From assembly GCA_017410365.1 (NCBI GenBank), contig JAFQQY010000013.1, positions 1 to 56,770 of the forward strand: 56,770 nucleotides of DNA. The letters are read 5' to 3'. The notes beneath the pieces are model-generated. The model saw only the letters and a program-made list of their open reading frames with translations, made no database searches and was not told the DNA's origin. The position numbers were made by a program, and so were the translations under genes. This document shows positions 1 through 56,770 of the stretch, piece after piece. Numbering within the stretch: the stretch's first letter is position 1; the number at the start of each line of letters is the position of its first letter. This stretch comes from Prevotella sp. Its GTDB lineage: Bacteria; Bacteroidota; Bacteroidia; Bacteroidales; Bacteroidaceae.

Positions 1-54
1 AAAATATATTGATTGGTATAACAATAAAAGAATAAAATTGAGGTTAAAAGGAAT

Positions 55-77
55 GAGCCCGGTACAATACCGAGCTC
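55..77 (-). terminator. Hairpin downstream of the SurA-like gene
   Basis: An inverted repeat with 10-bp arms (55-64 and 68-77, one G-U pair in the minus transcript) and a 3-nt loop lies about 110 bases past the stop codon of the isomerase gene. It is followed on the minus strand by a moderately T-rich stretch. It probably ends the coaX-to-isomerase operon. No gene is seen between 1 and 183. Confidence 0.5.
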
Positions 78-183
78 ACTACTATAGAGAGTTGAATAAT
101 TAATGTTTGATTTAATGTCCAACTTTTCGGGTTCACTTCAGAATAGTGGAATCCTTTTTATTTTGTCTAAATACGTGCTCTTA

Positions 184-2319
184 TTAGAAGAACAAGTAGC
201 GGTTGTCTACAACACCGGCGTTGAGATAAAGCTCGTTCATGAAGCGGCTGGCTGCGCTGAGAGCCTGCTGCTGCAACTGCATCTCTGTGGCCTTTGCGTC
301 GAACTTAGCACCTTCGCGCTGTGACTTCTTAACTACCTGGAAGAGGTATGCACCACCGTTACCCTTTACAAGTGAAGAGCTGAATGCGCCTTCCTTTGTT
401 GCTGCTACAGCACCGCTGAGGGCTGGCTCGCTTGAACCTGTCTGAGATACGAATACTGGTGCACCGAAGGTAATCTGGTTTACGTCGTTAACCTGTGCGC
501 CCTTTGCCTTGGCGTCGTCGATTGACTTGGCACCAGCCAACTTCTCGCTGATCTTAGCGAACTTCTTGTCGGCTACTACCTGTGCCTTAACGGCATCCTT
601 AACATCGTCGAGGGTGCGGTAACCTACGTTGTGAACCTTTGTCATTGCTACTACAAGCAGATGGTCGTTAACACCGCACTCGTACAATGGAGATACATCG
701 CCTTCCTTAGCATCGAAAATCCACTTCAGCGCCTCGCGTGTGCTGCGGATGCCAGCCACATTGTGCTCTGAGTTGTAAACGTCGTTGCGCTCGCGAACGG
801 TGAAGCCGTACTTCTCTGCGTTCTTCTCGAGAGCCTCGAGTGTCTGGTTCTCGCTTACGTACTGGCTGAACTTGTTGTAAGCAGCTGAGTATGTCTCCTT
901 AGAGAAGTCGATAGTGTGCTTAACGATAGCCACGAGATACTTGTCAACCATTGCCTTGCGGTCGGTAATCTGGAAGATGATGTTGCCCTGTGAGAAGTTG
1001 AGCTTCTTGAGGCCGTTAACCTCTGTTGTATTGAGCGACTCGATGAATGTTTTTGTCTCTGCATCGAGTGTAGGAGCGTTCTCATACATGGCTGATGTCA
1101 TCCAGTTCTTGCTGCCGTCCTGACCGTACTTCTTTGCCATTTCCTCGAAGTCGGCACCTGCCTGAAGAGCGTTGTAGATGCTGTCTGTGCGCTGCACTGC
1201 CTCTTCTACTGTTGCGCCGCCAACCTGAATCTGACGGTATTCTACTGAATCTGGCATCTGATTCTTAGCGATGAGCTTAACCACGTTGAGAGTGTTGTCG
1301 AACTTTGTCTCGAATGGTGCGCTTGTCTCGCCCACTGCCATTGTGTCTACCTTGCCTGCGATGTCTGTTGGCAATGCCTGACGTGTAACGGCGATGCCTG
1401 AGTAGAGGTGTGTTGACTGTGCCTTGCGAACTACTTCTGCTGGCTCAGCGCCTTCCTGAAGCTTCTGCGCTGCTTCTTTCATTGTTGCCATGAGCGCGTC
1501 GCGGTCGGCTACTGAAGGGAGCACCTGGAAGTCTACATACTTGATGTCGCGGCTTTCCATTACCTGCTTGTACATTTCCTTCTGCTCGTCGTACTTTGCC
1601 TTGAGGTCGGCATCTGATACCTCTACCTCATCGTCCTTGATTGTAGAGTAAGCAACAGATGCGAGCTGAACGTTGCTCTCGTCGTTCTGACCTTCGAAAG
1701 CCATCTTGGCTGATACTGGGTTTGAAACGAGGCTGTTCATGAGGAGACTCTGATACTTCATGGCCAGTGTCTGCTGCTTGAGAGACTTCTCTATGAATGT
1801 CCAGTACTTATAGATTGTAAGATACTGCTCTGCTACCTGTGGGTTCTGACCTGCTGTCTTGTAGTCGGCCAAGAACTTTGTAAGCAGAGAAACATCGAAA
1901 CGACCTGTCTGCTGGTTTACGAATGGTGTCTGCATGAGCATAGGGTTTGTGCCCTCCTTCAGAATGTTCTGAAGCTCTTCCGTTGTTACTGTAAGGCCGA
2001 GTGCTTCTGCCTCTTTAGCCAAGATTGTGTTGTTTACGAAGGTGTTCCAAACCTGATCCTGAATCTGGTTGAGTTCAGCTTCTGTAAAGTTGTCTCTGCC
2101 CTGTGTCATCTTCATCACCTGCTGGTATTCGTCAACCAGTGCCTGATAGTCTTGAACAGAGATTTTTTCACCTAACACTTCGCCTACCTGCATGCGCTTC
2201 TCGTTGCTTGTAGCCTCACATGACTGCCACAAGTCGCCCGCAATAAAGGCGAACAGGGCAACACCTACTACTCCGATGAGTGCAGGGCCCCAGCTTCTAA
2301 TTTTTCCAATTGCTGCCAT
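184..2319 (-). CDS. SurA/PpiD-like periplasmic peptidylprolyl isomerase
   Basis: A 711-residue inner-membrane-anchored chaperone/isomerase that probably assists folding of exported outer membrane proteins. One N-terminal membrane segment (about residues 10-30, WGPALIGVVGVALFAF) is followed by a SurA-type N-terminal domain with the usual 'LNQIQDQVWNTFVNNTILAKE' style helices (residues about 80-105), then a PpiC-type rotamase domain near residues 355-450 (VEYRQIQVGG ... ADFEEMAKKYGQDG). The layout (one TM, SurA_N, PpiC, long C-terminal helix region) matches PpiD-like proteins of Bacteroidetes. It is the last gene of the minus-strand envelope operon after lptC, but has its own promoter-like TAATTTTG at 2394-2401. 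ATG start at 2319 precedes a basic N-terminus. Family call is firm; client proteins are unknown. Confidence 0.88.
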   Translation of the reverse strand: MAAIGKIRSWGPALIGVVGVALFAFIAGDLWQSCEATSNEKRMQVGEVLGEKISVQDYQALVDEYQQVMKMTQGRDNFTEAELNQIQDQVWNTFVNNTILAKEAEALGLTVTTEELQNILKEGTNPMLMQTPFVNQQTGRFDVSLLTKFLADYKTAGQNPQVAEQYLTIYKYWTFIEKSLKQQTLAMKYQSLLMNSLVSNPVSAKMAFEGQNDESNVQLASVAYSTIKDDEVEVSDADLKAKYDEQKEMYKQVMESRDIKYVDFQVLPSVADRDALMATMKEAAQKLQEGAEPAEVVRKAQSTHLYSGIAVTRQALPTDIAGKVDTMAVGETSAPFETKFDNTLNVVKLIAKNQMPDSVEYRQIQVGGATVEEAVQRTDSIYNALQAGADFEEMAKKYGQDGSKNWMTSAMYENAPTLDAETKTFIESLNTTEVNGLKKLNFSQGNIIFQITDRKAMVDKYLVAIVKHTIDFSKETYSAAYNKFSQYVSENQTLEALEKNAEKYGFTVRERNDVYNSEHNVAGIRSTREALKWIFDAKEGDVSPLYECGVNDHLLVVAMTKVHNVGYRTLDDVKDAVKAQVVADKKFAKISEKLAGAKSIDDAKAKGAQVNDVNQITFGAPVFVSQTGSSEPALSGAVAATKEGAFSSSLVKGNGGAYLFQVVKKSQREGAKFDAKATEMQLQQQALSAASRFMNELYLNAGVVDNRYLFF

Positions 2320-2393
2320 TTGTTTTTTTTATTTTTTGTTTTATTTTCTTCTTTAACGAGCGCAATAAAGATACCTTTATGCACTTTAGCGGA

Positions 2394-2401
2394 CAAAATT
2401 A
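2394..2401 (-). promoter_or_regulatory. Promoter -7 element for the SurA-like gene
   Basis: TAATTTTG on the minus strand matches the Bacteroidetes -7 consensus TAnnTTTG and would give a leader of about 70 nt before the ATG at 2319. The rest of the 2320-2522 gap between this gene and lptC shows only a weak CCTTTT/AAAAGG hairpin near 2478-2495. Confidence 0.55.
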
Positions 2402-2522
2402 CAAATTTTATAGGAAATAAGCGATTTATTTTTAAAAAAAATGCATTATTACCGATGTTTTGCCCTTGCTGACAGTTCCTTTTGCCGAAAAAGGGAGGCT
2501 TGTCTTGTCCGCTACGATGCCC

Positions 2523-3209
2523 TTATCGGGGTGTGGTGGCTGCCCTCGGGGTTTGCGCCTGACGTGGCGGCGGTGCCGTAGAAAGGCTGTCGGCAGAGGT
2601 AGTGTCTGCTGGCAAAGGCTCGCCTTGGTCGGGCTCCATGTCTGACTTGACGAACGAGCCGGCGGAGTTGGTAATGACGTAATGGGTCATCTTCTCGTCG
2701 CTACGGAAATAGGTGCCTTCGAGGGTGCGTTCGGGCGTCACCATTCTTGAGAACTTGAACGAGTAGAGCTCGTGCTTGATGCCGTCCCAGAAGAGCTCTT
2801 CGCTACGGAACACCATGCCGTTGATGTTTCTTATTCTGACGCGCCCTCTGAGTTCCCAGAGCTTAAGCTGGTCGTAATACCATGCCGTGTCTGCCTGTAT
2901 GTATGCTTGCACGTTGAACTTCTCGTCGAACTGCTCCATGAAGAGGCCCTTGATGAATGTCCATCGGGTGGGCTTGCGTATCTGGTTGATGTCCCACGAC
3001 TCTGCCACGATGCGGTATTTTATGATGCCCGAGTCGGACACGAGGGTGTTGACGCCGAACGACTTCATTACCGACACGGAGTCTTTGTCGTGAATGGCGG
3101 GCGCCGTGTGTTCCTTTTCTTGCGAACAGGAGATAAAAGCAACAGAGGCGACGAGAAGCATTACCGCCTCCCGCGCCTTTATCTTGCCGTATATTTTGCT
3201 TAGAAACAT
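2523..3209 (-). CDS. lptC: LPS export protein LptC (lipoprotein form)
   Basis: A 228-residue LptC-type protein of the LPS transport bridge, which carries lipopolysaccharide from the inner membrane LptBFG complex towards LptA. An N-terminal signal with lipobox (VAFISC, Cys near residue 29) replaces the TM anchor of the E. coli protein. The central region (residues about 55-175) has the beta-strand pattern of the LptC/OstA fold (IIKYRIVAESWDIN ... GRVRIRNINGMVFRSEELFWD ... YSFKFSRMVTPERTLEGTYFRSDEKM). The C-terminus is Pro/Ser/Thr-rich low complexity. ATG at 3209 is preferred to an in-frame TTG at 3212. It lies 27 nt after the beta-barrel gene in the same operon, consistent with a shared envelope role. 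Confidence 0.85.
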   Translation of the reverse strand: MFLSKIYGKIKAREAVMLLVASVAFISCSQEKEHTAPAIHDKDSVSVMKSFGVNTLVSDSGIIKYRIVAESWDINQIRKPTRWTFIKGLFMEQFDEKFNVQAYIQADTAWYYDQLKLWELRGRVRIRNINGMVFRSEELFWDGIKHELYSFKFSRMVTPERTLEGTYFRSDEKMTHYVITNSAGSFVKSDMEPDQGEPLPADTTSADSLSTAPPPRQAQTPRAATTPR

Positions 3210-3236
3210 CAAAAAGTGATCTATGTGCTTTTTTCG

Positions 3237-4511
3237 TTACTCAACCTTCCACTTGGCGAACCAATTTTCGTTGAACGTGATGCCGAGATTGATGCGGAAG
3301 GTGTTTTCGGTAATCATATTGCTGGCCGACGAGTGTACCCACTGGGCACTGAAGTTGAACATCGACTGGCGGTTCTTGTATGTCGTGATTGGCAAACCGA
3401 AACCGATGCTGGCGGAGTATTCCTTAGGTCCGTCGGCTCCGTTGACGGTGATGTAAGGAGTGGCATAGGATGCTCCGGCTCTGTAGCGCACCTTCTGAAG
3501 GAAGCGTCCTTCGGCATTTGGCAGCCACTCGGCACCTACAGTTATCTTGCTGCGGTCTTTAAGCAATCCCGACTTGAGCTCATAGGCACCTGTCTGAGGG
3601 TTTGTCTCTGGGAAGTCTACCCCGCCCCACTTCTGCAATGTGTAGTCAACTCCGAAGGTCAGGTTGTCCTTGTGCTTCCATGCGAATCCCACTCCGAACG
3701 TGGTAGGAATGCTGAGGGCATCGGAAACGCTCATCGTGTCGGTGGTAGAGACGGCCGTCTGAGAGTTGGTATTTGAAATCATCGATTGTGCGTCTGCTCC
3801 GAGGTCATGGCCAAGACCGTAGGTAATGCCCACGGTGAGCAGGTTGTTCTTGTCTATCTGCTGTTGCCACTGCACGCCCAGGTCGAGCTTGTAACTGTTT
3901 ACGCTGGTGGTATAGTTCTTGATTACGCTGTTCACGTAGCTGTCGCTGTTAACCACGGTTATCTTCTTGTCGTAAGTGCCCCAGAGATAAGAGAGGTTGG
4001 CACCTACCGACAACGACTTGAGCACGCTCCATCCTACACCCACATAAGCCTGATGAAGTCCGCCGGAACCAGAATAGGTCTCTACAGAGGTCATGGTAGA
4101 GTTGATTACCTTGCGGTCGTTGTAGTTGTAGCCGATGTTGGTATATGGCAGCACACCGGCGCTGAAGCCCAAGCCTGGCATCAGGCGGAAGGCAGCCACG
4201 GCATACTCGAAATCGGCATTATAGGCGTTGATGCTCGCTCCGTTCTCCTTGAAGTTGGTCACCTGTCCAGACATGCCCAAATCGAAGAGCATGGTCAGCG
4301 AGTCGACGGCCGAGTAGGAAGCGGGATTCATGGCGTTTACATGATTGCCGCGCATACCGAGCGCCAAACCGTTCATGCCTCGGTTGAAGCCCTGCGACTG
4401 GTCGGACAGTATGCCCAAGCCGTACTGGCTGTATGGAGAGTTTGTGCCGCTCTGTGCGGAAGCTGTAAGCGCAGACGCTGCCAACAGACAATTGATTAGA
4501 ATTCGTTTCAT
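3237..4511 (-). CDS. Outer membrane beta-barrel protein, FadL/OmpP1-like
   Basis: A 424-residue secreted protein with a clear signal peptide (MKRILINCLLAASALTASAQ) followed by the N-terminal 'SPYSQYGLGIL' motif seen in Bacteroidetes barrel proteins. The body has alternating amphipathic strands rich in Gly, Tyr and Asn (LGFSAGVLPYTNIGYNYND, LGVQWQQQIDKNNLLTVGI, FGVGFAWKHKDNLTFGVDY) and ends in a short aromatic strand (NWFAKWKVE). This resembles the FadL/OmpP1 (TodX) transporter group, but no substrate can be given. It lies between coaX (47-nt gap) and lptC (27-nt gap) on the minus strand, so it is probably cotranscribed with them. Often annotated only as a hypothetical outer membrane protein. 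Confidence 0.7.
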   Translation of the reverse strand: MKRILINCLLAASALTASAQSGTNSPYSQYGLGILSDQSQGFNRGMNGLALGMRGNHVNAMNPASYSAVDSLTMLFDLGMSGQVTNFKENGASINAYNADFEYAVAAFRLMPGLGFSAGVLPYTNIGYNYNDRKVINSTMTSVETYSGSGGLHQAYVGVGWSVLKSLSVGANLSYLWGTYDKKITVVNSDSYVNSVIKNYTTSVNSYKLDLGVQWQQQIDKNNLLTVGITYGLGHDLGADAQSMISNTNSQTAVSTTDTMSVSDALSIPTTFGVGFAWKHKDNLTFGVDYTLQKWGGVDFPETNPQTGAYELKSGLLKDRSKITVGAEWLPNAEGRFLQKVRYRAGASYATPYITVNGADGPKEYSASIGFGLPITTYKNRQSMFNFSAQWVHSSASNMITENTFRINLGITFNENWFAKWKVE

Positions 4512-4558
4512 TTATCTATTTTAATTCTTCTTTATTCAAATTTTAACTCCTTAAGTTC

Positions 4559-5296
4559 TTAATAGTCGAAACCTGAGTTATACATTAATATAAGGTTGAG
4601 CCCTCGGGGCACGATATAGTCGTCTACGAACACGCAATCGTAGGCGGCTAATGGCTGGTCGAGATGGGCACCACCCGTCAGACAAACGCAAAGACGGGGA
4701 TATTTCTTCAGGAAATCCCTGACATACCCCTCTATCTCATATCCTACACCTCTCATCACGCCGCTTCTGATGGCCGTCTCGGTTGTATCTCCCATCGCGG
4801 GCGTGGCACCATGGCCATCGACCAATGGCAGCGCGCTGGTGAAGCTATTAAGCGCCTTAAGGCGCATGGCCGTTCCTGGCGAGATGTTTCCGCCGACATA
4901 CTCGCCCGACGAAGTAACGAAATCGTAGGTGATGCAGGTGCCTGCATCTATTATCAGCACCTCGCGCCCCTTGTTTTGCAGATAGGCACCCACGGCGGCA
5001 GCCAATCTGTCAGCACCCAGCGTGGCGGGTGTGGCATAGCTGTTGGTGATTGGTATCGGCGTAACGCCCGGCTCCAACTTTATCATCGGAAACGGCAGGC
5101 TTCTGAGCATCTGCTCCGTATCGTCTGACAATCTGACTACCGTAGAGTAGATGCCACGGTCGAATTGATACTTGCTACAGAACACATCTATCTGCCCCCA
5201 ATCGCCATTGACCATCCTGAGTTGCTCTACAAGCGTATCGCCCTCGAAGGCAACGAGTTTGGTACAGGTATTGCCGATATCTATCGTCAGATTCAT
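4559..5296 (-). CDS. coaX: Type III pantothenate kinase
   Basis: A 245-residue CoaX enzyme, phosphorylating pantothenate in the first step of coenzyme A synthesis. The ASKHA-fold phosphate loops are visible: N-terminal DIGNTCTKL (residues 5-13), GADRLAAAVGA (about residue 95), DAGTCITYD (about 117) and a C-terminal TGGAHL motif. Length is typical for the family. It is the first gene of the minus-strand envelope operon and is divergent from the DUF4105 gene. A TAATTTTG promoter at 5319-5326 would give a leader of roughly 20 nt. Unlike type I and II kinases, type III enzymes need a monovalent cation and resist CoA feedback; that is family knowledge, not visible here. Confidence 0.93.
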   Translation of the reverse strand: MNLTIDIGNTCTKLVAFEGDTLVEQLRMVNGDWGQIDVFCSKYQFDRGIYSTVVRLSDDTEQMLRSLPFPMIKLEPGVTPIPITNSYATPATLGADRLAAAVGAYLQNKGREVLIIDAGTCITYDFVTSSGEYVGGNISPGTAMRLKALNSFTSALPLVDGHGATPAMGDTTETAIRSGVMRGVGYEIEGYVRDFLKKYPRLCVCLTGGAHLDQPLAAYDCVFVDDYIVPRGLNLILMYNSGFDY

Positions 5297-5318
5297 TACT
5301 TATTGCTTGATTGGGTTG

Positions 5319-5326
5319 CAAAATTA
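5319..5326 (-). promoter_or_regulatory. Promoter -7 element for coaX operon
   Basis: TAATTTTG on the minus strand, 22 bases before the coaX ATG, fits the Bacteroidetes TAnnTTTG -7 motif. It is back to back with the plus-strand promoter at 5372-5379. Confidence 0.6.
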
Positions 5327-5371
5327 TTGAAAAAAAACGAAATAATAGCATTGAAAGTGGAAAAAAGAGAG

Positions 5372-5379
5372 TAATTTTG
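5372..5379 (+). promoter_or_regulatory. Promoter -7 element for the DUF4105 gene
   Basis: TAATTTTG with an upstream TTG at 5351-5353 (18-nt spacer). It ends only 4 nt before the GTG used as start codon at 5384, so the transcript would begin at or very near the start codon, i.e. be leaderless or nearly so. Confidence 0.55.
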
Positions 5380-5383
5380 CATC

Positions 5384-6574
5384 GTGAAACAATTTAAAAA
5401 CTTTTTTTATAAATTTTCTGCAATTGTCATTCTACTGAATTTCTGTTGCATTAACGCTTCGTTTGCGCAATCGCAAGAGGCGAATATGGATTCGGTGGAA
5501 TTCAGTCTTTTAACTTGTTCACCCCACGACGAGGTATACAGCATATACGGACATACAGCCATAAGGCTCAACGACAAGAATAGAAGGGAAGACTGGACTT
5601 TCAACTACGGAGTGTTTGACTTCAAGAAGCCGTACTTCGTGGCAAGGTTCCTGTTCGGCCTTACCGACTATCAGTTGGGTGTGCTGCCCTACGACATATT
5701 CAAAAGGGAATATGGAAAGCAGAACAGGCAGGTGGTTGAGCAGGTACTGAACCTGACGGCGACAGAGAAGCTGAAGCTATACAGGGCTCTGATGACAAAC
5801 TACGAACCTGAGAACAGGGTTTACAGATACAACTTCCTATACAACAACTGCACGACAAAGGCGCGCGACATCATAGAGAGCTGCATAGACGGAAAAGTGG
5901 AATATGCCGTGGAAGAGCCGTTCCCCTCTTACAGGGAGATGATTCACGAGCATTCGCTGGGGTACGAGTGGATAGAGTTCGGCAACGACATGTGCATGGG
6001 CGCAAAGGCCGACATACCGACCGACTTGAGGAAACAGCAGTTTCTGCCCTTGCGATTGTCGTACGACTTCAACCGTGCACAGATTTACTCCAACGGCACT
6101 TATCGCCCGCTGGTGAAGCGTCAGGCAGTGGCGGTGGCAGCCGGCGTGCAAGTAATAGAACCGGGATTCCCGCTCAGTCCTACGGCATGTGCGCTGATAT
6201 TCCTCGGCTTGTCTGTGGCTATTGCCTTCGTAGAGCACAAGCGGAAGAAGGCGTTCAAGGCATGGGACGTGACTTTGATGGCGGTAACAGGCATCTGCGG
6301 CGTATTGCTGCTGCTCCTGTTCGTATCGCAACACCCCACCACAAGCACCAACCTTCAGATACTGGTGCTAAACCCGATGAGCTTGTTTTTCATCTATAAG
6401 GTGATAAAGGGCAAGCAGACAATATACTGGAAACTATCGGCAATGCTGATAATTTTGTTCCTTATTGGCAGATTTTTTCAAGATTATGCCGACGGAATGA
6501 TAATTGTGGCACTATCTTTGCTAATGAGAAGTTGGATTCACCTGAAAAAGAGTCCTCACACAACAAAGAGATGA
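5384..6574 (+). CDS. DUF4105 (Lnb_N) periplasmic/membrane protein
   Basis: A 396-residue protein. A signal peptide or N-terminal TM (FFYKFSAIVILLNFCCINASFAQ) precedes a DUF4105 domain (residues about 40-215), recognised by its signature VYSIYGHTAIRLND, TFNYGVFDF and YRYNFLYNNCTTKARDII, the latter holding the conserved Asn-Asn-Cys-Thr. Four or five hydrophobic segments follow (about residues 255-385). The fold is an NlpC/P60-like cysteine-peptidase relative, so the H of YGHTAIR and C of NNCTTK may be catalytic; this is inference. The start is a GTG at 5384 because the signal peptide begins there. Its stop overlaps the next ATG by 4 nt (ATGA), indicating translational coupling. Confidence 0.82.
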   Translation: MKQFKNFFYKFSAIVILLNFCCINASFAQSQEANMDSVEFSLLTCSPHDEVYSIYGHTAIRLNDKNRREDWTFNYGVFDFKKPYFVARFLFGLTDYQLGVLPYDIFKREYGKQNRQVVEQVLNLTATEKLKLYRALMTNYEPENRVYRYNFLYNNCTTKARDIIESCIDGKVEYAVEEPFPSYREMIHEHSLGYEWIEFGNDMCMGAKADIPTDLRKQQFLPLRLSYDFNRAQIYSNGTYRPLVKRQAVAVAAGVQVIEPGFPLSPTACALIFLGLSVAIAFVEHKRKKAFKAWDVTLMAVTGICGVLLLLLFVSQHPTTSTNLQILVLNPMSLFFIYKVIKGKQTIYWKLSAMLIILFLIGRFFQDYADGMIIVALSLLMRSWIHLKKSPHTTKR

Positions 6575-8139
6575 GATACAAATACATTTCACTGACACTC
6601 TTGGCCGCTCTGGTTGCGGCAAACAAGATAGACGCACAAGCCATTCGTTCTGTGCCTAAATTGGTTGTGAACATCACAATCGACCAATTTAACACGAACT
6701 TCCTTGAGGCGTTCGCTCCTCTCTATGGTGAAGACGGATTCAAGAAGGTGCTGGAGAAGGGTATGGTGTATAGCAACGCCTCGTATCCGTTCTCATCTAT
6801 CGACAGGGCTTCGGCCATAGCAGCCATCTCTACCGGCACTACACCTTATTATAATAGTATTATAGGAAGCAGATGGCTCAGCAGAGAGTCGCTAAGACCG
6901 ATGTTCTGCGTAGACGACGACAAGTTCATTGGCTTCTCGACGCTGGAAAACTCATCGCCCAGACAACTGAAGACTTCTACCATAGGCGACGAACTGAAGA
7001 TATCGTCAAACGGAAAGTCGCAGGTGTACTCCGTGGCACCATTCAGAGAGGCTGCCATATTGTCGGCCGGACATGCTGCCGACGGAGCAATATGGATAGA
7101 CGACAACGACGGCTACTGGTGCTCGACATCCTACTATTCCGACTCAGAACCGTCGTGGCTAAACGCATATAACAGGCTCAACGTCACCACGTTTGACGAG
7201 CTGGAGTGGAAACCGACAACGCTCTACTCTGGAGAACTGAGCAAGGTGACAGGACGCGACCTTCACGACCCGTTCAAGCATACGTTCAAGGGCGAAAAGC
7301 GATTCTATGAATACAAGCAAAGCGGACTTGTGAACGAGAACGTTACGCGCACGGCTCTGCAATGCATTGTAAGCAACGCCTTGGGCATAGACGGACAGAC
7401 AGACCTTCTGAACATAACCTATTATGCGGGATACTATGACAACAAGACTCTGTCAGAATGTCAGATGGAGCTGCTAGACACTTATCTGCGACTGGACAAG
7501 GAACTGAGCAAGCTGATAGGAACCATAGAGCAGAGAATAGGTTCGGAAAACGTACTGTTTTTCATAACAAGCACCGGCTACTGCAACGAAGGGAATACCG
7601 ATTACTCGAAGTACAGAATTCCATCGGGAGTCTTCAACATAAGCCGAAACGGCAATTTGCTGAACATGTATTTCGGAGCATTGTGGGGACAGGGCAGATA
7701 CGTAGAGACAACTTTCGACTCGCAGATATACCTGAACCATAAGTTGCTGGAGCAGAAGCGGATAAGCTTGGGCGATGCAACCAAACGTGCACAGGAATTC
7801 CTGACACAATTGTCTGGCGTAAGCAACGTCTACACATCGCTGCAACTGAAGTCGAACAACAACCAGAACATATACAAGATACGAAACAGTTTTCACCCGG
7901 AGCGCAACGGCGACATAATAATCGAGATAGCACCAGGATGGAAGCTCGTAAACGATGAGTATCAGGATAACAACCAACAGAAAATATCATATACCAGATT
8001 TCCTATAATTATTTATGGTGCCAACTATGAGGCAGCACAAATAAGCACACCGGTAACTACCGACCGTATTGCGCCAAGCATCGCCAAGGCTATACGAATA
8101 AGGGCACCAAATGCATGCACATCAGAACCTTTGTTCTAA
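6571..8139 (+). CDS. Alkaline-phosphatase-fold protein with degenerate metal site
   Basis: A 522-residue secreted protein (signal MRYKYISLTLLAALVAANKIDAQA) with the type I phosphodiesterase/PafA-like phosphatase fold. It keeps the first-strand metal Asp (VVNITIDQF, about residue 43) and the nucleophile-loop context (SIDRASAIAAISTGTTP), but the usual T-A-P-G-H is S-I-D-R-A, and the usual late A-D-H-G metal motif reads S-T-G-Y (FFITSTGYCNEG). It may therefore be a non-catalytic member or have altered chemistry. The start is the ATG at 6571, inside the ATGA overlap with the DUF4105 stop; an in-frame ATG at 6532 lies within the upstream gene and lacks a signal peptide directly behind it. The two genes probably act together in the envelope. 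Confidence 0.75.
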   Translation: MRYKYISLTLLAALVAANKIDAQAIRSVPKLVVNITIDQFNTNFLEAFAPLYGEDGFKKVLEKGMVYSNASYPFSSIDRASAIAAISTGTTPYYNSIIGSRWLSRESLRPMFCVDDDKFIGFSTLENSSPRQLKTSTIGDELKISSNGKSQVYSVAPFREAAILSAGHAADGAIWIDDNDGYWCSTSYYSDSEPSWLNAYNRLNVTTFDELEWKPTTLYSGELSKVTGRDLHDPFKHTFKGEKRFYEYKQSGLVNENVTRTALQCIVSNALGIDGQTDLLNITYYAGYYDNKTLSECQMELLDTYLRLDKELSKLIGTIEQRIGSENVLFFITSTGYCNEGNTDYSKYRIPSGVFNISRNGNLLNMYFGALWGQGRYVETTFDSQIYLNHKLLEQKRISLGDATKRAQEFLTQLSGVSNVYTSLQLKSNNNQNIYKIRNSFHPERNGDIIIEIAPGWKLVNDEYQDNNQQKISYTRFPIIIYGANYEAAQISTPVTTDRIAPSIAKAIRIRAPNACTSEPLF

Positions 8140-8164
8140 GATGGCTCTATCACCATCTATAAAA
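8139..8164 (+). terminator. Weak terminator after the phosphatase-like gene
   Basis: AGATGG (8139-8144) and CCATCT (8153-8158) form a 6-bp stem at the stop codon, followed by ATAAAATT. Short stem, so termination is only likely to be partial. Confidence 0.35.
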
Positions 8165-8208
8165 TTCAAATAATCAAACATTTATAGCAATATTACAGAA
8201 AAAAGATG

Positions 8209-8216
8209 TAATTTTG
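8209..8216 (+). promoter_or_regulatory. Promoter -7 element for secA
   Basis: TAATTTTG, matching TAnnTTTG, about 48 nt before the secA ATG. No clear -33 TTG at the usual spacing. Confidence 0.5.
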
Positions 8217-8264
8217 CAAAGAATTTCAATTTTCTATTCAGTAAATTAATAAAACAATATAAAA

Positions 8265-11200
8265 ATGAATTTTAACAAATTTCTAAAGTCGCTGTTCGGA
8301 GACAAATCGACAAGAGACATGAAGCTCATACAACCGTTTGTCGAGAAGGTCAAGGTGGTTTATCCGGAAATACAGAAGCTGGACAACGACTCTCTGCGTG
8401 AACGCACAAAACAGATACAACAGCAGATACAGAACTCTGCAAACGAGCAAAAGGCAAAGATTGCCGAGCTAAAGGCAAAGATTGAAGACACGCCGATAGA
8501 AGAGCGCGTGGGCATCTTCAACCAGATAGACAAGATAGAAAAGGAAGTGCTGGAGATTTACGAAGGTGTATTGAACGAGGTCATGCCTGAGGTTTTCGCC
8601 ATCGTAAAGGATACAGCCAGACGCTTTGCCGAAAACGAAGAGACAATAGTTACGGCTACCGACTTCGATAGAGAACTGGCTGCCGACCCAAGAAAAGACT
8701 TCATCACAATAGACGGCGACAAGGCCATTTATCACAACCACTGGACAGCCGGAGGCAACGACCTCAAGTGGGAAATGGTTCACTACGACGTACAGCTGTT
8801 CGGAGGTACCGTTCTGCATCAGGGCAAGATAGCCGAAATGGCTACTGGTGAAGGTAAGACGCTCGTTGCCACATTGCCGGTGTTCCTCAATGCCCTCACA
8901 GGCAATGGCGTGCACGTGGTTACGGTGAACGACTATCTGGCAAAGCGTGACTCTGAGTGGATGGGTCCTCTCTATATGTTCCACGGATTGTCAGTGGATT
9001 GCATCGACAAGCATCAGCCAAACTCTGCGGCTCGTAGAAACGCTTATCGTGCAGACATTACGTTCGGTACCAACAACGAGTTCGGTTTCGACTACCTGCG
9101 CGACAACATGGCTACATCGCCTTCTGACTTGGTACAGCGTGCGCACAACTATGCCATCGTCGACGAGGTCGACTCTGTGCTTATCGACGACGCACGTACG
9201 CCGCTCATCATCTCAGGTCCTGTGCCAAAGGGCGACGTGCAGATGTTCGAAGAGTATCAGCCGCTGGTAGAGCGCCTCGTGGAAGTGCAGCGCAAGCTGG
9301 CCACACAATATCTGGCAGAGGCAAAGCAGAAGATTAACGAAGGAAAGGAAAAAAACAACAAGGAACTGACAGAAGAGGGTTTCTTGTCGCTATACCGCTC
9401 GCACAAGGCTCTGCCAAAGAACAAGCCGCTCATCAAGTATCTGTCTGAAGAGGGCATCAAGGCAGGCATGCTCAAGACCGAAGAGATATACATGGAGAAC
9501 AACAACCGAAGAATGCCTGAGGCGGTTGCTCCTCTGTACTTCGTAGTAGACGAGAAGCTGAACTCTTGCGACCTTACTGACAAGGGTACAGAATGGCTGG
9601 CAAATCAGGTTAACGACAACACGCTGTTCGTTCTTCCTGACATCACATCAGAACTCTCTGCTCTTGAGGCAAGCAGCCTCAGCGAGGAAGAGCGCCTGAG
9701 CAAGAAAGACGAGATGCTGAACCACTATGCCATACAGAGCGAGCGCGTGCACACTCTCCAGCAGTTGCTCAAGGCATACACCATGTTCAACAAGGACGAT
9801 GAGTATGTGGTTATAGATGGCGAGGTGAAAATCGTTGACGAGCAGACAGGCCGTATCATGGACGGACGCCGCTGGAGCGACGGCTTGCACCAGGCTGTAG
9901 AGGCAAAAGAGCACGTAAAGGTGGAAGCAGCCACACAGACATTCGCTACCATCACCTTGCAGAACTATTTCCGCATGTACCACAAGTTGTCTGGTATGAC
10001 CGGTACGGCATCGACAGAGGCTGGCGAGTTCTGGGACATCTACAAGCTCGACGTAGTGGAGATTCCTACAAACCGCCCTATCGCACGCCACGACTTGGAC
10101 GACCGCGTGTACAAGACTGCACGCGAGAAATACAACGCCGTTATCGAAGAGATTGAACTCATGCGCAATAGCGGGCGCCCTACCCTCGTCGGTACTACAT
10201 CGGTAGAAATATCTGAGCTGCTCTCTAAGATGCTCAACATGCGCAAGATTCCTCATCAGGTGCTCAACGCAAAGCTTCACCAGAAGGAGGCAGACATCGT
10301 GGCACTGGCAGGTCAGAGCGTAAACGGTCTTGGAGCCGTTACCATAGCAACCAACATGGCTGGTCGTGGTACCGACATCAAGCTCTCGGCAGAGGTTAAG
10401 GCCGCCGGAGGTCTTGCCATCATCGGTACAGAGAGACACGAAAGCCGCCGCGTCGACCGTCAGTTGCGTGGTCGTGCCGGACGTCAGGGCGACCCGGGTT
10501 CTTCTGTATTCTACGTATCGCTCGAAGACAAGCTGATGCGCTTGTTCGCATCTGAAAGAATTGCTTCGGTGATGGACAAGCTCGGATTCAAGGAAGGCGA
10601 GAGAATAGAATCTCCTATCATATCAAGAAGCATAGAAAGAGCACAGAAGAAGGTTGAGGAAAACCACTTCGGAGTGCGTAAGCGCCTGCTCGAATATGAC
10701 GACGTAATGAACAAGCAGCGTACCGTTGTATATGAGAAGCGCCGCCATGCTCTTATGGGAGAGCGCATCGGCATGGACATATCAAACATGCTTTGGGATC
10801 GCGTTACCAATATCATCGAGAAGAACGACTACGAGGGATGCCGCGAAGAGTTCTTCCACGTGTTCGCCATGGAAGTGCCATTCACAAGCAAGCAGTTTAC
10901 CGACGAGAAGCGCGATGTGCTTGAAGAGAATACATTCCAGGCGGTGCTCGAGAACTTCAACCGCAAGGCAGAGAAGATTCAGTCGGTGGCTTGGCCAATA
11001 ATCAAGCAAGTGTACGAGACACAGGGTGCTCTTTACGAGCGCATCATGGTGCCTATCACCGACGGAAGAAAGATGTACAACATACCTTGCAACCTCAAGG
11101 AGGCTTACGAGACAGAGTGCAAGAGCGTGGTTAAGGAGTTCCAGAGAGTGATTCTGCTGCACATCATAGACGAGTGTTGGAAGGAGAACCTCCGCGAACT

Positions 11201-11606
11201 TGACGAACTGAAGCATAGTGTTCAGAATGCTTCTTACGAGCAGAAAGACCCGTTGCTGATTTTCAAGCTCGAGAGTGTCAAGCTGTTTGACGGCATGGTA
11301 AACGCCATGAACAACCGCATTTCAAGCATTCTCATGAGAAGCGCTATTCCAGAGATGCAGCAGGAAGAGGTAAGAGAGGCGGCTCCAGAGCAGCCAACTC
11401 CTCGCCAGCAATATACTGAAAGCAAGCAGAATCTGGACGAAGAGCAACTGACCGACCCTAACCAGGCAGCTGCTGCTGCTCACGACACACGTGCTCAGCA
11501 ACCAAGAACACCTATCACAAAGGACAAACTGCCTGGTCGCAATGACCCATGTCCATGCGGCAGCGGTAAGAAATTCAAGAACTGCCACGGCAAAGGCTTA
11601 GTATAA
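8265..11606 (+). CDS. secA: Preprotein translocase ATPase SecA
   Basis: A 1113-residue SecA, the cytoplasmic motor that drives preproteins through SecYEG. Seen: Walker [15 protein letters not shown] (about residue 190), the [11 protein letters not shown] helicase motif, [15 protein letters not shown] (DEAD-like Walker B), [22 protein letters not shown] and the arginine-finger-type motif [14 protein letters not shown]. The C-terminal tail carries the zinc/SecB-binding motif [14 protein letters not shown]. It is about 200 residues longer than the E. coli protein, as usual in Bacteroidetes, with inserts in the N-terminal region and a long Gln/Ala-rich tail. Single gene unit with its own promoter and a strong terminator. 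Confidence 0.98.
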
Positions 11607-11617
11607 AAACCAATCAA

Positions 11618-11655
11618 GGGCTGTGCTTGTTGACGATAAGCACAGTCCTTTTTAT
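11618..11655 (+). terminator. Rho-independent terminator of secA
   Basis: Arms 11618-11628 and 11638-11648 form an 11-bp stem (one G-U pair) with a 9-nt loop, followed directly by a TTTTTA tract. Strong terminator form between secA and the ABC gene. Confidence 0.85.
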
Positions 11656-11673
11656 TTATAAAAGACAAAAACT

Positions 11674-12402
11674 ATGATTAGAGTTAATAACATCAAAAAG
11701 CAATTCGGCGAAAAAACCGCCAGCAACATTTCTGACTTCACCATCAACGACGGTGATATTCTGGGTCTTGTGGGCAACAACGGAGCGGGAAAGACAACAT
11801 TGTTCAGAATGATTCTCGACCTGCTTAAAGCCGACGAGGGACACATCGAACTGGTGTGTACAGACAAGGAGGGCGTGAAGAAGCACATCAACGTTGCCGA
11901 AAGCGAGGAATGGAAAGAGTATATGGGTGCATATATCGACGACGGTTTCCTTATCGACTTCCTTACTCCTGAAGAATATTTCAACTTCTTGGGCAAGGTG
12001 TCGGGGTTGACTCAAGAGCAAGTGGACGAAAGACTCCAGAGATTCGAACAGCTCTCAAACGGCGAGATTTTCGGACAGAAAAAACTGATTCGCAACCTCT
12101 CTGCCGGCAACAAACATAAGGTGGGCATCATGTCGGCATTCCTGAACAACCCGCAAACAGTAATCCTCGACGAGCCTTTCAATTTCCTCGACCCTACAAG
12201 TCAGAACGTCCTGAAGCACATTATCACGGAATACAACAAGACAACGGGCGCTACCATCATCATAAGCAGCCATAATCTGTCGCACACGGTTGACATCAGC
12301 ACACGTATTGCGCTACTCGAAAACGGCGAGATAATACGCGACATCATAAACGAGGACAATAAAGCTGCTACCGAATTAGAAAGTTATTTCGACATAGAAT
12401 AG
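11674..12402 (+). CDS. ABC transporter ATP-binding protein
   Basis: A 242-residue ABC ATPase. Walker A GNNGAGKTTLF (about residue 34), a divergent signature NLSAGNKHKVGIM (about 143), Walker B TVILDEPFNFLDP (about 162) and a switch His in ISSHNLSH (about 197) are all present. The sequence is of the ABC-2/gliding GldA-like exporter type rather than an importer. No permease gene lies beside it: the next gene is feoB with its own promoter and the previous one is secA behind a terminator. Partner and substrate are unknown. Confidence 0.85.
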   Translation: MIRVNNIKKQFGEKTASNISDFTINDGDILGLVGNNGAGKTTLFRMILDLLKADEGHIELVCTDKEGVKKHINVAESEEWKEYMGAYIDDGFLIDFLTPEEYFNFLGKVSGLTQEQVDERLQRFEQLSNGEIFGQKKLIRNLSAGNKHKVGIMSAFLNNPQTVILDEPFNFLDPTSQNVLKHIITEYNKTTGATIIISSHNLSHTVDISTRIALLENGEIIRDIINEDNKAATELESYFDIE

Positions 12403-12469
12403 CATCATCATTTTTAGGTATTTTACACTTGCGGAGTACGATATTTTCTTATTTATTATCGTAAATTAC

Positions 12470-12477
12470 TAACTTTG
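12470..12477 (+). promoter_or_regulatory. Promoter -7 element for feoB
   Basis: TAACTTTG 22 nt before the feoB ATG. Just upstream a short inverted repeat (ACGATA near 12439 and TATCGT near 12456) may be an operator; no match to a known Fur box could be made by eye. Confidence 0.55.
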
Positions 12478-12499
12478 CATTAAAATATTATTCAAATAA

Positions 12500-15028
12500 A
12501 TGAAACTATCTGAATTAAATACTGGCGAGAAGGGAGTAATTGTCAAAGTGCTAGGGCACGGAGGCTTCCGCAAGAGAATCATTGAAATGGGATTCATCAA
12601 GGGCAAGCAGGTTGAGGTATTGCTCAATGCCCCGCTTCAAGACCCTGTGAAATACAAGATTATGGGATATGAGGTTTCGCTGAGGCATAGCGAAGCCGAA
12701 ATGATAGAAGTGATTTCTGAACAGGAAGCAAAGCTGATGGAAGAAAGCACTTCGGTAGATGTGAACAACAAGAACCTGGAAGAAATTCCGCTGACGGAGC
12801 AACAACTGAAAAGGGCGGCCTTGAAAAAGCGCCGAATAATAAACGTTGCTCTTGTGGGAAATCCGAATTGCGGAAAGACATCGCTCTTCAACATCGCATC
12901 AGGAGCTCACGAAAGAGTTGGCAACTACTCAGGCGTTACCGTAGATGCCAAAGAGGGAAAGGCGTCTTTTGAGGGTTATGAGTTCCATCTTGTCGACCTT
13001 CCCGGCACATACTCGCTTTCGGCTTATAGCCCTGAAGAGCTATACGTGAGAAAGCAAATCATAGAACAGACACCTGACATCGTTATCAACGTGCTCGACT
13101 CAAGCAATCTTGAGCGAAATCTGTATCTGACAACACAGCTCGTAGACATGAACCTGCGCGTGGTGTGCGCACTTAACATGTACGATGAGTTTGAGGACAG
13201 GGGCGACAAGCTTGACTACAAGAAACTGGCACAGCTCTTCGGAGTGCCGATGATACCTACCGTATTCAAGTCGGGCAAGGGTATCGACTTGCTCTTCCAC
13301 ATCATCATCAACATGTACGAAGGCGTTGACTTCATTGACAAAGACGGAAACATCAACCCTGAAGTTGCCGCCGACATACAGAACTGGCACGACAGCTACG
13401 GCAAGAAGCACGATGCTGACCATAGCGAAGACTTTGCCAACGGCAGCCGCCCTGTGAACAGCGTGTACAGACATATACACCTGAACCACGGTTCGCTGAT
13501 TGAAAGCAGCATAGACAAGATAAAGGACGAGCTGGCTGTAGACGAAATAATACGCCATAAGTATTCGTTAAGATACCTTGCCATCAAGTTGCTGGAAAGA
13601 GATTCCGAGGCGGAGAGCATCATCAACGGCTTGCCTAACGCAAGCAAGATTCTGCAATTGCGCGACACAGAGGCAAACAAGATAAAGAAAGAAACGAAAG
13701 AAGATAGCGAGACGGCTATCATGGATGCCAAATACGGATTTATCCATGGTGCCCTGCAAGAAGCCGGCTACATGCAAGGCGAAGAGAAAGACACCTATCA
13801 GGTAACGAAAGTGCTTGACAAGATAATTACCAACAAGTTCATCGGTTTCCCGCTTTTCTTCCTTATCCTATATGTGATGTTCGAGGTAACATTCACATTA
13901 GGCGCCTACCCTATGGATTGGATTGATGCCGGCATAGGCATGCTGGGCGAATGGCTGAGCACAACGATGCCCGACGGACCTCTGAAAGCAATGATTATCG
14001 ACGGAATAATAGGCGGTGTGGGTTCGGTAATCATCTTCTTGCCTCAGATTCTTATCCTCTATGCATTCATATCTTTCATGGAAGATACAGGATATATGGC
14101 TCGCGCCGCATTCATCATGGACAAGGTGATGCACAAGATGGGGCTTCACGGAAAATCGTTCATACCGCTGATTATGGGATTCGGCTGCAACGTGCCTGCC
14201 ATAACAGCCACACGCACCATCGAGAGCCACCGCTCAAGACTCATAACGATGCTCGTGCTGCCGCTAATGAGCTGTTCGGCGCGCCTGCCTGTCTACATAA
14301 TGATTATCGGCACTTTCTTTGCCGTGAAATACCAAAGCCTCATCATGATTTCATTATATGCCATCGGCATTCTCCTGTCTGTAATCATGAGCCGCATATT
14401 CAGTCGTTGGCTGATAAAGGGCGAAGACACTCCGTTCGTTATGGAGCTGCCTCCTTACCGCTTCCCTACGGCAAAGGCTACGTTGCGCCATACATGGCAG
14501 AAAGGCAAGCAATATCTGAAGAAGATGGGAGGCATCATTCTCGTGGCAAGCATCATCGTATGGGCATTGGGTTATTTCCCGCACAACGAGCAACTGAGCG
14601 AGCAAGAGCAGCAGGAGCAGAGCTACATAGGACAGCTGGGCAAGGCTATCGAACCGGTTTTCGAGGCACAAGGCTTTGATTGGAAACTCGATGTAGGTCT
14701 TATAGCGGGTGTAGGTGCCAAGGAGATTGTAGCTTCAACACTTGGAGTGCTATACAGTGGCGACGACAGCGTGGCTGACGATACGGCAGAAGATAATAGT
14801 GACAAATATGCCGACCTCTACAACAAGATGAGTGCAGACGGCATCACGCCGCTCATAGCATTCTGCTACTTGTTGTTCGTGCTGATATATTTCCCTTGCA
14901 TTGCCGTAATTGCTGCCATCAAGAACGAGAGCGGCTCTTGGAAATGGGCAATATTCGGCGGAGCATATACAACTGCTCTCGCATGGATTATTTCGGCTCT
15001 TGTATATCAGATTGGTTCGTTGTTCTAA
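12500..15028 (+). CDS. feoB: Ferrous iron transporter, FeoA-FeoB fusion
   Basis: An 842-residue inner membrane Fe2+ transporter. Residues 1-75 are a FeoA (SH3-like) domain (LNTGEKGVIVKVLGHGGFRKRIIEMGFIKG), which is fused to the FeoB GTPase: G1 GNPNCGKTSLFN (about 119), G3 DLPGTYSLSAYSPEE, G4 NMYDEF. A long helical linker then leads to the transmembrane part with two gate repeats (GYMARAAFIMD...GFGCNVPAI, and a second Gate near YIMIIGTFF) and C-terminal TM helices. Fusion of FeoA to FeoB is common in Bacteroidetes. No feoC is present. It is monocistronic with its own promoter; likely iron-regulated, though no operator could be assigned. Confidence 0.96.
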   Translation: MKLSELNTGEKGVIVKVLGHGGFRKRIIEMGFIKGKQVEVLLNAPLQDPVKYKIMGYEVSLRHSEAEMIEVISEQEAKLMEESTSVDVNNKNLEEIPLTEQQLKRAALKKRRIINVALVGNPNCGKTSLFNIASGAHERVGNYSGVTVDAKEGKASFEGYEFHLVDLPGTYSLSAYSPEELYVRKQIIEQTPDIVINVLDSSNLERNLYLTTQLVDMNLRVVCALNMYDEFEDRGDKLDYKKLAQLFGVPMIPTVFKSGKGIDLLFHIIINMYEGVDFIDKDGNINPEVAADIQNWHDSYGKKHDADHSEDFANGSRPVNSVYRHIHLNHGSLIESSIDKIKDELAVDEIIRHKYSLRYLAIKLLERDSEAESIINGLPNASKILQLRDTEANKIKKETKEDSETAIMDAKYGFIHGALQEAGYMQGEEKDTYQVTKVLDKIITNKFIGFPLFFLILYVMFEVTFTLGAYPMDWIDAGIGMLGEWLSTTMPDGPLKAMIIDGIIGGVGSVIIFLPQILILYAFISFMEDTGYMARAAFIMDKVMHKMGLHGKSFIPLIMGFGCNVPAITATRTIESHRSRLITMLVLPLMSCSARLPVYIMIIGTFFAVKYQSLIMISLYAIGILLSVIMSRIFSRWLIKGEDTPFVMELPPYRFPTAKATLRHTWQKGKQYLKKMGGIILVASIIVWALGYFPHNEQLSEQEQQEQSYIGQLGKAIEPVFEAQGFDWKLDVGLIAGVGAKEIVASTLGVLYSGDDSVADDTAEDNSDKYADLYNKMSADGITPLIAFCYLLFVLIYFPCIAVIAAIKNESGSWKWAIFGGAYTTALAWIISALVYQIGSLF

Positions 15029-15084
15029 GGAAGAGTTGAAGGATTGAAGAGAAATTGTGACTTGACGACTGGCGGCGAGAGCAA

Positions 15085-15723
15085 CTAGCAGTCGCCGCCA
15101 TCAGGCAGGATATGCTCTTTCAGTACCAAGGACACCAGCGCCACCGTGTTTTTCACCCCAAACTTGGCCAACAGCCGCTTCCGATACCATTTCACGGTAT
15201 CAACGCTGAGGTGCATGCGGTCGGCAATCTCCGGATTGGAGCACCCCTTACAAACATCATAGAGAATACGCTGTTCCGGAATGGTGAGGCGCACGGCCTT
15301 GCTGGCAGACTGCCAGATGATGGCTTCTACCGCAGGACTGATGTAGCGCTGCCCTTTCCATACTTGTTCTATGGCGGTGATGAGTTCGTCGATAGGGGCA
15401 CTTTTCAGCACATAGCCATGAACGCCGCTCTCCAGCATCCGCCTTATAACGCTATATTCGTCGTGGATGGTGACAGCGACTATCCTGACTTTGGGGAACT
15501 CAGTCGTGACCCATTGGCAGAATGTCGTACCGTCGCCATCGGGCATGGAGATGTCAAGCAGCAGCACGTCCGGACAGCGTTCCAGCATCGCAAGTCGACA
15601 GTCATTGAGTGTTGTGAAACAGCGGCTGACATGTACGGTATCGCTATGGTTGACGGCATCCGTCAGTCCTTCGTTGAACATCGTGTGGTCATCTACGATA
15701 TACACATCTATCTTATATTTCAT
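15085..15723 (-). CDS. NarL/LuxR-type response regulator (pair 1)
   Basis: A 212-residue regulator. N-terminal receiver domain has the acidic pair VDDH (about residue 10), the phosphoacceptor Asp in DVLLLDISMPDGDG (about 56) and the Lys in YVLKSAP (about 106). The C-terminal LuxR HTH (residues about 148-205) reads LTIPEQRILYDVCKGCSNPEIADRM followed by recognition helix VDTVKWYRKRL. The start ATG at 15723 overlaps the kinase stop by 4 nt (ATGA), so the two are translationally coupled and surely cognate. An 8-bp GC stem (15071-15078 with 15092-15099) overlaps the 3' end. It is a close paralogue of the regulator at 22193. Confidence 0.92.
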   Translation of the reverse strand: MKYKIDVYIVDDHTMFNEGLTDAVNHSDTVHVSRCFTTLNDCRLAMLERCPDVLLLDISMPDGDGTTFCQWVTTEFPKVRIVAVTIHDEYSVIRRMLESGVHGYVLKSAPIDELITAIEQVWKGQRYISPAVEAIIWQSASKAVRLTIPEQRILYDVCKGCSNPEIADRMHLSVDTVKWYRKRLLAKFGVKNTVALVSLVLKEHILPDGGDC

Positions 15724-17588
15724 AATGGCAATGTGAGGTTGATTTCTGTTCCTTCGTTTTCGCCGGAAACTATCCGTAGTGTTCCGTGGTAGGGTTCTAT
15801 ACGCTCGCGGATATTTTGTAAGCCCATGCCGTTTCCGTCACCCATTCCCTTACCGTTGTCGCTGACGGTGAGTGTCACTTCGTGCGCCGTCTGCATCAGC
15901 TGGATGTCAATATGGGTAGCCTCGGCGTACTTCATGGCATTGTTCACCAGTTCGTAGGCACAGCGGTAGAGCGTCAGTTCCCACTCTTTGCTGAGTCGGA
16001 TGTCGCCGTATGTCTGGAATGCTGCGCCTGGAACGGAGCGTGCAAAGTCGCGAAGGGCTGACACCAGTCCCCCTCGCAACAACTCCTCAGGCATCAGATG
16101 GTGCGAGATGCGGCGCAGCTCGGTATGCGTCGTGTCAAGCAGCCGCAAAGTCTCGTTATTGCTCGCGTTTCCCCCTATTTTCAGCCGCAACAACGACAGC
16201 ATGCCCCCCAGCGAGTCGTGCAGGTCGCGAGCCAGGATATGTCGCTCTTTCGCCTCTGTCTCTAACGCCACCTTGGCGGCCAGAAGTGCTTTCTGCCGAC
16301 GGTGAGCCAGATGCAAATAGACCATCAAGGTTACGGCTGCGGCCAGCAGCGCTACGGCCAGGCACAACAGCCATCGCCAGAGCCGCTGCTCGCTGGCCAG
16401 TTGTGCTATCCGGGCCTCCTTCTTTTCCGTTTCGTAGAGTACCTCCATCTGCGAGAGACCGCTCTGATAGTGGTCGGTGGCATAGCGGTTCATCAGGTCG
16501 TATGCCTTGTTCATATACTCGCGCGCCCTGGTCTTGTCACCTAATTCTGCGTATATCTCTGCCAGCAGCATATAGTCGCTTTTGTCGGCAATGGTCGCTG
16601 CGGAATCGGGGCGTACGCTCTTCAACCCATAATCCAGCGCCTCTTGCCATCGCCGCTCAGCCATCGCCACCTCGCAGGCAGCCATATACACCTCGCTGAC
16701 ATCGTCGAACATGATTTCCTGGGGGATATTCTCCAATGCTTCTTGCACGCACACCTTGGCCTTCTCCACCTCTTCATGACCCTCCATGAGCAGTATGCGG
16801 GCTTTCAAGGATAGCGTATAGACAAACACTGTGGGGTCTTCCTTGCGGTGCGCCTTGTAGTAGGACAGAGCCAAGTCTGCCGCTTGCAGGGCTTTGTCAT
16901 AGTCGCCCGTCTGGTAGTAGATGCCTGCGAGTCCCTTTCTGGGCATCGTTATCATCAGTGAGTCGCCCGATGCTTCTGCTTTCTCGATGGCTTTCAGGTA
17001 GTTGCGCTCTGCCTCCTGCCAGTTGCCCATCTGGCCGTACAGCTCACCTATATTATAATAGAGCGCCACCTGACTCTCCCACCAGTCGTACTTCTCGAAG
17101 ATGGGCAGTGCCCGCTGGTAGTAGTGGATGGCCAGATGTGCCTTGTCCTGCATGTTATAGACATTGCCCAGACTACCGTAGATGACGGAGCGGGCATCGT
17201 CAATGGTCTTCGCGTCATAGCGGCTCTGCGTGGTCATGGTGTCGATGACGGCTAACGCTTGTTGATACAGACCGATGGCTTCGTCATACTCCTCGCGTCC
17301 ATAGTGCATCTGTGCGAAATGCCGTATCACGTTCTGCCGCACGTACAGCCCGTCCTGCTGATAGCTCAGGGCCAGCGCCTTACGTCCGTAGTATTCGGCT
17401 TTCTCGTCGTCGTAGGGCAGCCAGCCACGCATCAGCTCGTCGTAGGCACGCAGCAGGTCATCGCCCTTGGGCGGGTGCTCGCTCTTCAGCGCAGCCTCCA
17501 AGGAGTCCACGCGGGCGTTGCGATGGTCGTTGTAGGCTTGGGCCGCAAGGCTGACCGCCAGCCATAGTGTCAGGTACAGGTATCTCAT
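15720..17588 (-). CDS. TPR-sensor histidine kinase (pair 1)
   Basis: A 622-residue sensor kinase. Signal peptide (MRYLYLTLWLAVSLAAQA), a periplasmic tetratricopeptide-repeat sensor (about residues 20-390, e.g. AIHYYQRALPIFEKYDWW, NYLKAIEKAEASGDS), one TM helix (WLLCLAVALLAAAVTLMVYL), then a HisKA_3 dimerisation domain with phosphoacceptor His in ILARDLHDSLGGML and a HATPase domain (YRCAYELVNNAMKYA N-box, VSDNGKGMGDGNGMGLQNI G-boxes). The ATG at 17588 is preferred to 17639 because it starts the signal peptide and lies 8 nt after the promoter -7 element. Paralogue of 20307-22196 and of the truncated copy at 23847-24020. Unlike those, it has no divergent LRR gene. Confidence 0.92.
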   Translation of the reverse strand: MRYLYLTLWLAVSLAAQAYNDHRNARVDSLEAALKSEHPPKGDDLLRAYDELMRGWLPYDDEKAEYYGRKALALSYQQDGLYVRQNVIRHFAQMHYGREEYDEAIGLYQQALAVIDTMTTQSRYDAKTIDDARSVIYGSLGNVYNMQDKAHLAIHYYQRALPIFEKYDWWESQVALYYNIGELYGQMGNWQEAERNYLKAIEKAEASGDSLMITMPRKGLAGIYYQTGDYDKALQAADLALSYYKAHRKEDPTVFVYTLSLKARILLMEGHEEVEKAKVCVQEALENIPQEIMFDDVSEVYMAACEVAMAERRWQEALDYGLKSVRPDSAATIADKSDYMLLAEIYAELGDKTRAREYMNKAYDLMNRYATDHYQSGLSQMEVLYETEKKEARIAQLASEQRLWRWLLCLAVALLAAAVTLMVYLHLAHRRQKALLAAKVALETEAKERHILARDLHDSLGGMLSLLRLKIGGNASNNETLRLLDTTHTELRRISHHLMPEELLRGGLVSALRDFARSVPGAAFQTYGDIRLSKEWELTLYRCAYELVNNAMKYAEATHIDIQLMQTAHEVTLTVSDNGKGMGDGNGMGLQNIRERIEPYHGTLRIVSGENEGTEINLTLPL

Positions 17589-17596
17589 ATTGTCTG

Positions 17597-17604
17597 CAAA
17601 GATA
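17597..17604 (-). promoter_or_regulatory. Promoter -7 element for kinase 1
   Basis: TATCTTTG on the minus strand, exactly 8 nt before the ATG at 17588. The same 8-nt distance occurs in both paralogous kinase genes. The predicted 5' leader is only a few nucleotides. Confidence 0.65.
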
Positions 17605-17740
17605 CAATATTCTTTCCATAACTTTGTCAGAAATCGCAATCTTTCTTATCTAAAGGCAGTTTGGGAGATTGAGTAAAAAATGGGTTACGATATAGAGACC
17701 GTACTCACTTCTCCGAACTGCTACAAATTGCTTCAATGAA

Positions 17741-17794
17741 CACCCGATGACGGGTCACCAGCCTTGTTGTGACTCATCATCGGGTGCAAAGGTA
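17741..17794 (-). ncRNA. Stem-loop directly behind a promoter element; possible small RNA
   Basis: Arms 17741-17758 and 17769-17786 form an 18-bp stem with two mismatches and a 10-nt loop. Immediately upstream on the minus strand is TACCTTTG (17787-17794), a good -7 element, so a transcript would start at the foot of this hairpin and run towards kinase 1. It could be a small RNA, a 5' structure, or a terminator for the upstream LRR gene (no U tract follows). Nothing else was seen in 17605-17876. Confidence 0.4.
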
Positions 17795-17876
17795 CGAATA
17801 AAAGTTAAGATTATCGTCTGTTTTGAATGTTTTTTCTTCTTGCTACAGATTTAGATTTCTTTATATCTCTTGAAAA

Positions 17877-20108
17877 TTACTTCACTATCACTTTCTTGCC
17901 GTCTACGACATACATGCCCTTCTTGACGGCGCTGCTGATGATGCGGCGGCCCTGCAGATCGAAGTATTTGCGGTTGGCTGATTGACCATTCACGATTTCA
18001 CCGATGCCGCTGGGGTCGGTGACGGTCAGCGAATACTGGGCCTTTTGAGCCTCGTAGCAGTTCTCCGTCTCGGCACCCGTGGCGGTGATGATGACCTGGC
18101 CGGGGGCCTTCGTGGTCACCACGCCGTTGGCGTCCACCATGGCAATAGCCTCGTCGCTGCTGGCGTAGGTCACCTCGCCGTCGTAGAGACCCACCGTGAG
18201 CTTGTTTTCAGGCACGGCCTCGCCCAGCACAGCCGTCACGTTGGCCTCGGCAAATGAGAAGGCGGGACGGGCCTTGTCGATGTGGAGCACGTAGGTCACC
18301 TCGCCGCGCTTGAAGTTGCGGGTCTCGGGGGCGATGCCCTTGATGATAACGTCGCCGGCGCCCTTCGTCGTCACCACGCCCTCGGCAGTCACCGTGGCCT
18401 TCTTCTCGTTGGCCGAGGCGTAGGTCACGGTGCCCTCATACCACGTCACCGTGAGCTGGTTCAGGGGTACGGTCTCGCCATAGACGGCGTTGATTTCCGT
18501 GGCAGGGAAGACGATGACGGGCGTGGCCTTCTCGATATATACGGTATAGGTCTTCACGGCGGGGGCCAGGCGGTAGTCGGTCTCTGCGCCCTTCACGCTG
18601 ATGATGACCGTACCGGCTCCGACAACGGTCAGCACGCCGGTGTCGGGGTCAACCTTCACCACGCTCTCGTCCGACGACGAGAAAGTAATCTTTCCGTCGT
18701 AGTCCTGCGAGCGGGTGACGGTGGGCGCCGCAGGGGCGGGCTCGCCATACTTGCCCTCCACGCGGCTCTCCGACAGCGTGAGGAAGGCCTGGTGCTTCGT
18801 CCACGAGGTGACGTTCAGGGTTACGGGCAGGTTGTTGTCCTTCGAGTTCTCGTCCATCCAAGGATAAGGCCACTTGGTTTCGTAGACATAGCCGCAGTCA
18901 GAGCCCACGAGGTTGGGTGTATCAGGACCGTCGTCGTAGAACACGAAATAGCGGATGCCGTCGACCGTCGTCTCACGAGGCGTCTGGCTCAGGCCCTTGG
19001 CACGCAGGTTCAGCACGCGGCTCACATCGAAGCGACTGTGAACGAGCAATCCCGTCTCCGTCGGAGAAATCTTCACGGCCTGCACGCGAGGCTGCTGATT
19101 GTCCACCATGAACCAGTTCTGGCCTTGTAGTGGATTATTCACGTATTGCATGTCGAGCCACATCAGCTGGTTGTTCTCAGCTTTGACGGTGTAAAGAATC
19201 GGGCTGTCGTCGATGATGAGCGTCTTGATGTTGTTGTCAGCACAGCCGACGCCATTCAGCACAGGGCAGTTCTTGATGGTGATGTTCTCGATGGAGCAGT
19301 TGCTGCACACCACATCGCCTAAGTTCGGCATATTCACTACTGACAAGTCTTTCGTCTCGCATTGGAACAGCTGAAGGGCGTAGAATCTGGGTAGTTCGCT
19401 GAGGCTGACACTCTGTAGCTTCACATTTTGAAAACCCAACTCCCACAAGATGTCGCAGCCTGCCACGTTGATGGAGTTCAGTTCATAAACTTGCATTTCA
19501 CCCTCTGCGTCGTAATCACCAGCAACCCTGAGCCATTCAAGCTTGCCATAGTTGCTGACGTCAATGTCCTGAATGCCCGTCCTCTTGAATTCGAGACCTC
19601 TGGCGTTCTTAAAATCGCAGGCCGACATATCCGTCAGTTTGGGCAGATTGATCATATATACCACATAATCATTATTAGAGGTTGTCTTGATGGCACTAAA
19701 ATCACGACAATTGTTTACCTCAACCATCCCCAAGTTATTTGAATAGGTCAAGTCCAACGAGGTAATCGCATAATTGTTGATATCAAATCGCCTCAAGTTC
19801 TTGAAGGGCTTGGCATCGAACGAGGTGATGCTGCTGTACGACTCCTCGTCGCCATTGAGAATAATGATTTCCAGATTAGGCAGGAGTTCCAGACCCTTCA
19901 GGTTCTTGGCTCCCCAGGCTTGCATTTCCCTACAATTCTCAATCTCCTCGTCGCTGAGCACGCCGTCATTGTCGCACGTATAGTCATAGTCCAAAACGCT
20001 TGCCCTCAGTTTCTCGTCGGGGAAGTTGGTGGCGTTAATCACCACGCTGGCCTGTGCGCTTGTCAGCGCGAGGGCCAGCATTGCTAGTGTAAGTAAAGTT
20101 TTCTTCAT
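17877..20108 (-). CDS. Secreted leucine-rich-repeat protein with Ig-like repeats (LRR1)
   Basis: A 743-residue exported protein. Signal peptide MKKTLLTLAMLALALTSAQA; then an EF-hand-like loop (CDNDGVLSDEEIENC, residues about 46-60); an irregular LRR region to about residue 330 (NLEIIILNG, LRRFDINNYAITSLDL, LETLKVENN-type repeats); a conserved linker; and three Big_2/MBG-like Ig repeats of about 85 residues (SSDESVVKVDPDTGVLTVV, SANEKKATVTAEGVVTT, SSDEAIAMVDANGVVTT). The tail YFDLQGRRI ... KKGMYVVDGKKVIVK resembles the C-terminal sorting tail of Bacteroidetes secreted proteins. Divergent from kinase 2; paralogue of 24175-26139, which has one Ig repeat less. High GC compared with the housekeeping genes. 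Confidence 0.85.
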   Translation of the reverse strand: MKKTLLTLAMLALALTSAQASVVINATNFPDEKLRASVLDYDYTCDNDGVLSDEEIENCREMQAWGAKNLKGLELLPNLEIIILNGDEESYSSITSFDAKPFKNLRRFDINNYAITSLDLTYSNNLGMVEVNNCRDFSAIKTTSNNDYVVYMINLPKLTDMSACDFKNARGLEFKRTGIQDIDVSNYGKLEWLRVAGDYDAEGEMQVYELNSINVAGCDILWELGFQNVKLQSVSLSELPRFYALQLFQCETKDLSVVNMPNLGDVVCSNCSIENITIKNCPVLNGVGCADNNIKTLIIDDSPILYTVKAENNQLMWLDMQYVNNPLQGQNWFMVDNQQPRVQAVKISPTETGLLVHSRFDVSRVLNLRAKGLSQTPRETTVDGIRYFVFYDDGPDTPNLVGSDCGYVYETKWPYPWMDENSKDNNLPVTLNVTSWTKHQAFLTLSESRVEGKYGEPAPAAPTVTRSQDYDGKITFSSSDESVVKVDPDTGVLTVVGAGTVIISVKGAETDYRLAPAVKTYTVYIEKATPVIVFPATEINAVYGETVPLNQLTVTWYEGTVTYASANEKKATVTAEGVVTTKGAGDVIIKGIAPETRNFKRGEVTYVLHIDKARPAFSFAEANVTAVLGEAVPENKLTVGLYDGEVTYASSDEAIAMVDANGVVTTKAPGQVIITATGAETENCYEAQKAQYSLTVTDPSGIGEIVNGQSANRKYFDLQGRRIISSAVKKGMYVVDGKKVIVK

Positions 20109-20143
20109 AATCGTATTGTTTTTGTTGATATATATGTTTGCTG

Positions 20144-20151
20144 CAAAGTTA
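20144..20151 (-). promoter_or_regulatory. Promoter -7 element for LRR1
   Basis: TAACTTTG on the minus strand, 35 nt before the LRR1 ATG, matches TAnnTTTG. Confidence 0.6.
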
Positions 20152-20175
20152 CGGTTTTGGGGGCAGAAAAAGGTG

Positions 20176-20192
20176 CAGCTGCTGGCACGAAA
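20176..20192 (-). promoter_or_regulatory. Candidate regulator-binding motif upstream of LRR1
   Basis: On the minus strand TTTCGTGCCAGCAGCTG ends 24 nt upstream of the LRR1 -7 element. A 14-of-17 match, TTTCGCGCCGTCAGCTG, lies at 24075-24091 upstream of LRR2. Both sit in LRR/kinase divergent intergenic regions, so this is a candidate site for the neighbouring response regulators. Found by eye only. Confidence 0.35.
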
Positions 20193-20290
20193 ACGGAATT
20201 ACGCGGCTTTTTCCCCCTAAAAGGGAGGGACGTTTTCGCTTAGAGGAAGAGTTTTTGGGGCTTCGTGGCGGTTGCATCTGAAAAAATGTG

Positions 20291-20298
20291 TAACTTTG
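20291..20298 (+). promoter_or_regulatory. Promoter -7 element for kinase 2
   Basis: TAACTTTG, exactly 8 nt before the ATG at 20307, the same spacing as for kinase 1 and the truncated kinase 3. Confidence 0.65.
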
Positions 20299-20306
20299 CA
20301 AGCAAT

Positions 20307-22196
20307 ATGCGACATACGATTCTTTTCCTTTGCCTATGCCTTGGCACATCGGTGGCAGCCTACAACGACTACCGCAACGCCCGCGTCGATTCCTTGGAGG
20401 CAGCGCTGAAGAGCAGCAACCCACCGAAGGGCGACGACCTGCTACGTGCCTACAAAGAACTGATGCGCGGCTACCTGCCCTTCGACAGTCTGAAAACCCT
20501 TGACTACGGCCGCAAGGCCTTGGCTCTCAGTTACGACCTGAATGGACTAAACGCCCGTCAGGAAATACTGCGCTATTTCGGTCTGTTACACTACCGCCGC
20601 GAGGAACACGACGAGGCCATCCGCTATTTCCAATGGGCACTGGCCGTCGTAGACACGATGGCACACGACAGTCGTTACACGGAGACAGTCATCGACGACG
20701 CGCGCTCGGCAATCTACGGCTCGATCGCCAACGACTACAACATGCAGGACAAGCACCACCTGGCCATCCACTACTATCAGCTGGCACTGCCCATCTTCGA
20801 GAAATACAACTGGCTGGAGAGCCAGACCGTGCTCTACCACAACATCGGCGAGCTCTACTTCACGATGGGCAACCGTGAAGAGGCTGAGCGCAACTACCTG
20901 AAGGCGCTGGAGCGGGGCGAGACCTCGGGCGACTCGCTGATGACGGCCCTCTCGCGCAAGGGACTCATAAAGATATATCTCGATATGAACGACTACGACA
21001 AGGCGCGCGCCACAGCCGAACGCTGTTACGCCTACTACCATGCCCACCGCACGGAAGAGGCGGAAGACTATCCTGTGGTGCTCGCCTCGATGGTGCGACT
21101 GAACATGATGGAGGGGCATCAGGACTTGCCCGAGGCCAACGCCTATGCCAAGGAAGTACTCAGCCTGGTGAGCGACGAGATGATGTTTGAGAACAAAAGC
21201 GACATCTATTCCGCAGCTGCTGAATTGGCAATGGCCGAAGGGCAATGGCAACGAGCTCTCAGCTATGCCCTGCAGACCATCCGCCCCGACTCGTCAGCCA
21301 CTGGTGCCGATGCCAATAGCTATCAGCTGTTGGCGGAAATCTATACGGAGCTGGGCCAGAAGGACAAGGCTCGCGAGTATATCCGGAAGATGCACGACGT
21401 GATGACGCGCTACGCCACAGACCACTACCAGAGCGGACTGTCACAGATGGAGGTGCTCTACGAGACTGAGAAGAAGGAGGCCCGCATTGCCACCCTCAAC
21501 CGTGAGCGCAGCCTCTACCGCTGGCTCCTCGGGGTTGCCATCGTCGCCACCGGCGGACTGGCGGTGAGCGTTCTCCTCATCATTGTAATGAACCGCAGGA
21601 AGAAAAAGCTGATAGCCGCAAAGGCTGCCCTGGAGGCTGAGACGCGCGAACGCCGCATCCTGGCCCGCGACCTGCACGACGGTGTGGGCAGCATGCTGTC
21701 GGTGCTGAGGCTGAAGATAGAGGGCAATGCCGACAAGGCCGAGAGCCTGCAGCAGTTAGACAGCACAGCCGGCGAGCTGCGCCGCACCGCCCATCACCTG
21801 CTGCCCGAGGAGCTGCTGCGTAGCGGTCTGCGGTCGGTACTGAGCGATTTTGCCGCAACGGTGCCAGGGGCCGAGTTCTCGTCGTCGGGCAACGGACATC
21901 CGATAGCCAAGGATGTGGAGTTGGTGCTGTACCGCTGTGCCTACGAACTGGTGAGCAACGCGCTGAAGCACGCCCGTGCCAGTCACATAGATATACAGCT
22001 GCTGCAAGGGGCGCATGAGGTCACGCTCACCGTGAGCGATTGTGGAAATTCGTCATTCTCCACTCCTCATTCTTCACTTCAAAAAGGTATGGGTCTGCGA
22101 AACATTGAAGAGCGCATCCGTCCCTATCACGGAACCATGCACATTGCGCCGTCGGCCGCGGGTGGAACAGAAGTAAACGTAAGCATCCCACTATGA
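20307..22196 (+). CDS. TPR-sensor histidine kinase (pair 2)
   Basis: A 629-residue paralogue of kinase 1 with the same plan: signal peptide (MRHTILFLCLCLGTSVAA), TPR periplasmic sensor (about 20-390), one TM (WLLGVAIVATGGLAVSVLLIIV), HisKA_3 with His in ILARDLHDGVGSML, and HATPase with N-box YRCAYELVSNALKHA. The glycine-rich ATP-lid differs: between VSDCG and KGMGLRNI there is an insert NSSFSTPHSSLQ encoded by a CT-rich stretch (about 22047-22082) like intergenic repeats. ATG 20307 is chosen over 20265 since it starts the signal peptide and fits the promoter spacing. Stop overlaps the regulator ATG by 4 nt. Confidence 0.92.
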   Translation: MRHTILFLCLCLGTSVAAYNDYRNARVDSLEAALKSSNPPKGDDLLRAYKELMRGYLPFDSLKTLDYGRKALALSYDLNGLNARQEILRYFGLLHYRREEHDEAIRYFQWALAVVDTMAHDSRYTETVIDDARSAIYGSIANDYNMQDKHHLAIHYYQLALPIFEKYNWLESQTVLYHNIGELYFTMGNREEAERNYLKALERGETSGDSLMTALSRKGLIKIYLDMNDYDKARATAERCYAYYHAHRTEEAEDYPVVLASMVRLNMMEGHQDLPEANAYAKEVLSLVSDEMMFENKSDIYSAAAELAMAEGQWQRALSYALQTIRPDSSATGADANSYQLLAEIYTELGQKDKAREYIRKMHDVMTRYATDHYQSGLSQMEVLYETEKKEARIATLNRERSLYRWLLGVAIVATGGLAVSVLLIIVMNRRKKKLIAAKAALEAETRERRILARDLHDGVGSMLSVLRLKIEGNADKAESLQQLDSTAGELRRTAHHLLPEELLRSGLRSVLSDFAATVPGAEFSSSGNGHPIAKDVELVLYRCAYELVSNALKHARASHIDIQLLQGAHEVTLTVSDCGNSSFSTPHSSLQKGMGLRNIEERIRPYHGTMHIAPSAAGGTEVNVSIPL

Positions 22197-22816
22197 AGAA
22201 ATATTTGATTGACGTTTATGTGGCCGACGACCACGCCATGTTTTGCGAAGGGCTGGCCGAAGCCATCAACCGCAGCGACCTGGCCCGAGTCAGCCGTCAG
22301 TTCAACACTTTGCCGGCCTGCGCCGCCTCCCTGAAGGAACGCTGTCCCGACGTGCTGCTGCTTGACCTCTCGATGCCCGGCGATGACGGCGTAGCCTTTT
22401 GCCGTCAGGTGGTCAGCGACTATCCGAGGATGAAGGTCGTGGTCGTCACCGTTCACAATGAATATGCCCTGATACGGCGTGTGCTTGACAGCGGTGCCCA
22501 CGGCTACGTGCTGAAGCTGTCGCCTGTGGATATGCTCGTCAATGCCATTGTCACCGTATGGCGGGGCGGCCGTTTCATCGCACCGGAGGTAGAGGACATC
22601 ATTCAGCGCAGCGAACCAAAAGCCGTTCACATTACCCCGGCGGAACAGAATGTTCTCCGCCTGATTTGCGATGGCCTCACAAACACAGGGATTGCAGCCC
22701 GTCTTGGGCTGACTGTAGAGACTGCTGGCTGGTATCGCAAACATCTGCTTGCCAAGTGCGAGGCCAGAAACACCGCTGAACTGGTGCGAAAAGCCTTACG
22801 CGAACACCTTATTTAA
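22193..22816 (+). CDS. NarL/LuxR-type response regulator (pair 2)
   Basis: A 207-residue cognate regulator of kinase 2, coupled by an ATGA overlap. Receiver: VADDHAMFCEG (residues about 8-18), phosphoacceptor Asp in DVLLLDLSMPGDDG (about 56), Lys in YVLKLSP (about 106). C-terminal LuxR-type HTH: ITPAEQNVLRLICDGLTNTG followed by LTVETAGWYRKHLL. The recognition helix differs from regulator 1 (ETAGWYRKHL against DTVKWYRKRL), so the two may bind different sites. Its stop is 4 nt from that of the convergent retropepsin gene. Confidence 0.92.
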   Translation: MKKYLIDVYVADDHAMFCEGLAEAINRSDLARVSRQFNTLPACAASLKERCPDVLLLDLSMPGDDGVAFCRQVVSDYPRMKVVVVTVHNEYALIRRVLDSGAHGYVLKLSPVDMLVNAIVTVWRGGRFIAPEVEDIIQRSEPKAVHITPAEQNVLRLICDGLTNTGIAARLGLTVETAGWYRKHLLAKCEARNTAELVRKALREHLI

Positions 22817-22820
22817 AGAA

Positions 22821-23234
22821 TTACAACTCCAAACCACCCTCGCTTGGTGTACGGAATTGGAATATAGTCTTACCGTCCTTGTTTGTTATAAGAAAATCAC
22901 CGAAGATAATGACATCCATACCAATTAGTACGTCAATGTCTTCAAAATCGCTCTCCATGACTTCAACGGAGGTTACAAAATCACCTGTTGGGACAAGCAC
23001 ATGGACGAGATAGACATTTGAACCAGTAGCACCTCCGATGCCTGCTATGCCGCCTTGCTTGTAAGGCTGTAGTTTCAGCTCATTGACAATGCGTGAGGAA
23101 ATAATGGTAGTATCGGCTCCCGTGTCCCACATGGCACGTTCGGTGTGGAACTTGTGACCATCGGCAGAGTAAATATCGCACTCAGTCACAATGTCCTCCA
23201 CCAAGTAAGAGTATTCTTTCTTATACGTTGCCAT
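22821..23234 (-). CDS. Retropepsin-like aspartic protease
   Basis: A 137-residue protein with the retroviral-type single-domain aspartic protease fold: catalytic motif AMWDTGADTTIIS (D near residue 39), flap-like region GGIAGIGGATGSN and the second hydrophobic motif VLIGMDVIIFGDF. Such proteins act as homodimers; the bacterial ones are found as free-standing genes in Bacteroidetes. The ATG at 23234 (MATYKKEYS) is preferred to 23270 since it lies close to the end of the upstream gene, with a 14-nt overlap. Substrate unknown. Confidence 0.78.
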   Translation of the reverse strand: MATYKKEYSYLVEDIVTECDIYSADGHKFHTERAMWDTGADTTIISSRIVNELKLQPYKQGGIAGIGGATGSNVYLVHVLVPTGDFVTSVEVMESDFEDIDVLIGMDVIIFGDFLITNKDGKTIFQFRTPSEGGLEL

Positions 23235-23415
23235 TGTCTGTGCTCTTGATGATTTTACTGAAAAATTCATCTTTGCTCATAAGCACAGGCTTGACAGTTT
23301 TCTTCATACCCTGCGTCAGTCGTCTGACGCGGAGTGTCATGTTGTTAGCTCTCTTTGAATGGGGCTTTTCCCTTTCAAGAAGCACAGAACCATTGCTATT
23401 GACTAACTGCATCAT
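23221..23415 (-). CDS. Small conserved basic protein upstream of the retropepsin
   Basis: A 64-residue basic protein (MMQLVNSNGSVLLEREKP ... MSKDEFFSKIIKS) with no recognised domain. The Met at 23415 is chosen because a TAATTTTG promoter element lies at 23442-23449 and would place earlier in-frame ATGs upstream of the transcript. It overlaps the retropepsin gene by 14 nt and is probably its operon partner, perhaps a substrate or regulator; that is inference. Confidence 0.55.
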   Translation of the reverse strand: MMQLVNSNGSVLLEREKPHSKRANNMTLRVRRLTQGMKKTVKPVLMSKDEFFSKIIKSTDNGNV

Positions 23416-23441
23416 AACGTTATGAGTTTGAAATTCCGCTG

Positions 23442-23449
23442 CAAAATTA
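23442..23449 (-). promoter_or_regulatory. Promoter -7 element for the retropepsin operon
   Basis: TAATTTTG on the minus strand, 26 nt before the ATG at 23415. Confidence 0.5.
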
Positions 23450-23559
23450 CGAATTATTTCTCGAATTAATGCTGATTTGGTGGAAAATCTTGCATTTGCC
23501 AACTAAATTCTTTGGAATCCAAGAAATCTGTAGGGCATAATCGCATTTCAGTTGTCTTT

Positions 23560-23846
23560 TCATCTCACCAGCCCATTGTGATTTTCAAGTTTCCCTATCC
23601 TCCAGTCATACTTGCCATCAACCACATCGTTAACCTCACCGTCTGCGCGATGGAGTTCTATGTCTGTTAACTGTCCTATCTCCTTGGCTACCCAGACGAG
23701 CCACTGCGCCACGTTCTTGATAGTAGTTGCGGCAATTTTTGCCAAACGAGCTATGAAACTCTTGATGGCATAAGCCTCTTCGTCAAAGAAGATAGAGCCA
23801 TGATTGCCACCGCTGCAACCTGCGCCTGAGCGGGCAAAGTCGGCAA
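23560..23846 (-). pseudogene. C-terminal gene remnant, homologous to the remnant at 46395
   Basis: An open frame without a start encodes GGNHGSIFFDEEAYAIKSF followed by a helical tail ending LENHNGLVR. It matches the remnant at 46395-46643 (GKHGDIFWDNESFAIKHY ... DGRYDGRIQKFQ) along its whole length. Its 5' end is joined, out of frame, to the truncated kinase copy 23847-24020. The parent family is not recognised. Confidence 0.5.
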
Positions 23847-24020
23847 TGGCAACCAGCCGCGCATCAGCTCGTCGTAGGCTCGGAGCAGTTCCTCACCCTT
23901 GGGCAGGTGGTTGCTCTTCAGCGCCGCTTCCAGGGAGTCAATACGGGCATTGCGATGGTCGTTGTAGGCCTGGACCGATAGGCAGGCAAACAGGCAAAGC
24001 GTCAGATACAAATACTTCAT
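23847..24020 (-). pseudogene. Truncated TPR-histidine kinase (copy 3)
   Basis: The first 58 codons of a third TPR-kinase paralogue: signal peptide (MKYLYLTLCLFACLSVQA) and the family start YNDHRNARIDSLEAALKS, ending after ELMRGWLP. After this, homology stops and the sequence continues into an unrelated remnant. The promoter TAACTTTG and the 8-nt spacing to the ATG are intact. It is divergent from LRR2, as kinase 2 is from LRR1. No third regulator remains. Confidence 0.8.
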
Positions 24021-24028
24021 AACAGCCA

Positions 24029-24036
24029 CAAAGTTA
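24029..24036 (-). promoter_or_regulatory. Promoter -7 element of the truncated kinase 3
   Basis: TAACTTTG on the minus strand, 8 nt before the ATG at 24020; retained although the gene is broken. Confidence 0.6.
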
Positions 24037-24074
24037 CACATTTCACGCCATATTCTCCACCCCATGGGGTGGAA

Positions 24075-24091
24075 TTTCGCGCCGTCAGCTG
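24075..24091 (+). promoter_or_regulatory. Candidate regulator-binding motif upstream of LRR2
   Basis: TTTCGCGCCGTCAGCTG, 43 nt upstream of the LRR2 -7 element; partner of the motif at 20176-20192. The distances to the promoters (24 and 43 nt) differ by 19 nt, close to two helical turns. Confidence 0.35.
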
Positions 24092-24134
24092 TATTTCCCC
24101 CCTTTGGGGTAGCAGGAAGCAGAGATAAAATGAG

Positions 24135-24142
24135 TAACTTTG
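24135..24142 (+). promoter_or_regulatory. Promoter -7 element for LRR2
   Basis: TAACTTTG, 32 nt before the LRR2 ATG at 24175. Confidence 0.6.
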
Positions 24143-24174
24143 CGCAAATGATCATTCAATTAAGCATTTAGATT

Positions 24175-26139
24175 ATGAAACGATTTCTTACTTTAGCAAT
24201 CATGGCCCTCGCGCTGACGACAGCACAGGCCAGCGTAGGGATTAACAGCACGAACTTCCCTGACCAAGGGTTCAGGGATGCTATTGCCTGGGCTGATGCC
24301 GATGGTAATGGAGTGCTGAGTGATGAGGAAATTGCCAGTATCGAGCAGTTACAGTTGAGCAGCCCTACTAGCCTCAAAGGACTTGAGTATCTGACGAACA
24401 TCAGACAGCTGGATGTCTATACAGACGGCTCTGACGACAGTCCCTCCAACGCCATCACAACTTTCGATGGCAGCATCCTGCCCCATCTGTTCTATCTCAG
24501 TTTCGGTGGCATGAATGGCCTGACGAGCATCGACCTGAGCAAGAACACGGAGTTTGAACAGCTGAACATCTATCAGGGTGCCAAGAATCTAGCTACCCTC
24601 AAACTGCCTGCCAGCGTCACGATGATTGGTTTGGCCGACACGCCACTGCTGACCGCGCTCGACGTGAACCAGTACCCCAAGTTGCAGAGTTTCTCGATGA
24701 CGCATACAGGCATTACAGACCTCGACTTCTCAAACCATCCCTACATGAGCTATGTCGGCGTATTTGGTGACGAGGAAAAGAGCGACGTGCTGAACTCGCT
24801 GAATCTGGAGAACTGCACGTCGCTGGAAAATGTCGACATCCGCTTCACTACCATCAAGTCGCTCTCGATGAAGCATTTGCCCACCGTACGCACGCTGATG
24901 ATGCTCAACAACGACATCACGACCATCACCATTGACGACTGCGAGGTGTTCAACGACATCACCTGCGACCAGAACGTGCTGGGTACGCTCTACGTGAAGA
25001 ACAATCCGCAACTGCACGTCATCAACTGTCAGGACAACAAGCTGCAAGTGCTCATTGCCGACAACAATCCGCAGCTTGGACAGGTGCAGGCATTTAACAA
25101 CAAACTGATGTGGCTCGACCTGAAAGACGTGGTGAAAGGCAATGTGGACGAAAGCATACTGAAACTCGACAACCAGCAGCCCACCGTGCAAGCCGTGAAG
25201 CTGTCGCCAACAGAGACGGGACTGCGCGTGCATGAACGGCTCGATGTCAGCCGCGTGCTGAACCTGCGTGCCAAGGGCATCGCCCAGACGCCGAAGGAGG
25301 TATTCGTAGATGGCATCCGCTACTTTGTCTTTTACGATAATGGCCCCGACACGCCCAACCTCGTGGGTTCAGACTGTGGTTACGAGTACGACACGAAGTG
25401 GCCCTATCCGTGGCAGGAGGGTAACTCAACGGATAACCGCCTGCCCGTCACACTCAACGTCACCTCTTGGACGAAGCACCAGGCCTTCCTGACGCTCTCG
25501 CAGAACCGCATAGAGGGACGCTATGGCGAACCGGCTCCTGCCGCTCCTACCGTGACGCGCTCGCAGGACTACGATGGAAAGATTACCTTCTCATCGAGCA
25601 ATGAGAAAGTGGTCAAAGTGAATGCCGAGACGGGCGAACTGACCGTCGTGGGTGCCGGCACTGCCATCATCAGTGTCAGTGGCGCAGAGACCGACTATCG
25701 TCTGGCTCCCGTCACCAAGACCTACACCGTATGGATTGACAAGGCTACGCCTGTCTTCTCCTTCGAAAAGGCGGCTGTCACTGCCAACCTTGGTGCTGCT
25801 GTGCCAGCGAACAAGCTCAGCGTCGGCCTCTACGACGGTGAAGTGCAGTACACCAGCAGTGACGAGACTGTCGCCACCGTCAATGCCCAGGGCATGGTAA
25901 CTGCAATAGCCATAGGCGAAGTGACCATCACCGCCACTGGTGCCGAGACCGAGAACTGCTACAAGGCACAGCAGGCTCAGTATCAGCTGACCATATCCGA
26001 CGCCTCTGGCATCAGCACCATTACGTCCGATGCTGCCAGCACAGGCAAGGTCTACAACCTGAAAGGACAGCAAGTAAACCTGCCGACAACTGGCAAAGGG
26101 GTATATATTATCGGTGGAAAGAAAGTGGTGAGGGATTGA
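24175..26139 (+). CDS. Secreted leucine-rich-repeat protein with Ig-like repeats (LRR2)
   Basis: A 654-residue paralogue of LRR1. Signal peptide MKRFLTLAIMALALTTAQA; a canonical-looking EF-hand loop DADGNGVLSDEE (about residues 41-52), closer to consensus than in LRR1; LRR region (LKGLEYLTNIRQLDVY, LTSIDLSKNTEFEQLNIY) to about residue 340; and two Ig-like Big_2/MBG repeats (SSNEKVVKVNAETGELTVV, SSDETVATVNAQGMVTA), one fewer than LRR1. Tail KVYNLKGQQV ... GKGVYIIGGKKVVRD resembles a sorting tail. Sequence between LRR and Ig parts is nearly identical in the two paralogues, consistent with recent duplication or gene conversion. Likely function is surface adhesion or ligand binding; inference. 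Confidence 0.85.
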   Translation: MKRFLTLAIMALALTTAQASVGINSTNFPDQGFRDAIAWADADGNGVLSDEEIASIEQLQLSSPTSLKGLEYLTNIRQLDVYTDGSDDSPSNAITTFDGSILPHLFYLSFGGMNGLTSIDLSKNTEFEQLNIYQGAKNLATLKLPASVTMIGLADTPLLTALDVNQYPKLQSFSMTHTGITDLDFSNHPYMSYVGVFGDEEKSDVLNSLNLENCTSLENVDIRFTTIKSLSMKHLPTVRTLMMLNNDITTITIDDCEVFNDITCDQNVLGTLYVKNNPQLHVINCQDNKLQVLIADNNPQLGQVQAFNNKLMWLDLKDVVKGNVDESILKLDNQQPTVQAVKLSPTETGLRVHERLDVSRVLNLRAKGIAQTPKEVFVDGIRYFVFYDNGPDTPNLVGSDCGYEYDTKWPYPWQEGNSTDNRLPVTLNVTSWTKHQAFLTLSQNRIEGRYGEPAPAAPTVTRSQDYDGKITFSSSNEKVVKVNAETGELTVVGAGTAIISVSGAETDYRLAPVTKTYTVWIDKATPVFSFEKAAVTANLGAAVPANKLSVGLYDGEVQYTSSDETVATVNAQGMVTAIAIGEVTITATGAETENCYKAQQAQYQLTISDASGISTITSDAASTGKVYNLKGQQVNLPTTGKGVYIIGGKKVVRD

Positions 26140-26169
26140 AACGACACTTAATCTGCATCATTTTATCAG

Positions 26170-26212
26170 AATCTGCATCATAAACAGCAAAAATGATGCA
26201 GATTTTTTCTTT
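26170..26212 (+). terminator. Terminator of LRR2 with a duplicated 5' arm
   Basis: AATCTGCATCAT (26170-26181) pairs perfectly with ATGATGCAGATT (26193-26204), followed by TTTTTTCTTTT. A second copy of the 5' arm lies at 26150-26161 and could pair with the same 3' arm, giving two alternative hairpins. Confidence 0.8.
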
Positions 26213-26267
26213 TGTGAGGCAGAAAAGCATTATTCTTCTGGATAGAATGCTGTTTCTCTATTTCTTA

Positions 26268-26298
26268 TTTGTCTTTATGTCTATGGATTCTGGGATTT
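26268..26298 (+). repeat. Dispersed intergenic repeat, copy 1
   Basis: A short element containing GTCTTTATGTCTA-GGA and TGGGATTT, also present at 49505-49540 (same strand) and 55849-55888 (minus). All copies are intergenic. Confidence 0.5.
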
Positions 26299-26328
26299 AC
26301 GCTTGGTGACTATTCCACATTTTGTCTG

Positions 26329-26392
26329 GCGTAACTGCATCAATTAGCAAGCGTAACTGCATCAATTAGCAAGCGTAACTGCATCAATTAGC
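26329..26392 (+). repeat. Three tandem 22-bp repeats
   Basis: Units at 26329-26350, 26351-26372 and 26373-26392 (last lacking 2 bases) share GCGTAACTGCATCAATTAGC. They lie between the convergent ends of LRR2 and the AbgT-like gene. The remainder of the 26140-26416 gap holds the LRR2 terminator and a dispersed repeat. Confidence 0.75.
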
Positions 26393-26416
26393 TGCCACAA
26401 ATGGCATAGTTATTTT

Positions 26417-27028
26417 TCAGTTAGCAAACTCAGGGAAAACGAAGCAAACGGAATAGTAAAGTTGTATTGCCAACATATACAACAATACTAGGGGCGTGGA
26501 TTTTGCCAAACCTGATGATAAGGATGTGAAAACATCGGAAACGGAATGGAAAGAACCTGCCACTATGCCATATACGATGGAAAAAAGACAGATGCCAACG
26601 GTAAGTATAGGTACCAAGGCAACGCTGAACGGCGAAGGCCACAGGTTGCCAGAGGCACTGAGCAATATGGCTCGCGGCATGACGGTAACGCTTAAAAGCG
26701 CTATGATATAGGCAACCGCAACAAAAAGCATGAAGATAAATGCCGTGCGCTCCCTATATGTCATTCTGTAGCCACGGGCAAAGACACTCAAGAGGCCGCT
26801 TCCACGCATACACCCATAAGCCATCGACAACAGCATAATCCAAATCAGCAGCGGCGATGCCATCATATCGACAAAGTTAGATGAATACCAGCGCAAGCCC
26901 TCGCTACTGATAAGGCTGTGCATGTTTGTTTCGGGGATGGTGGCGCTAATAATCCACGACCCCAGAACCACAAGCAACTGCAGAACTAACAGCAGCAAAG
27001 CGATACGCGAATATAATCTAATCTTCAT
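26417..27028 (-). CDS. Short AbgT-like membrane protein
   Basis: A 203-residue protein with five or six hydrophobic segments. The region MHSLISSEGLRWYSSNFVDMM followed by LLIWIMLLSMAYGCMRGSGLL resembles the N-terminal part of AbgT-family (p-aminobenzoyl-glutamate) transporters, which have about 500 residues; this one is less than half that length. It lacks the long C-terminal transport domain, so it may be a regulatory or sensory relic rather than a transporter. The ATG at 27028 overlaps the end of the response regulator gene by 11 nt, indicating coupling with the two-component genes. AbgT kinship is by motif only. Confidence 0.6.
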   Translation of the reverse strand: MKIRLYSRIALLLLVLQLLVVLGSWIISATIPETNMHSLISSEGLRWYSSNFVDMMASPLLIWIMLLSMAYGCMRGSGLLSVFARGYRMTYRERTAFIFMLFVAVAYIIALLSVTVMPRAILLSASGNLWPSPFSVALVPILTVGICLFSIVYGIVAGSFHSVSDVFTSLSSGLAKSTPLVLLYMLAIQLYYSVCFVFPEFAN

Positions 27029-27743
27029 CTGAAACAAGATTATCAATGTCTATAATACGCAACTCAATGGCACGCACCACAAGACGTGTAGCATTAATGG
27101 CCATATCGCCATTACCTTTAGGAAAGAGCTTGCGAATAAGTTCGTTCTGCCTTTTCTCAAGAGCCTTGACACCAAACGGCATGCCACGAAGGTTGGTAAT
27201 CTGCTCTTTGGTATAACCCAATGCCAGATGGCGCAGGAAACGCTCGTCATACTCGTCAATCTCAAAATCGACGTATGCCTCCTGACTTGATATATGGCTG
27301 CTTACTGCCTGTTTGAAACGCTCTACTATCTTCTGCAGAATGGGTTGGTTGAACACCATGCGCTTGCCTTCCATTACGCTGTTGACATCGCTACGGGTAA
27401 GCATTTCGCCACTTTTAAGTATTATGCCATCAGCACCAGCATCCAAGACGTCGACCCATAGCTTCTCGTTGATTATCTCACCTGTGAATATCAATACGCG
27501 AACCGAAGGATAGAGTTCCTTGGTTTGCCTGCATATCTCAACGCCAACGGTTGTCGAACCGCCAAGTCCTAAGTCAAGAAGGACGAGGTCGGGCAATTGC
27601 TGCTTTATCAGTTTCCAATAGGCAGCTTCGTTGTCGGCTGTTCCTATTATCTCTGCTTCCGGTATGTCATTGCGCACGATGCCTTCTGTTCCCTTCAATT
27701 CCAGAGGCACATCCTCAACTATTATTATCTTAAAATTCTCCAT
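27018..27743 (-). CDS. Response regulator with LuxR-like C-terminus
   Basis: A 241-residue regulator. Receiver domain with acidic pair in IIIVEDVPLE, phosphoacceptor Asp in LVLLDLGLGG (about residue 56), Thr in LIFTGE and Lys in GIILKSG. The C-terminal 90 residues have a helical LuxR-like region (ERFLRHLALGYTKEQITNLRGM ... VKALEKRQNELIRKLFPKG) of the kind seen in Bacteroidales regulators paired with DUF5112/DUF5113 kinases. It starts 48 nt after the large sensor gene and overlaps the AbgT-like gene, so the three form one operon. Confidence 0.85.
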   Translation of the reverse strand: MENFKIIIVEDVPLELKGTEGIVRNDIPEAEIIGTADNEAAYWKLIKQQLPDLVLLDLGLGGSTTVGVEICRQTKELYPSVRVLIFTGEIINEKLWVDVLDAGADGIILKSGEMLTRSDVNSVMEGKRMVFNQPILQKIVERFKQAVSSHISSQEAYVDFEIDEYDERFLRHLALGYTKEQITNLRGMPFGVKALEKRQNELIRKLFPKGNGDMAINATRLVVRAIELRIIDIDNLVSDED

Positions 27744-27791
27744 ATATATATTCTTTGTGATTATATTAATTATCTGCTATCAACCAGTATC

Positions 27792-30700
27792 TCAGCGCGC
27801 CTTTACCAGCACGATGTTTACATAAGCACATCCGTCGTGTATCTCTGCCTCTATGCCGCATCGGCGGCGGTTGGTATATTCGGAATGGTCTCTCACTATC
27901 TGTCGGCATAACATGAACATGAAATTGCCCGACGACGGATTAAACAAATCTTTTGCCTGCTGCTCGGTCAACTGCATCGATGGCATGGGCACTGAAAAAC
28001 GCACGTAGCCGTCTGGAAGTTCGGTAATCAGAACGCTTTCTTTCTTCTCTCCTGATGTTTTCAGCATGAAATCAAACATGTAACTGAGCAATCCGGCATC
28101 GCCTATAAGTTGAATGCCCATGATGCTGACCTTGGCCATACGCAGCTTTATGCGTGCCAACTGACGCATCGACTGCTCGCTAAGCACGCTGTGTATGTCG
28201 CGATAGTATGACACGAGTTCACGTATTGACTCCAGATTGGCAGCGGTATCGTCCATCAGCTGGCGCAAACGGCTTGGATAATACATCGTTTCATGCTTCA
28301 GGGTAGACAGGCAGTTGTCAAGCACGGAATTGCATACATAGAGGCTGTCGTACTCATACTCTACCTTTCGGCACTCGTCTTCTGCTATCTCAATGTCAGA
28401 GAGATGGCTATTGTGTACCTCTACCGACTCTATGAGCGCCTCTCTGATTTGCATTACTACACTCTGCAACTCGCTCGGATATTGCTCTTCCACCAAGCGG
28501 TCGATGCTTTTTAGCTTGTCTTCCGACGTGGAATCGTCAAGCAGTATCTCGTTCACCTTCTTGATACGCTCTACACAGAACCTGTAATATATCCTATGGC
28601 GATAGTAGAGAAGATAGTAAGCCGGCAGAATCATTATCAAGATGATTACGAGAATGATTATTGCTATGGTCTTGTTTGTCTGCGACTGTTGCATGGTGCG
28701 GCAATAATCCTCCAGGGTGTTGTCGGCAGACACTTCTCTAAACAGCTGAGTATATATCTTGTTGTTATACTCGTACAATGCCCAGTCGTGCAACGCCAAT
28801 GCAGCCACGGCACTCTCGTTGCGGATGTCAAGAATTATGCTGTAGTCGGTGGCAATGCTATCGCGGAACCACTTAATCTCAGGAATCACTTCACCCAACT
28901 CTCCAATACGCTGCATCAACAGTTTGCCATCGGGATAGTATTGCAGATAGTGGCGGTTCAAGTACTTGCGGCTGCTGTCTGCATACTGCAATGTTTTCTC
29001 ATAACTGCCTTCGATATTAGAGATATAAACGCTATCGGCAAAGGTATTGGCCATGTAAAGATTAGAATGCGGAACGTTTGCCTCCTGACAGTAACCAGCA
29101 GATGAAGCAGCAAATGCGCACATCAGGATAACGGTGCGGACAATGCCTCGCGGAAGCCTGAAATAGAAACGGCTGCCACTACCCTGCTTGCTCTCGGCAG
29201 AGATGACTGAGTTGTGGAAGATTCTGCTTGTCTTGCGGTATTTCTCGATAATACCTTTACAGTTCATCAATCCAAAGCCATGACCGTTATATACCTTATG
29301 GTCGAATATTGTATTCAACTGTTCTTCTGTCATACCCTGACCGGTATCACTGACCGATATCTCTACATAATCGTCATGCTCTACTGCCCTGACATCTACA
29401 GAACCACCGCTCTGTGTAAACTTGCGGGCATTATCTGCCAATGTGTTTATCATGAACAGCGTCAACACCCTGTCGGCCTTGACCACTGCCGTTGTCTCTT
29501 CTACATTAAGCTGTATTCCTTTCATGGCAAAGGCGGTCTTGCCTTTTGAGAGTATGTCGAATAATGGCTGCAGGGCGAACGACTCTATGCGCATGCTCAA
29601 CTCGCCACGTCGCATCTCTATCCAATGCGTCAGCACATCGTTATACTCATTAATCTTATCTATAAGTTCCAGGATATAGGCAAACCTGTCATTTCTCACC
29701 GCTTCACTCTCATCGCGGTTGTTCAGTTGGTTCAACTCGTTTATTATCCTGTCGATAAATGGCGTGATGCCATTGACAAGTGATATGCGTGTGCGATGCT
29801 CCAACAGCTTCAGCTGATTCTTTTTTACTCTGTCAAGTGTCAGAATCAACTTCTCGTTGATATCTTCCCGCTGCTCGCGAAGCATCTCCAGCTTACCTTC
29901 ATTGTCTTCTTGCCATTTATGCAAGGGTTGCAAGAGGCTATCGAGCGAGTCTTCTTGCTTGCGTTTATTGTTGCGCCTGTAAAAGAGCCAAAGCATTAGC
30001 AGAAGCACGATAATTGCAATCAGTACGGCAAGAATCATGGCGTTCTGTTGGACAGATGCCTTTTCCAGCATATCGGCACGAGCTTCAAGCGAGCGGTCTT
30101 GACGTGTCTGTTCCTGCAAATCTATGTAGATATTACGGTTATAGTCACTCGCCTGCTTATCGTTAATGGCAGAATATGCCACACTTAACTGTTCTCTGAT
30201 ACTTGCCACAAGGTCGGGCGCCTGCATAATCCTTTCGTCAGACAAGGCCCTTTCAAAATAAACGAGTGCAGTTTCATAATCACCTGTTGCCATATAGCAC
30301 GATGCAAGCGATCTGTTTGCACCTGCTATCTGATAAACATCACCGCATTCCTCAAACAGTTGCAGCGACTTTGACGCAAGCAAAACAGCCGTTTCGCTGT
30401 CTGCCTCCTCGTCTTGAAGAATGAACCTCATGCTCAAAGGATTGTTGGCAATGAGCAAATCTGATATGCTGGCATCAGAGAACAACAACGACAATGCTTC
30501 AAGTGAGTTGGCAATAAAGAAAGTGGAATTGCTTTCTAATGCCAGAGCATAGCACTTTATCAGGCATTCAAACTCTTCCTGCCTTATCTCCTCTTGTGTT
30601 CCATCGGTAATGATACCTCCTGAACCTATATTGTATAAATAATTTAAGTATTGTGCTGTATCTCGCTGAACAACAGCTTCTTCTATAACAGATATAGCTT

Positions 30701-31259
30701 CTATGGATTGAAGTTCCAAACCTACATAATAATAGTAGGTTGAGTTTACAATGGCAAACTCCGACTCTGCATATACAAGGCGAGACAGCATTCTCTCGGG
30801 AAGCGAATACCGCTCCTCGTTTATTCTTTTCAAACGCCCTAAAGCGCGCTCTCTATATTCATAAAATTCCCTGTTGCGAGACATTCTTTGGCACAAGCGC
30901 ATATACTGAACGTCTGCTACCAAAAGCTCTATTTGATTGTCTGTAACGTCAGAAGCCTCGTCCAACAACTGCCATGCCTGCTGATAATCCATTTGGGCGA
31001 TTTTCACAAAGGCTTGATTATTTAATGCCTCTGCCCTTCCATCGTCGTAACCGCCAGAAACCTCTAATGCCTTATTGGCATAATGCTCTGCCGAATCAAG
31101 ATTACGGTAATGGAAATAGTAGGATTTATCATTATATTTGTCTGCCTGCCGGCATGACTTGTCATCGCAAGAAGCTAATAAAGGAAGAAATAATGATAAT
31201 AAAAAAAACAAAGGATTACAGAATATCAGATTGCTTTTACACTTCATCCGATAATCCAT
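27792..31259 (-). CDS. Giant sensor histidine kinase, DUF5112/DUF5113 type
   Basis: A 1155-residue lipoprotein sensor. Lipobox LPLLASC near residue 30; TPR-like DUF5112 sensor (about 35-405); TM (MILAVLIAIIVLLLMLWLFY); a coiled region with possible phosphoacceptor His in LLEHRTRISLVNG; HATPase domain (about 600-705) with N-box NTLADNARKF, G1 VSDTGQGM and G2 NGHGFGLMNCKGIIEKY. Unusually, a second signal/TM-like segment (TVILMCAFAASSAGYC), a second extracytoplasmic part (DUF5113-like), another TM (IAIIILVIILIMILPAYYLLYY) and a C-terminal cytoplasmic helical domain follow. This looks like a fusion of two membrane sensors. ATGs at 31259 and 31247 are both possible starts; family names are from memory. 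Confidence 0.8.
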   Translation of the reverse strand: MDYRMKCKSNLIFCNPLFFLLSLFLPLLASCDDKSCRQADKYNDKSYYFHYRNLDSAEHYANKALEVSGGYDDGRAEALNNQAFVKIAQMDYQQAWQLLDEASDVTDNQIELLVADVQYMRLCQRMSRNREFYEYRERALGRLKRINEERYSLPERMLSRLVYAESEFAIVNSTYYYYVGLELQSIEAISVIEEAVVQRDTAQYLNYLYNIGSGGIITDGTQEEIRQEEFECLIKCYALALESNSTFFIANSLEALSLLFSDASISDLLIANNPLSMRFILQDEEADSETAVLLASKSLQLFEECGDVYQIAGANRSLASCYMATGDYETALVYFERALSDERIMQAPDLVASIREQLSVAYSAINDKQASDYNRNIYIDLQEQTRQDRSLEARADMLEKASVQQNAMILAVLIAIIVLLLMLWLFYRRNNKRKQEDSLDSLLQPLHKWQEDNEGKLEMLREQREDINEKLILTLDRVKKNQLKLLEHRTRISLVNGITPFIDRIINELNQLNNRDESEAVRNDRFAYILELIDKINEYNDVLTHWIEMRRGELSMRIESFALQPLFDILSKGKTAFAMKGIQLNVEETTAVVKADRVLTLFMINTLADNARKFTQSGGSVDVRAVEHDDYVEISVSDTGQGMTEEQLNTIFDHKVYNGHGFGLMNCKGIIEKYRKTSRIFHNSVISAESKQGSGSRFYFRLPRGIVRTVILMCAFAASSAGYCQEANVPHSNLYMANTFADSVYISNIEGSYEKTLQYADSSRKYLNRHYLQYYPDGKLLMQRIGELGEVIPEIKWFRDSIATDYSIILDIRNESAVAALALHDWALYEYNNKIYTQLFREVSADNTLEDYCRTMQQSQTNKTIAIIILVIILIMILPAYYLLYYRHRIYYRFCVERIKKVNEILLDDSTSEDKLKSIDRLVEEQYPSELQSVVMQIREALIESVEVHNSHLSDIEIAEDECRKVEYEYDSLYVCNSVLDNCLSTLKHETMYYPSRLRQLMDDTAANLESIRELVSYYRDIHSVLSEQSMRQLARIKLRMAKVSIMGIQLIGDAGLLSYMFDFMLKTSGEKKESVLITELPDGYVRFSVPMPSMQLTEQQAKDLFNPSSGNFMFMLCRQIVRDHSEYTNRRRCGIEAEIHDGCAYVNIVLVKAR

Positions 31260-31277
31260 AATCCTTTATTATTATAA

Positions 31278-31293
31278 TGTTCTTAATAGAACA
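31278..31293 (-). terminator. Short hairpin between eda and the giant sensor gene
   Basis: TGTTCT and AGAACA (6-bp arms, TAAT loop) follow the eda stop on the minus strand, with an AT-rich stretch behind. Possibly a weak terminator, or a symmetric operator for the sensor operon. Confidence 0.3.
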
Positions 31294-31301
31294 GTAATTG
31301 C

Positions 31302-31970
31302 TTATCCGCGAGCCTTGGCAATATAACCTAATGCCTCAGCACACTTGTCAGAGATTGCCTGCCAGTTTTCTGCTGCAATAACATCCTTAGGGAAGAGCTT
31401 GCTACCCATACCAACGCAGAATACACCTGCCTTGAACCATGATGTAAGGTTTGACTCGTCAGGAGAAACACCGCCAGTAACCATCAGCTTTGACCATGGC
31501 ATTGGAGCCATAAGACCCTTTACAAGGTTAGGACCAAGAACATCGCCTGGGAAAATCTTGCAAAGGTCGCAACCTACTTCCTGAGCTGCACCTACTTCTG
31601 ATACACTGCCACAACCTGGAGTGTAAGCAACAAGACGACGGTTGCAGATCTTAGAAATCTCTGGGTTGAACAATGGACCTACGATAAAGCATGCGCCCAA
31701 CTGAAGATACAATGCTGCAGTAGCTGGATCTACGATTGAACCAACACCCATTGCCATCTCTGGACATTCCTTGGCTGCGAACTTAACCACTTCAGCAAAC
31801 ACCTCATGTGCGAAATCGCCACGGTTTGTAAACTCGAAAGCACGAACGCCACCGTCATAGCAAGCCTTAACAACTTTCTTGGCTACCTCTGCATCTTTGT
31901 GATAGAACACAGGCACCATACCTGTCTGACCCATCTTGGCCAATACAGCTATCTTATCAAACTTTGCCAT
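31302..31970 (-). CDS. eda: KDPG/KHG aldolase
   Basis: A 222-residue class I aldolase that cleaves 2-keto-3-deoxy-6-phosphogluconate to pyruvate and glyceraldehyde 3-phosphate (also 4-hydroxy-2-oxoglutarate). The Schiff-base Lys is in [10 protein letters not shown] (about residue 138); the family motifs [25 protein letters not shown] and [12 protein letters not shown] are present. It follows kdgK by 34 nt on the minus strand, completing the lower hexuronate pathway: altronate to KDG (UxaA), KDG to KDPG (KdgK), KDPG cleavage here. Confidence 0.92.
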
Positions 31971-32004
31971 TTTCTATTTTCTTATTTTATCTTTTGCCAA
32001 TATA

Positions 32005-33030
32005 TTATCTCTGAACACGACCAGAAGCATCACCGCCAGCAAGAGCCTCTACTTCTTCCTTGCTTACCAAGTTGAAGTCGCCAGGAATTGTATGCTTCAA
32101 TGCAGAAGCTGCAACAGCAAACTCAAGTGCCTTGCCCTGGTTGTCAGGATATGTCAGAAGACCATGGATAAGACCGCCAGAGAATGAGTCACCACCACCT
32201 ACACGGTCAATGATTGGCATGATGTCATAACGCTTGCTCTGATAGAACTCCTTACCGTCGTAGATAAGAGCCTTCCAACCGTTATGAGTAGCTGACATAG
32301 ACTCACGAAGTGTAGAAACAACATACTTGAAGCCGAATGTTTCCATCATACCCTTGAAGATACCATAGTAACCTTCAGCATCTGTCTTACCGCCTTCAAC
32401 GTCTGCATCTGGCTCGAAACCGAGACAAAGCTTTGCATCTTCCTCGTTGCCGATACAAACATCAACATACTGCATAAGTGGCTTCATGATGCTCTGTGCC
32501 TTCTCTGAGGTCCAAAGCTTCTTACGGAAGTTCAGGTCAACAGAAACAGTTACGCCATGACGCTTAGCAGCCTCACAAGCCAACTTTGTCAATTCAGCAG
32601 CCTTGTCGCTGATAGCTGGTGTGATACCGCTCCAGTGGAACCAGTCGGCACCTTCCATTACTGCATCGAAATCGAAATCTTCAGGACAAGCCTCAGCTAT
32701 TGAGCTTCCTGCACGGTCATAGATAACCTTAGAAGGGCGCATTGATGCACCTGTCTCCAGGAAGTAAATACCAACACGGTCGCCGCCACGGGCAATGAAA
32801 TCAGTATGTACACCATATTTAGCAAGAGCATTTACAGCACACTGGCCAATCTCATGCTTTGGCAACTTTGATACAAAATATGCATCATGTCCATAATTAG
32901 CACAGCTAACAGCCACATTGGCCTCGCCACCGCCGTATACTACATCAAAAAACTCGCTCTGAACGAATCTTTTCTGTCCTGGTGAAGACAAACGGAGCAT
33001 AATTTCTCCTAATGTTACAATCTTTGCCAT
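32005..33030 (-). CDS. kdgK: 2-keto-3-deoxygluconate kinase (PfkB family)
   Basis: A 341-residue PfkB-family sugar kinase. N-terminal GEIMLRLSSPGQ and the GGGEANVAVSCA substrate loop, and the C-terminal signature DRVGGGDSFSGGL with the catalytic Asp (about residue 278). Context with eda and uxaA identifies the substrate as 2-keto-3-deoxygluconate. First gene of a kdgK-eda operon, divergent from the LacI-type regulator; a TACTTTTG promoter element lies at 33058-33065. Confidence 0.9.
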   Translation of the reverse strand: MAKIVTLGEIMLRLSSPGQKRFVQSEFFDVVYGGGEANVAVSCANYGHDAYFVSKLPKHEIGQCAVNALAKYGVHTDFIARGGDRVGIYFLETGASMRPSKVIYDRAGSSIAEACPEDFDFDAVMEGADWFHWSGITPAISDKAAELTKLACEAAKRHGVTVSVDLNFRKKLWTSEKAQSIMKPLMQYVDVCIGNEEDAKLCLGFEPDADVEGGKTDAEGYYGIFKGMMETFGFKYVVSTLRESMSATHNGWKALIYDGKEFYQSKRYDIMPIIDRVGGGDSFSGGLIHGLLTYPDNQGKALEFAVAASALKHTIPGDFNLVSKEEVEALAGGDASGRVQR

Positions 33031-33057
33031 TGTTTAAAATTTTTATATAAAATGTTT

Positions 33058-33065
33058 CAAAAGTA
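33058..33065 (-). promoter_or_regulatory. Promoter -7 element for kdgK-eda
   Basis: TACTTTTG on the minus strand fits TAnnTTTG, 27 nt before the kdgK ATG. Confidence 0.45.
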
Positions 33066-33164
33066 ATAACTTCTTAATCGTTTACGACCACAAAAATAGT
33101 ACTTATTTCTTAAATGACGAAACAAAATCAGAAAAAACTTTACTTTGATTATAATTTAATGGAC

Positions 33165-33178
33165 TGTGCATTCGCACA
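33165..33178. promoter_or_regulatory. Palindrome, candidate LacI-family operator
   Basis: TGTGCATTCGCACA (arms TGTGC/GCACA) lies 17 nt upstream of the regulator gene's own -7 element TATATTTG (33195-33202), in the divergent kdgK/regulator gap. Position suggests autoregulation and shared control of kdgK-eda; by eye only. Confidence 0.45.
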
Positions 33179-33194
33179 ATTAAAATAATATTGG

Positions 33195-33202
33195 TATATT
33201 TG
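33195..33202 (+). promoter_or_regulatory. Promoter -7 element for the LacI-type regulator
   Basis: TATATTTG, 37 nt before the ATG at 33240. Confidence 0.55.
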
Positions 33203-33239
33203 CACAACTTTTTACAACAATAGAACTACCATAAAGGAA

Positions 33240-34307
33240 ATGGGTATTGATAAAATAAGGATAAAAGACATAGCAGAGTTATCTGGTGTTTCAGTGGGCA
33301 CTGTTGACCGCGTGTTGCACAACCGTCCAAGCGTTTCGCAAAAGGCAAGGGAAAAAGTTGAGAAGGCATTGAAAGAGATGGATTATCATCCCAACGTTTA
33401 TGCCAGTGCACTTGCATACAACAAGAGTTACAAATTCTATTGCATCATTCCTAAGCACGAATCAGAGGCATATTGGCAAGAGATAGAAGAAGGCGCCATG
33501 AATGCATGCGAGCACAGACGCGACTTCAGAGTAAGCCTTAGCATGATGTACTACAAGCGCTTCGACACGGAAACATTTGTCAATGTAACAGAAGAATGTC
33601 TGAAGGACAACCCTGACGGCGTTATCATTGTACCATCAAAGTTGAATATCACAAGAGAGTTTACCGATAAGTTGCACGAGGCAGACATTCCTTTTATTCT
33701 TCTTGACTCATACATGCCTGACCTCAAGCCATTGTCTTTCTATGGTCAGGATTCTTTTTGCAGCGGATATTTTGCAGCCAAGATGCTTATGCTCATAGCA
33801 TCTACCGAGAAAGAGATTATGCTGATGAAGCAGATGAAGGACGGCAACGTGGCAAGCAAACAGCAGGAAAACAGAGAGACGGGATTCAAGCATTACATGC
33901 GCGACCACTTTCCCGACATAAAAATAACAGAAGTGAACCTTCCGCTTGACGAGGAACGTAGCACTTATGACCAGATACTGGAAGACTTCTTTAGGAAGCA
34001 CCCGCTTGTGCACCATTGCATAACATTCAATTCCAAAGCCCACCTCGTTGGCGAGTTCCTGCTCAAGAGCAACAGGCGCAACGTGCAGATTATGGGTTAT
34101 GACATGGTGGCAAAGAATGCTGAATGCATAAAGCAGGGAGCAATATCTTTCCTGATAGCACAGCATGCTTACATGCAAGGCTTCTCATGCGTTGAATCAT
34201 TGTTTGAAGCTATCGTACTAAAGAAAGAGGTGAACCCAGTGAATTACATGCCGATTGAAATCCTTACAAAAGAAAACGTTGATTTCTACAGACGAAAGCA
34301 ATTGTAA
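33240..34307 (+). CDS. LacI-family transcriptional regulator
   Basis: A 355-residue regulator: N-terminal LacI HTH (IRIKDIAELSGVSVGTVDRVLHNRPSVS, residues about 5-32) with hinge helix, then a periplasmic-binding-protein-like sensor (residues about 65-340; YKFYCIIPKHESEAYW, PDGVIIVPSKLN, IPFILLDSYMP, VQIMGYDMV). Divergent from kdgK-eda and followed by uxaA and nhaC, so it most likely controls hexuronate (galacturonate) use, with an intermediate such as KDG or altronate as effector; the effector is inference. Confidence 0.9.
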   Translation: MGIDKIRIKDIAELSGVSVGTVDRVLHNRPSVSQKAREKVEKALKEMDYHPNVYASALAYNKSYKFYCIIPKHESEAYWQEIEEGAMNACEHRRDFRVSLSMMYYKRFDTETFVNVTEECLKDNPDGVIIVPSKLNITREFTDKLHEADIPFILLDSYMPDLKPLSFYGQDSFCSGYFAAKMLMLIASTEKEIMLMKQMKDGNVASKQQENRETGFKHYMRDHFPDIKITEVNLPLDEERSTYDQILEDFFRKHPLVHHCITFNSKAHLVGEFLLKSNRRNVQIMGYDMVAKNAECIKQGAISFLIAQHAYMQGFSCVESLFEAIVLKKEVNPVNYMPIEILTKENVDFYRRKQL

Positions 34308-34335
34308 AATTATTATCTAAAATAACTAATCAAAT

Positions 34336-35829
34336 ATGGAACAGACATTTATTAAAATCAATCCTGCCGACACAGTTGTTGTATGTCTACAGGCACAGAA
34401 GAAAGGTGACGTAATTGCTATCGACGGCAAGTCAATAAACGTTAACCAAGATACTCCTGCAGGACATAAGGTTCTGATTGTCGACACTCCACAGGGAACT
34501 GACATCATTAAATATGGCTACCCTATCGGACATGCCATGAAAGACTTGAAGGCTGGCGATTGGGTGAACGAAGACAACCTGAAGACCAACCTCTCTGGTA
34601 CTTTGGAATATACATATAACCCTGTAAGCGAAGAACAGAACATCAAGGATGAGCAGAGAACTTTCAAGGGATATGTTCGCAAGAACGGCGAAGTTGGTGT
34701 AAGAAACGAGATATGGATCGTGCCTACAGTAGGTTGCGTTAACGGTATAGCAGAGAAACTGGCAACAATGCTCAAGGAAGAAACAGGTTGCGAAGGCATC
34801 GACTCTGTATATGCATGGCATCACAACTACGGTTGCTCTCAGCTTAGCGGCGACCACGAGAACACACGTAAAGTGTTGCGCGACCTTACACTGCATCCAA
34901 ATGCTGGCGGTGTGCTTGTTTTGGGTTTAGGTTGCGAGAACAACCAGCCGGAAGACTTCGAGAAGATGCTTGGCGACTACGACAAGGAGCGCATCAAGTT
35001 CTTGGTTGTCCAGAAGGTTCAAGGCGACGAGCTTAACGTAGGTATGGACATCCTGCGCCAGCTTTACGCAATAGCAAAGGAAGACAAGCGCGAGGACGTT
35101 TCTGTTTCTAAGCTCCGCGTTGGATTGAAATGTGGTGGTAGCGACGGCTTCAGCGGCATCACAGCCAATCCGCTTGTTGGTGAGTTCTCTGACTGGCTTG
35201 TTGCTCAAGGCGGAACATCTATCCTTACCGAGGTTCCAGAGATGTTCGGTGCCGAGACAATACTCATGAACCGTTGCAAGACAGAGGAACTGTTCAACAA
35301 GACCGTTACCATGGTTAACGACTTCAAGGAATATTTCCTTAGCCACGGCGAACCAGTGGGCGAGAATCCTTCTCCAGGCAACAAGGCCGGCGGTATCTCT
35401 ACACTCGAAGACAAGGCACTGGGCTGTACTCAGAAGTGCGGACGCGCTCCTGTCAGCGGTGTGCTTGAATATGGCGACCGCCTTGAGACTAACGGCTTGA
35501 ACCTGCTTTCTGCTCCTGGCAACGACCTCGTTGCTTCTACAGCGTTGGCATCTGCCGGTTGTCAGATTGTACTGTTTACAACAGGTCGCGGTACTCCATT
35601 CGGAACATTCGTTCCTACAATGAAGGTTTCTACCAATCCTACACTTGCTGCACAGAAGCCAAACTGGATTGACTTCAGCGCCGGACAGTTGCTCGAAGGC
35701 AAGAGCATGGAAGAGTTGCTGCCAGAGTTTATCGACAAGATTATCTCTGTTGCAAGTGGCGAACAGTCAAGAAATGAGATTAACGGTTATCGCGAAATAT
35801 CAATCTTCAAGAACGGCGTAACCCTCTAA
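34336..35829 (+). CDS. uxaA: Altronate dehydratase (UxaA family)
   Basis: A 497-residue UxaA-type dehydratase converting D-altronate to 2-keto-3-deoxygluconate in galacturonate breakdown. An N-terminal SAF domain (residues about 10-95, GDVIAIDGKSINVNQD ... DLKAGDWVNEDNL) precedes the dehydratase core with HHNYGCSQLSGDHENT, LGLGCENNQ, LKCGGSDGFSGITANP and ALGCTQKCGRAP; the conserved Cys/His residues probably bind the iron. Starts 28 nt after the LacI-type gene. uxaB and uxaC are not in the window. Related UxaA-type dehydratases act on galactarate, so the substrate is likely but not certain. Confidence 0.9.
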   Translation: MEQTFIKINPADTVVVCLQAQKKGDVIAIDGKSINVNQDTPAGHKVLIVDTPQGTDIIKYGYPIGHAMKDLKAGDWVNEDNLKTNLSGTLEYTYNPVSEEQNIKDEQRTFKGYVRKNGEVGVRNEIWIVPTVGCVNGIAEKLATMLKEETGCEGIDSVYAWHHNYGCSQLSGDHENTRKVLRDLTLHPNAGGVLVLGLGCENNQPEDFEKMLGDYDKERIKFLVVQKVQGDELNVGMDILRQLYAIAKEDKREDVSVSKLRVGLKCGGSDGFSGITANPLVGEFSDWLVAQGGTSILTEVPEMFGAETILMNRCKTEELFNKTVTMVNDFKEYFLSHGEPVGENPSPGNKAGGISTLEDKALGCTQKCGRAPVSGVLEYGDRLETNGLNLLSAPGNDLVASTALASAGCQIVLFTTGRGTPFGTFVPTMKVSTNPTLAAQKPNWIDFSAGQLLEGKSMEELLPEFIDKIISVASGEQSRNEINGYREISIFKNGVTL

Positions 35830-35842
35830 TCATTATTTGCGA

Positions 35843-37111
35843 ATGGGACTATTAGCCTTAAGTCCATTATTGGTATTCATATTGATATATCTCGTCACTT
35901 CAATTATAGCTGGCGACTTCTATAAGATACCGATAACAGTGGCTTTTATGGCCTCGTCAATATATGCGGTTGTTGTGAGTGGCGGCATGCCACTCCAACG
36001 CCGTATTGACATTTTCAGCAAGGGAGCATCTAGCAGCAAGATGATGCTCATGATATGGATATTTGTTCTTGCCGGGGCATTTGCCAATAGCGCCAAGATG
36101 ATGGGCAGCATCGATGCTACCGTCAACTTGACACTTGACCTCATGCCTGGCAATATGCTTCTTGCCGGACTTTTTTTGGCAGCATGCTTCATATCATTAT
36201 CTATTGGTACCAGCGTTGGCACCATTGTTGCCCTTACTCCCATAGCTGCCGGCATCGCCGATAACATAGGTGTTAGCGTCCCATTGGTTACAGCCATCAT
36301 TGTCGGCGGCTCTTTCTTTGGCGACAATCTGTCATTCATTTCCGATACGACCATCGTTGCCACATCCACACAAGGTTGCAAGCTTAGCGACAAGTTCAAG
36401 GTCAATTCCTATCTAGTCTTTCCCGCTGCGCTAATCATGCTGATTGTCTATCTTGCCATCGGCAGCGACATAGAAGCAACTGGCAGCAATAAAGATGTAG
36501 AATATGTAAAAGTAATACCTTACATAACCGTGCTAGTAACAGCCGTGCTGGGCATGAACGTCATGGCAGTGCTTACACTTGGCATTTTACTTACTGGCGT
36601 CATTGGCATTGCATCAGGTGCCTTCGATGCGTTTGGATGGATGCAGGCAATGGGCGACGGCATTATTGGCATGAGCGAACTGATAATCATCACCATGATG
36701 GCTGGCGGCATGCTGGAACTGATAAAGGCAAACGGAGGCATTGACTACATCATGAACAAGCTGACAAAGAGAGTAAACGGCAAGCGTGGAGCAGAATTGT
36801 GCATCGCCACTCTTGTCGGACTTGTCAACACCTGCACAGCCAACAACACCGTTGCCATTATCACCGTAGGTGGCATAGCCAAACAAATAGGCGACCGCTG
36901 CGGTGTGGACAGTCGCAAATGTGCGAGTATCCTTGACACGATGTCGTGCTGCATACAGGGGTTGCTACCTTATGGAGCTCAGGTGCTCATGGCTGCCGGT
37001 TTGGCATCTATCAATCCAGTGAGCATCATTCCACACCTCTACTACCCTATGCTCATCGGTGTCATTACCATTACAGCTATTCTTATAAGATACCCTCGCA
37101 AATATTCTTAA
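35843..37111 (+). CDS. nhaC: NhaC-family sodium/proton or organic-acid antiporter
   Basis: A 422-residue integral membrane protein with about ten hydrophobic segments. NhaC-family features include GTSVGTIVALTPIA, GGSFFGDNLSFISDTTIVAT and TCTANNTVAIITVG. Its position 13 nt behind uxaA raises the possibility that it carries a sugar acid or balances sodium during uptake instead of acting as a general antiporter. The ATG at 35843 is preferred to an in-frame TTG at 35837. Confidence 0.82.
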   Translation: MGLLALSPLLVFILIYLVTSIIAGDFYKIPITVAFMASSIYAVVVSGGMPLQRRIDIFSKGASSSKMMLMIWIFVLAGAFANSAKMMGSIDATVNLTLDLMPGNMLLAGLFLAACFISLSIGTSVGTIVALTPIAAGIADNIGVSVPLVTAIIVGGSFFGDNLSFISDTTIVATSTQGCKLSDKFKVNSYLVFPAALIMLIVYLAIGSDIEATGSNKDVEYVKVIPYITVLVTAVLGMNVMAVLTLGILLTGVIGIASGAFDAFGWMQAMGDGIIGMSELIIITMMAGGMLELIKANGGIDYIMNKLTKRVNGKRGAELCIATLVGLVNTCTANNTVAIITVGGIAKQIGDRCGVDSRKCASILDTMSCCIQGLLPYGAQVLMAAGLASINPVSIIPHLYYPMLIGVITITAILIRYPRKYS

Positions 37112-37150
37112 GTCCCCACCAACCTCACCGAAGGGAGACTCTCATCTGAG

Positions 37151-37210
37151 TTCCAAAACTCATAACTCCAAACTCCAAACCCCTAACCCCTAACTCCTAA
37201 CTCCAAAAAC
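37151..37210 (+). repeat. G-free CTAACTCC-type repeat directly before nth
   Basis: Degenerate 7-8-bp units (AACTCC, CCCCTAA, CTCCTAA) free of G run up to the nth start codon. A similar tract lies at 53520-53587 directly before the HU-like gene. Confidence 0.6.
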
Positions 37211-37846
37211 ATGACAAAATCAGAACGCTATAAGCTCATTATCGACTACTTCAAGGAAAACATGCCCGATGTAGACACTGAGTTGGAGTATGGCAGTACA
37301 TTCCAACTGCTTGTTGCTGTTATTCTTAGTGCCCAGTGTACTGACAAAAGGGTAAATCTTGTTACACCAGAACTGTTCCTGCGCTACCCTACTGCCTGCG
37401 ACATGGCAGCAGCCGAGGATTTCGAGGTCTTTGAATACATAAAAAGCATTTCCTACCCAAATGCAAAGGCCAAGCACCTTGTTGAAATGGCAAAGATTCT
37501 TGTAGCAAAACACAATGGCGAGGTACCTTCTGACATGGACTCGCTTACCGAATTGCCTGGTGTCGGCAGAAAGACTGCCAATGTCATTCAGGCCGTAGCC
37601 TTCGGTAAAGCCACCATGGCTGTTGACACTCATGTTTTCCGTGTCAGCCACCGCTTGGGTTTAGTGTCCGAACGTGCCACCACTCCGCTCAAGGTCGAGC
37701 AGGAACTTGTGAAGCACATACCGCAGGAGGTCATACCACAGGCCCACCACTGGCTGTTGCTCCACGGACGTTACGTCTGTACATCAAAAAAGCCACATTG
37801 CGAACAATGCGGCTTAAAACAATATTGTAAGAATTTCCGTTTTTAG
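37211..37846 (+). CDS. nth: Endonuclease III (DNA glycosylase/AP lyase)
   Basis: A 211-residue base-excision repair enzyme that removes oxidised pyrimidines. Helix-hairpin-helix ELPGVGRKTANVI with the catalytic Lys (about residue 119), catalytic Asp in MAVDTHVFRVS (about 137), and the C-terminal 4Fe-4S ligands in the exact spacing C-x6-C-x2-C-x5-C (CTSKKPHCEQCGLKQYC). Length typical. Its stop overlaps the convergent Spy-like gene by 4 nt. Confidence 0.97.
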   Translation: MTKSERYKLIIDYFKENMPDVDTELEYGSTFQLLVAVILSAQCTDKRVNLVTPELFLRYPTACDMAAAEDFEVFEYIKSISYPNAKAKHLVEMAKILVAKHNGEVPSDMDSLTELPGVGRKTANVIQAVAFGKATMAVDTHVFRVSHRLGLVSERATTPLKVEQELVKHIPQEVIPQAHHWLLLHGRYVCTSKKPHCEQCGLKQYCKNFRF

Positions 37847-38292
37847 TTTTTCTTTGGCTGATGGTTATTGTGGCTCCATTTCTTCAGCATGCGTCTGTGG
37901 AAACGGTCTTCAGCCCTAATAACATCGAACACCTTGCTTGCAGGCAGTATTTCCAGAAACTTGTTGTGATATGTCTGCTGTATCTTCTTCAGCTCTAAAT
38001 CCATCTTGTCTCTCTGCATCAGCACGTTCTTGCATTCCTCTTCTGTCTTTGGCTTGTCAAAACCCAACTTACGCATGCGCTGATAAACGACACGCTGCTT
38101 ATGACCCATTTCTCTGAAAACAGGGAAAAAAGCGTCAGCTTCATGATTTGTAAGCTTTGCCTCTTGCTTTATAAAGTTCTCAAGATCTGCCTGAAACTTT
38201 TGCGGTGAGAACTTTGGTTTTTTGTTTTCCTGAGCACTTGCCGACATTATCATTCCGCACACAAGCACAATAATAATAAAAAGCTTTTTCAT
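37843..38292 (-). CDS. Periplasmic helical protein, Spy/CpxP-like
   Basis: A 149-residue exported protein: signal peptide MKKLFIIIVLVCGMIMSASAQ and a charged alpha-helical body (QADLENFIKQEAKLTNHEAD ... RVVYQRMRKLG) with the length and helix pattern of LTXXQ/Spy-type proteins, although no clear LTxxQ motif is seen. It is the last gene of the sigma-factor operon (20 nt after the TM protein), where it may sense or protect against envelope stress. Related genes sit beside ECF sigma factors in many Bacteroidetes. Confidence 0.6.
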   Translation of the reverse strand: MKKLFIIIVLVCGMIMSASAQENKKPKFSPQKFQADLENFIKQEAKLTNHEADAFFPVFREMGHKQRVVYQRMRKLGFDKPKTEEECKNVLMQRDKMDLELKKIQQTYHNKFLEILPASKVFDVIRAEDRFHRRMLKKWSHNNHQPKKN

Positions 38293-38312
38293 ACTATCAA
38301 CCCTCCACAGCT

Positions 38313-38681
38313 TTAGTTAGTCTCGCTTTCCAGACATGCATAGATATCAATATTATCCATCATTGCATAGTCTGCAATAGCATCTGAATATGTATCGTTG
38401 ATTGCGCTGTTGGCATCTGCCACAGTTGTTGCTTCTATAGGGTCGTTGTGAGTTTCGTTTTGATTGACAAGCGAAATCACTGTAAACACCGCTGCGATGG
38501 TGCATGCGGCATAAAGCATAGGCCTTATAAACTTACGGAAGCCACCATCGACTACAGGCTGCTTTTTCTCTGGCAACCTTTCCATTACCTGTGCCGACAG
38601 ATTATCAAAATATCCGTCTGGAACACGATAATGATTCGTCTTACCGTACTTGGCATTAATCAGCTCTTCCATACTCTTCAT
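38313..38681 (-). CDS. Single-TM protein, likely anti-sigma factor
   Basis: A 122-residue protein with a short cytoplasmic N-terminus (MKSMEELINAKYGKTNHYRVPDGYFDNLSA), one TM helix (MLYAACTIAAVFTVISLV, about residues 53-70) and an acidic periplasmic tail. Its position 42 nt behind the ECF sigma gene and its topology are those of a small anti-sigma factor, though no zinc-binding HxxxCxxC motif is present. The N-terminal 'VPxGYFDNL' motif is frequent in Bacteroidetes proteins at this position. Confidence 0.6.
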   Translation of the reverse strand: MKSMEELINAKYGKTNHYRVPDGYFDNLSAQVMERLPEKKQPVVDGGFRKFIRPMLYAACTIAAVFTVISLVNQNETHNDPIEATTVADANSAINDTYSDAIADYAMMDNIDIYACLESETN

Positions 38682-38723
38682 AATTACTTATTTATATGTT
38701 TGACGTTTTGAACTTTAAAAAGT

Positions 38724-39269
38724 TTAATCTTTCAGTCCTAAATATTCTGAAATTTTTTTCACTGCAATATGATACGATGCCTTCAGCGAGCCTTCTGTGG
38801 TCTTAAGTATCTTGCTCATTTCGCTGTATTTCACCTCATCATAGTAGCGCATGCAGAACACCAGCCGTTGCACATCGGGCAACATCGATATGGCTTCCTG
38901 CAATTTTGCCTCTGCCTTGTCGCCGTCGAAATACTCATCGGCCATCAGCTGATTAGCCACTGTCAAGCAGTCATTGTCTACAGCCACAGCAGCCTTCTGC
39001 TTTCTGATAAAGTCCAGGCTTTCGTTTATTGCTATCCTGTACAGCCATGTATATAGCTTTGACTCATAACGGAAGTTATCCAAGCATCCCCAAGCCTTTA
39101 TGAATGTGTTTTGCAACACGTCATCGGCATCTTCGTGTGTCAGCACGATACGCCTAATCTGCCAATACAGCTGTTCGCTATATTGGCGCACCACCATTTC
39201 AAACGCTTTTCTTTGAGTCTGTGGGTCGGCTAACAACGACGTCAATCTTTGCTCTTCTAACTTATCCAC
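38724..39269 (-). CDS. ECF-type RNA polymerase sigma factor
   Basis: A 181-residue sigma-70 family factor with region 2 (YSEQLYWQIRRIVLTHEDADDVLQNTFIKAW ... YTWLYRIAINESLDFIRK) and region 4 HTH (LPDVQRLVFCMRYYDEVKYSEMSKILKTTEGSLKASYHIAVKKI). Standard length. It starts 15 nt after the L,D-transpeptidase stop and precedes the likely anti-sigma gene, so all are probably cotranscribed. This suggests envelope-stress control. Confidence 0.93.
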   Translation of the reverse strand: MDKLEEQRLTSLLADPQTQRKAFEMVVRQYSEQLYWQIRRIVLTHEDADDVLQNTFIKAWGCLDNFRYESKLYTWLYRIAINESLDFIRKQKAAVAVDNDCLTVANQLMADEYFDGDKAEAKLQEAISMLPDVQRLVFCMRYYDEVKYSEMSKILKTTEGSLKASYHIAVKKISEYLGLKD

Positions 39270-39284
39270 TAAAAGTTTGACGAT

Positions 39285-40856
39285 TTATTTTGCCAAAGGT
39301 TTAATGTGTTCCCATAATATTTTGTCATATCCGTAGATATCTGGATATGTCTTCATTTCGCCTTTTTCGTCTGTAAAGACGGTGTAGTAAATGATGTGCA
39401 GAGGCACCTGTGGCTCTACGTCTCTACGCCTCACAAGCTTCAGGTCATCGTCCGTTCCGTTGTTCTCACGATGCTCTTTCATGAATTTCTTTCCCTTGTC
39501 TGTCTCTGGCTTTATGTCCATTGATATGCGTATCTTGTCGAGCAGCCACTCGTCATCGGTCTCAAGAAGATAGGCGGCAAAATCAAACGGTTTTTCTATT
39601 CTTACGCAACCGTGCGACACGCCTCTTCTCTCTCTCTTGAAGAATGCCTTTGTTGATGTGTCGTGCAGATATATCGAGAGGTTGTTCTTGAACCTGAACA
39701 CTATGCGGCCCAAGGAGTTGCCTACGCCACCCTTCTGAACAATCTTGTATTTTCCGCTCTTCAGCATCCTTCTTGTGAGGGTTGAGTCTGTTGCCACGGT
39801 ATCGCCCGTAGCCTTGTCTATCACAGAGTATCTGTTTCTTGCGAAATATGCTGAGTCACCAGCATGTGGCGATACTTCGTTCTCGATGATGCTCTTCGGT
39901 ATTATCCACACTGGGTTGACCTCCATCCAACTTATCTTGCTTACCAGCTGTGGGGTCTTGTTCCTGAATGTTCCGCAACCAATCTTCATGTCCAGCACGC
40001 TGTCGCCATTGTGTGCATAGAGATGATATGCTGGAAGGTTCACCGCCACGTACTTGTTGTCATCGCCCGTAGGTGCATAACCTCTCCAACGGCATCTTTC
40101 GATGTTACACAGCAGAGTCTTTCTGTCATACGTCGTGTCATTAAGCAGCGAGCACAACTCTTTATACAGAGCCGTCTGCGGGCGTATGCTGCTTATGAAT
40201 GGCTTGATGTCGCTCTCTGTTATCTTGCTCAGTGCAGTGGCATAGAACATGCTGTCTGGCCGCTCTATGTCAATGTCAAACAGCATCTTGTAGCTTCTCA
40301 CTCTTCCTGTGGCAGCATCTTTCTTGTCCTTGTCTATCCTGTTGTGCATGCGGCGAGGATTGACAAAGCCATAGCGCTGACCTGCTACATATCTCAGATA
40401 ACTCTGCGTCAACCAGTACTCTACCTCTGCGAATATCTTCATCGTATCTTCGCCTGCTGCAAAATCAGACCGTCTGATTTTGCTGATGGCCTTTTGCAAG
40501 GTGTCTGCACAGAAGACATCTCTACTCAGTCCTTCCTTCTCTACGTCTGAAAGTTCGTCAAGCAGGGAGTCTGCGGCGGAGCTAACGCCATAGGGACTAA
40601 CCCACAATGGTGTATTGTCAGAAGCGTAGTACTTGCGCAACTGAGCGTCGCCAACCAACGTGTCGCCTCTGTTGGAAGACAACACGCTGACTGCCTTGAA
40701 TAAATCTTTATTTTCAAAACTGAATATTGGTTCTTCCTCTTCAGAAGCCACCAAACTAGAACGGTTGTTACAACCTGCAACAACCAAAACAAAAGATACC
40801 AGGACTAGCCAATTGATACCTTTCTTACAACGTTTCCAACCTTGATGATGTAGCAT
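39285..40856 (-). CDS. L,D-transpeptidase, YcbB-like lipoprotein
   Basis: A 523-residue murein L,D-transpeptidase. Lipobox VVAGCN (Cys about residue 29); an N-terminal scaffold domain with WVSPYGVSSAADSLLDEL; a YkuD catalytic domain in the C-terminal third with the active-site motif RRGVSHGCVRIEKPFDFA (Cys about residue 418). The overall plan is that of LdtD/YcbB. The 5' end overlaps the small secreted gene by 52 nt; ATG 40856 is the only Met ahead of the signal sequence. Its direct link to an ECF sigma operon suggests that 3-3 cross-linking is under envelope-stress control; inference. Confidence 0.88.
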   Translation of the reverse strand: MLHHQGWKRCKKGINWLVLVSFVLVVAGCNNRSSLVASEEEEPIFSFENKDLFKAVSVLSSNRGDTLVGDAQLRKYYASDNTPLWVSPYGVSSAADSLLDELSDVEKEGLSRDVFCADTLQKAISKIRRSDFAAGEDTMKIFAEVEYWLTQSYLRYVAGQRYGFVNPRRMHNRIDKDKKDAATGRVRSYKMLFDIDIERPDSMFYATALSKITESDIKPFISSIRPQTALYKELCSLLNDTTYDRKTLLCNIERCRWRGYAPTGDDNKYVAVNLPAYHLYAHNGDSVLDMKIGCGTFRNKTPQLVSKISWMEVNPVWIIPKSIIENEVSPHAGDSAYFARNRYSVIDKATGDTVATDSTLTRRMLKSGKYKIVQKGGVGNSLGRIVFRFKNNLSIYLHDTSTKAFFKRERRGVSHGCVRIEKPFDFAAYLLETDDEWLLDKIRISMDIKPETDKGKKFMKEHRENNGTDDDLKLVRRRDVEPQVPLHIIYYTVFTDEKGEMKTYPDIYGYDKILWEHIKPLAK

Positions 40857-41119
40857 CCCTTTGGGATATTAAGTTCTACACGCTGCAGCTGACTTTCAAT
40901 CTTTACCTTTGTCACCTGCTTTCCTGTTAGCGAAACAACTTCAAGCACATAATCCTTGGCACCGCTTACCTTTACCGATGACTTGCCAATTTCGATAGTT
41001 ATTTTCTGAACTTCTGCAACATCAGCTACGCCGAGTTCTGCACCCGGTGAATATGTCATTGCAGGCATTGAAACTGCTAGGAATGACATAAATGTAAATA
41101 TGAAAATCTTCTTTATCAT
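40805..41119 (-). CDS. Small secreted protein made of a sorting-type C-terminal domain
   Basis: A 104-residue exported protein with signal peptide MIKKIFIFTFMSFLAVSMPA. The body (KITIEIGKSSVKVSGAKDY ... LEVVSLTGKQV ... LNIPKGCYIIKVGNVVRKVSI) has the beta-strand pattern of the type IX secretion C-terminal sorting domain (Por_Secre_tail type), but without a cargo domain. ATG 41119 is preferred to a TTG at 41125; a TATATTTG promoter element lies at 41143-41150. First gene of the L,D-transpeptidase/sigma operon. Function unknown. Confidence 0.6.
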   Translation of the reverse strand: MIKKIFIFTFMSFLAVSMPAMTYSPGAELGVADVAEVQKITIEIGKSSVKVSGAKDYVLEVVSLTGKQVTKVKIESQLQRVELNIPKGCYIIKVGNVVRKVSIG

Positions 41120-41142
41120 ATACAATTTATGTTATATTTCTG

Positions 41143-41150
41143 CAAATATA
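41143..41150 (-). promoter_or_regulatory. Promoter -7 element for the L,D-transpeptidase/sigma operon
   Basis: TATATTTG on the minus strand, 23 nt before the ATG at 41119. Confidence 0.55.
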
Positions 41151-41207
41151 CAATATTATTGCGAAACTTCCAAATTTTATGCGCTAAAAAATGGTTTTCG
41201 CCCTCTG

Positions 41208-42122
41208 TCACACCTCTATCACGTTCATTTCCGATGCCAGCACGGTGTTTTCAAATACCGTCTTTGCCTCCTCTAAAAAGCGGTTCTCGTCTTCATATCT
41301 GGCAGAGAAATGACCGAGCACCAGTTTCTTGGCACCAGCCGCCTTTGCCACCATTGCAGCCTCTTCTGCCGTAGAATGGTTGTAAAGCGCGGCTTTGTCC
41401 TTGGCATCGCTGCAGTAGGTGCTCTCATGATACAATACGCTTACGCCGCTTATCATCTTGTGAAGCTCCGGCATGTACTTCGTGTCGCTGCAATAAGCAT
41501 AGCTTCTGGCGGGTTCTGCCGGCTTCACCAGCCTTGCGTTAGGCACCACATCGCCGTCGTCGGTCACCCAATCGGCTCCGTTCTTTATGTTGTTTATCTG
41601 ACTTAGCGGTATGCCATAGGCATCTATCATTTCGCGCCTGATATGGGGCAGCGTCGGCTTTTCCTCAAACAGGAATCCGCTGCACGGCTTTCGGTGTATC
41701 AGCGGAATGCTCTTCACCGTCAGGCTACGGTCTTCATATATCACCTTGCAAACAGTGGTATCCACCTCGTGGAATATCACCTCGTACTCCAGCCCGGTAC
41801 AGAACAGTTCCATCTGGGCGTCGAGCATGGGCTTCAGTTCCTTCGGAGCATAGATATGAAGGGGTGCCGTCCTGCCCAACAAGCCGAAGGTAGATATCAT
41901 GCCTATCAGGCCGAAGCAGTGGTCGCCATGCAGATGCGATATGAATATGGTGTTGACACCGGTAAATCTGATGTGCGAACGCCTGAGTTGCGTCTGCGTT
42001 CCCTCGCCGCAGTCAACCATAAACAATTTGCCGCGCACCTCTACTATCTGAGCTGATGCGCTATGTTTTAACGTCGGCAGTGCACATCCGCACCCCAAGA
42101 CATGTACTTTAAACGGTTCCAA
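41208..42122 (-). CDS. rnz: Ribonuclease Z
   Basis: A 304-residue metallo-beta-lactamase-fold tRNA 3'-processing endonuclease. Motif HxHxDH in FISHLHGDHCFGL (about residue 63), the GEGTQTQLRRS loop, an SDTKY motif (about 214) and H of HSTAEEAAMVAKAA and LGHFSARYED near the C-terminus supply the zinc ligands. Length is that of the short bacterial form. It follows the lipoprotein gene by 22 nt on the minus strand. Confidence 0.95.
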   Translation of the reverse strand: MEPFKVHVLGCGCALPTLKHSASAQIVEVRGKLFMVDCGEGTQTQLRRSHIRFTGVNTIFISHLHGDHCFGLIGMISTFGLLGRTAPLHIYAPKELKPMLDAQMELFCTGLEYEVIFHEVDTTVCKVIYEDRSLTVKSIPLIHRKPCSGFLFEEKPTLPHIRREMIDAYGIPLSQINNIKNGADWVTDDGDVVPNARLVKPAEPARSYAYCSDTKYMPELHKMISGVSVLYHESTYCSDAKDKAALYNHSTAEEAAMVAKAAGAKKLVLGHFSARYEDENRFLEEAKTVFENTVLASEMNVIEV

Positions 42123-42144
42123 TGTTTCTTTCCTTCTGTTTGTT

Positions 42145-42756
42145 TTACTTCCGTCTTTCGTACTCCATCAAGTCTTCCTCGTTAGAGTAAATCAGAGAGT
42201 CGGCATCCAGTTTTATTATATTGTAGACGTTTATTTCTTCTTCGTCGCCGCCACCTTCTCTAACCAGCGTTATTTCTATCTGTCCGTTAACAATGCGCCA
42301 CGTCTTATAGAAGATAGTGCTCTGCTCGATGCTCTCGGCGATGCCCCCTTCCTTTATGCTTATGCCTACGGTCGAACTGCCGTCCAGCGGATTGAGCATA
42401 ACCCAATCGCCCTGCAGCATGCTCTCGCAGATAACGTGTGTTGCTCCCTTTTTGTCGTCAGAGAGCATGACAGCCATCTTGTCGCCACCTTGGAAACTGC
42501 CGTAAACCTGTTCCTTCTCGTATGCTTGTTGCAAGCCCAGCAGCAAGGTGTCGCCGCTGTCGGTTATCAGTTGCAGTGTGCTGTCGTTAGTCTCATCGCC
42601 ACAGAGTCCGAACACAGTCTTGTTCTGGTTAATCAGCATCATTGCTGTAGAGTCGATACTGTCGTCTGCAAAAGCAGTACTTTGGTTCTTGCTGCCGCAA
42701 CCAACCATCACCATTCCCGCAACAGCGAGAAGTGCCATCATTTTTATTGTTTTCAT
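42145..42756 (-). CDS. Lipocalin-like lipoprotein
   Basis: A 203-residue predicted lipoprotein: signal MKTIKMMALLAVAGMVMVGC with lipobox MVGC, then a beta-rich body with the CGDETNDSTLQLITDSGDT and GGIAESIEQSTIFYKTWRIVNGQIEIT patterns seen in Bacteroidetes lipocalin-like proteins. No catalytic residues can be named. It is 22 nt upstream of rnz. Confidence 0.6.
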   Translation of the reverse strand: MKTIKMMALLAVAGMVMVGCGSKNQSTAFADDSIDSTAMMLINQNKTVFGLCGDETNDSTLQLITDSGDTLLLGLQQAYEKEQVYGSFQGGDKMAVMLSDDKKGATHVICESMLQGDWVMLNPLDGSSTVGISIKEGGIAESIEQSTIFYKTWRIVNGQIEITLVREGGGDEEEINVYNIIKLDADSLIYSNEEDLMEYERRK

Positions 42757-42782
42757 ATCTTTTTTTGCTTGGTTTATATTTA

Positions 42783-42851
42783 TAAGGAGTGCAGAAGTTC
42801 AGGAGTGCAGGAGTTCAGGAGTGCAGGAGTTCAGGAGTGTAGGAGTTCAGA
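42783..42851 (+). repeat. Tandem 16-bp repeats (AGGAGTGCAGGAGTTC)
   Basis: About four copies of a 16-bp unit between the lipoprotein and mazG genes. The 42757-43046 gap otherwise holds only the low-complexity tracts listed next. Confidence 0.7.
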
Positions 42852-42940
42852 CGTATGCTTTCTTTTTTAGGAGTTAAAGGAAGTTAGAATGAAGTTATCG
42901 CTTCGCTGAGGAAGTTAGAGGACGAATGCCTTTTTCAATC

Positions 42941-43045
42941 CTTCAATTTTTCAATCCTTCAATTCTTCAATCCTTCAATTCTTCAATCCTTCAATCCTTC
43001 AACCCTTCAATTTTTCAATCCTTCAATCCTTCAATTCTTCAATCA
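42941..43045 (+). repeat. Tandem CTTCAATCCTTCAATTCTT tract
   Basis: About ten degenerate 10-bp units of CCTTCAATTC/T. The complementary words (GAAGGATTGAAG) occur at 15040, 50930 and 52777, so this is one member of a dispersed low-complexity family. Confidence 0.65.
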
Positions 43046-43046
43046 T

Positions 43047-43964
43047 TCATCCAAGTTCCCCTCCTTCGGAGGGGTTAGGGGAGGTTCCAAGTTCCCCTCC
43101 TTCGGAGGGGCAGGGGGAGGCTCCCCCTTTCGCCTCATTCCACAATCTATCCATTTCCTCCAATGTCATTTCCGTGAGAGGCTTGCCCATCTTTATGCTG
43201 TGCTCCTCGATATAGTTGAAGCGACTTATAAACTTCCTGTTGGTCAGCTCGAGAGCCGTATCAGGATTCAGCTTATAGAGCCTGCCGGCATTGATTACGC
43301 TGAACAGGAAGTCGCCAAACTCCTCGGTAGCCTTCTGCTTGTCGCCACGCTCCAGTTCCACCTTCAGCTCCTCCATTTCCTCCATTACCTTTGCCCATAC
43401 GTCCATCTTGTCTTCCCAGTCAAAGCCCACGTTGCGAGCCTTGTCCTGTATGCGGTAGGCCTTGATGAGCGAAGGCAGCGCCGAGGGCACTCCCGACAGC
43501 ACGCTCTTGTTGCCGTCTTTCTCCTTGAGCTTTATCTGCTCCCAGTTCTGTATCACCTGTTCCGAGGTCTTCACCTCCGGCGTCTCTGCCTCGTCGGCCT
43601 CCTCGCCATAGGGCAGCGGCTTGGGCTCTTCGGCCCCTATCTGCGAGGGATGATAGACATGGGGGTGACGGAATATCAGCTTGTCGGCGAGCTGTTGGCA
43701 TACGTCAGCCATGTCGAACTCGTTTTTCTCGTCTGCTATCTTAGCGTAAAAACATACGTGCAACAGCACGTCTCCCAGTTCCTTGCAGATGTTCGGCTGG
43801 TCTTCGTTGATTAGTGCCTCGCACAGTTCGTATGTTTCTTCTATCGTGTTTGGCCTCAGGCTCTGATTTGTCTGCTTCTTGTCCCACGGGCATTTCTCCC
43901 TCAACTGGTCAAGAATGTCGAGCAGCCTGCCGAAGGCCTTCATTTGTTCTTCGCGTGTGTGCAT
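43047..43964 (-). CDS. mazG: Nucleoside triphosphate pyrophosphohydrolase MazG
   Basis: A 305-residue MazG with two all-alpha NTP-PPase domains: first LREKCPWDKKQTNQSLRPNT and EETYELCEALINED with KELGDVLLHVCFYAKIA; second MEELKVELERGD with EFGDFLFSVINAGRLY. It hydrolyses NTPs to NMPs and PPi, cleaning non-canonical nucleotides. The last about 26 residues (GGASPCPSEGGELG repeated with GTSPNPSEGGELG) are encoded by two copies of a GC-rich palindromic intergenic repeat and are surely not part of the ancestral protein. Own TAACTTTG promoter at 43988-43995. Confidence 0.94.
   Translation of the reverse strand: MHTREEQMKAFGRLLDILDQLREKCPWDKKQTNQSLRPNTIEETYELCEALINEDQPNICKELGDVLLHVCFYAKIADEKNEFDMADVCQQLADKLIFRHPHVYHPSQIGAEEPKPLPYGEEADEAETPEVKTSEQVIQNWEQIKLKEKDGNKSVLSGVPSALPSLIKAYRIQDKARNVGFDWEDKMDVWAKVMEEMEELKVELERGDKQKATEEFGDFLFSVINAGRLYKLNPDTALELTNRKFISRFNYIEEHSIKMGKPLTEMTLEEMDRLWNEAKGGASPCPSEGGELGTSPNPSEGGELG
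43050..43126. repeat. CCCCTCC-TTC-GGAGGGG palindromic repeats inside mazG 3' end
   Basis: Two direct copies of a unit of about 38 bp, each with the perfect 7-bp palindrome CCCCTCC/GGAGGGG. Relatives lie at 52788-52820, 52868-52905, 53128-53152 and 54028-54075. Here the repeat supplies the MazG C-terminal residues and stop. Confidence 0.7.
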
Positions 43965-43987
43965 ATAGATAAAACATGTTTATTTTG

Positions 43988-43995
43988 CAAAGTTA
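43988..43995 (-). promoter_or_regulatory. Promoter -7 element for mazG
   Basis: TAACTTTG on the minus strand, 23 nt before the mazG ATG. Confidence 0.6.
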
Positions 43996-44055
43996 CAATT
44001 TTTATTTGTAACAGCACTATGTAGCATGCTTTTTTTTTGACTGTATTGGCCTCTG

Positions 44056-44079
44056 CCACCGCCTTTCTCAGCACGAGGA
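44056..44079 (+). repeat. 24-bp direct repeat, left copy
   Basis: Identical over 24 bp to 46664-46687 (begins CCACCGCCTTTC, ends GCACGAGGA). The pair brackets about 2.6 kb holding two gene remnants, a DUF169 gene and a secreted protein gene. Confidence 0.7.
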
Positions 44080-44091
44080 TTTTTCTGTTTT

Positions 44092-44361
44092 CTATTCTCT
44101 ATTGCCAGCAACCATATACGAGCAGTATTTACTTAGCAGGTTGGCTAATGGCAAATCTCCTTTCTGGTATCGCTCTGCATCAAGTTTCAGAACTCTTTCG
44201 CTGATAGGTTTCTTTCCCTTGAACAATGCTTTGAGGCATTGGATGCCATTCTCTTCGACAATGCTTACATCGGTAAAGAATTCATGTGGAAATGTTTTGA
44301 ATAATCGTAAGTGATTGTAAATTAATAGATAGCGAGATACATCCAAAATTGAAAGGTACAA
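44092..44361 (-). pseudogene. Unrecognised open frame, probably a gene remnant
   Basis: An 89-codon frame (FPHEFFTDVSIVEENGIQC ... ERYQKGDLPLANLLSKYC) with no in-frame ATG; only a TTG at 44361 could start it. No family recognised. It lies just inside the left copy of the 24-bp direct repeat, so it is probably the 3' part of a lost gene. Confidence 0.3.
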
Positions 44362-44383
44362 AATGTAATTGCAATCTGAGGGT

Positions 44384-44645
44384 GTTCGGCTTGATTGGAA
44401 CGCGAAATTCGGGTTGAAAAGCCAAATAAGATTTAACTTTTTGTTAAGATTATTTAACGGCTAGATTTGAGACTATTTAAGCCGTTTGCTAAGTCGGAAT
44501 GACAGTGAAGAGTGAAAATTACACCTACATAACGTTGCTTTGCAGCGTATAAAAAGAGGGGGAAATGGGAACGTTTGTACCGACGTTGTACCACGAGGGC
44601 GATAAGTAGCTGTGTTACAAGGTTGGTTAATAATTCAAGCCGAAC
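44384..44645. repeat. Inverted repeat pair, possible MITE-like remnant
   Basis: GTTCGGCTTGA (44384-44394) and its exact complement (44635-44645) bound 240 bp of AT-rich sequence without a gene. Size would suit a small non-autonomous element, but no target duplication was identified. The rest of 44362-44737 shows nothing further. Confidence 0.3.
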
Positions 44646-44737
44646 TCATGCATGGCATTTTGACTCATTTTAGAGGGAAATGTGCACTATATCGTGTTAA
44701 AGTCTGTCATATCAGAACCTCCTTGAAGAATATTTTG

Positions 44738-44745
44738 TAACTTTG
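44738..44745 (+). promoter_or_regulatory. Promoter -7 element for the DUF169 gene
   Basis: TAACTTTG, 25 nt before the ATG at 44771. Confidence 0.55.
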
Positions 44746-44770
44746 TAATCAATTCACATAGAAAAGCATT

Positions 44771-45481
44771 ATGGACATCAAAGAATTCATTCAGAGCTAC
44801 AGAGAGGCTTTTGGCAGTAAAGCTCCATTGCCTTTGCTTTTCGGCTATAGCGACCAGCCGATTGCTGATACAGAGAAGATTGGTGGCTGCTTCTTCAAAG
44901 GGTTGCAAATGGCCAGAGACGGACAGCCCGTCAGCTTGAGCTCGGATGTCATTGGCTGCGGTGGTGGAAAGCTCTATACAGGGTTTTCAGATATGCCGGA
45001 ACGTGTACCTGGCTTTGTCTCTCTGAAGGAGAAGTACAAGAAAACTCCCGAAATGGTTGCAGATTACGTAAACGGACTGGGTATGAAAAGGGCCGAGAAA
45101 CCATATCTGAACTTCATCCGTATAGACAAGGCTGAATCCTTTGAGGGAACGGAAGGCGTGCTGTTCTACGCCACCCCCGACTTGCTCTCCGGACTTTGCG
45201 GATGGGCTTTCTTCGACAATAACGAGACCGATGCAGTGGTGTCTCAGTTTGGCTCAGGCTGTAGCAGCGTAGTTTCTATGACCGTGCTAGAGAATGACCG
45301 GCAGGGGTATCGCTGCTTTATCGGACTATTCGACCCGTCGGTTCGCCCATACATAGGGACGAATGAACTGAGTTTTACCATTCCATTCAGCCGCTTCACC
45401 CGCATGACGGGAACCATGAAAGAGTGTTTTCTCTTCGATTCCCATGCGTGGAAGAAAGTAAAAGCGAGACTGGAGGAGTAA
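44771..45481 (+). CDS. DUF169 family protein
   Basis: A 236-residue cytoplasmic protein of the DUF169 type, recognised by the order of motifs: PLPLLFGYSDQP, GGCFFKGLQMARDGQPVSL with DVIGCGGGKLYTGF, ATPDLLSGLCGWAFFDN, and SQFGSGCSSVVSM. The conserved Cys residues (GCGGG, GSGCSS) hint at redox or metal binding, but no reaction is established. It lies in the accessory block bracketed by 24-bp direct repeats and is followed 45 nt later by a secreted protein gene. Confidence 0.75.
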   Translation: MDIKEFIQSYREAFGSKAPLPLLFGYSDQPIADTEKIGGCFFKGLQMARDGQPVSLSSDVIGCGGGKLYTGFSDMPERVPGFVSLKEKYKKTPEMVADYVNGLGMKRAEKPYLNFIRIDKAESFEGTEGVLFYATPDLLSGLCGWAFFDNNETDAVVSQFGSGCSSVVSMTVLENDRQGYRCFIGLFDPSVRPYIGTNELSFTIPFSRFTRMTGTMKECFLFDSHAWKKVKARLEE

Positions 45482-45526
45482 TTAAAATACATCTAAGAAC
45501 AAACAGACAAATCGGAATTTAGCGTT

Positions 45527-46357
45527 ATGAAAAAGATCTTAATATGTATTCAATTTCTGTTATTAACGACCGTTGCTTATGCGACTGGTCAAGACAGTGA
45601 TGTTATTTATATTAATGGTACTCGTTGGGCGTTGTTGGACAGGCCTGTATGCAGAGATTCTTTGTTGTACCATCACTTGAAGGCTGTGCTACCTGCAGAA
45701 CGCGATATTACTACAGCCAACTGGGATGGCTTCACCTCATATTGGAGCATAGAGGAGGACGTATTCTACCTCGACAGTATACGATGTGAACACTATGATA
45801 CAAATAGTCGCAAAATTATAGGTGAGCGCATTCCAAACGACACATTGCTTCGTGTATTCAAGAATTTTGTCGAAGGAGAGCGTATTGTGGCCAGTTGGCT
45901 GACGGACGACATTCGTGTGGCTACGGGGAAAATGATTTACTATCAGCACATGGGGTTTGAACGAAACTATGAACACGAACAAATCTTTACAATCCGTGAG
46001 GGAAAGGTCGTTGGAAAACAAGATTATCACAACTATGTTGTTGACGGTTTCGCATTCGATAAAGTCAAAAGCAATTCTGACATACGGAAGTTATTTCCTT
46101 TGAAAATAGAAAAGTATCCCGAACTCGCCAATGTCAAACGCATCATATTCAGTATCCGACAAGCACGAGTTGATATGCACGGTAATCTTGTAGAATGTGA
46201 AGTTAAGGTCCTCCAGCCCGGCGACAATCAGCAACTAGCCGAAGAAATGACTCGACTGTTGAAGGCTTACCATCCTTGGAAAGTATCTTTTATCAATGGT
46301 GAATTTCGCGCTTTTGGAATTGAACATTATACTTTCCCCTATCCGCTTGACCAATAA
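45527..46357 (+). CDS. Secreted protein with TonB-like C-terminus
   Basis: A 276-residue exported protein (signal MKKILICIQFLLLTTVAYA). The middle is unrecognised. The last about 80 residues (RQARVDMHGNLVECEVKVLQ ... AEEMTRLLKAYHPWKVSFINGEFR) follow the strand-helix-strand pattern of TonB C-terminal domains, but the protein lacks a TM anchor and proline linker, so it would not act as a normal TonB. Function unknown; may be cotranscribed with the DUF169 gene. Confidence 0.55.
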   Translation: MKKILICIQFLLLTTVAYATGQDSDVIYINGTRWALLDRPVCRDSLLYHHLKAVLPAERDITTANWDGFTSYWSIEEDVFYLDSIRCEHYDTNSRKIIGERIPNDTLLRVFKNFVEGERIVASWLTDDIRVATGKMIYYQHMGFERNYEHEQIFTIREGKVVGKQDYHNYVVDGFAFDKVKSNSDIRKLFPLKIEKYPELANVKRIIFSIRQARVDMHGNLVECEVKVLQPGDNQQLAEEMTRLLKAYHPWKVSFINGEFRAFGIEHYTFPYPLDQ

Positions 46358-46394
46358 ATTCCAATTTATCGGACTGCTATCATATAGCAGCTGC

Positions 46395-46643
46395 CTATCT
46401 TGACATCCCTTGTTGGAACTTCTGTATGCGTCCATCGTATCTGCCATCAGCAATGTCGTGGACTTCATGGTCGGCACGTCTCAGTTCGTTAGCGTTGAAC
46501 CTGCCCAAGGTGCTTGCCAGCCATACAAACCAGTCTGCCACCTGCTTCAAGGTGGTACTAGCAAGGTCGGCAAACATCTTCAGGTAATGCTTGATGGCAA
46601 ATGACTCGTTGTCCCAGAAGATGTCACCATGCTTGCCGCACAT
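46395..46643 (-). pseudogene. C-terminal gene remnant, homologous to the remnant at 23560
   Basis: An 82-codon frame (GKHGDIFWDNESFAIKHY ... NANELRRADHEVHDIADGRY) with a stop just upstream. It matches the remnant at 23560-23846, which shows both to be the 3' end of a common unrecognised gene. Its upstream side abuts the right copy of the 24-bp direct repeat. Confidence 0.5.
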
Positions 46644-46663
46644 TATGCGACGTTTTCACTCTA

Positions 46664-46687
46664 CCACCGCCTTTCTCAGCACGAGGA
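46664..46687 (+). repeat. 24-bp direct repeat, right copy
   Basis: Exact copy of 44056-44079. Ends 7 nt from the stop of the small HTH gene. Confidence 0.7.
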
Positions 46688-46693
46688 ATAATC

Positions 46694-46861
46694 CTAAATT
46701 ATTGCACTCCCTTTTTTTAGCCTTGCATAGGTGCGTGAGCTAATGCCGGTTTCACTACATAGCGTACTGACCTTTATTCCTCTTTTCCTACGCATAGTTT
46801 CCAACTGTTCCATTTCCCCAATAATCAAATCCTTAGTCTTTTCTTTAAAAATCCGTTTCAT
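46694..46861 (-). CDS. 55-residue HTH protein
   Basis: A small gene: MKRIFKEKTKDLIIGEMEQL, then ETMRRKRGIKVSTLCSETGI and SSRTYARLKKGSAII. The second half has the helix-turn-helix pattern of XRE-type proteins (KVSTLCSETGISSRTYARLKKG). It is divergent from the VirE-type gene, has a TAATTTTG promoter element at 46915-46922 and a palindrome (46884-46906) in its leader, so it is probably an autoregulating repressor that also controls the VirE-type gene. Function by position and motif only. Confidence 0.6.
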   Translation of the reverse strand: MKRIFKEKTKDLIIGEMEQLETMRRKRGIKVSTLCSETGISSRTYARLKKGSAII

Positions 46862-46883
46862 ACTATTAAAATTCTATAATTTT

Positions 46884-46922
46884 ATTTTACCTACTGGTGG
46901 TAAAATCCACACCCCAAAATTA
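46884..46922 (-). promoter_or_regulatory. Promoter and palindromic operator of the small HTH gene
   Basis: TAATTTTG (46915-46922, minus) is followed in its leader by ATTTTACC (46884-46891) and GGTAAAAT (46899-46906), perfect 8-bp arms with a 7-bp centre. Candidate autoregulatory operator between the two divergent genes. Confidence 0.5.
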
Positions 46923-46971
46923 GAAGAAAAAATTGTTATTTTGCATGATTTTATTTTTAATTAATTCAATT

Positions 46972-49143
46972 ATGCAAAACAACAATCTGCCTTCGCTGTT
47001 TAAAGGAATGTATTCCGCCAACAGCACAACTATCGAATGGCAATCCGTGGCTGACATGATTGCCGGTGAATCATTGAAAAACGATACGGAGAAGTATCGG
47101 AAGATGAAAGAATGCGAGCTCGACAAGGATGCCGACGCCGTCAAGAAGCGACTGCCATGCATCACGCCAGCTGTTGAGTGCAACGGCGGGCGAAAGAAGG
47201 AGCACCTCGTGGCACTAACGGGTGTTTGCATGTGCGACTTCGACCATGTTGGCAATCTGGAAGAGTGCTTCGCCAAGGCCATTGAATGCGAGCACACGTT
47301 TCTGGCCTACCGCACCATTTCGGGGCACGGACTGCGCATCCTCTTCCGGGTGGTTCACGATGACGGCTCTGCCCTACCCTCGCCAGACAAGGCCGGTAGC
47401 ATGGCTCCGGGATTCGAGGAGGGCAACAGGCTATATGCCGAACTGCTGGGCGAGGAGTACGACAAACAGTGCAAGAACATCGGACGACTGTCGGTGCTGT
47501 GCCATGATGCCAACGCTTATTTCAATCCCGACGCCTCGCCTATACCAATAGCTCCTCACGCTGAGAAGGTGAAGAAGAACAAGAGCAAGGCCAGCAGGCT
47601 AACAAAGGTGGTCAAGGCCATTAAGAAGCAGTTGGACACGGAGGGGATAGAATACCGTAAAGGCAGCTACAACATGTACGTGATGCGCGCGGGCTATCTG
47701 CTCAACTGCTACGGCATTGAGAAGAGTCAGGCTGAGCAATGGGCTGTAAGCACGTTCAATGATTACGACAGCGACCAGGTGCGCGCCATCATAGCCTCGT
47801 GCTACAAGCAAGAGGATGAGTTTGGCAGCCTTTCCCTGAATAGGAAGGCGCCTAAGGACAAGCAGCCTTATGCCACCGTAGAACAGATTGAGGAGTTTCT
47901 TGCATCACAGGGCAAGTTCCGATACAACATGATAACGAGGAAGACGGAAGCGATGCTTAATCATGAATTAGGAATTAATAATTCTGACAACAATGACAAT
48001 CCAACAAACTCTCACCCCTCATCTCTCATCCCCCATCAAGCATTCTCCGAACTCACCGACCGCGACGTCAACTCACTGTGGCGCAGCATGTCGAAGCAGG
48101 GCTTTAACGTAAAGGTTCTGCACATGGTCAACGTGATACAGTCGAGCTTCGTGCCACTGTGGAATCCGTTTGAAGACTACTTCTATTCGTTGCCAAAGTG
48201 GAACGGCGAGACCGACTACATCGCTCTTGTGGCGAATATGGTGAGGGTGAAAAGGCATGGTTCGGAAACTCAGGAGGAGGCTCAGCAGAGGTTTGTGGAG
48301 TGTCTCAGAAAATGGCTCGTGGCTATGGTGGCATCGCTGCTCGACAGAAACGTTGTCAACAATGTCATACTCGTGCTCGTAGGTCGTCAGGGCATCTACA
48401 AGACCACCTTCTTCAACCATCTCCTGCCGCCACCATTGCAGCAGTATTTCTTTACGAAGACCAACAGCGACCGCATGACCAAGGACGACAAGCTGTCGCT
48501 GGCAGAGTTCGCCATCATCTGTCTGGAAGAGCTTGACTCCATGAAGCAGGTTGAACTCAACCAGTTGAAGGCACTGATAACAACCAAGACCATCAGCGAG
48601 CGTGCCGCCTACGACCGCTTCAAGTCCAACCGCCAGCACATAGCATCGTTCTGTGGCACCGGCAACAACATACAGTTCCTGACCGACGACAGCGGCAACC
48701 GCCGTTGGCTGCCGTTTGAGGTGGAGAATATCGACGAACCGCAGCCTCATAAGTTCCACTATACCGACCTATACAGTCAGGCCACCACCCTATGGCAATG
48801 CGGCTTCCGCTACTGGTTCAACCAACATGAGATAGACACGCTGGCGGCCTATGTCTCCAACTTCGAGCAGGTATGCATCGAAGAAGAACTGCTGCTCACC
48901 TACTACCGCAAGCCTCTGCCCGGCGAGCAATGTCAGGAACTCACCTGCTCAAACATCATAGAGAAGATAAACATGTATATCAAGAAGTCGCTGTCGGCAA
49001 ACATTTTGGCAAAAGTATTAAGAAGGAATGGGTTTGAATGCCGCCGCAGTAAAAAGGGCACTTTATATGCTGTCGTTGAGCTTTCTGGAGCTGAAATTGC
49101 TACTAACAAAAGGAAGTATATTTCGAATGACGCCAACGAGTAA
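46972..49143 (+). CDS. VirE/VapE-type primase-helicase protein
   Basis: A 723-residue protein of mobile-element type. N-terminal BT4734-like primase-related domain (about residues 40-190; VCMCDFDHVGNLEE, FLAYRTISGHGLRILFRVV); middle PriCT-like helices (AEQWAVSTFNDYDSDQVRAI); C-terminal VapE/VirE superfamily-3 helicase-like P-loop ATPase with Walker A VGRQGIYKTTFFN and Walker B FAIICLEELDSM. A linker near residues 325-350 (NNSDNNDNPTNSHPSSLIP) is encoded by intergenic-type low-complexity DNA. ATG 46972 is chosen since the family start MQNNNLPSLF follows and upstream codons would encode a spurious hydrophobic stretch. Typical first gene of the VirE-DUF4248-smalltalk-HU-amidase gene set. Confidence 0.88.
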   Translation: MQNNNLPSLFKGMYSANSTTIEWQSVADMIAGESLKNDTEKYRKMKECELDKDADAVKKRLPCITPAVECNGGRKKEHLVALTGVCMCDFDHVGNLEECFAKAIECEHTFLAYRTISGHGLRILFRVVHDDGSALPSPDKAGSMAPGFEEGNRLYAELLGEEYDKQCKNIGRLSVLCHDANAYFNPDASPIPIAPHAEKVKKNKSKASRLTKVVKAIKKQLDTEGIEYRKGSYNMYVMRAGYLLNCYGIEKSQAEQWAVSTFNDYDSDQVRAIIASCYKQEDEFGSLSLNRKAPKDKQPYATVEQIEEFLASQGKFRYNMITRKTEAMLNHELGINNSDNNDNPTNSHPSSLIPHQAFSELTDRDVNSLWRSMSKQGFNVKVLHMVNVIQSSFVPLWNPFEDYFYSLPKWNGETDYIALVANMVRVKRHGSETQEEAQQRFVECLRKWLVAMVASLLDRNVVNNVILVLVGRQGIYKTTFFNHLLPPPLQQYFFTKTNSDRMTKDDKLSLAEFAIICLEELDSMKQVELNQLKALITTKTISERAAYDRFKSNRQHIASFCGTGNNIQFLTDDSGNRRWLPFEVENIDEPQPHKFHYTDLYSQATTLWQCGFRYWFNQHEIDTLAAYVSNFEQVCIEEELLLTYYRKPLPGEQCQELTCSNIIEKINMYIKKSLSANILAKVLRRNGFECRRSKKGTLYAVVELSGAEIATNKRKYISNDANE

Positions 49144-49144
49144 G

Positions 49145-49269
49145 GGTGAGGCTGGTGAGGCTAAAATTGAAATTTTAAAAACCTATTACGCGTGCGCGCA
49201 CGCTTTAATAAAAGGCAATTTGGACTTTCTAAAATAAAAAGTTTACAAACAGGCCTCACCAGCCTCACC
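49145..49269. repeat. Nested inverted repeats downstream of the VirE-type gene
   Basis: Outer arms GGTGAGGCTGGTGAGGC at 49145-49161 and its exact complement at 49253-49269 (17 bp) enclose a 14-bp perfect palindrome GCGTGCGCGCACGC (49191-49204). The arms themselves contain a direct GGTGAGGCT duplication. Could be a terminator-like structure or replication origin feature. Confidence 0.6.
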
Positions 49270-49310
49270 AGCGTCACCCTCATAAATAAAAAAACACTCA
49301 TAACTATCTT

Positions 49311-49419
49311 CATTCGCAATCATTCGCAATTATTATTCGCATTCGCTCATCAACACGTCGTTGTCGTAGAAAAGAATCAGGCAAACCGCACCACTTTCGA
49401 GTCAAAACCGCACCACTTT
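49311..49419 (+). repeat. Short iteron-like direct repeats
   Basis: CATTCGCAAT occurs twice in tandem (49311-49320, 49321-49330) with a degenerate third, and AAACCGCACCACTTT twice at 22-bp period (49383-49397, 49405-49419). No gene is seen in 49144-49542. Confidence 0.5.
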
Positions 49420-49504
49420 TGGGGTGAAACACGCCTACTTCCGTATCAACTATTTCATTCTAAATATTTGAGGATTAAAAGGTCTTATCTAAGGATATAA
49501 TCTG

Positions 49505-49540
49505 TTTTTATGTCTAAGGATCTTGGGATTTCAAGGATAA
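49505..49540 (+). repeat. Dispersed intergenic repeat, copy 2
   Basis: Contains TTTATGTCTAAGGATCTTGG and GGATTTCAAGGATAA; related to 26268-26298 and 55849-55888. Confidence 0.5.
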
Positions 49541-49542
49541 TA

Positions 49543-49794
49543 TCATTTCGCATGATATCTGTTGACGAAGGTTTTAAATTGAGACACTTTCGCTGCCTTT
49601 TTATATTCAATAAGTTTTTGTTCCACCAGTTGTTTTAGATTCCTTGTAAGGGTTGACTTACTTTTTCCTATATAAGTTATTATGGCAGGGATCTTTACTC
49701 CTGAATTGTTCTTTATAAATTCAAGAATGTCTTTTAATACGTCATTTACAGGGTCTTCCATAACCGACTCGTATTTACCTCCAAAGTGGTTCAT
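49543..49794 (-). CDS. Small winged-helix DNA-binding protein behind the Abi gene
   Basis: An 83-residue protein: MNHFGGKYESVMEDPVNDV, then a winged-helix region (ILEFIKNNSGVKIPAIITYI, KSKSTLTRNLKQLVEQKLIE). The DPVND and HTH pattern is that of the C-terminal part of AlbA_4-type (Schlafen-like) transcriptional regulators, so it may be a fragment of one or a stand-alone regulator. The ATG at 49794 overlaps the Abi stop by 20 nt, indicating cotranscription. Confidence 0.55.
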   Translation of the reverse strand: MNHFGGKYESVMEDPVNDVLKDILEFIKNNSGVKIPAIITYIGKSKSTLTRNLKQLVEQKLIEYKKAAKVSQFKTFVNRYHAK

Positions 49795-50698
49795 TCTTCC
49801 AATTTGTCGGAAAACCGATTTTATGAATAGGTATGCCTTGTGAACTTGCCTCAAATAACGCCTTTACTTTTTCTTGGATAGATTTGCTACCACTTACGGC
49901 GCTACAGAGATAAACCAAGGCGCAAGCTACTGCATAAGGCTTTTTCTTCTGCATTTCTGAGAATTCGTTATTCAACCAAAGGTCTCTATGCCCCTTGATA
50001 TTCGAGATTTTCTTGCTTAGTGCTCTATTCCATAGACGAGAATGGTGTGCTATGATATTTCGCATTAACGAGATTATCTCTATCCAGTTAGAAAACTCTC
50101 TCGATGAGTAAAGCCCAAAATCATTTGCAATGGCTGACTTTTGAGGCAATTGATTCTTCAAGTTTTTGTACATCTTCGATAATGTACCGAAAGTAGCAAC
50201 CTCAATTATCATCCAAGCATCAGGATTATCACCATCAAAACTATCCCCTTGCCAATTGGGATGGTTCTCAATGTACTTCTTGGCAAAGGGTTCTGTGCTT
50301 CTCTCAAACTCATATTTCAAGTTAAGCACAAATTCCTGATGCCTTTCAGTGTCCTCAAACAATGATGAATCTAGATACCAAAGTCCGTTACCTGCACCCC
50401 TTGACATGTGATGAATAACTTTGGCACGGAAAGCCACTTCAATCATTTCTATTGCATCGAATAACACCAATCGTAGGTTATGGTCAAAATTATATCGTTT
50501 CATAACCATATCAAAAGATGTATCAGGCAAGAAATCACCATCAGTAGATTCATCTATGAGGTCAGTCCAGAAATACTTCAAACGGAAATAGCTGATTCGA
50601 GCAAGCAATGCTTTTGCTTCACTCAAATCTTCAAACTCCATACCTTTTGCTCTGAGTAACGAAATCTGTTCTTCTATTGTACGTGGGCGTTGGTTCAT
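49775..50698 (-). CDS. Abi_2 (AbiD/AbiF-type) abortive infection protein
   Basis: A 307-residue Abi family protein of HEPN type, likely an RNase toxin acting in phage defence. It starts with the family motif MNQRPRTIEEQISLLRAKGM, has NFDHNLRLVLFDAIEMIEVAFRAKVIHH (residues about 70-97), and carries the HEPN catalytic motif R-x4-H in LMRNIIAHHSRLWNR (about residue 215). Full length for the family. A short RNA-like structure with its own strong promoter precedes the gene, and a winged-helix gene overlaps its 3' end. Lower GC than housekeeping genes, consistent with transfer. Confidence 0.85.
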   Translation of the reverse strand: MNQRPRTIEEQISLLRAKGMEFEDLSEAKALLARISYFRLKYFWTDLIDESTDGDFLPDTSFDMVMKRYNFDHNLRLVLFDAIEMIEVAFRAKVIHHMSRGAGNGLWYLDSSLFEDTERHQEFVLNLKYEFERSTEPFAKKYIENHPNWQGDSFDGDNPDAWMIIEVATFGTLSKMYKNLKNQLPQKSAIANDFGLYSSREFSNWIEIISLMRNIIAHHSRLWNRALSKKISNIKGHRDLWLNNEFSEMQKKKPYAVACALVYLCSAVSGSKSIQEKVKALFEASSQGIPIHKIGFPTNWKNEPLWR

Positions 50699-50701
50699 AA
50701 T

Positions 50702-50790
50702 AATAAAAAAGTGACCCGCCAGCAGTTCTACGGGATGCTAACGGGTTCTGTTATCATTGACTCGGCACAAACCGATAATCATCATATTTC
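50702..50790 (-). ncRNA. Candidate abiF-motif RNA upstream of the Abi gene
   Basis: A transcript from the promoter at 50796-50827 would run about 88 nt to a hairpin with 11-bp arms (50736-50746 and 50714-50724, two G-U pairs, 11-nt loop) followed by CACTTTTTTATTATT, a terminator form placed only 4-10 nt before the Abi ATG. An upstream weaker helix (TTATC with GATAA; CGG with CCG) is possible. The conserved 'abiF RNA motif' is known upstream of abiF/abiD genes with terminator-like 3' ends; membership here is inference. Confidence 0.55.
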
Positions 50791-50795
50791 AGATG

Positions 50796-50827
50796 CAAAG
50801 GTAATGCTTTTTATCTCAGATAACAAA
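50796..50827 (-). promoter_or_regulatory. Strong promoter for the Abi RNA and gene
   Basis: TTTG (50824-50827), a 20-nt spacer and TACCTTTG (50796-50803) on the minus strand: a full match to the Bacteroidetes -33/-7 pattern, the best in the window together with 54781-54812. Confidence 0.75.
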
Positions 50828-51023
50828 TAATTGCAGAAATATTTTACAAGAATCATGCTATTTTACTCAGATTCATTACAACTTCATCGAGTTACCACGC
50901 TTCTGAACTGATGAACGCAGTGAATAATTGAAGGATAACTTCCTTCTAACTCCTGTTACCTATCAATTTCTTTAATCTGAACTTTATGTCTATATGTCGT
51001 GCATGGAAATAATTATAATAAAT

Positions 51024-51063
51024 CTTGGTTTTGCCACAAAAATATAGTAACTTTGTGGCAAAA
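51024..51063 (+). promoter_or_regulatory. AbiE promoter with overlapping 12-bp palindrome
   Basis: TTG (51024-51026), 21-nt spacer, TAACTTTG (51048-51055). TTTTGCCACAAA (51029-51040) and TTTGTGGCAAAA (51052-51063) are perfect 12-bp inverted arms, the right one covering the -7 element. AbiEi antitoxins autorepress through inverted repeats; this is the likely operator. Confidence 0.75.
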
Positions 51064-51072
51064 TTTAAGATT

Positions 51073-51678
51073 ATGGGTTCAAATAGCTCTTATAGGGCAA
51101 TGTGTGATGCGGTAGAACAAGCAAAAGCTGGAACGATTTTCATACCTGACGATTTCGTAATGTATGGTACTCCCGATGCGGTGCGTTCAGGATTGACACG
51201 CTTATGCCGTAATAATAAACTATATCGTTTTGCCAAAGGTATCTATTATGTACCAATGTATGATAAATGGGATGGAACACTCCGCGAACCATCGTTGGAT
51301 GCTATTGCTCAGAAAATAGCGCAACGAGATAATGCTCGCATTATACCAACTGGTGCATACGCCCTTAACAAATTAGGACTATCAACACAAGTCCCTGCCA
51401 ACATCATCTACATAACAGATGGTTCCGCTCGACAGATTAAATTTGGTGAGGGTAAAAGTATTACGTTTCGTCATAGTAATGATTTAAGCAACTTCGCTTA
51501 TCAGTCCAAGTTAATACAACTGGCCATACTTGCCATGAGGGAGATTGGTGAAAAATTGATCACAGAAGAACAAACTGTTAAAATAAAGAATATGATAACT
51601 CAACATGTATCGGAACAAGACTTCAATCACGACATTGTACTTGCTCCAACATGGGTAAGAATGATACTTCAACGATGA
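51073..51678 (+). CDS. AbiEi-type antitoxin (DUF6088)
   Basis: A 201-residue type IV antitoxin/repressor. N-terminal winged-helix segment (IFIPDDFVMYGTPDAVRSGLTRLCRNNKLYRFAKGIYYVP) followed by an antitoxin domain (IIPTGAYALNKLGLSTQVP, FRHSNDLSNFAYQS). In known AbiE systems this protein counters the toxin without binding it and represses its own promoter. The ATG at 51073 (MGSNSSYR) is placed about 10 nt after the predicted transcript start; the 51025 start would lie in the operator. Its stop overlaps the toxin start by 4 nt (ATGA). Confidence 0.87.
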   Translation: MGSNSSYRAMCDAVEQAKAGTIFIPDDFVMYGTPDAVRSGLTRLCRNNKLYRFAKGIYYVPMYDKWDGTLREPSLDAIAQKIAQRDNARIIPTGAYALNKLGLSTQVPANIIYITDGSARQIKFGEGKSITFRHSNDLSNFAYQSKLIQLAILAMREIGEKLITEEQTVKIKNMITQHVSEQDFNHDIVLAPTWVRMILQR

Positions 51679-52703
51679 AATATATTGATTTATCAAAGGA
51701 AGATCGAATAGATGTACTTGACCGTGTTTCTACGGAATTAAACATAAAGCAACGTGAGGTAATAGAAAAAGATTGGTGGGTTACGGCAGTGCTTCGAGCT
51801 TTGTTCAACCTTCCATACGCACAACATTTGTCTTTCAAAGGAGGTACGTCATTAAGCAAGTGTTGGCATTTAATCGACCGCTTCTCTGAAGATATAGACA
51901 TTGCCATCGATAGGGAATATCTGGGTTTCAGCGAAATCCTGTCAAGAACACAAATCAGTGATAAATTACGCCGAGCTACATGTCTTTTCGTAAGAGAAAT
52001 TATGCAGCACGATTTAGCAGAACAATTATATAATGATGGTATTGCAAAAGATAAATTTCAGATAAATGTTGATATCACACCTATCTCTACAACCGATCCT
52101 GAAACAATAAATATCAATTACGATTCAGTTTTAACATTTTCGGTTGGTGTAGAAAACGGTTTGTATGTTCTGCCCAAAATCAAGGTAGAGGTGAGTGGTA
52201 GGTCTATGAGTGAACCAGTATGTGAAGTTCCTCTTGAATCAATGATTGACCAAGTTTATCCGAAAGCTCCTTTTTCTGAACCAAAGTTTAATGTTAGAAC
52301 CGTTCTTCCAGAACGTACGTTTCTTGAAAAGATATTTCTATTACACGAAGAATTTGCCAAACCGAAAGATTTGATTCGAGTAGATCGAATGTCAAGACAT
52401 ATGTATGATATTGGCCAAATGCTAAAAACATCTATAGCTGATAGTGCTATCCATAACGAACAGCTATATTGCAAAATAATAGAACATCGTCGTACATTCA
52501 TCAGATTGCGTGATTTTGATTACGATTCACTTTATCCTAACACTATTAACATCATTCCTCCAGCTTCTATTATTAAACAATGGGAAACAGACTATGAGAA
52601 TATGCGTTTACATATGATATATGGAGAATCTGTTTCATTCGAAGAGTTAATAGACAATCTAAGACATTTTAATGAATATATAAAGAAGATAAACTATAAC
52701 TAA
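51675..52703 (+). CDS. AbiEii/AbiGii nucleotidyltransferase toxin
   Basis: A 342-residue nucleotidyltransferase-fold toxin, the partner of AbiEi. The catalytic motif is clear: HLSFKGGTSLSKCWHLIDRFSEDIDIAID, with GGTSLSK and the SxDxD metal-binding Asp pair (about residues 55-80). AbiEii toxins are bacteriostatic and transfer nucleotides to tRNA in studied members. The ATG at 51675 lies in the ATGA overlap with the antitoxin stop. AT-rich composition compared with core genes supports transfer. Confidence 0.9.
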   Translation: MKYIDLSKEDRIDVLDRVSTELNIKQREVIEKDWWVTAVLRALFNLPYAQHLSFKGGTSLSKCWHLIDRFSEDIDIAIDREYLGFSEILSRTQISDKLRRATCLFVREIMQHDLAEQLYNDGIAKDKFQINVDITPISTTDPETININYDSVLTFSVGVENGLYVLPKIKVEVSGRSMSEPVCEVPLESMIDQVYPKAPFSEPKFNVRTVLPERTFLEKIFLLHEEFAKPKDLIRVDRMSRHMYDIGQMLKTSIADSAIHNEQLYCKIIEHRRTFIRLRDFDYDSLYPNTINIIPPASIIKQWETDYENMRLHMIYGESVSFEELIDNLRHFNEYIKKINYN

Positions 52704-52740
52704 AAACAACGAATAATATAAGAAAACTCCTTAAAAAATT

Positions 52741-52905
52741 GAAGACAGCGAAGCTGATGAACGCAGTGAATAATTGAAGGATTGAAGAAACCTCCCCTAA
52801 CCCCTCCGAAGGAGTGGGAGCTTGAAATCAAACTGTGCTCCCTCTTGAAAGAGAGATTGTTACTACTCCCCTCGCCCTTTGGAGTGGGGTCGGGGGTGAG
52901 GTCAA
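52741..52905 (+). repeat. Cluster of dispersed repeats after AbiE
   Basis: Contains GATGAACGCAGTGAATAATTG (also at 50918-50937), a GAAGGATTGAAG word, and two CCCCTCC-type palindromic units (52788-52820 and 52868-52905) related to those inside mazG. No gene in 52704-52909. Confidence 0.55.
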
Positions 52906-52909
52906 AAAA

Positions 52910-53173
52910 TCAAGGTTCCCCAAGAGCCTCAACAATCAGTCTCACCTGTGCCGGAGTGAAAGTACGCTGATGAGGCACATACCCCAGTTCACTCAAATGC
53001 ATGTTGAGATTAGGGAACAAGTCAATCCACTGCATCAGCTTGCGGAATGCCGAGCGTGGCACCATATAAGGGAAGTACTGCTGAGCCAGTTCCATGCGCC
53101 CGTATGTCCGGTATTTGAACCCTTCCATATCCCCTCCCAATGAGGGGGAACCGTGAAAATTACCATTGTTCAT
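52910..53173 (-). CDS. DUF4248 family protein
   Basis: A protein of 87 residues or fewer with the DUF4248 core FKYRTYGRMELAQQYFPYM followed by SAFRKLMQWIDLFPNLNMHL, then SELGYVPHQRTFTPAQVRLI. Family members sit between VirE-type and HU-like genes in Bacteroidales; role unknown, probably DNA-related by its helical core and setting. ATG 53173 follows the TAATTTTG promoter (53206-53213) by about 30 nt; ATG 53128 (MEGFKYR) fits the family N-terminus better, as residues in between come from a palindromic repeat (SPSLGGD). Confidence 0.75.
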   Translation of the reverse strand: MNNGNFHGSPSLGGDMEGFKYRTYGRMELAQQYFPYMVPRSAFRKLMQWIDLFPNLNMHLSELGYVPHQRTFTPAQVRLIVEALGEP

Positions 53174-53205
53174 ATTCTTCGTAAATCTGTTTATTGCCAA
53201 CTCCA

Positions 53206-53213
53206 CAAAATTA
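53206..53213 (-). promoter_or_regulatory. Promoter -7 element for the DUF4248 gene
   Basis: TAATTTTG on the minus strand, upstream of both possible start codons. Confidence 0.5.
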
Positions 53214-53319
53214 CTCAAATAATTCAACATAACCAACTGATTTACAAAGAATAATTCACATTATCTCACTCTTTTTTACAGCACCTCTCCCTACCTCACA
53301 TTTCCATTTTCTGATGTTG

Positions 53320-53327
53320 TAACTTTG
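53320..53327 (+). promoter_or_regulatory. Promoter -7 element for the smalltalk/HU genes
   Basis: TAACTTTG, 63 nt before the smalltalk ATG at 53391, divergent from the DUF4248 promoter. Confidence 0.6.
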
Positions 53328-53390
53328 CAAATGGGAATCCCACCAATCCTTCCCAAAGGATACAGTATTAATCATTAAAAGCAAATTATT

Positions 53391-53483
53391 ATGAGCAAAG
53401 AAAAATGGAAACTCATCTTCAACCTGGTCATCTCAATCCTGACCGCAGTAGCCACAACCCTCGGAGTAAGCAGCTGCATGTGA
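53391..53483 (+). CDS. Smalltalk protein (30-residue membrane peptide)
   Basis: A 30-codon gene: MSKEKWKLIFNLVISILTAV then ATTLGVSSCM. It has one hydrophobic helix and ends in the family-typical SSCM with a cysteine that could be lipid-modified or redox-active. The pattern K-W-K ... ISILTAVATTLGVSSCM is that of the 'smalltalk' family found next to HU-like and amidase genes in Bacteroidales. Function unknown; a spanin/holin-like role beside the amidase has been neither shown nor excluded. Confidence 0.85.
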   Translation: MSKEKWKLIFNLVISILTAVATTLGVSSCM

Positions 53484-53519
53484 GGGCATTTAATTAGAGA
53501 TTAAAGATTAAAGATTGCT

Positions 53520-53587
53520 ACCTCTAACTCCTAACTCCAAACTCCTAACCCCTAACTCCTAACCCCTAACTCCTAACTCCAAACCAT
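53520..53587 (+). repeat. G-free CTAACTCC-type repeat directly before the HU-like gene
   Basis: Degenerate units CTAACTC/CTAACCC without any G run up to the start codon at 53589, as in the tract before nth (37151-37210). Confidence 0.65.
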
Positions 53588-53588
53588 C

Positions 53589-54011
53589 ATGTTACGTTAC
53601 AAACTTTATCAAAACAACAATCAGAAAAGTACACAGTATGGCAAATGGTATGCGCGTGCTGTATGTGAAGAAACCTACAATCTTGAGTCGCTCGCCAAAC
53701 ACATGTCGGAGCACAACACGCCATTCTCGGCGGGTGTCATCAAGGGTGTCCTGACCGACCTCGTGGCATGTGTCAAAGAACTTGTTCTTGACGGCAAGAA
53801 CGTGAAGCTAGACGACCTCGCCATCTTCTCATGTGGTCTGCGCACCACTCCTGCTGACAGTGCAGACAAGTTCACCGCTGCCAGCAACATCACCAAGGTT
53901 ACTCTCCGCAGCCGTGCCACCGGCAATCTCTCAACTGCTGAGTTGAAGGCTGCCGCCACCATACGCGAATACACTGAGTACAGTGTAGAGGCACCTTCAA
54001 CAGGTGATTAA
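53589..54011 (+). CDS. HU-like DNA-binding protein (HU-HIG type)
   Basis: A 140-residue HU-superfamily protein: beta-helix start MLRYKLYQNNNQKSTQYGKW, helical core (LESLAKHMSEHNTPFSAGVIKGVLTDLVACVKELVLDGKNV) and DNA-binding arm region (LDDLAIFSCGLRTTP), then a C-terminal extension. Longer than classical HU (about 90 residues), as usual for this island-borne family. Likely a DNA-bending nucleoid protein of the mobile gene set. Confidence 0.85.
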   Translation: MLRYKLYQNNNQKSTQYGKWYARAVCEETYNLESLAKHMSEHNTPFSAGVIKGVLTDLVACVKELVLDGKNVKLDDLAIFSCGLRTTPADSADKFTAASNITKVTLRSRATGNLSTAELKAAATIREYTEYSVEAPSTGD

Positions 54012-54027
54012 CCCCAGTTCGTCCCCT

Positions 54028-54075
54028 AAGCCCCTTCCCCTCTCCCTCCTTTGGAGTGGCTGGGGGATTGGGTAA
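54028..54075 (+). repeat. Palindromic CCCCTCC-type repeat
   Basis: Related to the mazG-embedded repeat: CCCTCCTTTGGAGTGG flanked by C- and G-runs. Confidence 0.5.
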
Positions 54076-54114
54076 TATAAGGAGATAGAAGGAGATAGAA
54101 GACATGTCCTTCTG

Positions 54115-54329
54115 TTCTTATGTCAAAAATAACATTATGTCTTTATGTCTAAAATAACATTATGTCTTTATGTCAAAAATAACATTATGTCTTTATGTCA
54201 AAAATAACATTATGTCTTTATGTCTAAAATAACATTATGTCTTTATGTCTAAAATAACATTATGTCTTTATGTCAAAAATAACATTATGTCTTTATGTCA
54301 AAAATAACATTATGTCTTTATGTCTAAAA
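54115..54329 (+). repeat. Eight tandem 25-bp repeats before the amidase gene
   Basis: Eight copies of TAACATTATGTCTTTATGTC plus five variable bases (CAAAA or TAAAA), period 25 bp, ending at or in the amidase start region. The core word TTTATGTCTAA also occurs in the dispersed repeats at 26268 and 49505. Confidence 0.85.
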
Positions 54330-54334
54330 AACAA

Positions 54335-54721
54335 ATGCGAAGAATCACCCTCATCATCCTACACTGCTCTGCCACTCCCCCATCAAGCAGTTTGAGTTTC
54401 GAGGCCTGTCGGAAAGACCACATCGAGCACCGAGGATTCAAAGACATAGGCTATCATTATTACATCACTCGCGACGGCGTTCTGCACCACGGCCGCCCAG
54501 AGCATCAGGTGGGTGCGCACTGCAAGAATCACAATCGCCACAGCATAGGCATCTGCTATGAAGGGGGTATCGACGAGAACGGCAAACCTGCCGACACCCG
54601 CACCCCAGAACAGCTCGCCACATGGTACACCCTCCTAACAGTCCTGCAGCACCGCTACCCAAAAGCCCTCATCGTCCGCCATCGTGACCTCAACCCCCAA
54701 AAAGAGTGTCCTGGATTTTAA
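54335..54721 (+). CDS. N-acetylmuramoyl-L-alanine amidase, truncated C-terminus
   Basis: A 128-residue Amidase_2-fold enzyme that cleaves the amide bond between MurNAc and the stem peptide. Zinc ligands: His in IILHCSATPP, His in GAHCKNHNRHSIGI, and the RHRDLNPQKECPGF motif (His and Cys). The protein stops directly after CPGF, whereas relatives continue for 15-25 residues, so it is slightly truncated; all zinc ligands are kept. ATG 54335 (MRRITLIIL) matches the family start; the in-frame ATG at 54320 lies in the last 25-bp repeat. Confidence 0.85.
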   Translation: MRRITLIILHCSATPPSSSLSFEACRKDHIEHRGFKDIGYHYYITRDGVLHHGRPEHQVGAHCKNHNRHSIGICYEGGIDENGKPADTRTPEQLATWYTLLTVLQHRYPKALIVRHRDLNPQKECPGF

Positions 54722-54780
54722 GCACTTTTCTTTGTTCTACGAAATATATCATCACTGATATTGCAAAATAATTAAGTTTG

Positions 54781-54812
54781 TTTGGATTTATCAAGAAAAA
54801 ACTATACCTTTG
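54781..54812 (+). promoter_or_regulatory. Strong promoter of the DUF3791/DUF3990 operon
   Basis: TTTG (54781-54784), a 20-nt spacer and TACCTTTG (54805-54812): same perfect pattern as the Abi promoter. Confidence 0.72.
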
Positions 54813-54839
54813 AACAGGTTTTATTATTGATGTATATTC

Positions 54840-55064
54840 ATGAGTGAACTTAATAAAAATAAAATCAGTTTCCTTGTTGCCCTCATCAATGAGTTTGGGC
54901 AACGCTTTGGATTGTCTAATGTCGATTCCTATCGTTACATTAGTCAATACGGTGGTGTCCAAATGTTTCTAGAACATTATGATATTCTGCATACACTATC
55001 CTTTAGAGACATGGTCGATGGATTAGCAGCATATTGCAAAAGAAAAGGAGGAACATTAGGATGA
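54840..55064 (+). CDS. DUF3791 family protein, candidate antitoxin
   Basis: A 74-residue small helical protein (NKISFLVALINEFGQRFGLS then YRYISQYGGVQMFLEHYDIL). The pattern is that of DUF3791, which is regularly encoded directly upstream of DUF3990 genes. Stop overlaps the next ATG by 4 nt (ATGA at 55061). Antitoxin role is inferred from operon order and small size. Confidence 0.72.
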   Translation: MSELNKNKISFLVALINEFGQRFGLSNVDSYRYISQYGGVQMFLEHYDILHTLSFRDMVDGLAAYCKRKGGTLG

Positions 55065-55534
55065 GATTATTCCACGGTTCAAATATGATAATTGAAGTCA
55101 TAGATCTGACTAAGTCCAAAAAGTTTAAAGATTTTGGACAAGCATTTTATTTGTCTGCAGATGAAGAACAAGCAATGAAAATGGCTGTAGCCAAAGTTGT
55201 ACAATTTGGCGGAGAAGAATCTGTTACTTCGTTTGAGTTTGATGAAAGATGTCTTAACTCAAAAGATTTAAAAGTAAAATTCTTTACTGAATATTCAGGC
55301 GAATGGGCTGAATTTATATTTAACAATCGTGATGAAACAAAAAACTTTCAACATTCGTATGATATAGTTTATGGTCCGATAGCAGACGACTATATAGGTT
55401 TACAGATACGTGATTTTAAGCGCCATAACATCACATTCGAACAATTTATATCAAATATTCGCTACTACAAAGGTATAACATTTCAATACGCATTCTGTAC
55501 ACAGAAAGCAATTGAGCAACTTGTACGACTATGA
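55061..55534 (+). CDS. DUF3990 family protein, likely ADP-ribosyltransferase-type toxin
   Basis: A 157-residue protein: MRLFHGSNMIIEVIDLTKSK, KDFGQAFYLSADEEQAMKMA and EWAEFIFNNRD ... YDIVYGPIADDYI are the diagnostic DUF3990 motifs. The order 'hGS...FGxGFYlt...EF/W-E' resembles the ART fold (H-Y-E type), with His in LFHGS, Tyr in FYLS and Glu in WAEF as putative catalytic residues. Start ATG at 55061 is preceded by AAAGGAGGA, a rare good Shine-Dalgarno for this window, and overlaps the DUF3791 stop. Toxin function is inferred. AT-rich. Confidence 0.75.
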   Translation: MRLFHGSNMIIEVIDLTKSKKFKDFGQAFYLSADEEQAMKMAVAKVVQFGGEESVTSFEFDERCLNSKDLKVKFFTEYSGEWAEFIFNNRDETKNFQHSYDIVYGPIADDYIGLQIRDFKRHNITFEQFISNIRYYKGITFQYAFCTQKAIEQLVRL

Positions 55535-55743
55535 CACTTACGGAAGGACAATTTCAATATATGGTAGAGGCTATGACTGCCGACCTTATTCGCTTAGTCA
55601 TGGAACATGAGCATTTAAGCATGCCTGATGCATTTGACAAGGTTTATAACTCCCGTACCTACCAAAATCTCCTTAACCCACTTTCGCAACTTTATTTCCA
55701 AAGCCCAGGCTATGTATATGCACACCTTTGTACTGAAGCATAG
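55531..55743 (+). CDS. Small third protein of the DUF3990 operon
   Basis: A 70-residue protein (MTLTEGQFQYMVEAMTADLI, MPDAFDKVYNSRTYQNLLNP, LYFQSPGYVYAHLCTEA) coupled to DUF3990 by an ATGA overlap at 55531. The 'YFQSPxYV' ending is recurrent in this operon type. Function unknown; a second antitoxin or DUF3791-like partner is possible. Confidence 0.6.
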   Translation: MTLTEGQFQYMVEAMTADLIRLVMEHEHLSMPDAFDKVYNSRTYQNLLNPLSQLYFQSPGYVYAHLCTEA

Positions 55744-55786
55744 GCATCTGCTATGAAGTCCAAAAAGAGTGTCTAGGATTTTAAGC
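55738..55786 (+). pseudogene. Decayed duplicate of the amidase 3' end
   Basis: 55738-55758 is identical (21 bp) to 54543-54563 in the amidase gene, and 55760-55786 matches 54697-54723 (25 of 27). The 133 bp in between in the amidase are missing. The two amidase segments thus lie on both sides of the DUF3790-type operon (54724-55737). Confidence 0.75.
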
Positions 55787-55812
55787 GTAGAGTCATCTCT
55801 ACGCTTTTATTT
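55783..55812 (+). terminator. Rho-independent terminator of the DUF3990 operon
   Basis: AAGCGTAGAG (55783-55792), TCAT loop, CTCTACGCTT (55797-55806): perfect 10-bp stem followed by TTATTTTTTC. Confidence 0.88.
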
Positions 55813-55848
55813 TTTCTTTATACTCCACAAATAACCGGATTATTCATT

Positions 55849-55888
55849 TTATCCTTAAAATCCCAAGTTCCTTAGACAAAAAGACAAA
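55849..55888 (-). repeat. Dispersed intergenic repeat, copy 3 (inverted)
   Basis: On the minus strand reads TTTGTCTTTTTGTCTAAGG then AACTTGGGATTTTAAGGATAA; related to 26268-26298 and 49505-49540. The rest of 55889-56048 is AT-rich with GAAGTTA words and no gene. Confidence 0.5.
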
Positions 55889-56048
55889 TTTTATCATAAG
55901 ACAGAAAGACAGAAGAATTTATTTTGAAGTTAAGAAGTTAAGCCGAATGATTCCTTTTTGAGAAATAAAGAAAGAAGTTAGGAGGAAGTTATCCTTCAAC
56001 TCAAATCGGTCATTTAGATGTTACTTGGCTCTCAGCAGATACAGAAAA

Positions 56049-56770
56049 TTATTTGGGTATAGCAATAGCATCCAGCGCATAACTCACGCACTCCTCCGTG
56101 GCACTGGTGAATGCATGACTTACGATTTCTATATTGCCAGCACTCACACTTACCGTTGCTCCCACAGCGAAAGTACCATAAAGGAAAGCATTGCCATTGT
56201 CGTCAGTAGTGAGGGTGTAGTCATCAGCAACTACAGATGTAGTTCCTGCCGGAGTGAAACCGGTAGTGGCTACGGTCAGTTCCTTGCCGGCTTCTGATGC
56301 TATACGCAGACGGCTGTAGCTGCGAGTGACATCTTTGAAGGAAATACTTACATTAAGACCGTCAACAGTCGTATTTGCATGGATGTACTCCGTCATTCCA
56401 GGCTGCATACCGTCTCTTAACTTCATCACGCCATCTTCCGTCACTTCGTAGCACGGTGCATAGATGGCACTGACGGCAGGTGTCTCGTTATCGAGATACA
56501 AAAGACTTACTGCCGTACTCCACGATGTGCCGTTGTAGGTAAGTATAGCGCTCTGTGCACCAAACTTCTTTGAAGTAAGGGTGACAATGATCTGATCGTC
56601 TATATCCCACGCTGTCTTACCGACATCTTGTGTGCCGATAACACGGGTGTCGGGGCTTTCACCAAAAGCAGGGAAATCACTTACCACGAATTGCAACGAG
56701 CCATTTCCGGCAGGCTGCAACACCTCATCCAATTCGTTGCTGCACGATGCTGCCGCTACCAGGGCAACAG
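56049..56770 (-). CDS. Fimbrillin-like lipoprotein (5' end outside the window)
   Basis: A partial gene running off the right edge. In frame upstream of residue LDEV are codons for VALVAAASCSNE, a lipoprotein signal end with lipobox AASC, so only the first few codons are missing. The body (RVIGTQDVGKTAWDIDDQII then ITVTLTSKKF-like strands, YAPCYEV, YIHANTTVDG, VSISFKDVTRSYSRLRI) is that of Bacteroidales fimbrillin/Mfa-like surface lipoproteins. The minus orientation and next gene lie beyond the window. Confidence 0.7.
   Translation of the reverse strand, partial: VALVAAASCSNELDEVLQPAGNGSLQFVVSDFPAFGESPDTRVIGTQDVGKTAWDIDDQIIVTLTSKKFGAQSAILTYNGTSWSTAVSLLYLDNETPAVSAIYAPCYEVTEDGVMKLRDGMQPGMTEYIHANTTVDGLNVSISFKDVTRSYSRLRIASEAGKELTVATTGFTPAGTTSVVADDYTLTTDDNGNAFLYGTFAVGATVSVSAGNIEIVSHAFTSATEECVSYALDAIAIPK

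Follow-up and report, generated by a model that had tools for sequence, protein, structure and literature searches.

A predicted AbiF toxin-RNA antitoxin locus in Prevotella with a bulge-less leader RNA

The window analysed here is a stretch of 56,770 nucleotides from a Prevotella sp. contig (JAFQQY010000013.1, assembly GCA_017410365.1), and the locus under study lies on its (-) strand. Reading this strand directly confirmed what an earlier note on the same DNA had described, namely a promoter, a leader with an 11-bp hairpin and a U tract ahead of an ATG, and a HEPN gene. The leader also holds a second hairpin that the earlier note had not mentioned (H1, 50775-50762). In order of transcription, the features are:

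50796..50827 (-): Bacteroidota-type promoter; -33 box TTTG at 50827-50824, 20-nt spacer, -7 box TACCTTTG at 50803-50796; read directly
50705..50790 (-): predicted antitoxin RNA (AbiFr-like), ~86 nt, from conservation, covariation and fold (z -2.87), its start placed from the promoter
50762..50775 (-): H1, small 5' hairpin TCGGT-TTGT-GCCGA, 5 bp; the stem sequence varies among relatives and pairing is kept
50748..50752 (-): AACAG single strand 5' of H2, kept with small changes in both RNA classes (bulged and bulge-less)
50714..50746 (-): H2, 11-bp hairpin including a wobble pair; arms 50746-50736 and 50724-50714
50735-50725 (-): H2 loop UCCCGUAGAAC, 11 nt
50705..50710 (-): U tract, 6 nt upstream of the ATG; read directly
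49775..50698 (-): AbiF ORF (Abi_2, HEPN), 307 aa, ATG at 50698
49543..49794 (-): winged-helix ORF, overlapping the 3' end of AbiF and placed outside the system

We take transcription to start at ~50790, applying the Bacteroidota promoter spacing rule to the -7 box.

The protein encoded at 49775..50698 matched Pfam Abi_2 with an E value of 3.4e-53 (181.1 bits against a curated cut-off of 25.6), and PADLOC identified it as AbiD (E 3.2e-66). It aligned with PbAbiF, chain A of PDB 8vz6, which was solved with its RNA antitoxin (E 6.8e-41; Zilberzwige-Tal et al. 2025, via PMC12373285, PMC12737573 and PMC12804078), such that R213 and H218 fall on R210 and H215 of that structure. The R-x4-H HEPN motif reported in the earlier note is present as R213-N214-x3-H218, and its R, N and H are invariant in 26 of 26 aligned sequences; an AlphaFold2 model of the protein is confident (pLDDT 93.7, pTM 0.89). 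R210 and H215 are reported as required for PbAbiF activity, and AbiFCd is reported to be toxic, with changes at R202/H207 abolishing its toxicity (PMC12373285). By analogy with these relatives, we predict that the window AbiF is a HEPN ribonuclease toxin with the RNase activity and toxicity published for them. Scans of viral_contigs with the AbiF protein, and with one exact hairpin pattern in its CCCG/CGGG form only, returned no relative.

The winged-helix-like ORF that overlaps the toxin gene was also as described (MarR_2, E 1.1e-6; HTH_24, E 3.9e-5). Its conservation, which the earlier note had listed as a check, did not bear out a role in the system: in a tblastn comparison of 89 loci, the whole ORF was found intact in the window alone (L001, L060) and behind no other AbiF. 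The remaining matches were either the out-of-frame end of AbiF or stop-broken remnants, the latter behind the near AbiF relatives L002, L061, L062 and L063. The sequence behind AbiF in L063 runs ...NGRINDVLEIIKNSPKI and then reaches a stop, L062 retains a VND-type stretch, and both stretches read as decayed copies of the tail of the ORF. Across 201 genomes the ORF was matched in nine, its own included, and the two best matches outside its own genome are terminal parts of longer frames (514 and 478 aa), the first of which (L091) combines SLFN_AlbA_2, HATPase_c_4 and HTH_24. Most simply, the ORF would be the severed C-terminus of a Schlafen-AlbA_2 (SLFN_AlbA_2/HATPase_c_4) protein. Given its absence in intact form behind any other AbiF of these 89 loci and its broken remnants in near relatives, we rejected it as a partner in the system.

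The leader RNA is more stably folded than expected by chance: its 87 nt reach -25.6 kcal/mol against -17.2 (sd 2.9) for shuffled sequences, with 1 of 200 shuffles as good, and the 48-nt core reaches -16.9 against -9.1 (2 of 200 as good). H2 reads as the abiF RNA motif in a bulge-less version, and H2 with its U tract is likely an intrinsic terminator. The promoter/terminator scan, which covers neither Bacteroidota promoters nor loops above 8 nt, did not call H2, whose loop has 11 nt. R1, a model that we built from window-type cores, matched the window leader a single time, at one H2 unit, and there are no tandem repeats. Sequence features that would suit a type III layout, with one promoter and a terminator between RNA and toxin gene, follow one another: promoter boxes (50827-50796), H2 and U tract as candidate terminator (50746-50705), then the ATG (50698).

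To assess conservation, we drew on 58 loci from GTDB contigs and on the 123 family genomes, out of 301, that gave a match, and retained the 55 AbiF loci with at least 43% protein identity and enough upstream DNA, counting the window once (L060). The hairpin core stands before AbiF in 50 of these, its U tract ending no more than 19 nt from the projected start codon; six pairs are one locus present twice with identical flanks, and without these repeats 46 of 49 distinct loci carry the core. Upstream of each of these 50 intact cores lies a TAnnTTTG or TAnnTTCG box, and every one of the leaders has a U tract, which a C interrupts in L005 and L070. All 50 also carry the loop pattern GCAU(A/C)CCnn(n)AGAn(C/U)UGC, which was drawn from this same set, four of its members being locus repeats. 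In the other five loci, three of them distinct (L062/L003, L063/L004 and L006), the leader is cut or replaced and the AbiF gene stands without an intact RNA. In 46 of the 50 leaders, 35 nt or more of additional 5' sequence precede the core, and L037, L038, L039 and L044 begin at the core.

Pairing in both hairpins was compared with controls. Across 24 distinct cores, 98.5% of the 264 cells of the H2 stem are paired, and 22 cells are changed on both sides, as against a mean of 8.1 in shuffles and 0-1 in slid controls; double changes fall in four pairs, a number reached by 31 of 500 shuffles and hence a weak measure on its own, and six of the 11 pairs are invariant. Of the 35 distinct long leaders, 33 have a hairpin at the position of H1 (L012 and L028 are the exceptions), compared with a mean of 8.5 and a maximum of 17 in 200 composition-only shuffles, and its stems are diverse (UCGGU/GCCGA, UUGGC/GCCAA, UCACGA/UCGUGA, UGUAGGU/GCCUACA). 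When tried on three plasmid loci outside its building set, R1 found an RNA before AbiF in two, those of Prevotella nigrescens (L189, 64 bits) and Chryseobacterium shandongense (L190, 42 bits), and gave no match at the third, B. fragilis pBFS01_1, where the leader is of the bulged kind. R1 also scored 61 bits in L056, before an internally shortened AbiF frame, and the window-type element precedes AbiF in Parapedobacter as well (L044). These data establish a conserved, structured RNA directly before abiF in the branch to which the window belongs.

The earlier note had pointed to the Rfam abiF covariance model as a check on the leader, and had counted a missing hit among the outcomes that would speak against its reading. 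This model (RF03085, gathering threshold 37 bits) gave no match in the window at 49000-51500 at E<=1; the only Rfam matches there were two to mir-8186, one per strand, at a palindrome at 51020-51073 and far under threshold. RF03085 likewise had no match in the window's own genome; control genomes gave none either, and the same family does match in the loci of relatives. Scanning 36 distinct loci at the gathering threshold, 18 of window type (including L063 with its cut hairpin) and 18 below 43% identity, we found that RF03085 passes in none of the former and in 7 of the latter. Alignment revealed that the window RNA contains both stems and the 11-nt loop of RF03085, and that window-type RNAs correspond to RF03085 minus 6 nt on the 3' side between the inner and outer stem. 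The window leader goes unmatched because it belongs to a branch without this 6-nt 3' bulge. RF03085 represents one portion of the family and not the whole.

The two classes nonetheless have much in common: the loop, the position, the 5' AACAG and the U-rich end are found both in the window branch and at distant AbiF loci, seven of which pass RF03085, and the window loop is unchanged in L085 at 32% protein identity. R1 also finds bulged RNAs before AbiF in L137, L138, L154 and L157 (the gene being broken in L157), at 30-34 bits, all of which Rfam misses at E<=0.5, and it weakly matches several more among the 21 distant loci scanned. In 14 leaders below 43% identity an AACA-like start lies 4-5 nt after the -7 box, leaving no room for H1; for this count the -7 box was placed before the RNA by a script, which misread L083 and recognised no box in L050, L052 and L053. 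Two bulged RNAs have no fold advantage over shuffles, of which 27 of 200 do as well as L085 and 50 of 200 as well as L087. From these comparisons, the window RNA would be a bulge-less RNA, accompanied by an extra 5' hairpin in most of its branch, that probably doubles as a terminator. By eye, the long leader of L035 has a second, RF03085-like stretch before its window-type hairpin (2852-2940, +), which Rfam did not score over threshold; this leader is perhaps a two-motif RNA like RCd22.

We then asked where else the hairpin occurs. With strict filters, and so as a lower bound, R1 gave 40 matches in 32 of 251 genomes of the family: 14 directly before AbiF, one with AbiF ~260 nt further on, one before a broken AbiF, three in leaders without their gene, 18 solitary and three weak (31-35 bits). 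One of the weak matches, L156, resembles a bulged leader without a gene. Seven of the 18 solitary copies lie 11-125 nt behind SLFN_AlbA_2 genes or their remnants, three behind AbiEii genes (in the case of the third, L141, the gene was recognised by eye in the coding end), and two come after AbiF or a fragment of it (L133, L149). The window's own genome (G000) has one such copy (L134), following a second AlbA_2 tail (C18:49742-49927); tail and copy together span C18:49742-50020. The loop pattern is kept in 11 of 18 copies elsewhere as against 50 of 50 before AbiF, the set from which it was drawn; for this comparison L145, identical to a copy in L131, was left out and L058 added. Among AbiEii homologues of at least 95% identity, two have an intact hairpin (the two through which this family entered the comparison), two a half and two none, and three AlbA_2 homologues at 42-51% identity have no hairpin. 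On a plain reading, the solitary copies would be relics of AbiF loss, some of them kept as terminators.

A hairpin copy is also seen behind AbiF in close relatives (L133, at 2280-2328 and 3339-3386 (-); L002; L003) and with partial AbiF in L045, L048 and L057. In loci with a copy on either side, the two form direct repeats around AbiF, and a recombination event joining them would produce a solitary copy. Half hairpins occur in L063 (~1456), L181 and L182, where similarity breaks near the loop, as if at a recombination junction; we set aside site-specific recombination at the hairpin, as no common junction rule emerged by eye. We also dropped the idea that solitary hairpins act as a guard linking AbiF to neighbouring defence genes, since G123, G144, G020 and G240 hold solitary copies and gave no AbiF match, with the proviso that some of these genomes are incomplete and absence is no proof.

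Starting from the gene and its catalytic motif, the promoter-like boxes, the RNA structure and its conservation, and the homology to a solved AbiF-RNA complex, we consider it likely that the locus encodes an AbiF toxin together with its RNA antitoxin, a type III-like unit of the AbiF-AbiFr type, in which terminated leader RNA in excess silences the HEPN dimer. One promoter would yield the leader RNA; H2 and the U tract would end most transcripts before the gene, a termination ratio that we infer, giving short RNA in excess, and read-through would give little toxin mRNA, in which H2, ending 15 nt before the ATG, would probably also hinder ribosomes. The AbiF dimer would bind the RNA at the loop UCCCGUAGAAC, the AACAG single strand and the stem, these contacts being putative, and the bound RNA would hold the HEPN active site (R213, H218) shut. 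If the supply of short RNA were to stop, for example when a phage halts host transcription as a presumed trigger, free AbiF would cut RNA and arrest growth. Toxicity, RNA binding, neutralisation and the dimer are carried over here from published relatives, with direct binding and neutralisation of the window AbiF modelled on AbiFCd-RCd22 and PbAbiF, and H1 is given only a presumptive role. In the former pair, RCd22 is reported to bind AbiFCd and to neutralise it in cis and in trans, and stem integrity matters (PMC12373285).

The likeness to these systems has clear limits. The window AbiF, a HEPN Abi_2 protein, is 31% identical to PbAbiF over 299 aa with the catalytic R/H aligned, and PbAbiF works with a short structured RNA, as the window toxin would. 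By contrast, the nearest relative of PbAbiF among the loci compared (L087, 51%) has a bulged RF03085 RNA (59 bits), whereas the window RNA has no bulge and an added 5' hairpin; AbiFr is judged here via L087. A review places the inhibiting nucleotides of AbiFr, C32 and U38, in a single-stranded bulge (PMC12737573), so that inhibition by the window RNA, which has no 3' bulge, would need other contacts. The order predicted for the window, with abiF behind a promoter, a structured leader RNA and a terminator, is also that of AbiFCd-RCd22 of the Clostridioides difficile phage phi027, but RCd22 is described as two abiF motifs with a separate terminator (PMC12373285), where the window has one motif whose stem is itself likely the terminator. 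With RF03085 the window RNA shares its place before abiF, the inner stem and loop, the AACAG-like 5' end and the U-rich end, and it differs in lacking the 6-nt 3' bulge, for which the model misses it. The ToxIN/AbiQ toxins belong to a different family from AbiF. Those type III systems likewise rely on excess short RNA from a terminator-limited operon that binds an RNase toxin (PMC12373285), and unlike them the window RNA has no tandem repeats.

Several observations count against an AbiF-RNA antitoxin: the missing RF03085 match and bulge, the single H2 unit in place of the usual type III tandem repeats, the 5 of 55 loci (three distinct) without intact RNA, the failure of the terminator scan to call H2, the B. 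fragilis plasmid without an R1 match, and the shuffle-like folds of L085 and L087. The strongest competing account, which we hold to be improbable, is that the leader works exclusively in cis, attenuating abiF or switching its translation, without ever neutralising the toxin in trans. A hairpin and U tract beside the start codon would suit attenuation or ribosome blocking, and there is a precedent in lactococcal AbiD1, for which a phage protein is reported to bind the leader and thereby turn on translation (PMC2661086). Yet a plain attenuator needs no fixed loop, while the loop pattern is kept in every leader with an intact core before AbiF and is found again, for the most part, in distant bulged RNAs, and the RNA of a relative is reported to neutralise in trans (PMC12373285).

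Two further accounts are very unlikely. That the hairpin is a generic mobile terminator of the bacterial family, standing before abiF by chance, might be suggested by the 18 of 40 R1 matches that lie away from the front of AbiF, often right behind other genes; but the matches are confined to 32 of 251 genomes (a lower bound under strict filters), the presence before 50 of 55 AbiF genes would be left unexplained, the same element precedes AbiF in Parapedobacter, Chryseobacterium and Prevotella nigrescens, and the loop pattern, though drawn from the copies before AbiF, is less well kept elsewhere. To a three-part system of toxin, RNA and a winged-helix regulator or sensor we assign almost no probability: the ORF is intact and overlaps the end of the toxin gene, but its solitary occurrence among the 89 loci, its best matches at the ends of longer frames, the first an SLFN_AlbA_2/HATPase_c_4 protein, and its broken remnants in L002, L061, L062 and L063 all speak against it. 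Of the type III-like unit with a third part put forward in the earlier note, the RNA antitoxin and HEPN toxin are retained as well-supported predictions, by homology to 8vz6, continuity with RF03085 and covarying structure, and the DNA-binding third part is not. We conclude that this is most likely an AbiF toxin-RNA antitoxin system of known kind with a variant RNA, with no third component supported. A more far-reaching version of this reading, which we regard as doubtful, holds that the window represents a second structural class of AbiF antitoxin outside Rfam, in which the bulge was lost, the 5' hairpin and AACAG would block the HEPN site and the stem would have become a terminator, and that the solitary copies behind AlbA_2 and AbiEii genes would be orphan antitoxins disarming incoming AbiF elements.

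As RF03085 overlooks the leader RNA at many of the AbiF loci studied here, with none of the 18 window-type loci scanned passing its threshold, annotation that relies on it will overlook them too. A literature search, judged by titles and the openings of abstracts, found no publication on the bulge-less RNA class; the broader models of the Cell 2025 authors (AbiF5_iter3.CM and diverse_rna_xinsi.CM, as named in PMC12804078) may include this class, which would limit its novelty. Published accounts regard AbiF as the ancestor of Cas13 (PMC12373285, PMC12737573), and for this reason the range of RNAs that hold AbiF shut bears on the origin of guide RNA from an antitoxin, a question made testable by a class in several Bacteroidota that lacks the bulge to which blocking of the active site is ascribed.

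The surroundings of the locus contain other genes of interest. A divergent type IV toxin-antitoxin-like pair lies at 51025-52703 (+), consisting of a DUF6088/AbiEi-like gene (51025-51678) and AbiEii (51651-52703). The palindrome TTTTGCCACAAA...TTTGTGGCAAAA lies within 51020-51073; assuming AbiEi autoregulation, we take it that this could be the operator of the AbiEi-like protein. Further downstream, adjoining DUF3791 and DUF3990 genes at 54840-55534 (+) are perhaps another small conflict module. A VapE/BT4734-like gene (46933-49143), DUF4248 (52910-53236), an HU-HIG protein (53589-54011) and an amidase (54320-54721) together look like what remains of a mobile element, set around the defence genes.
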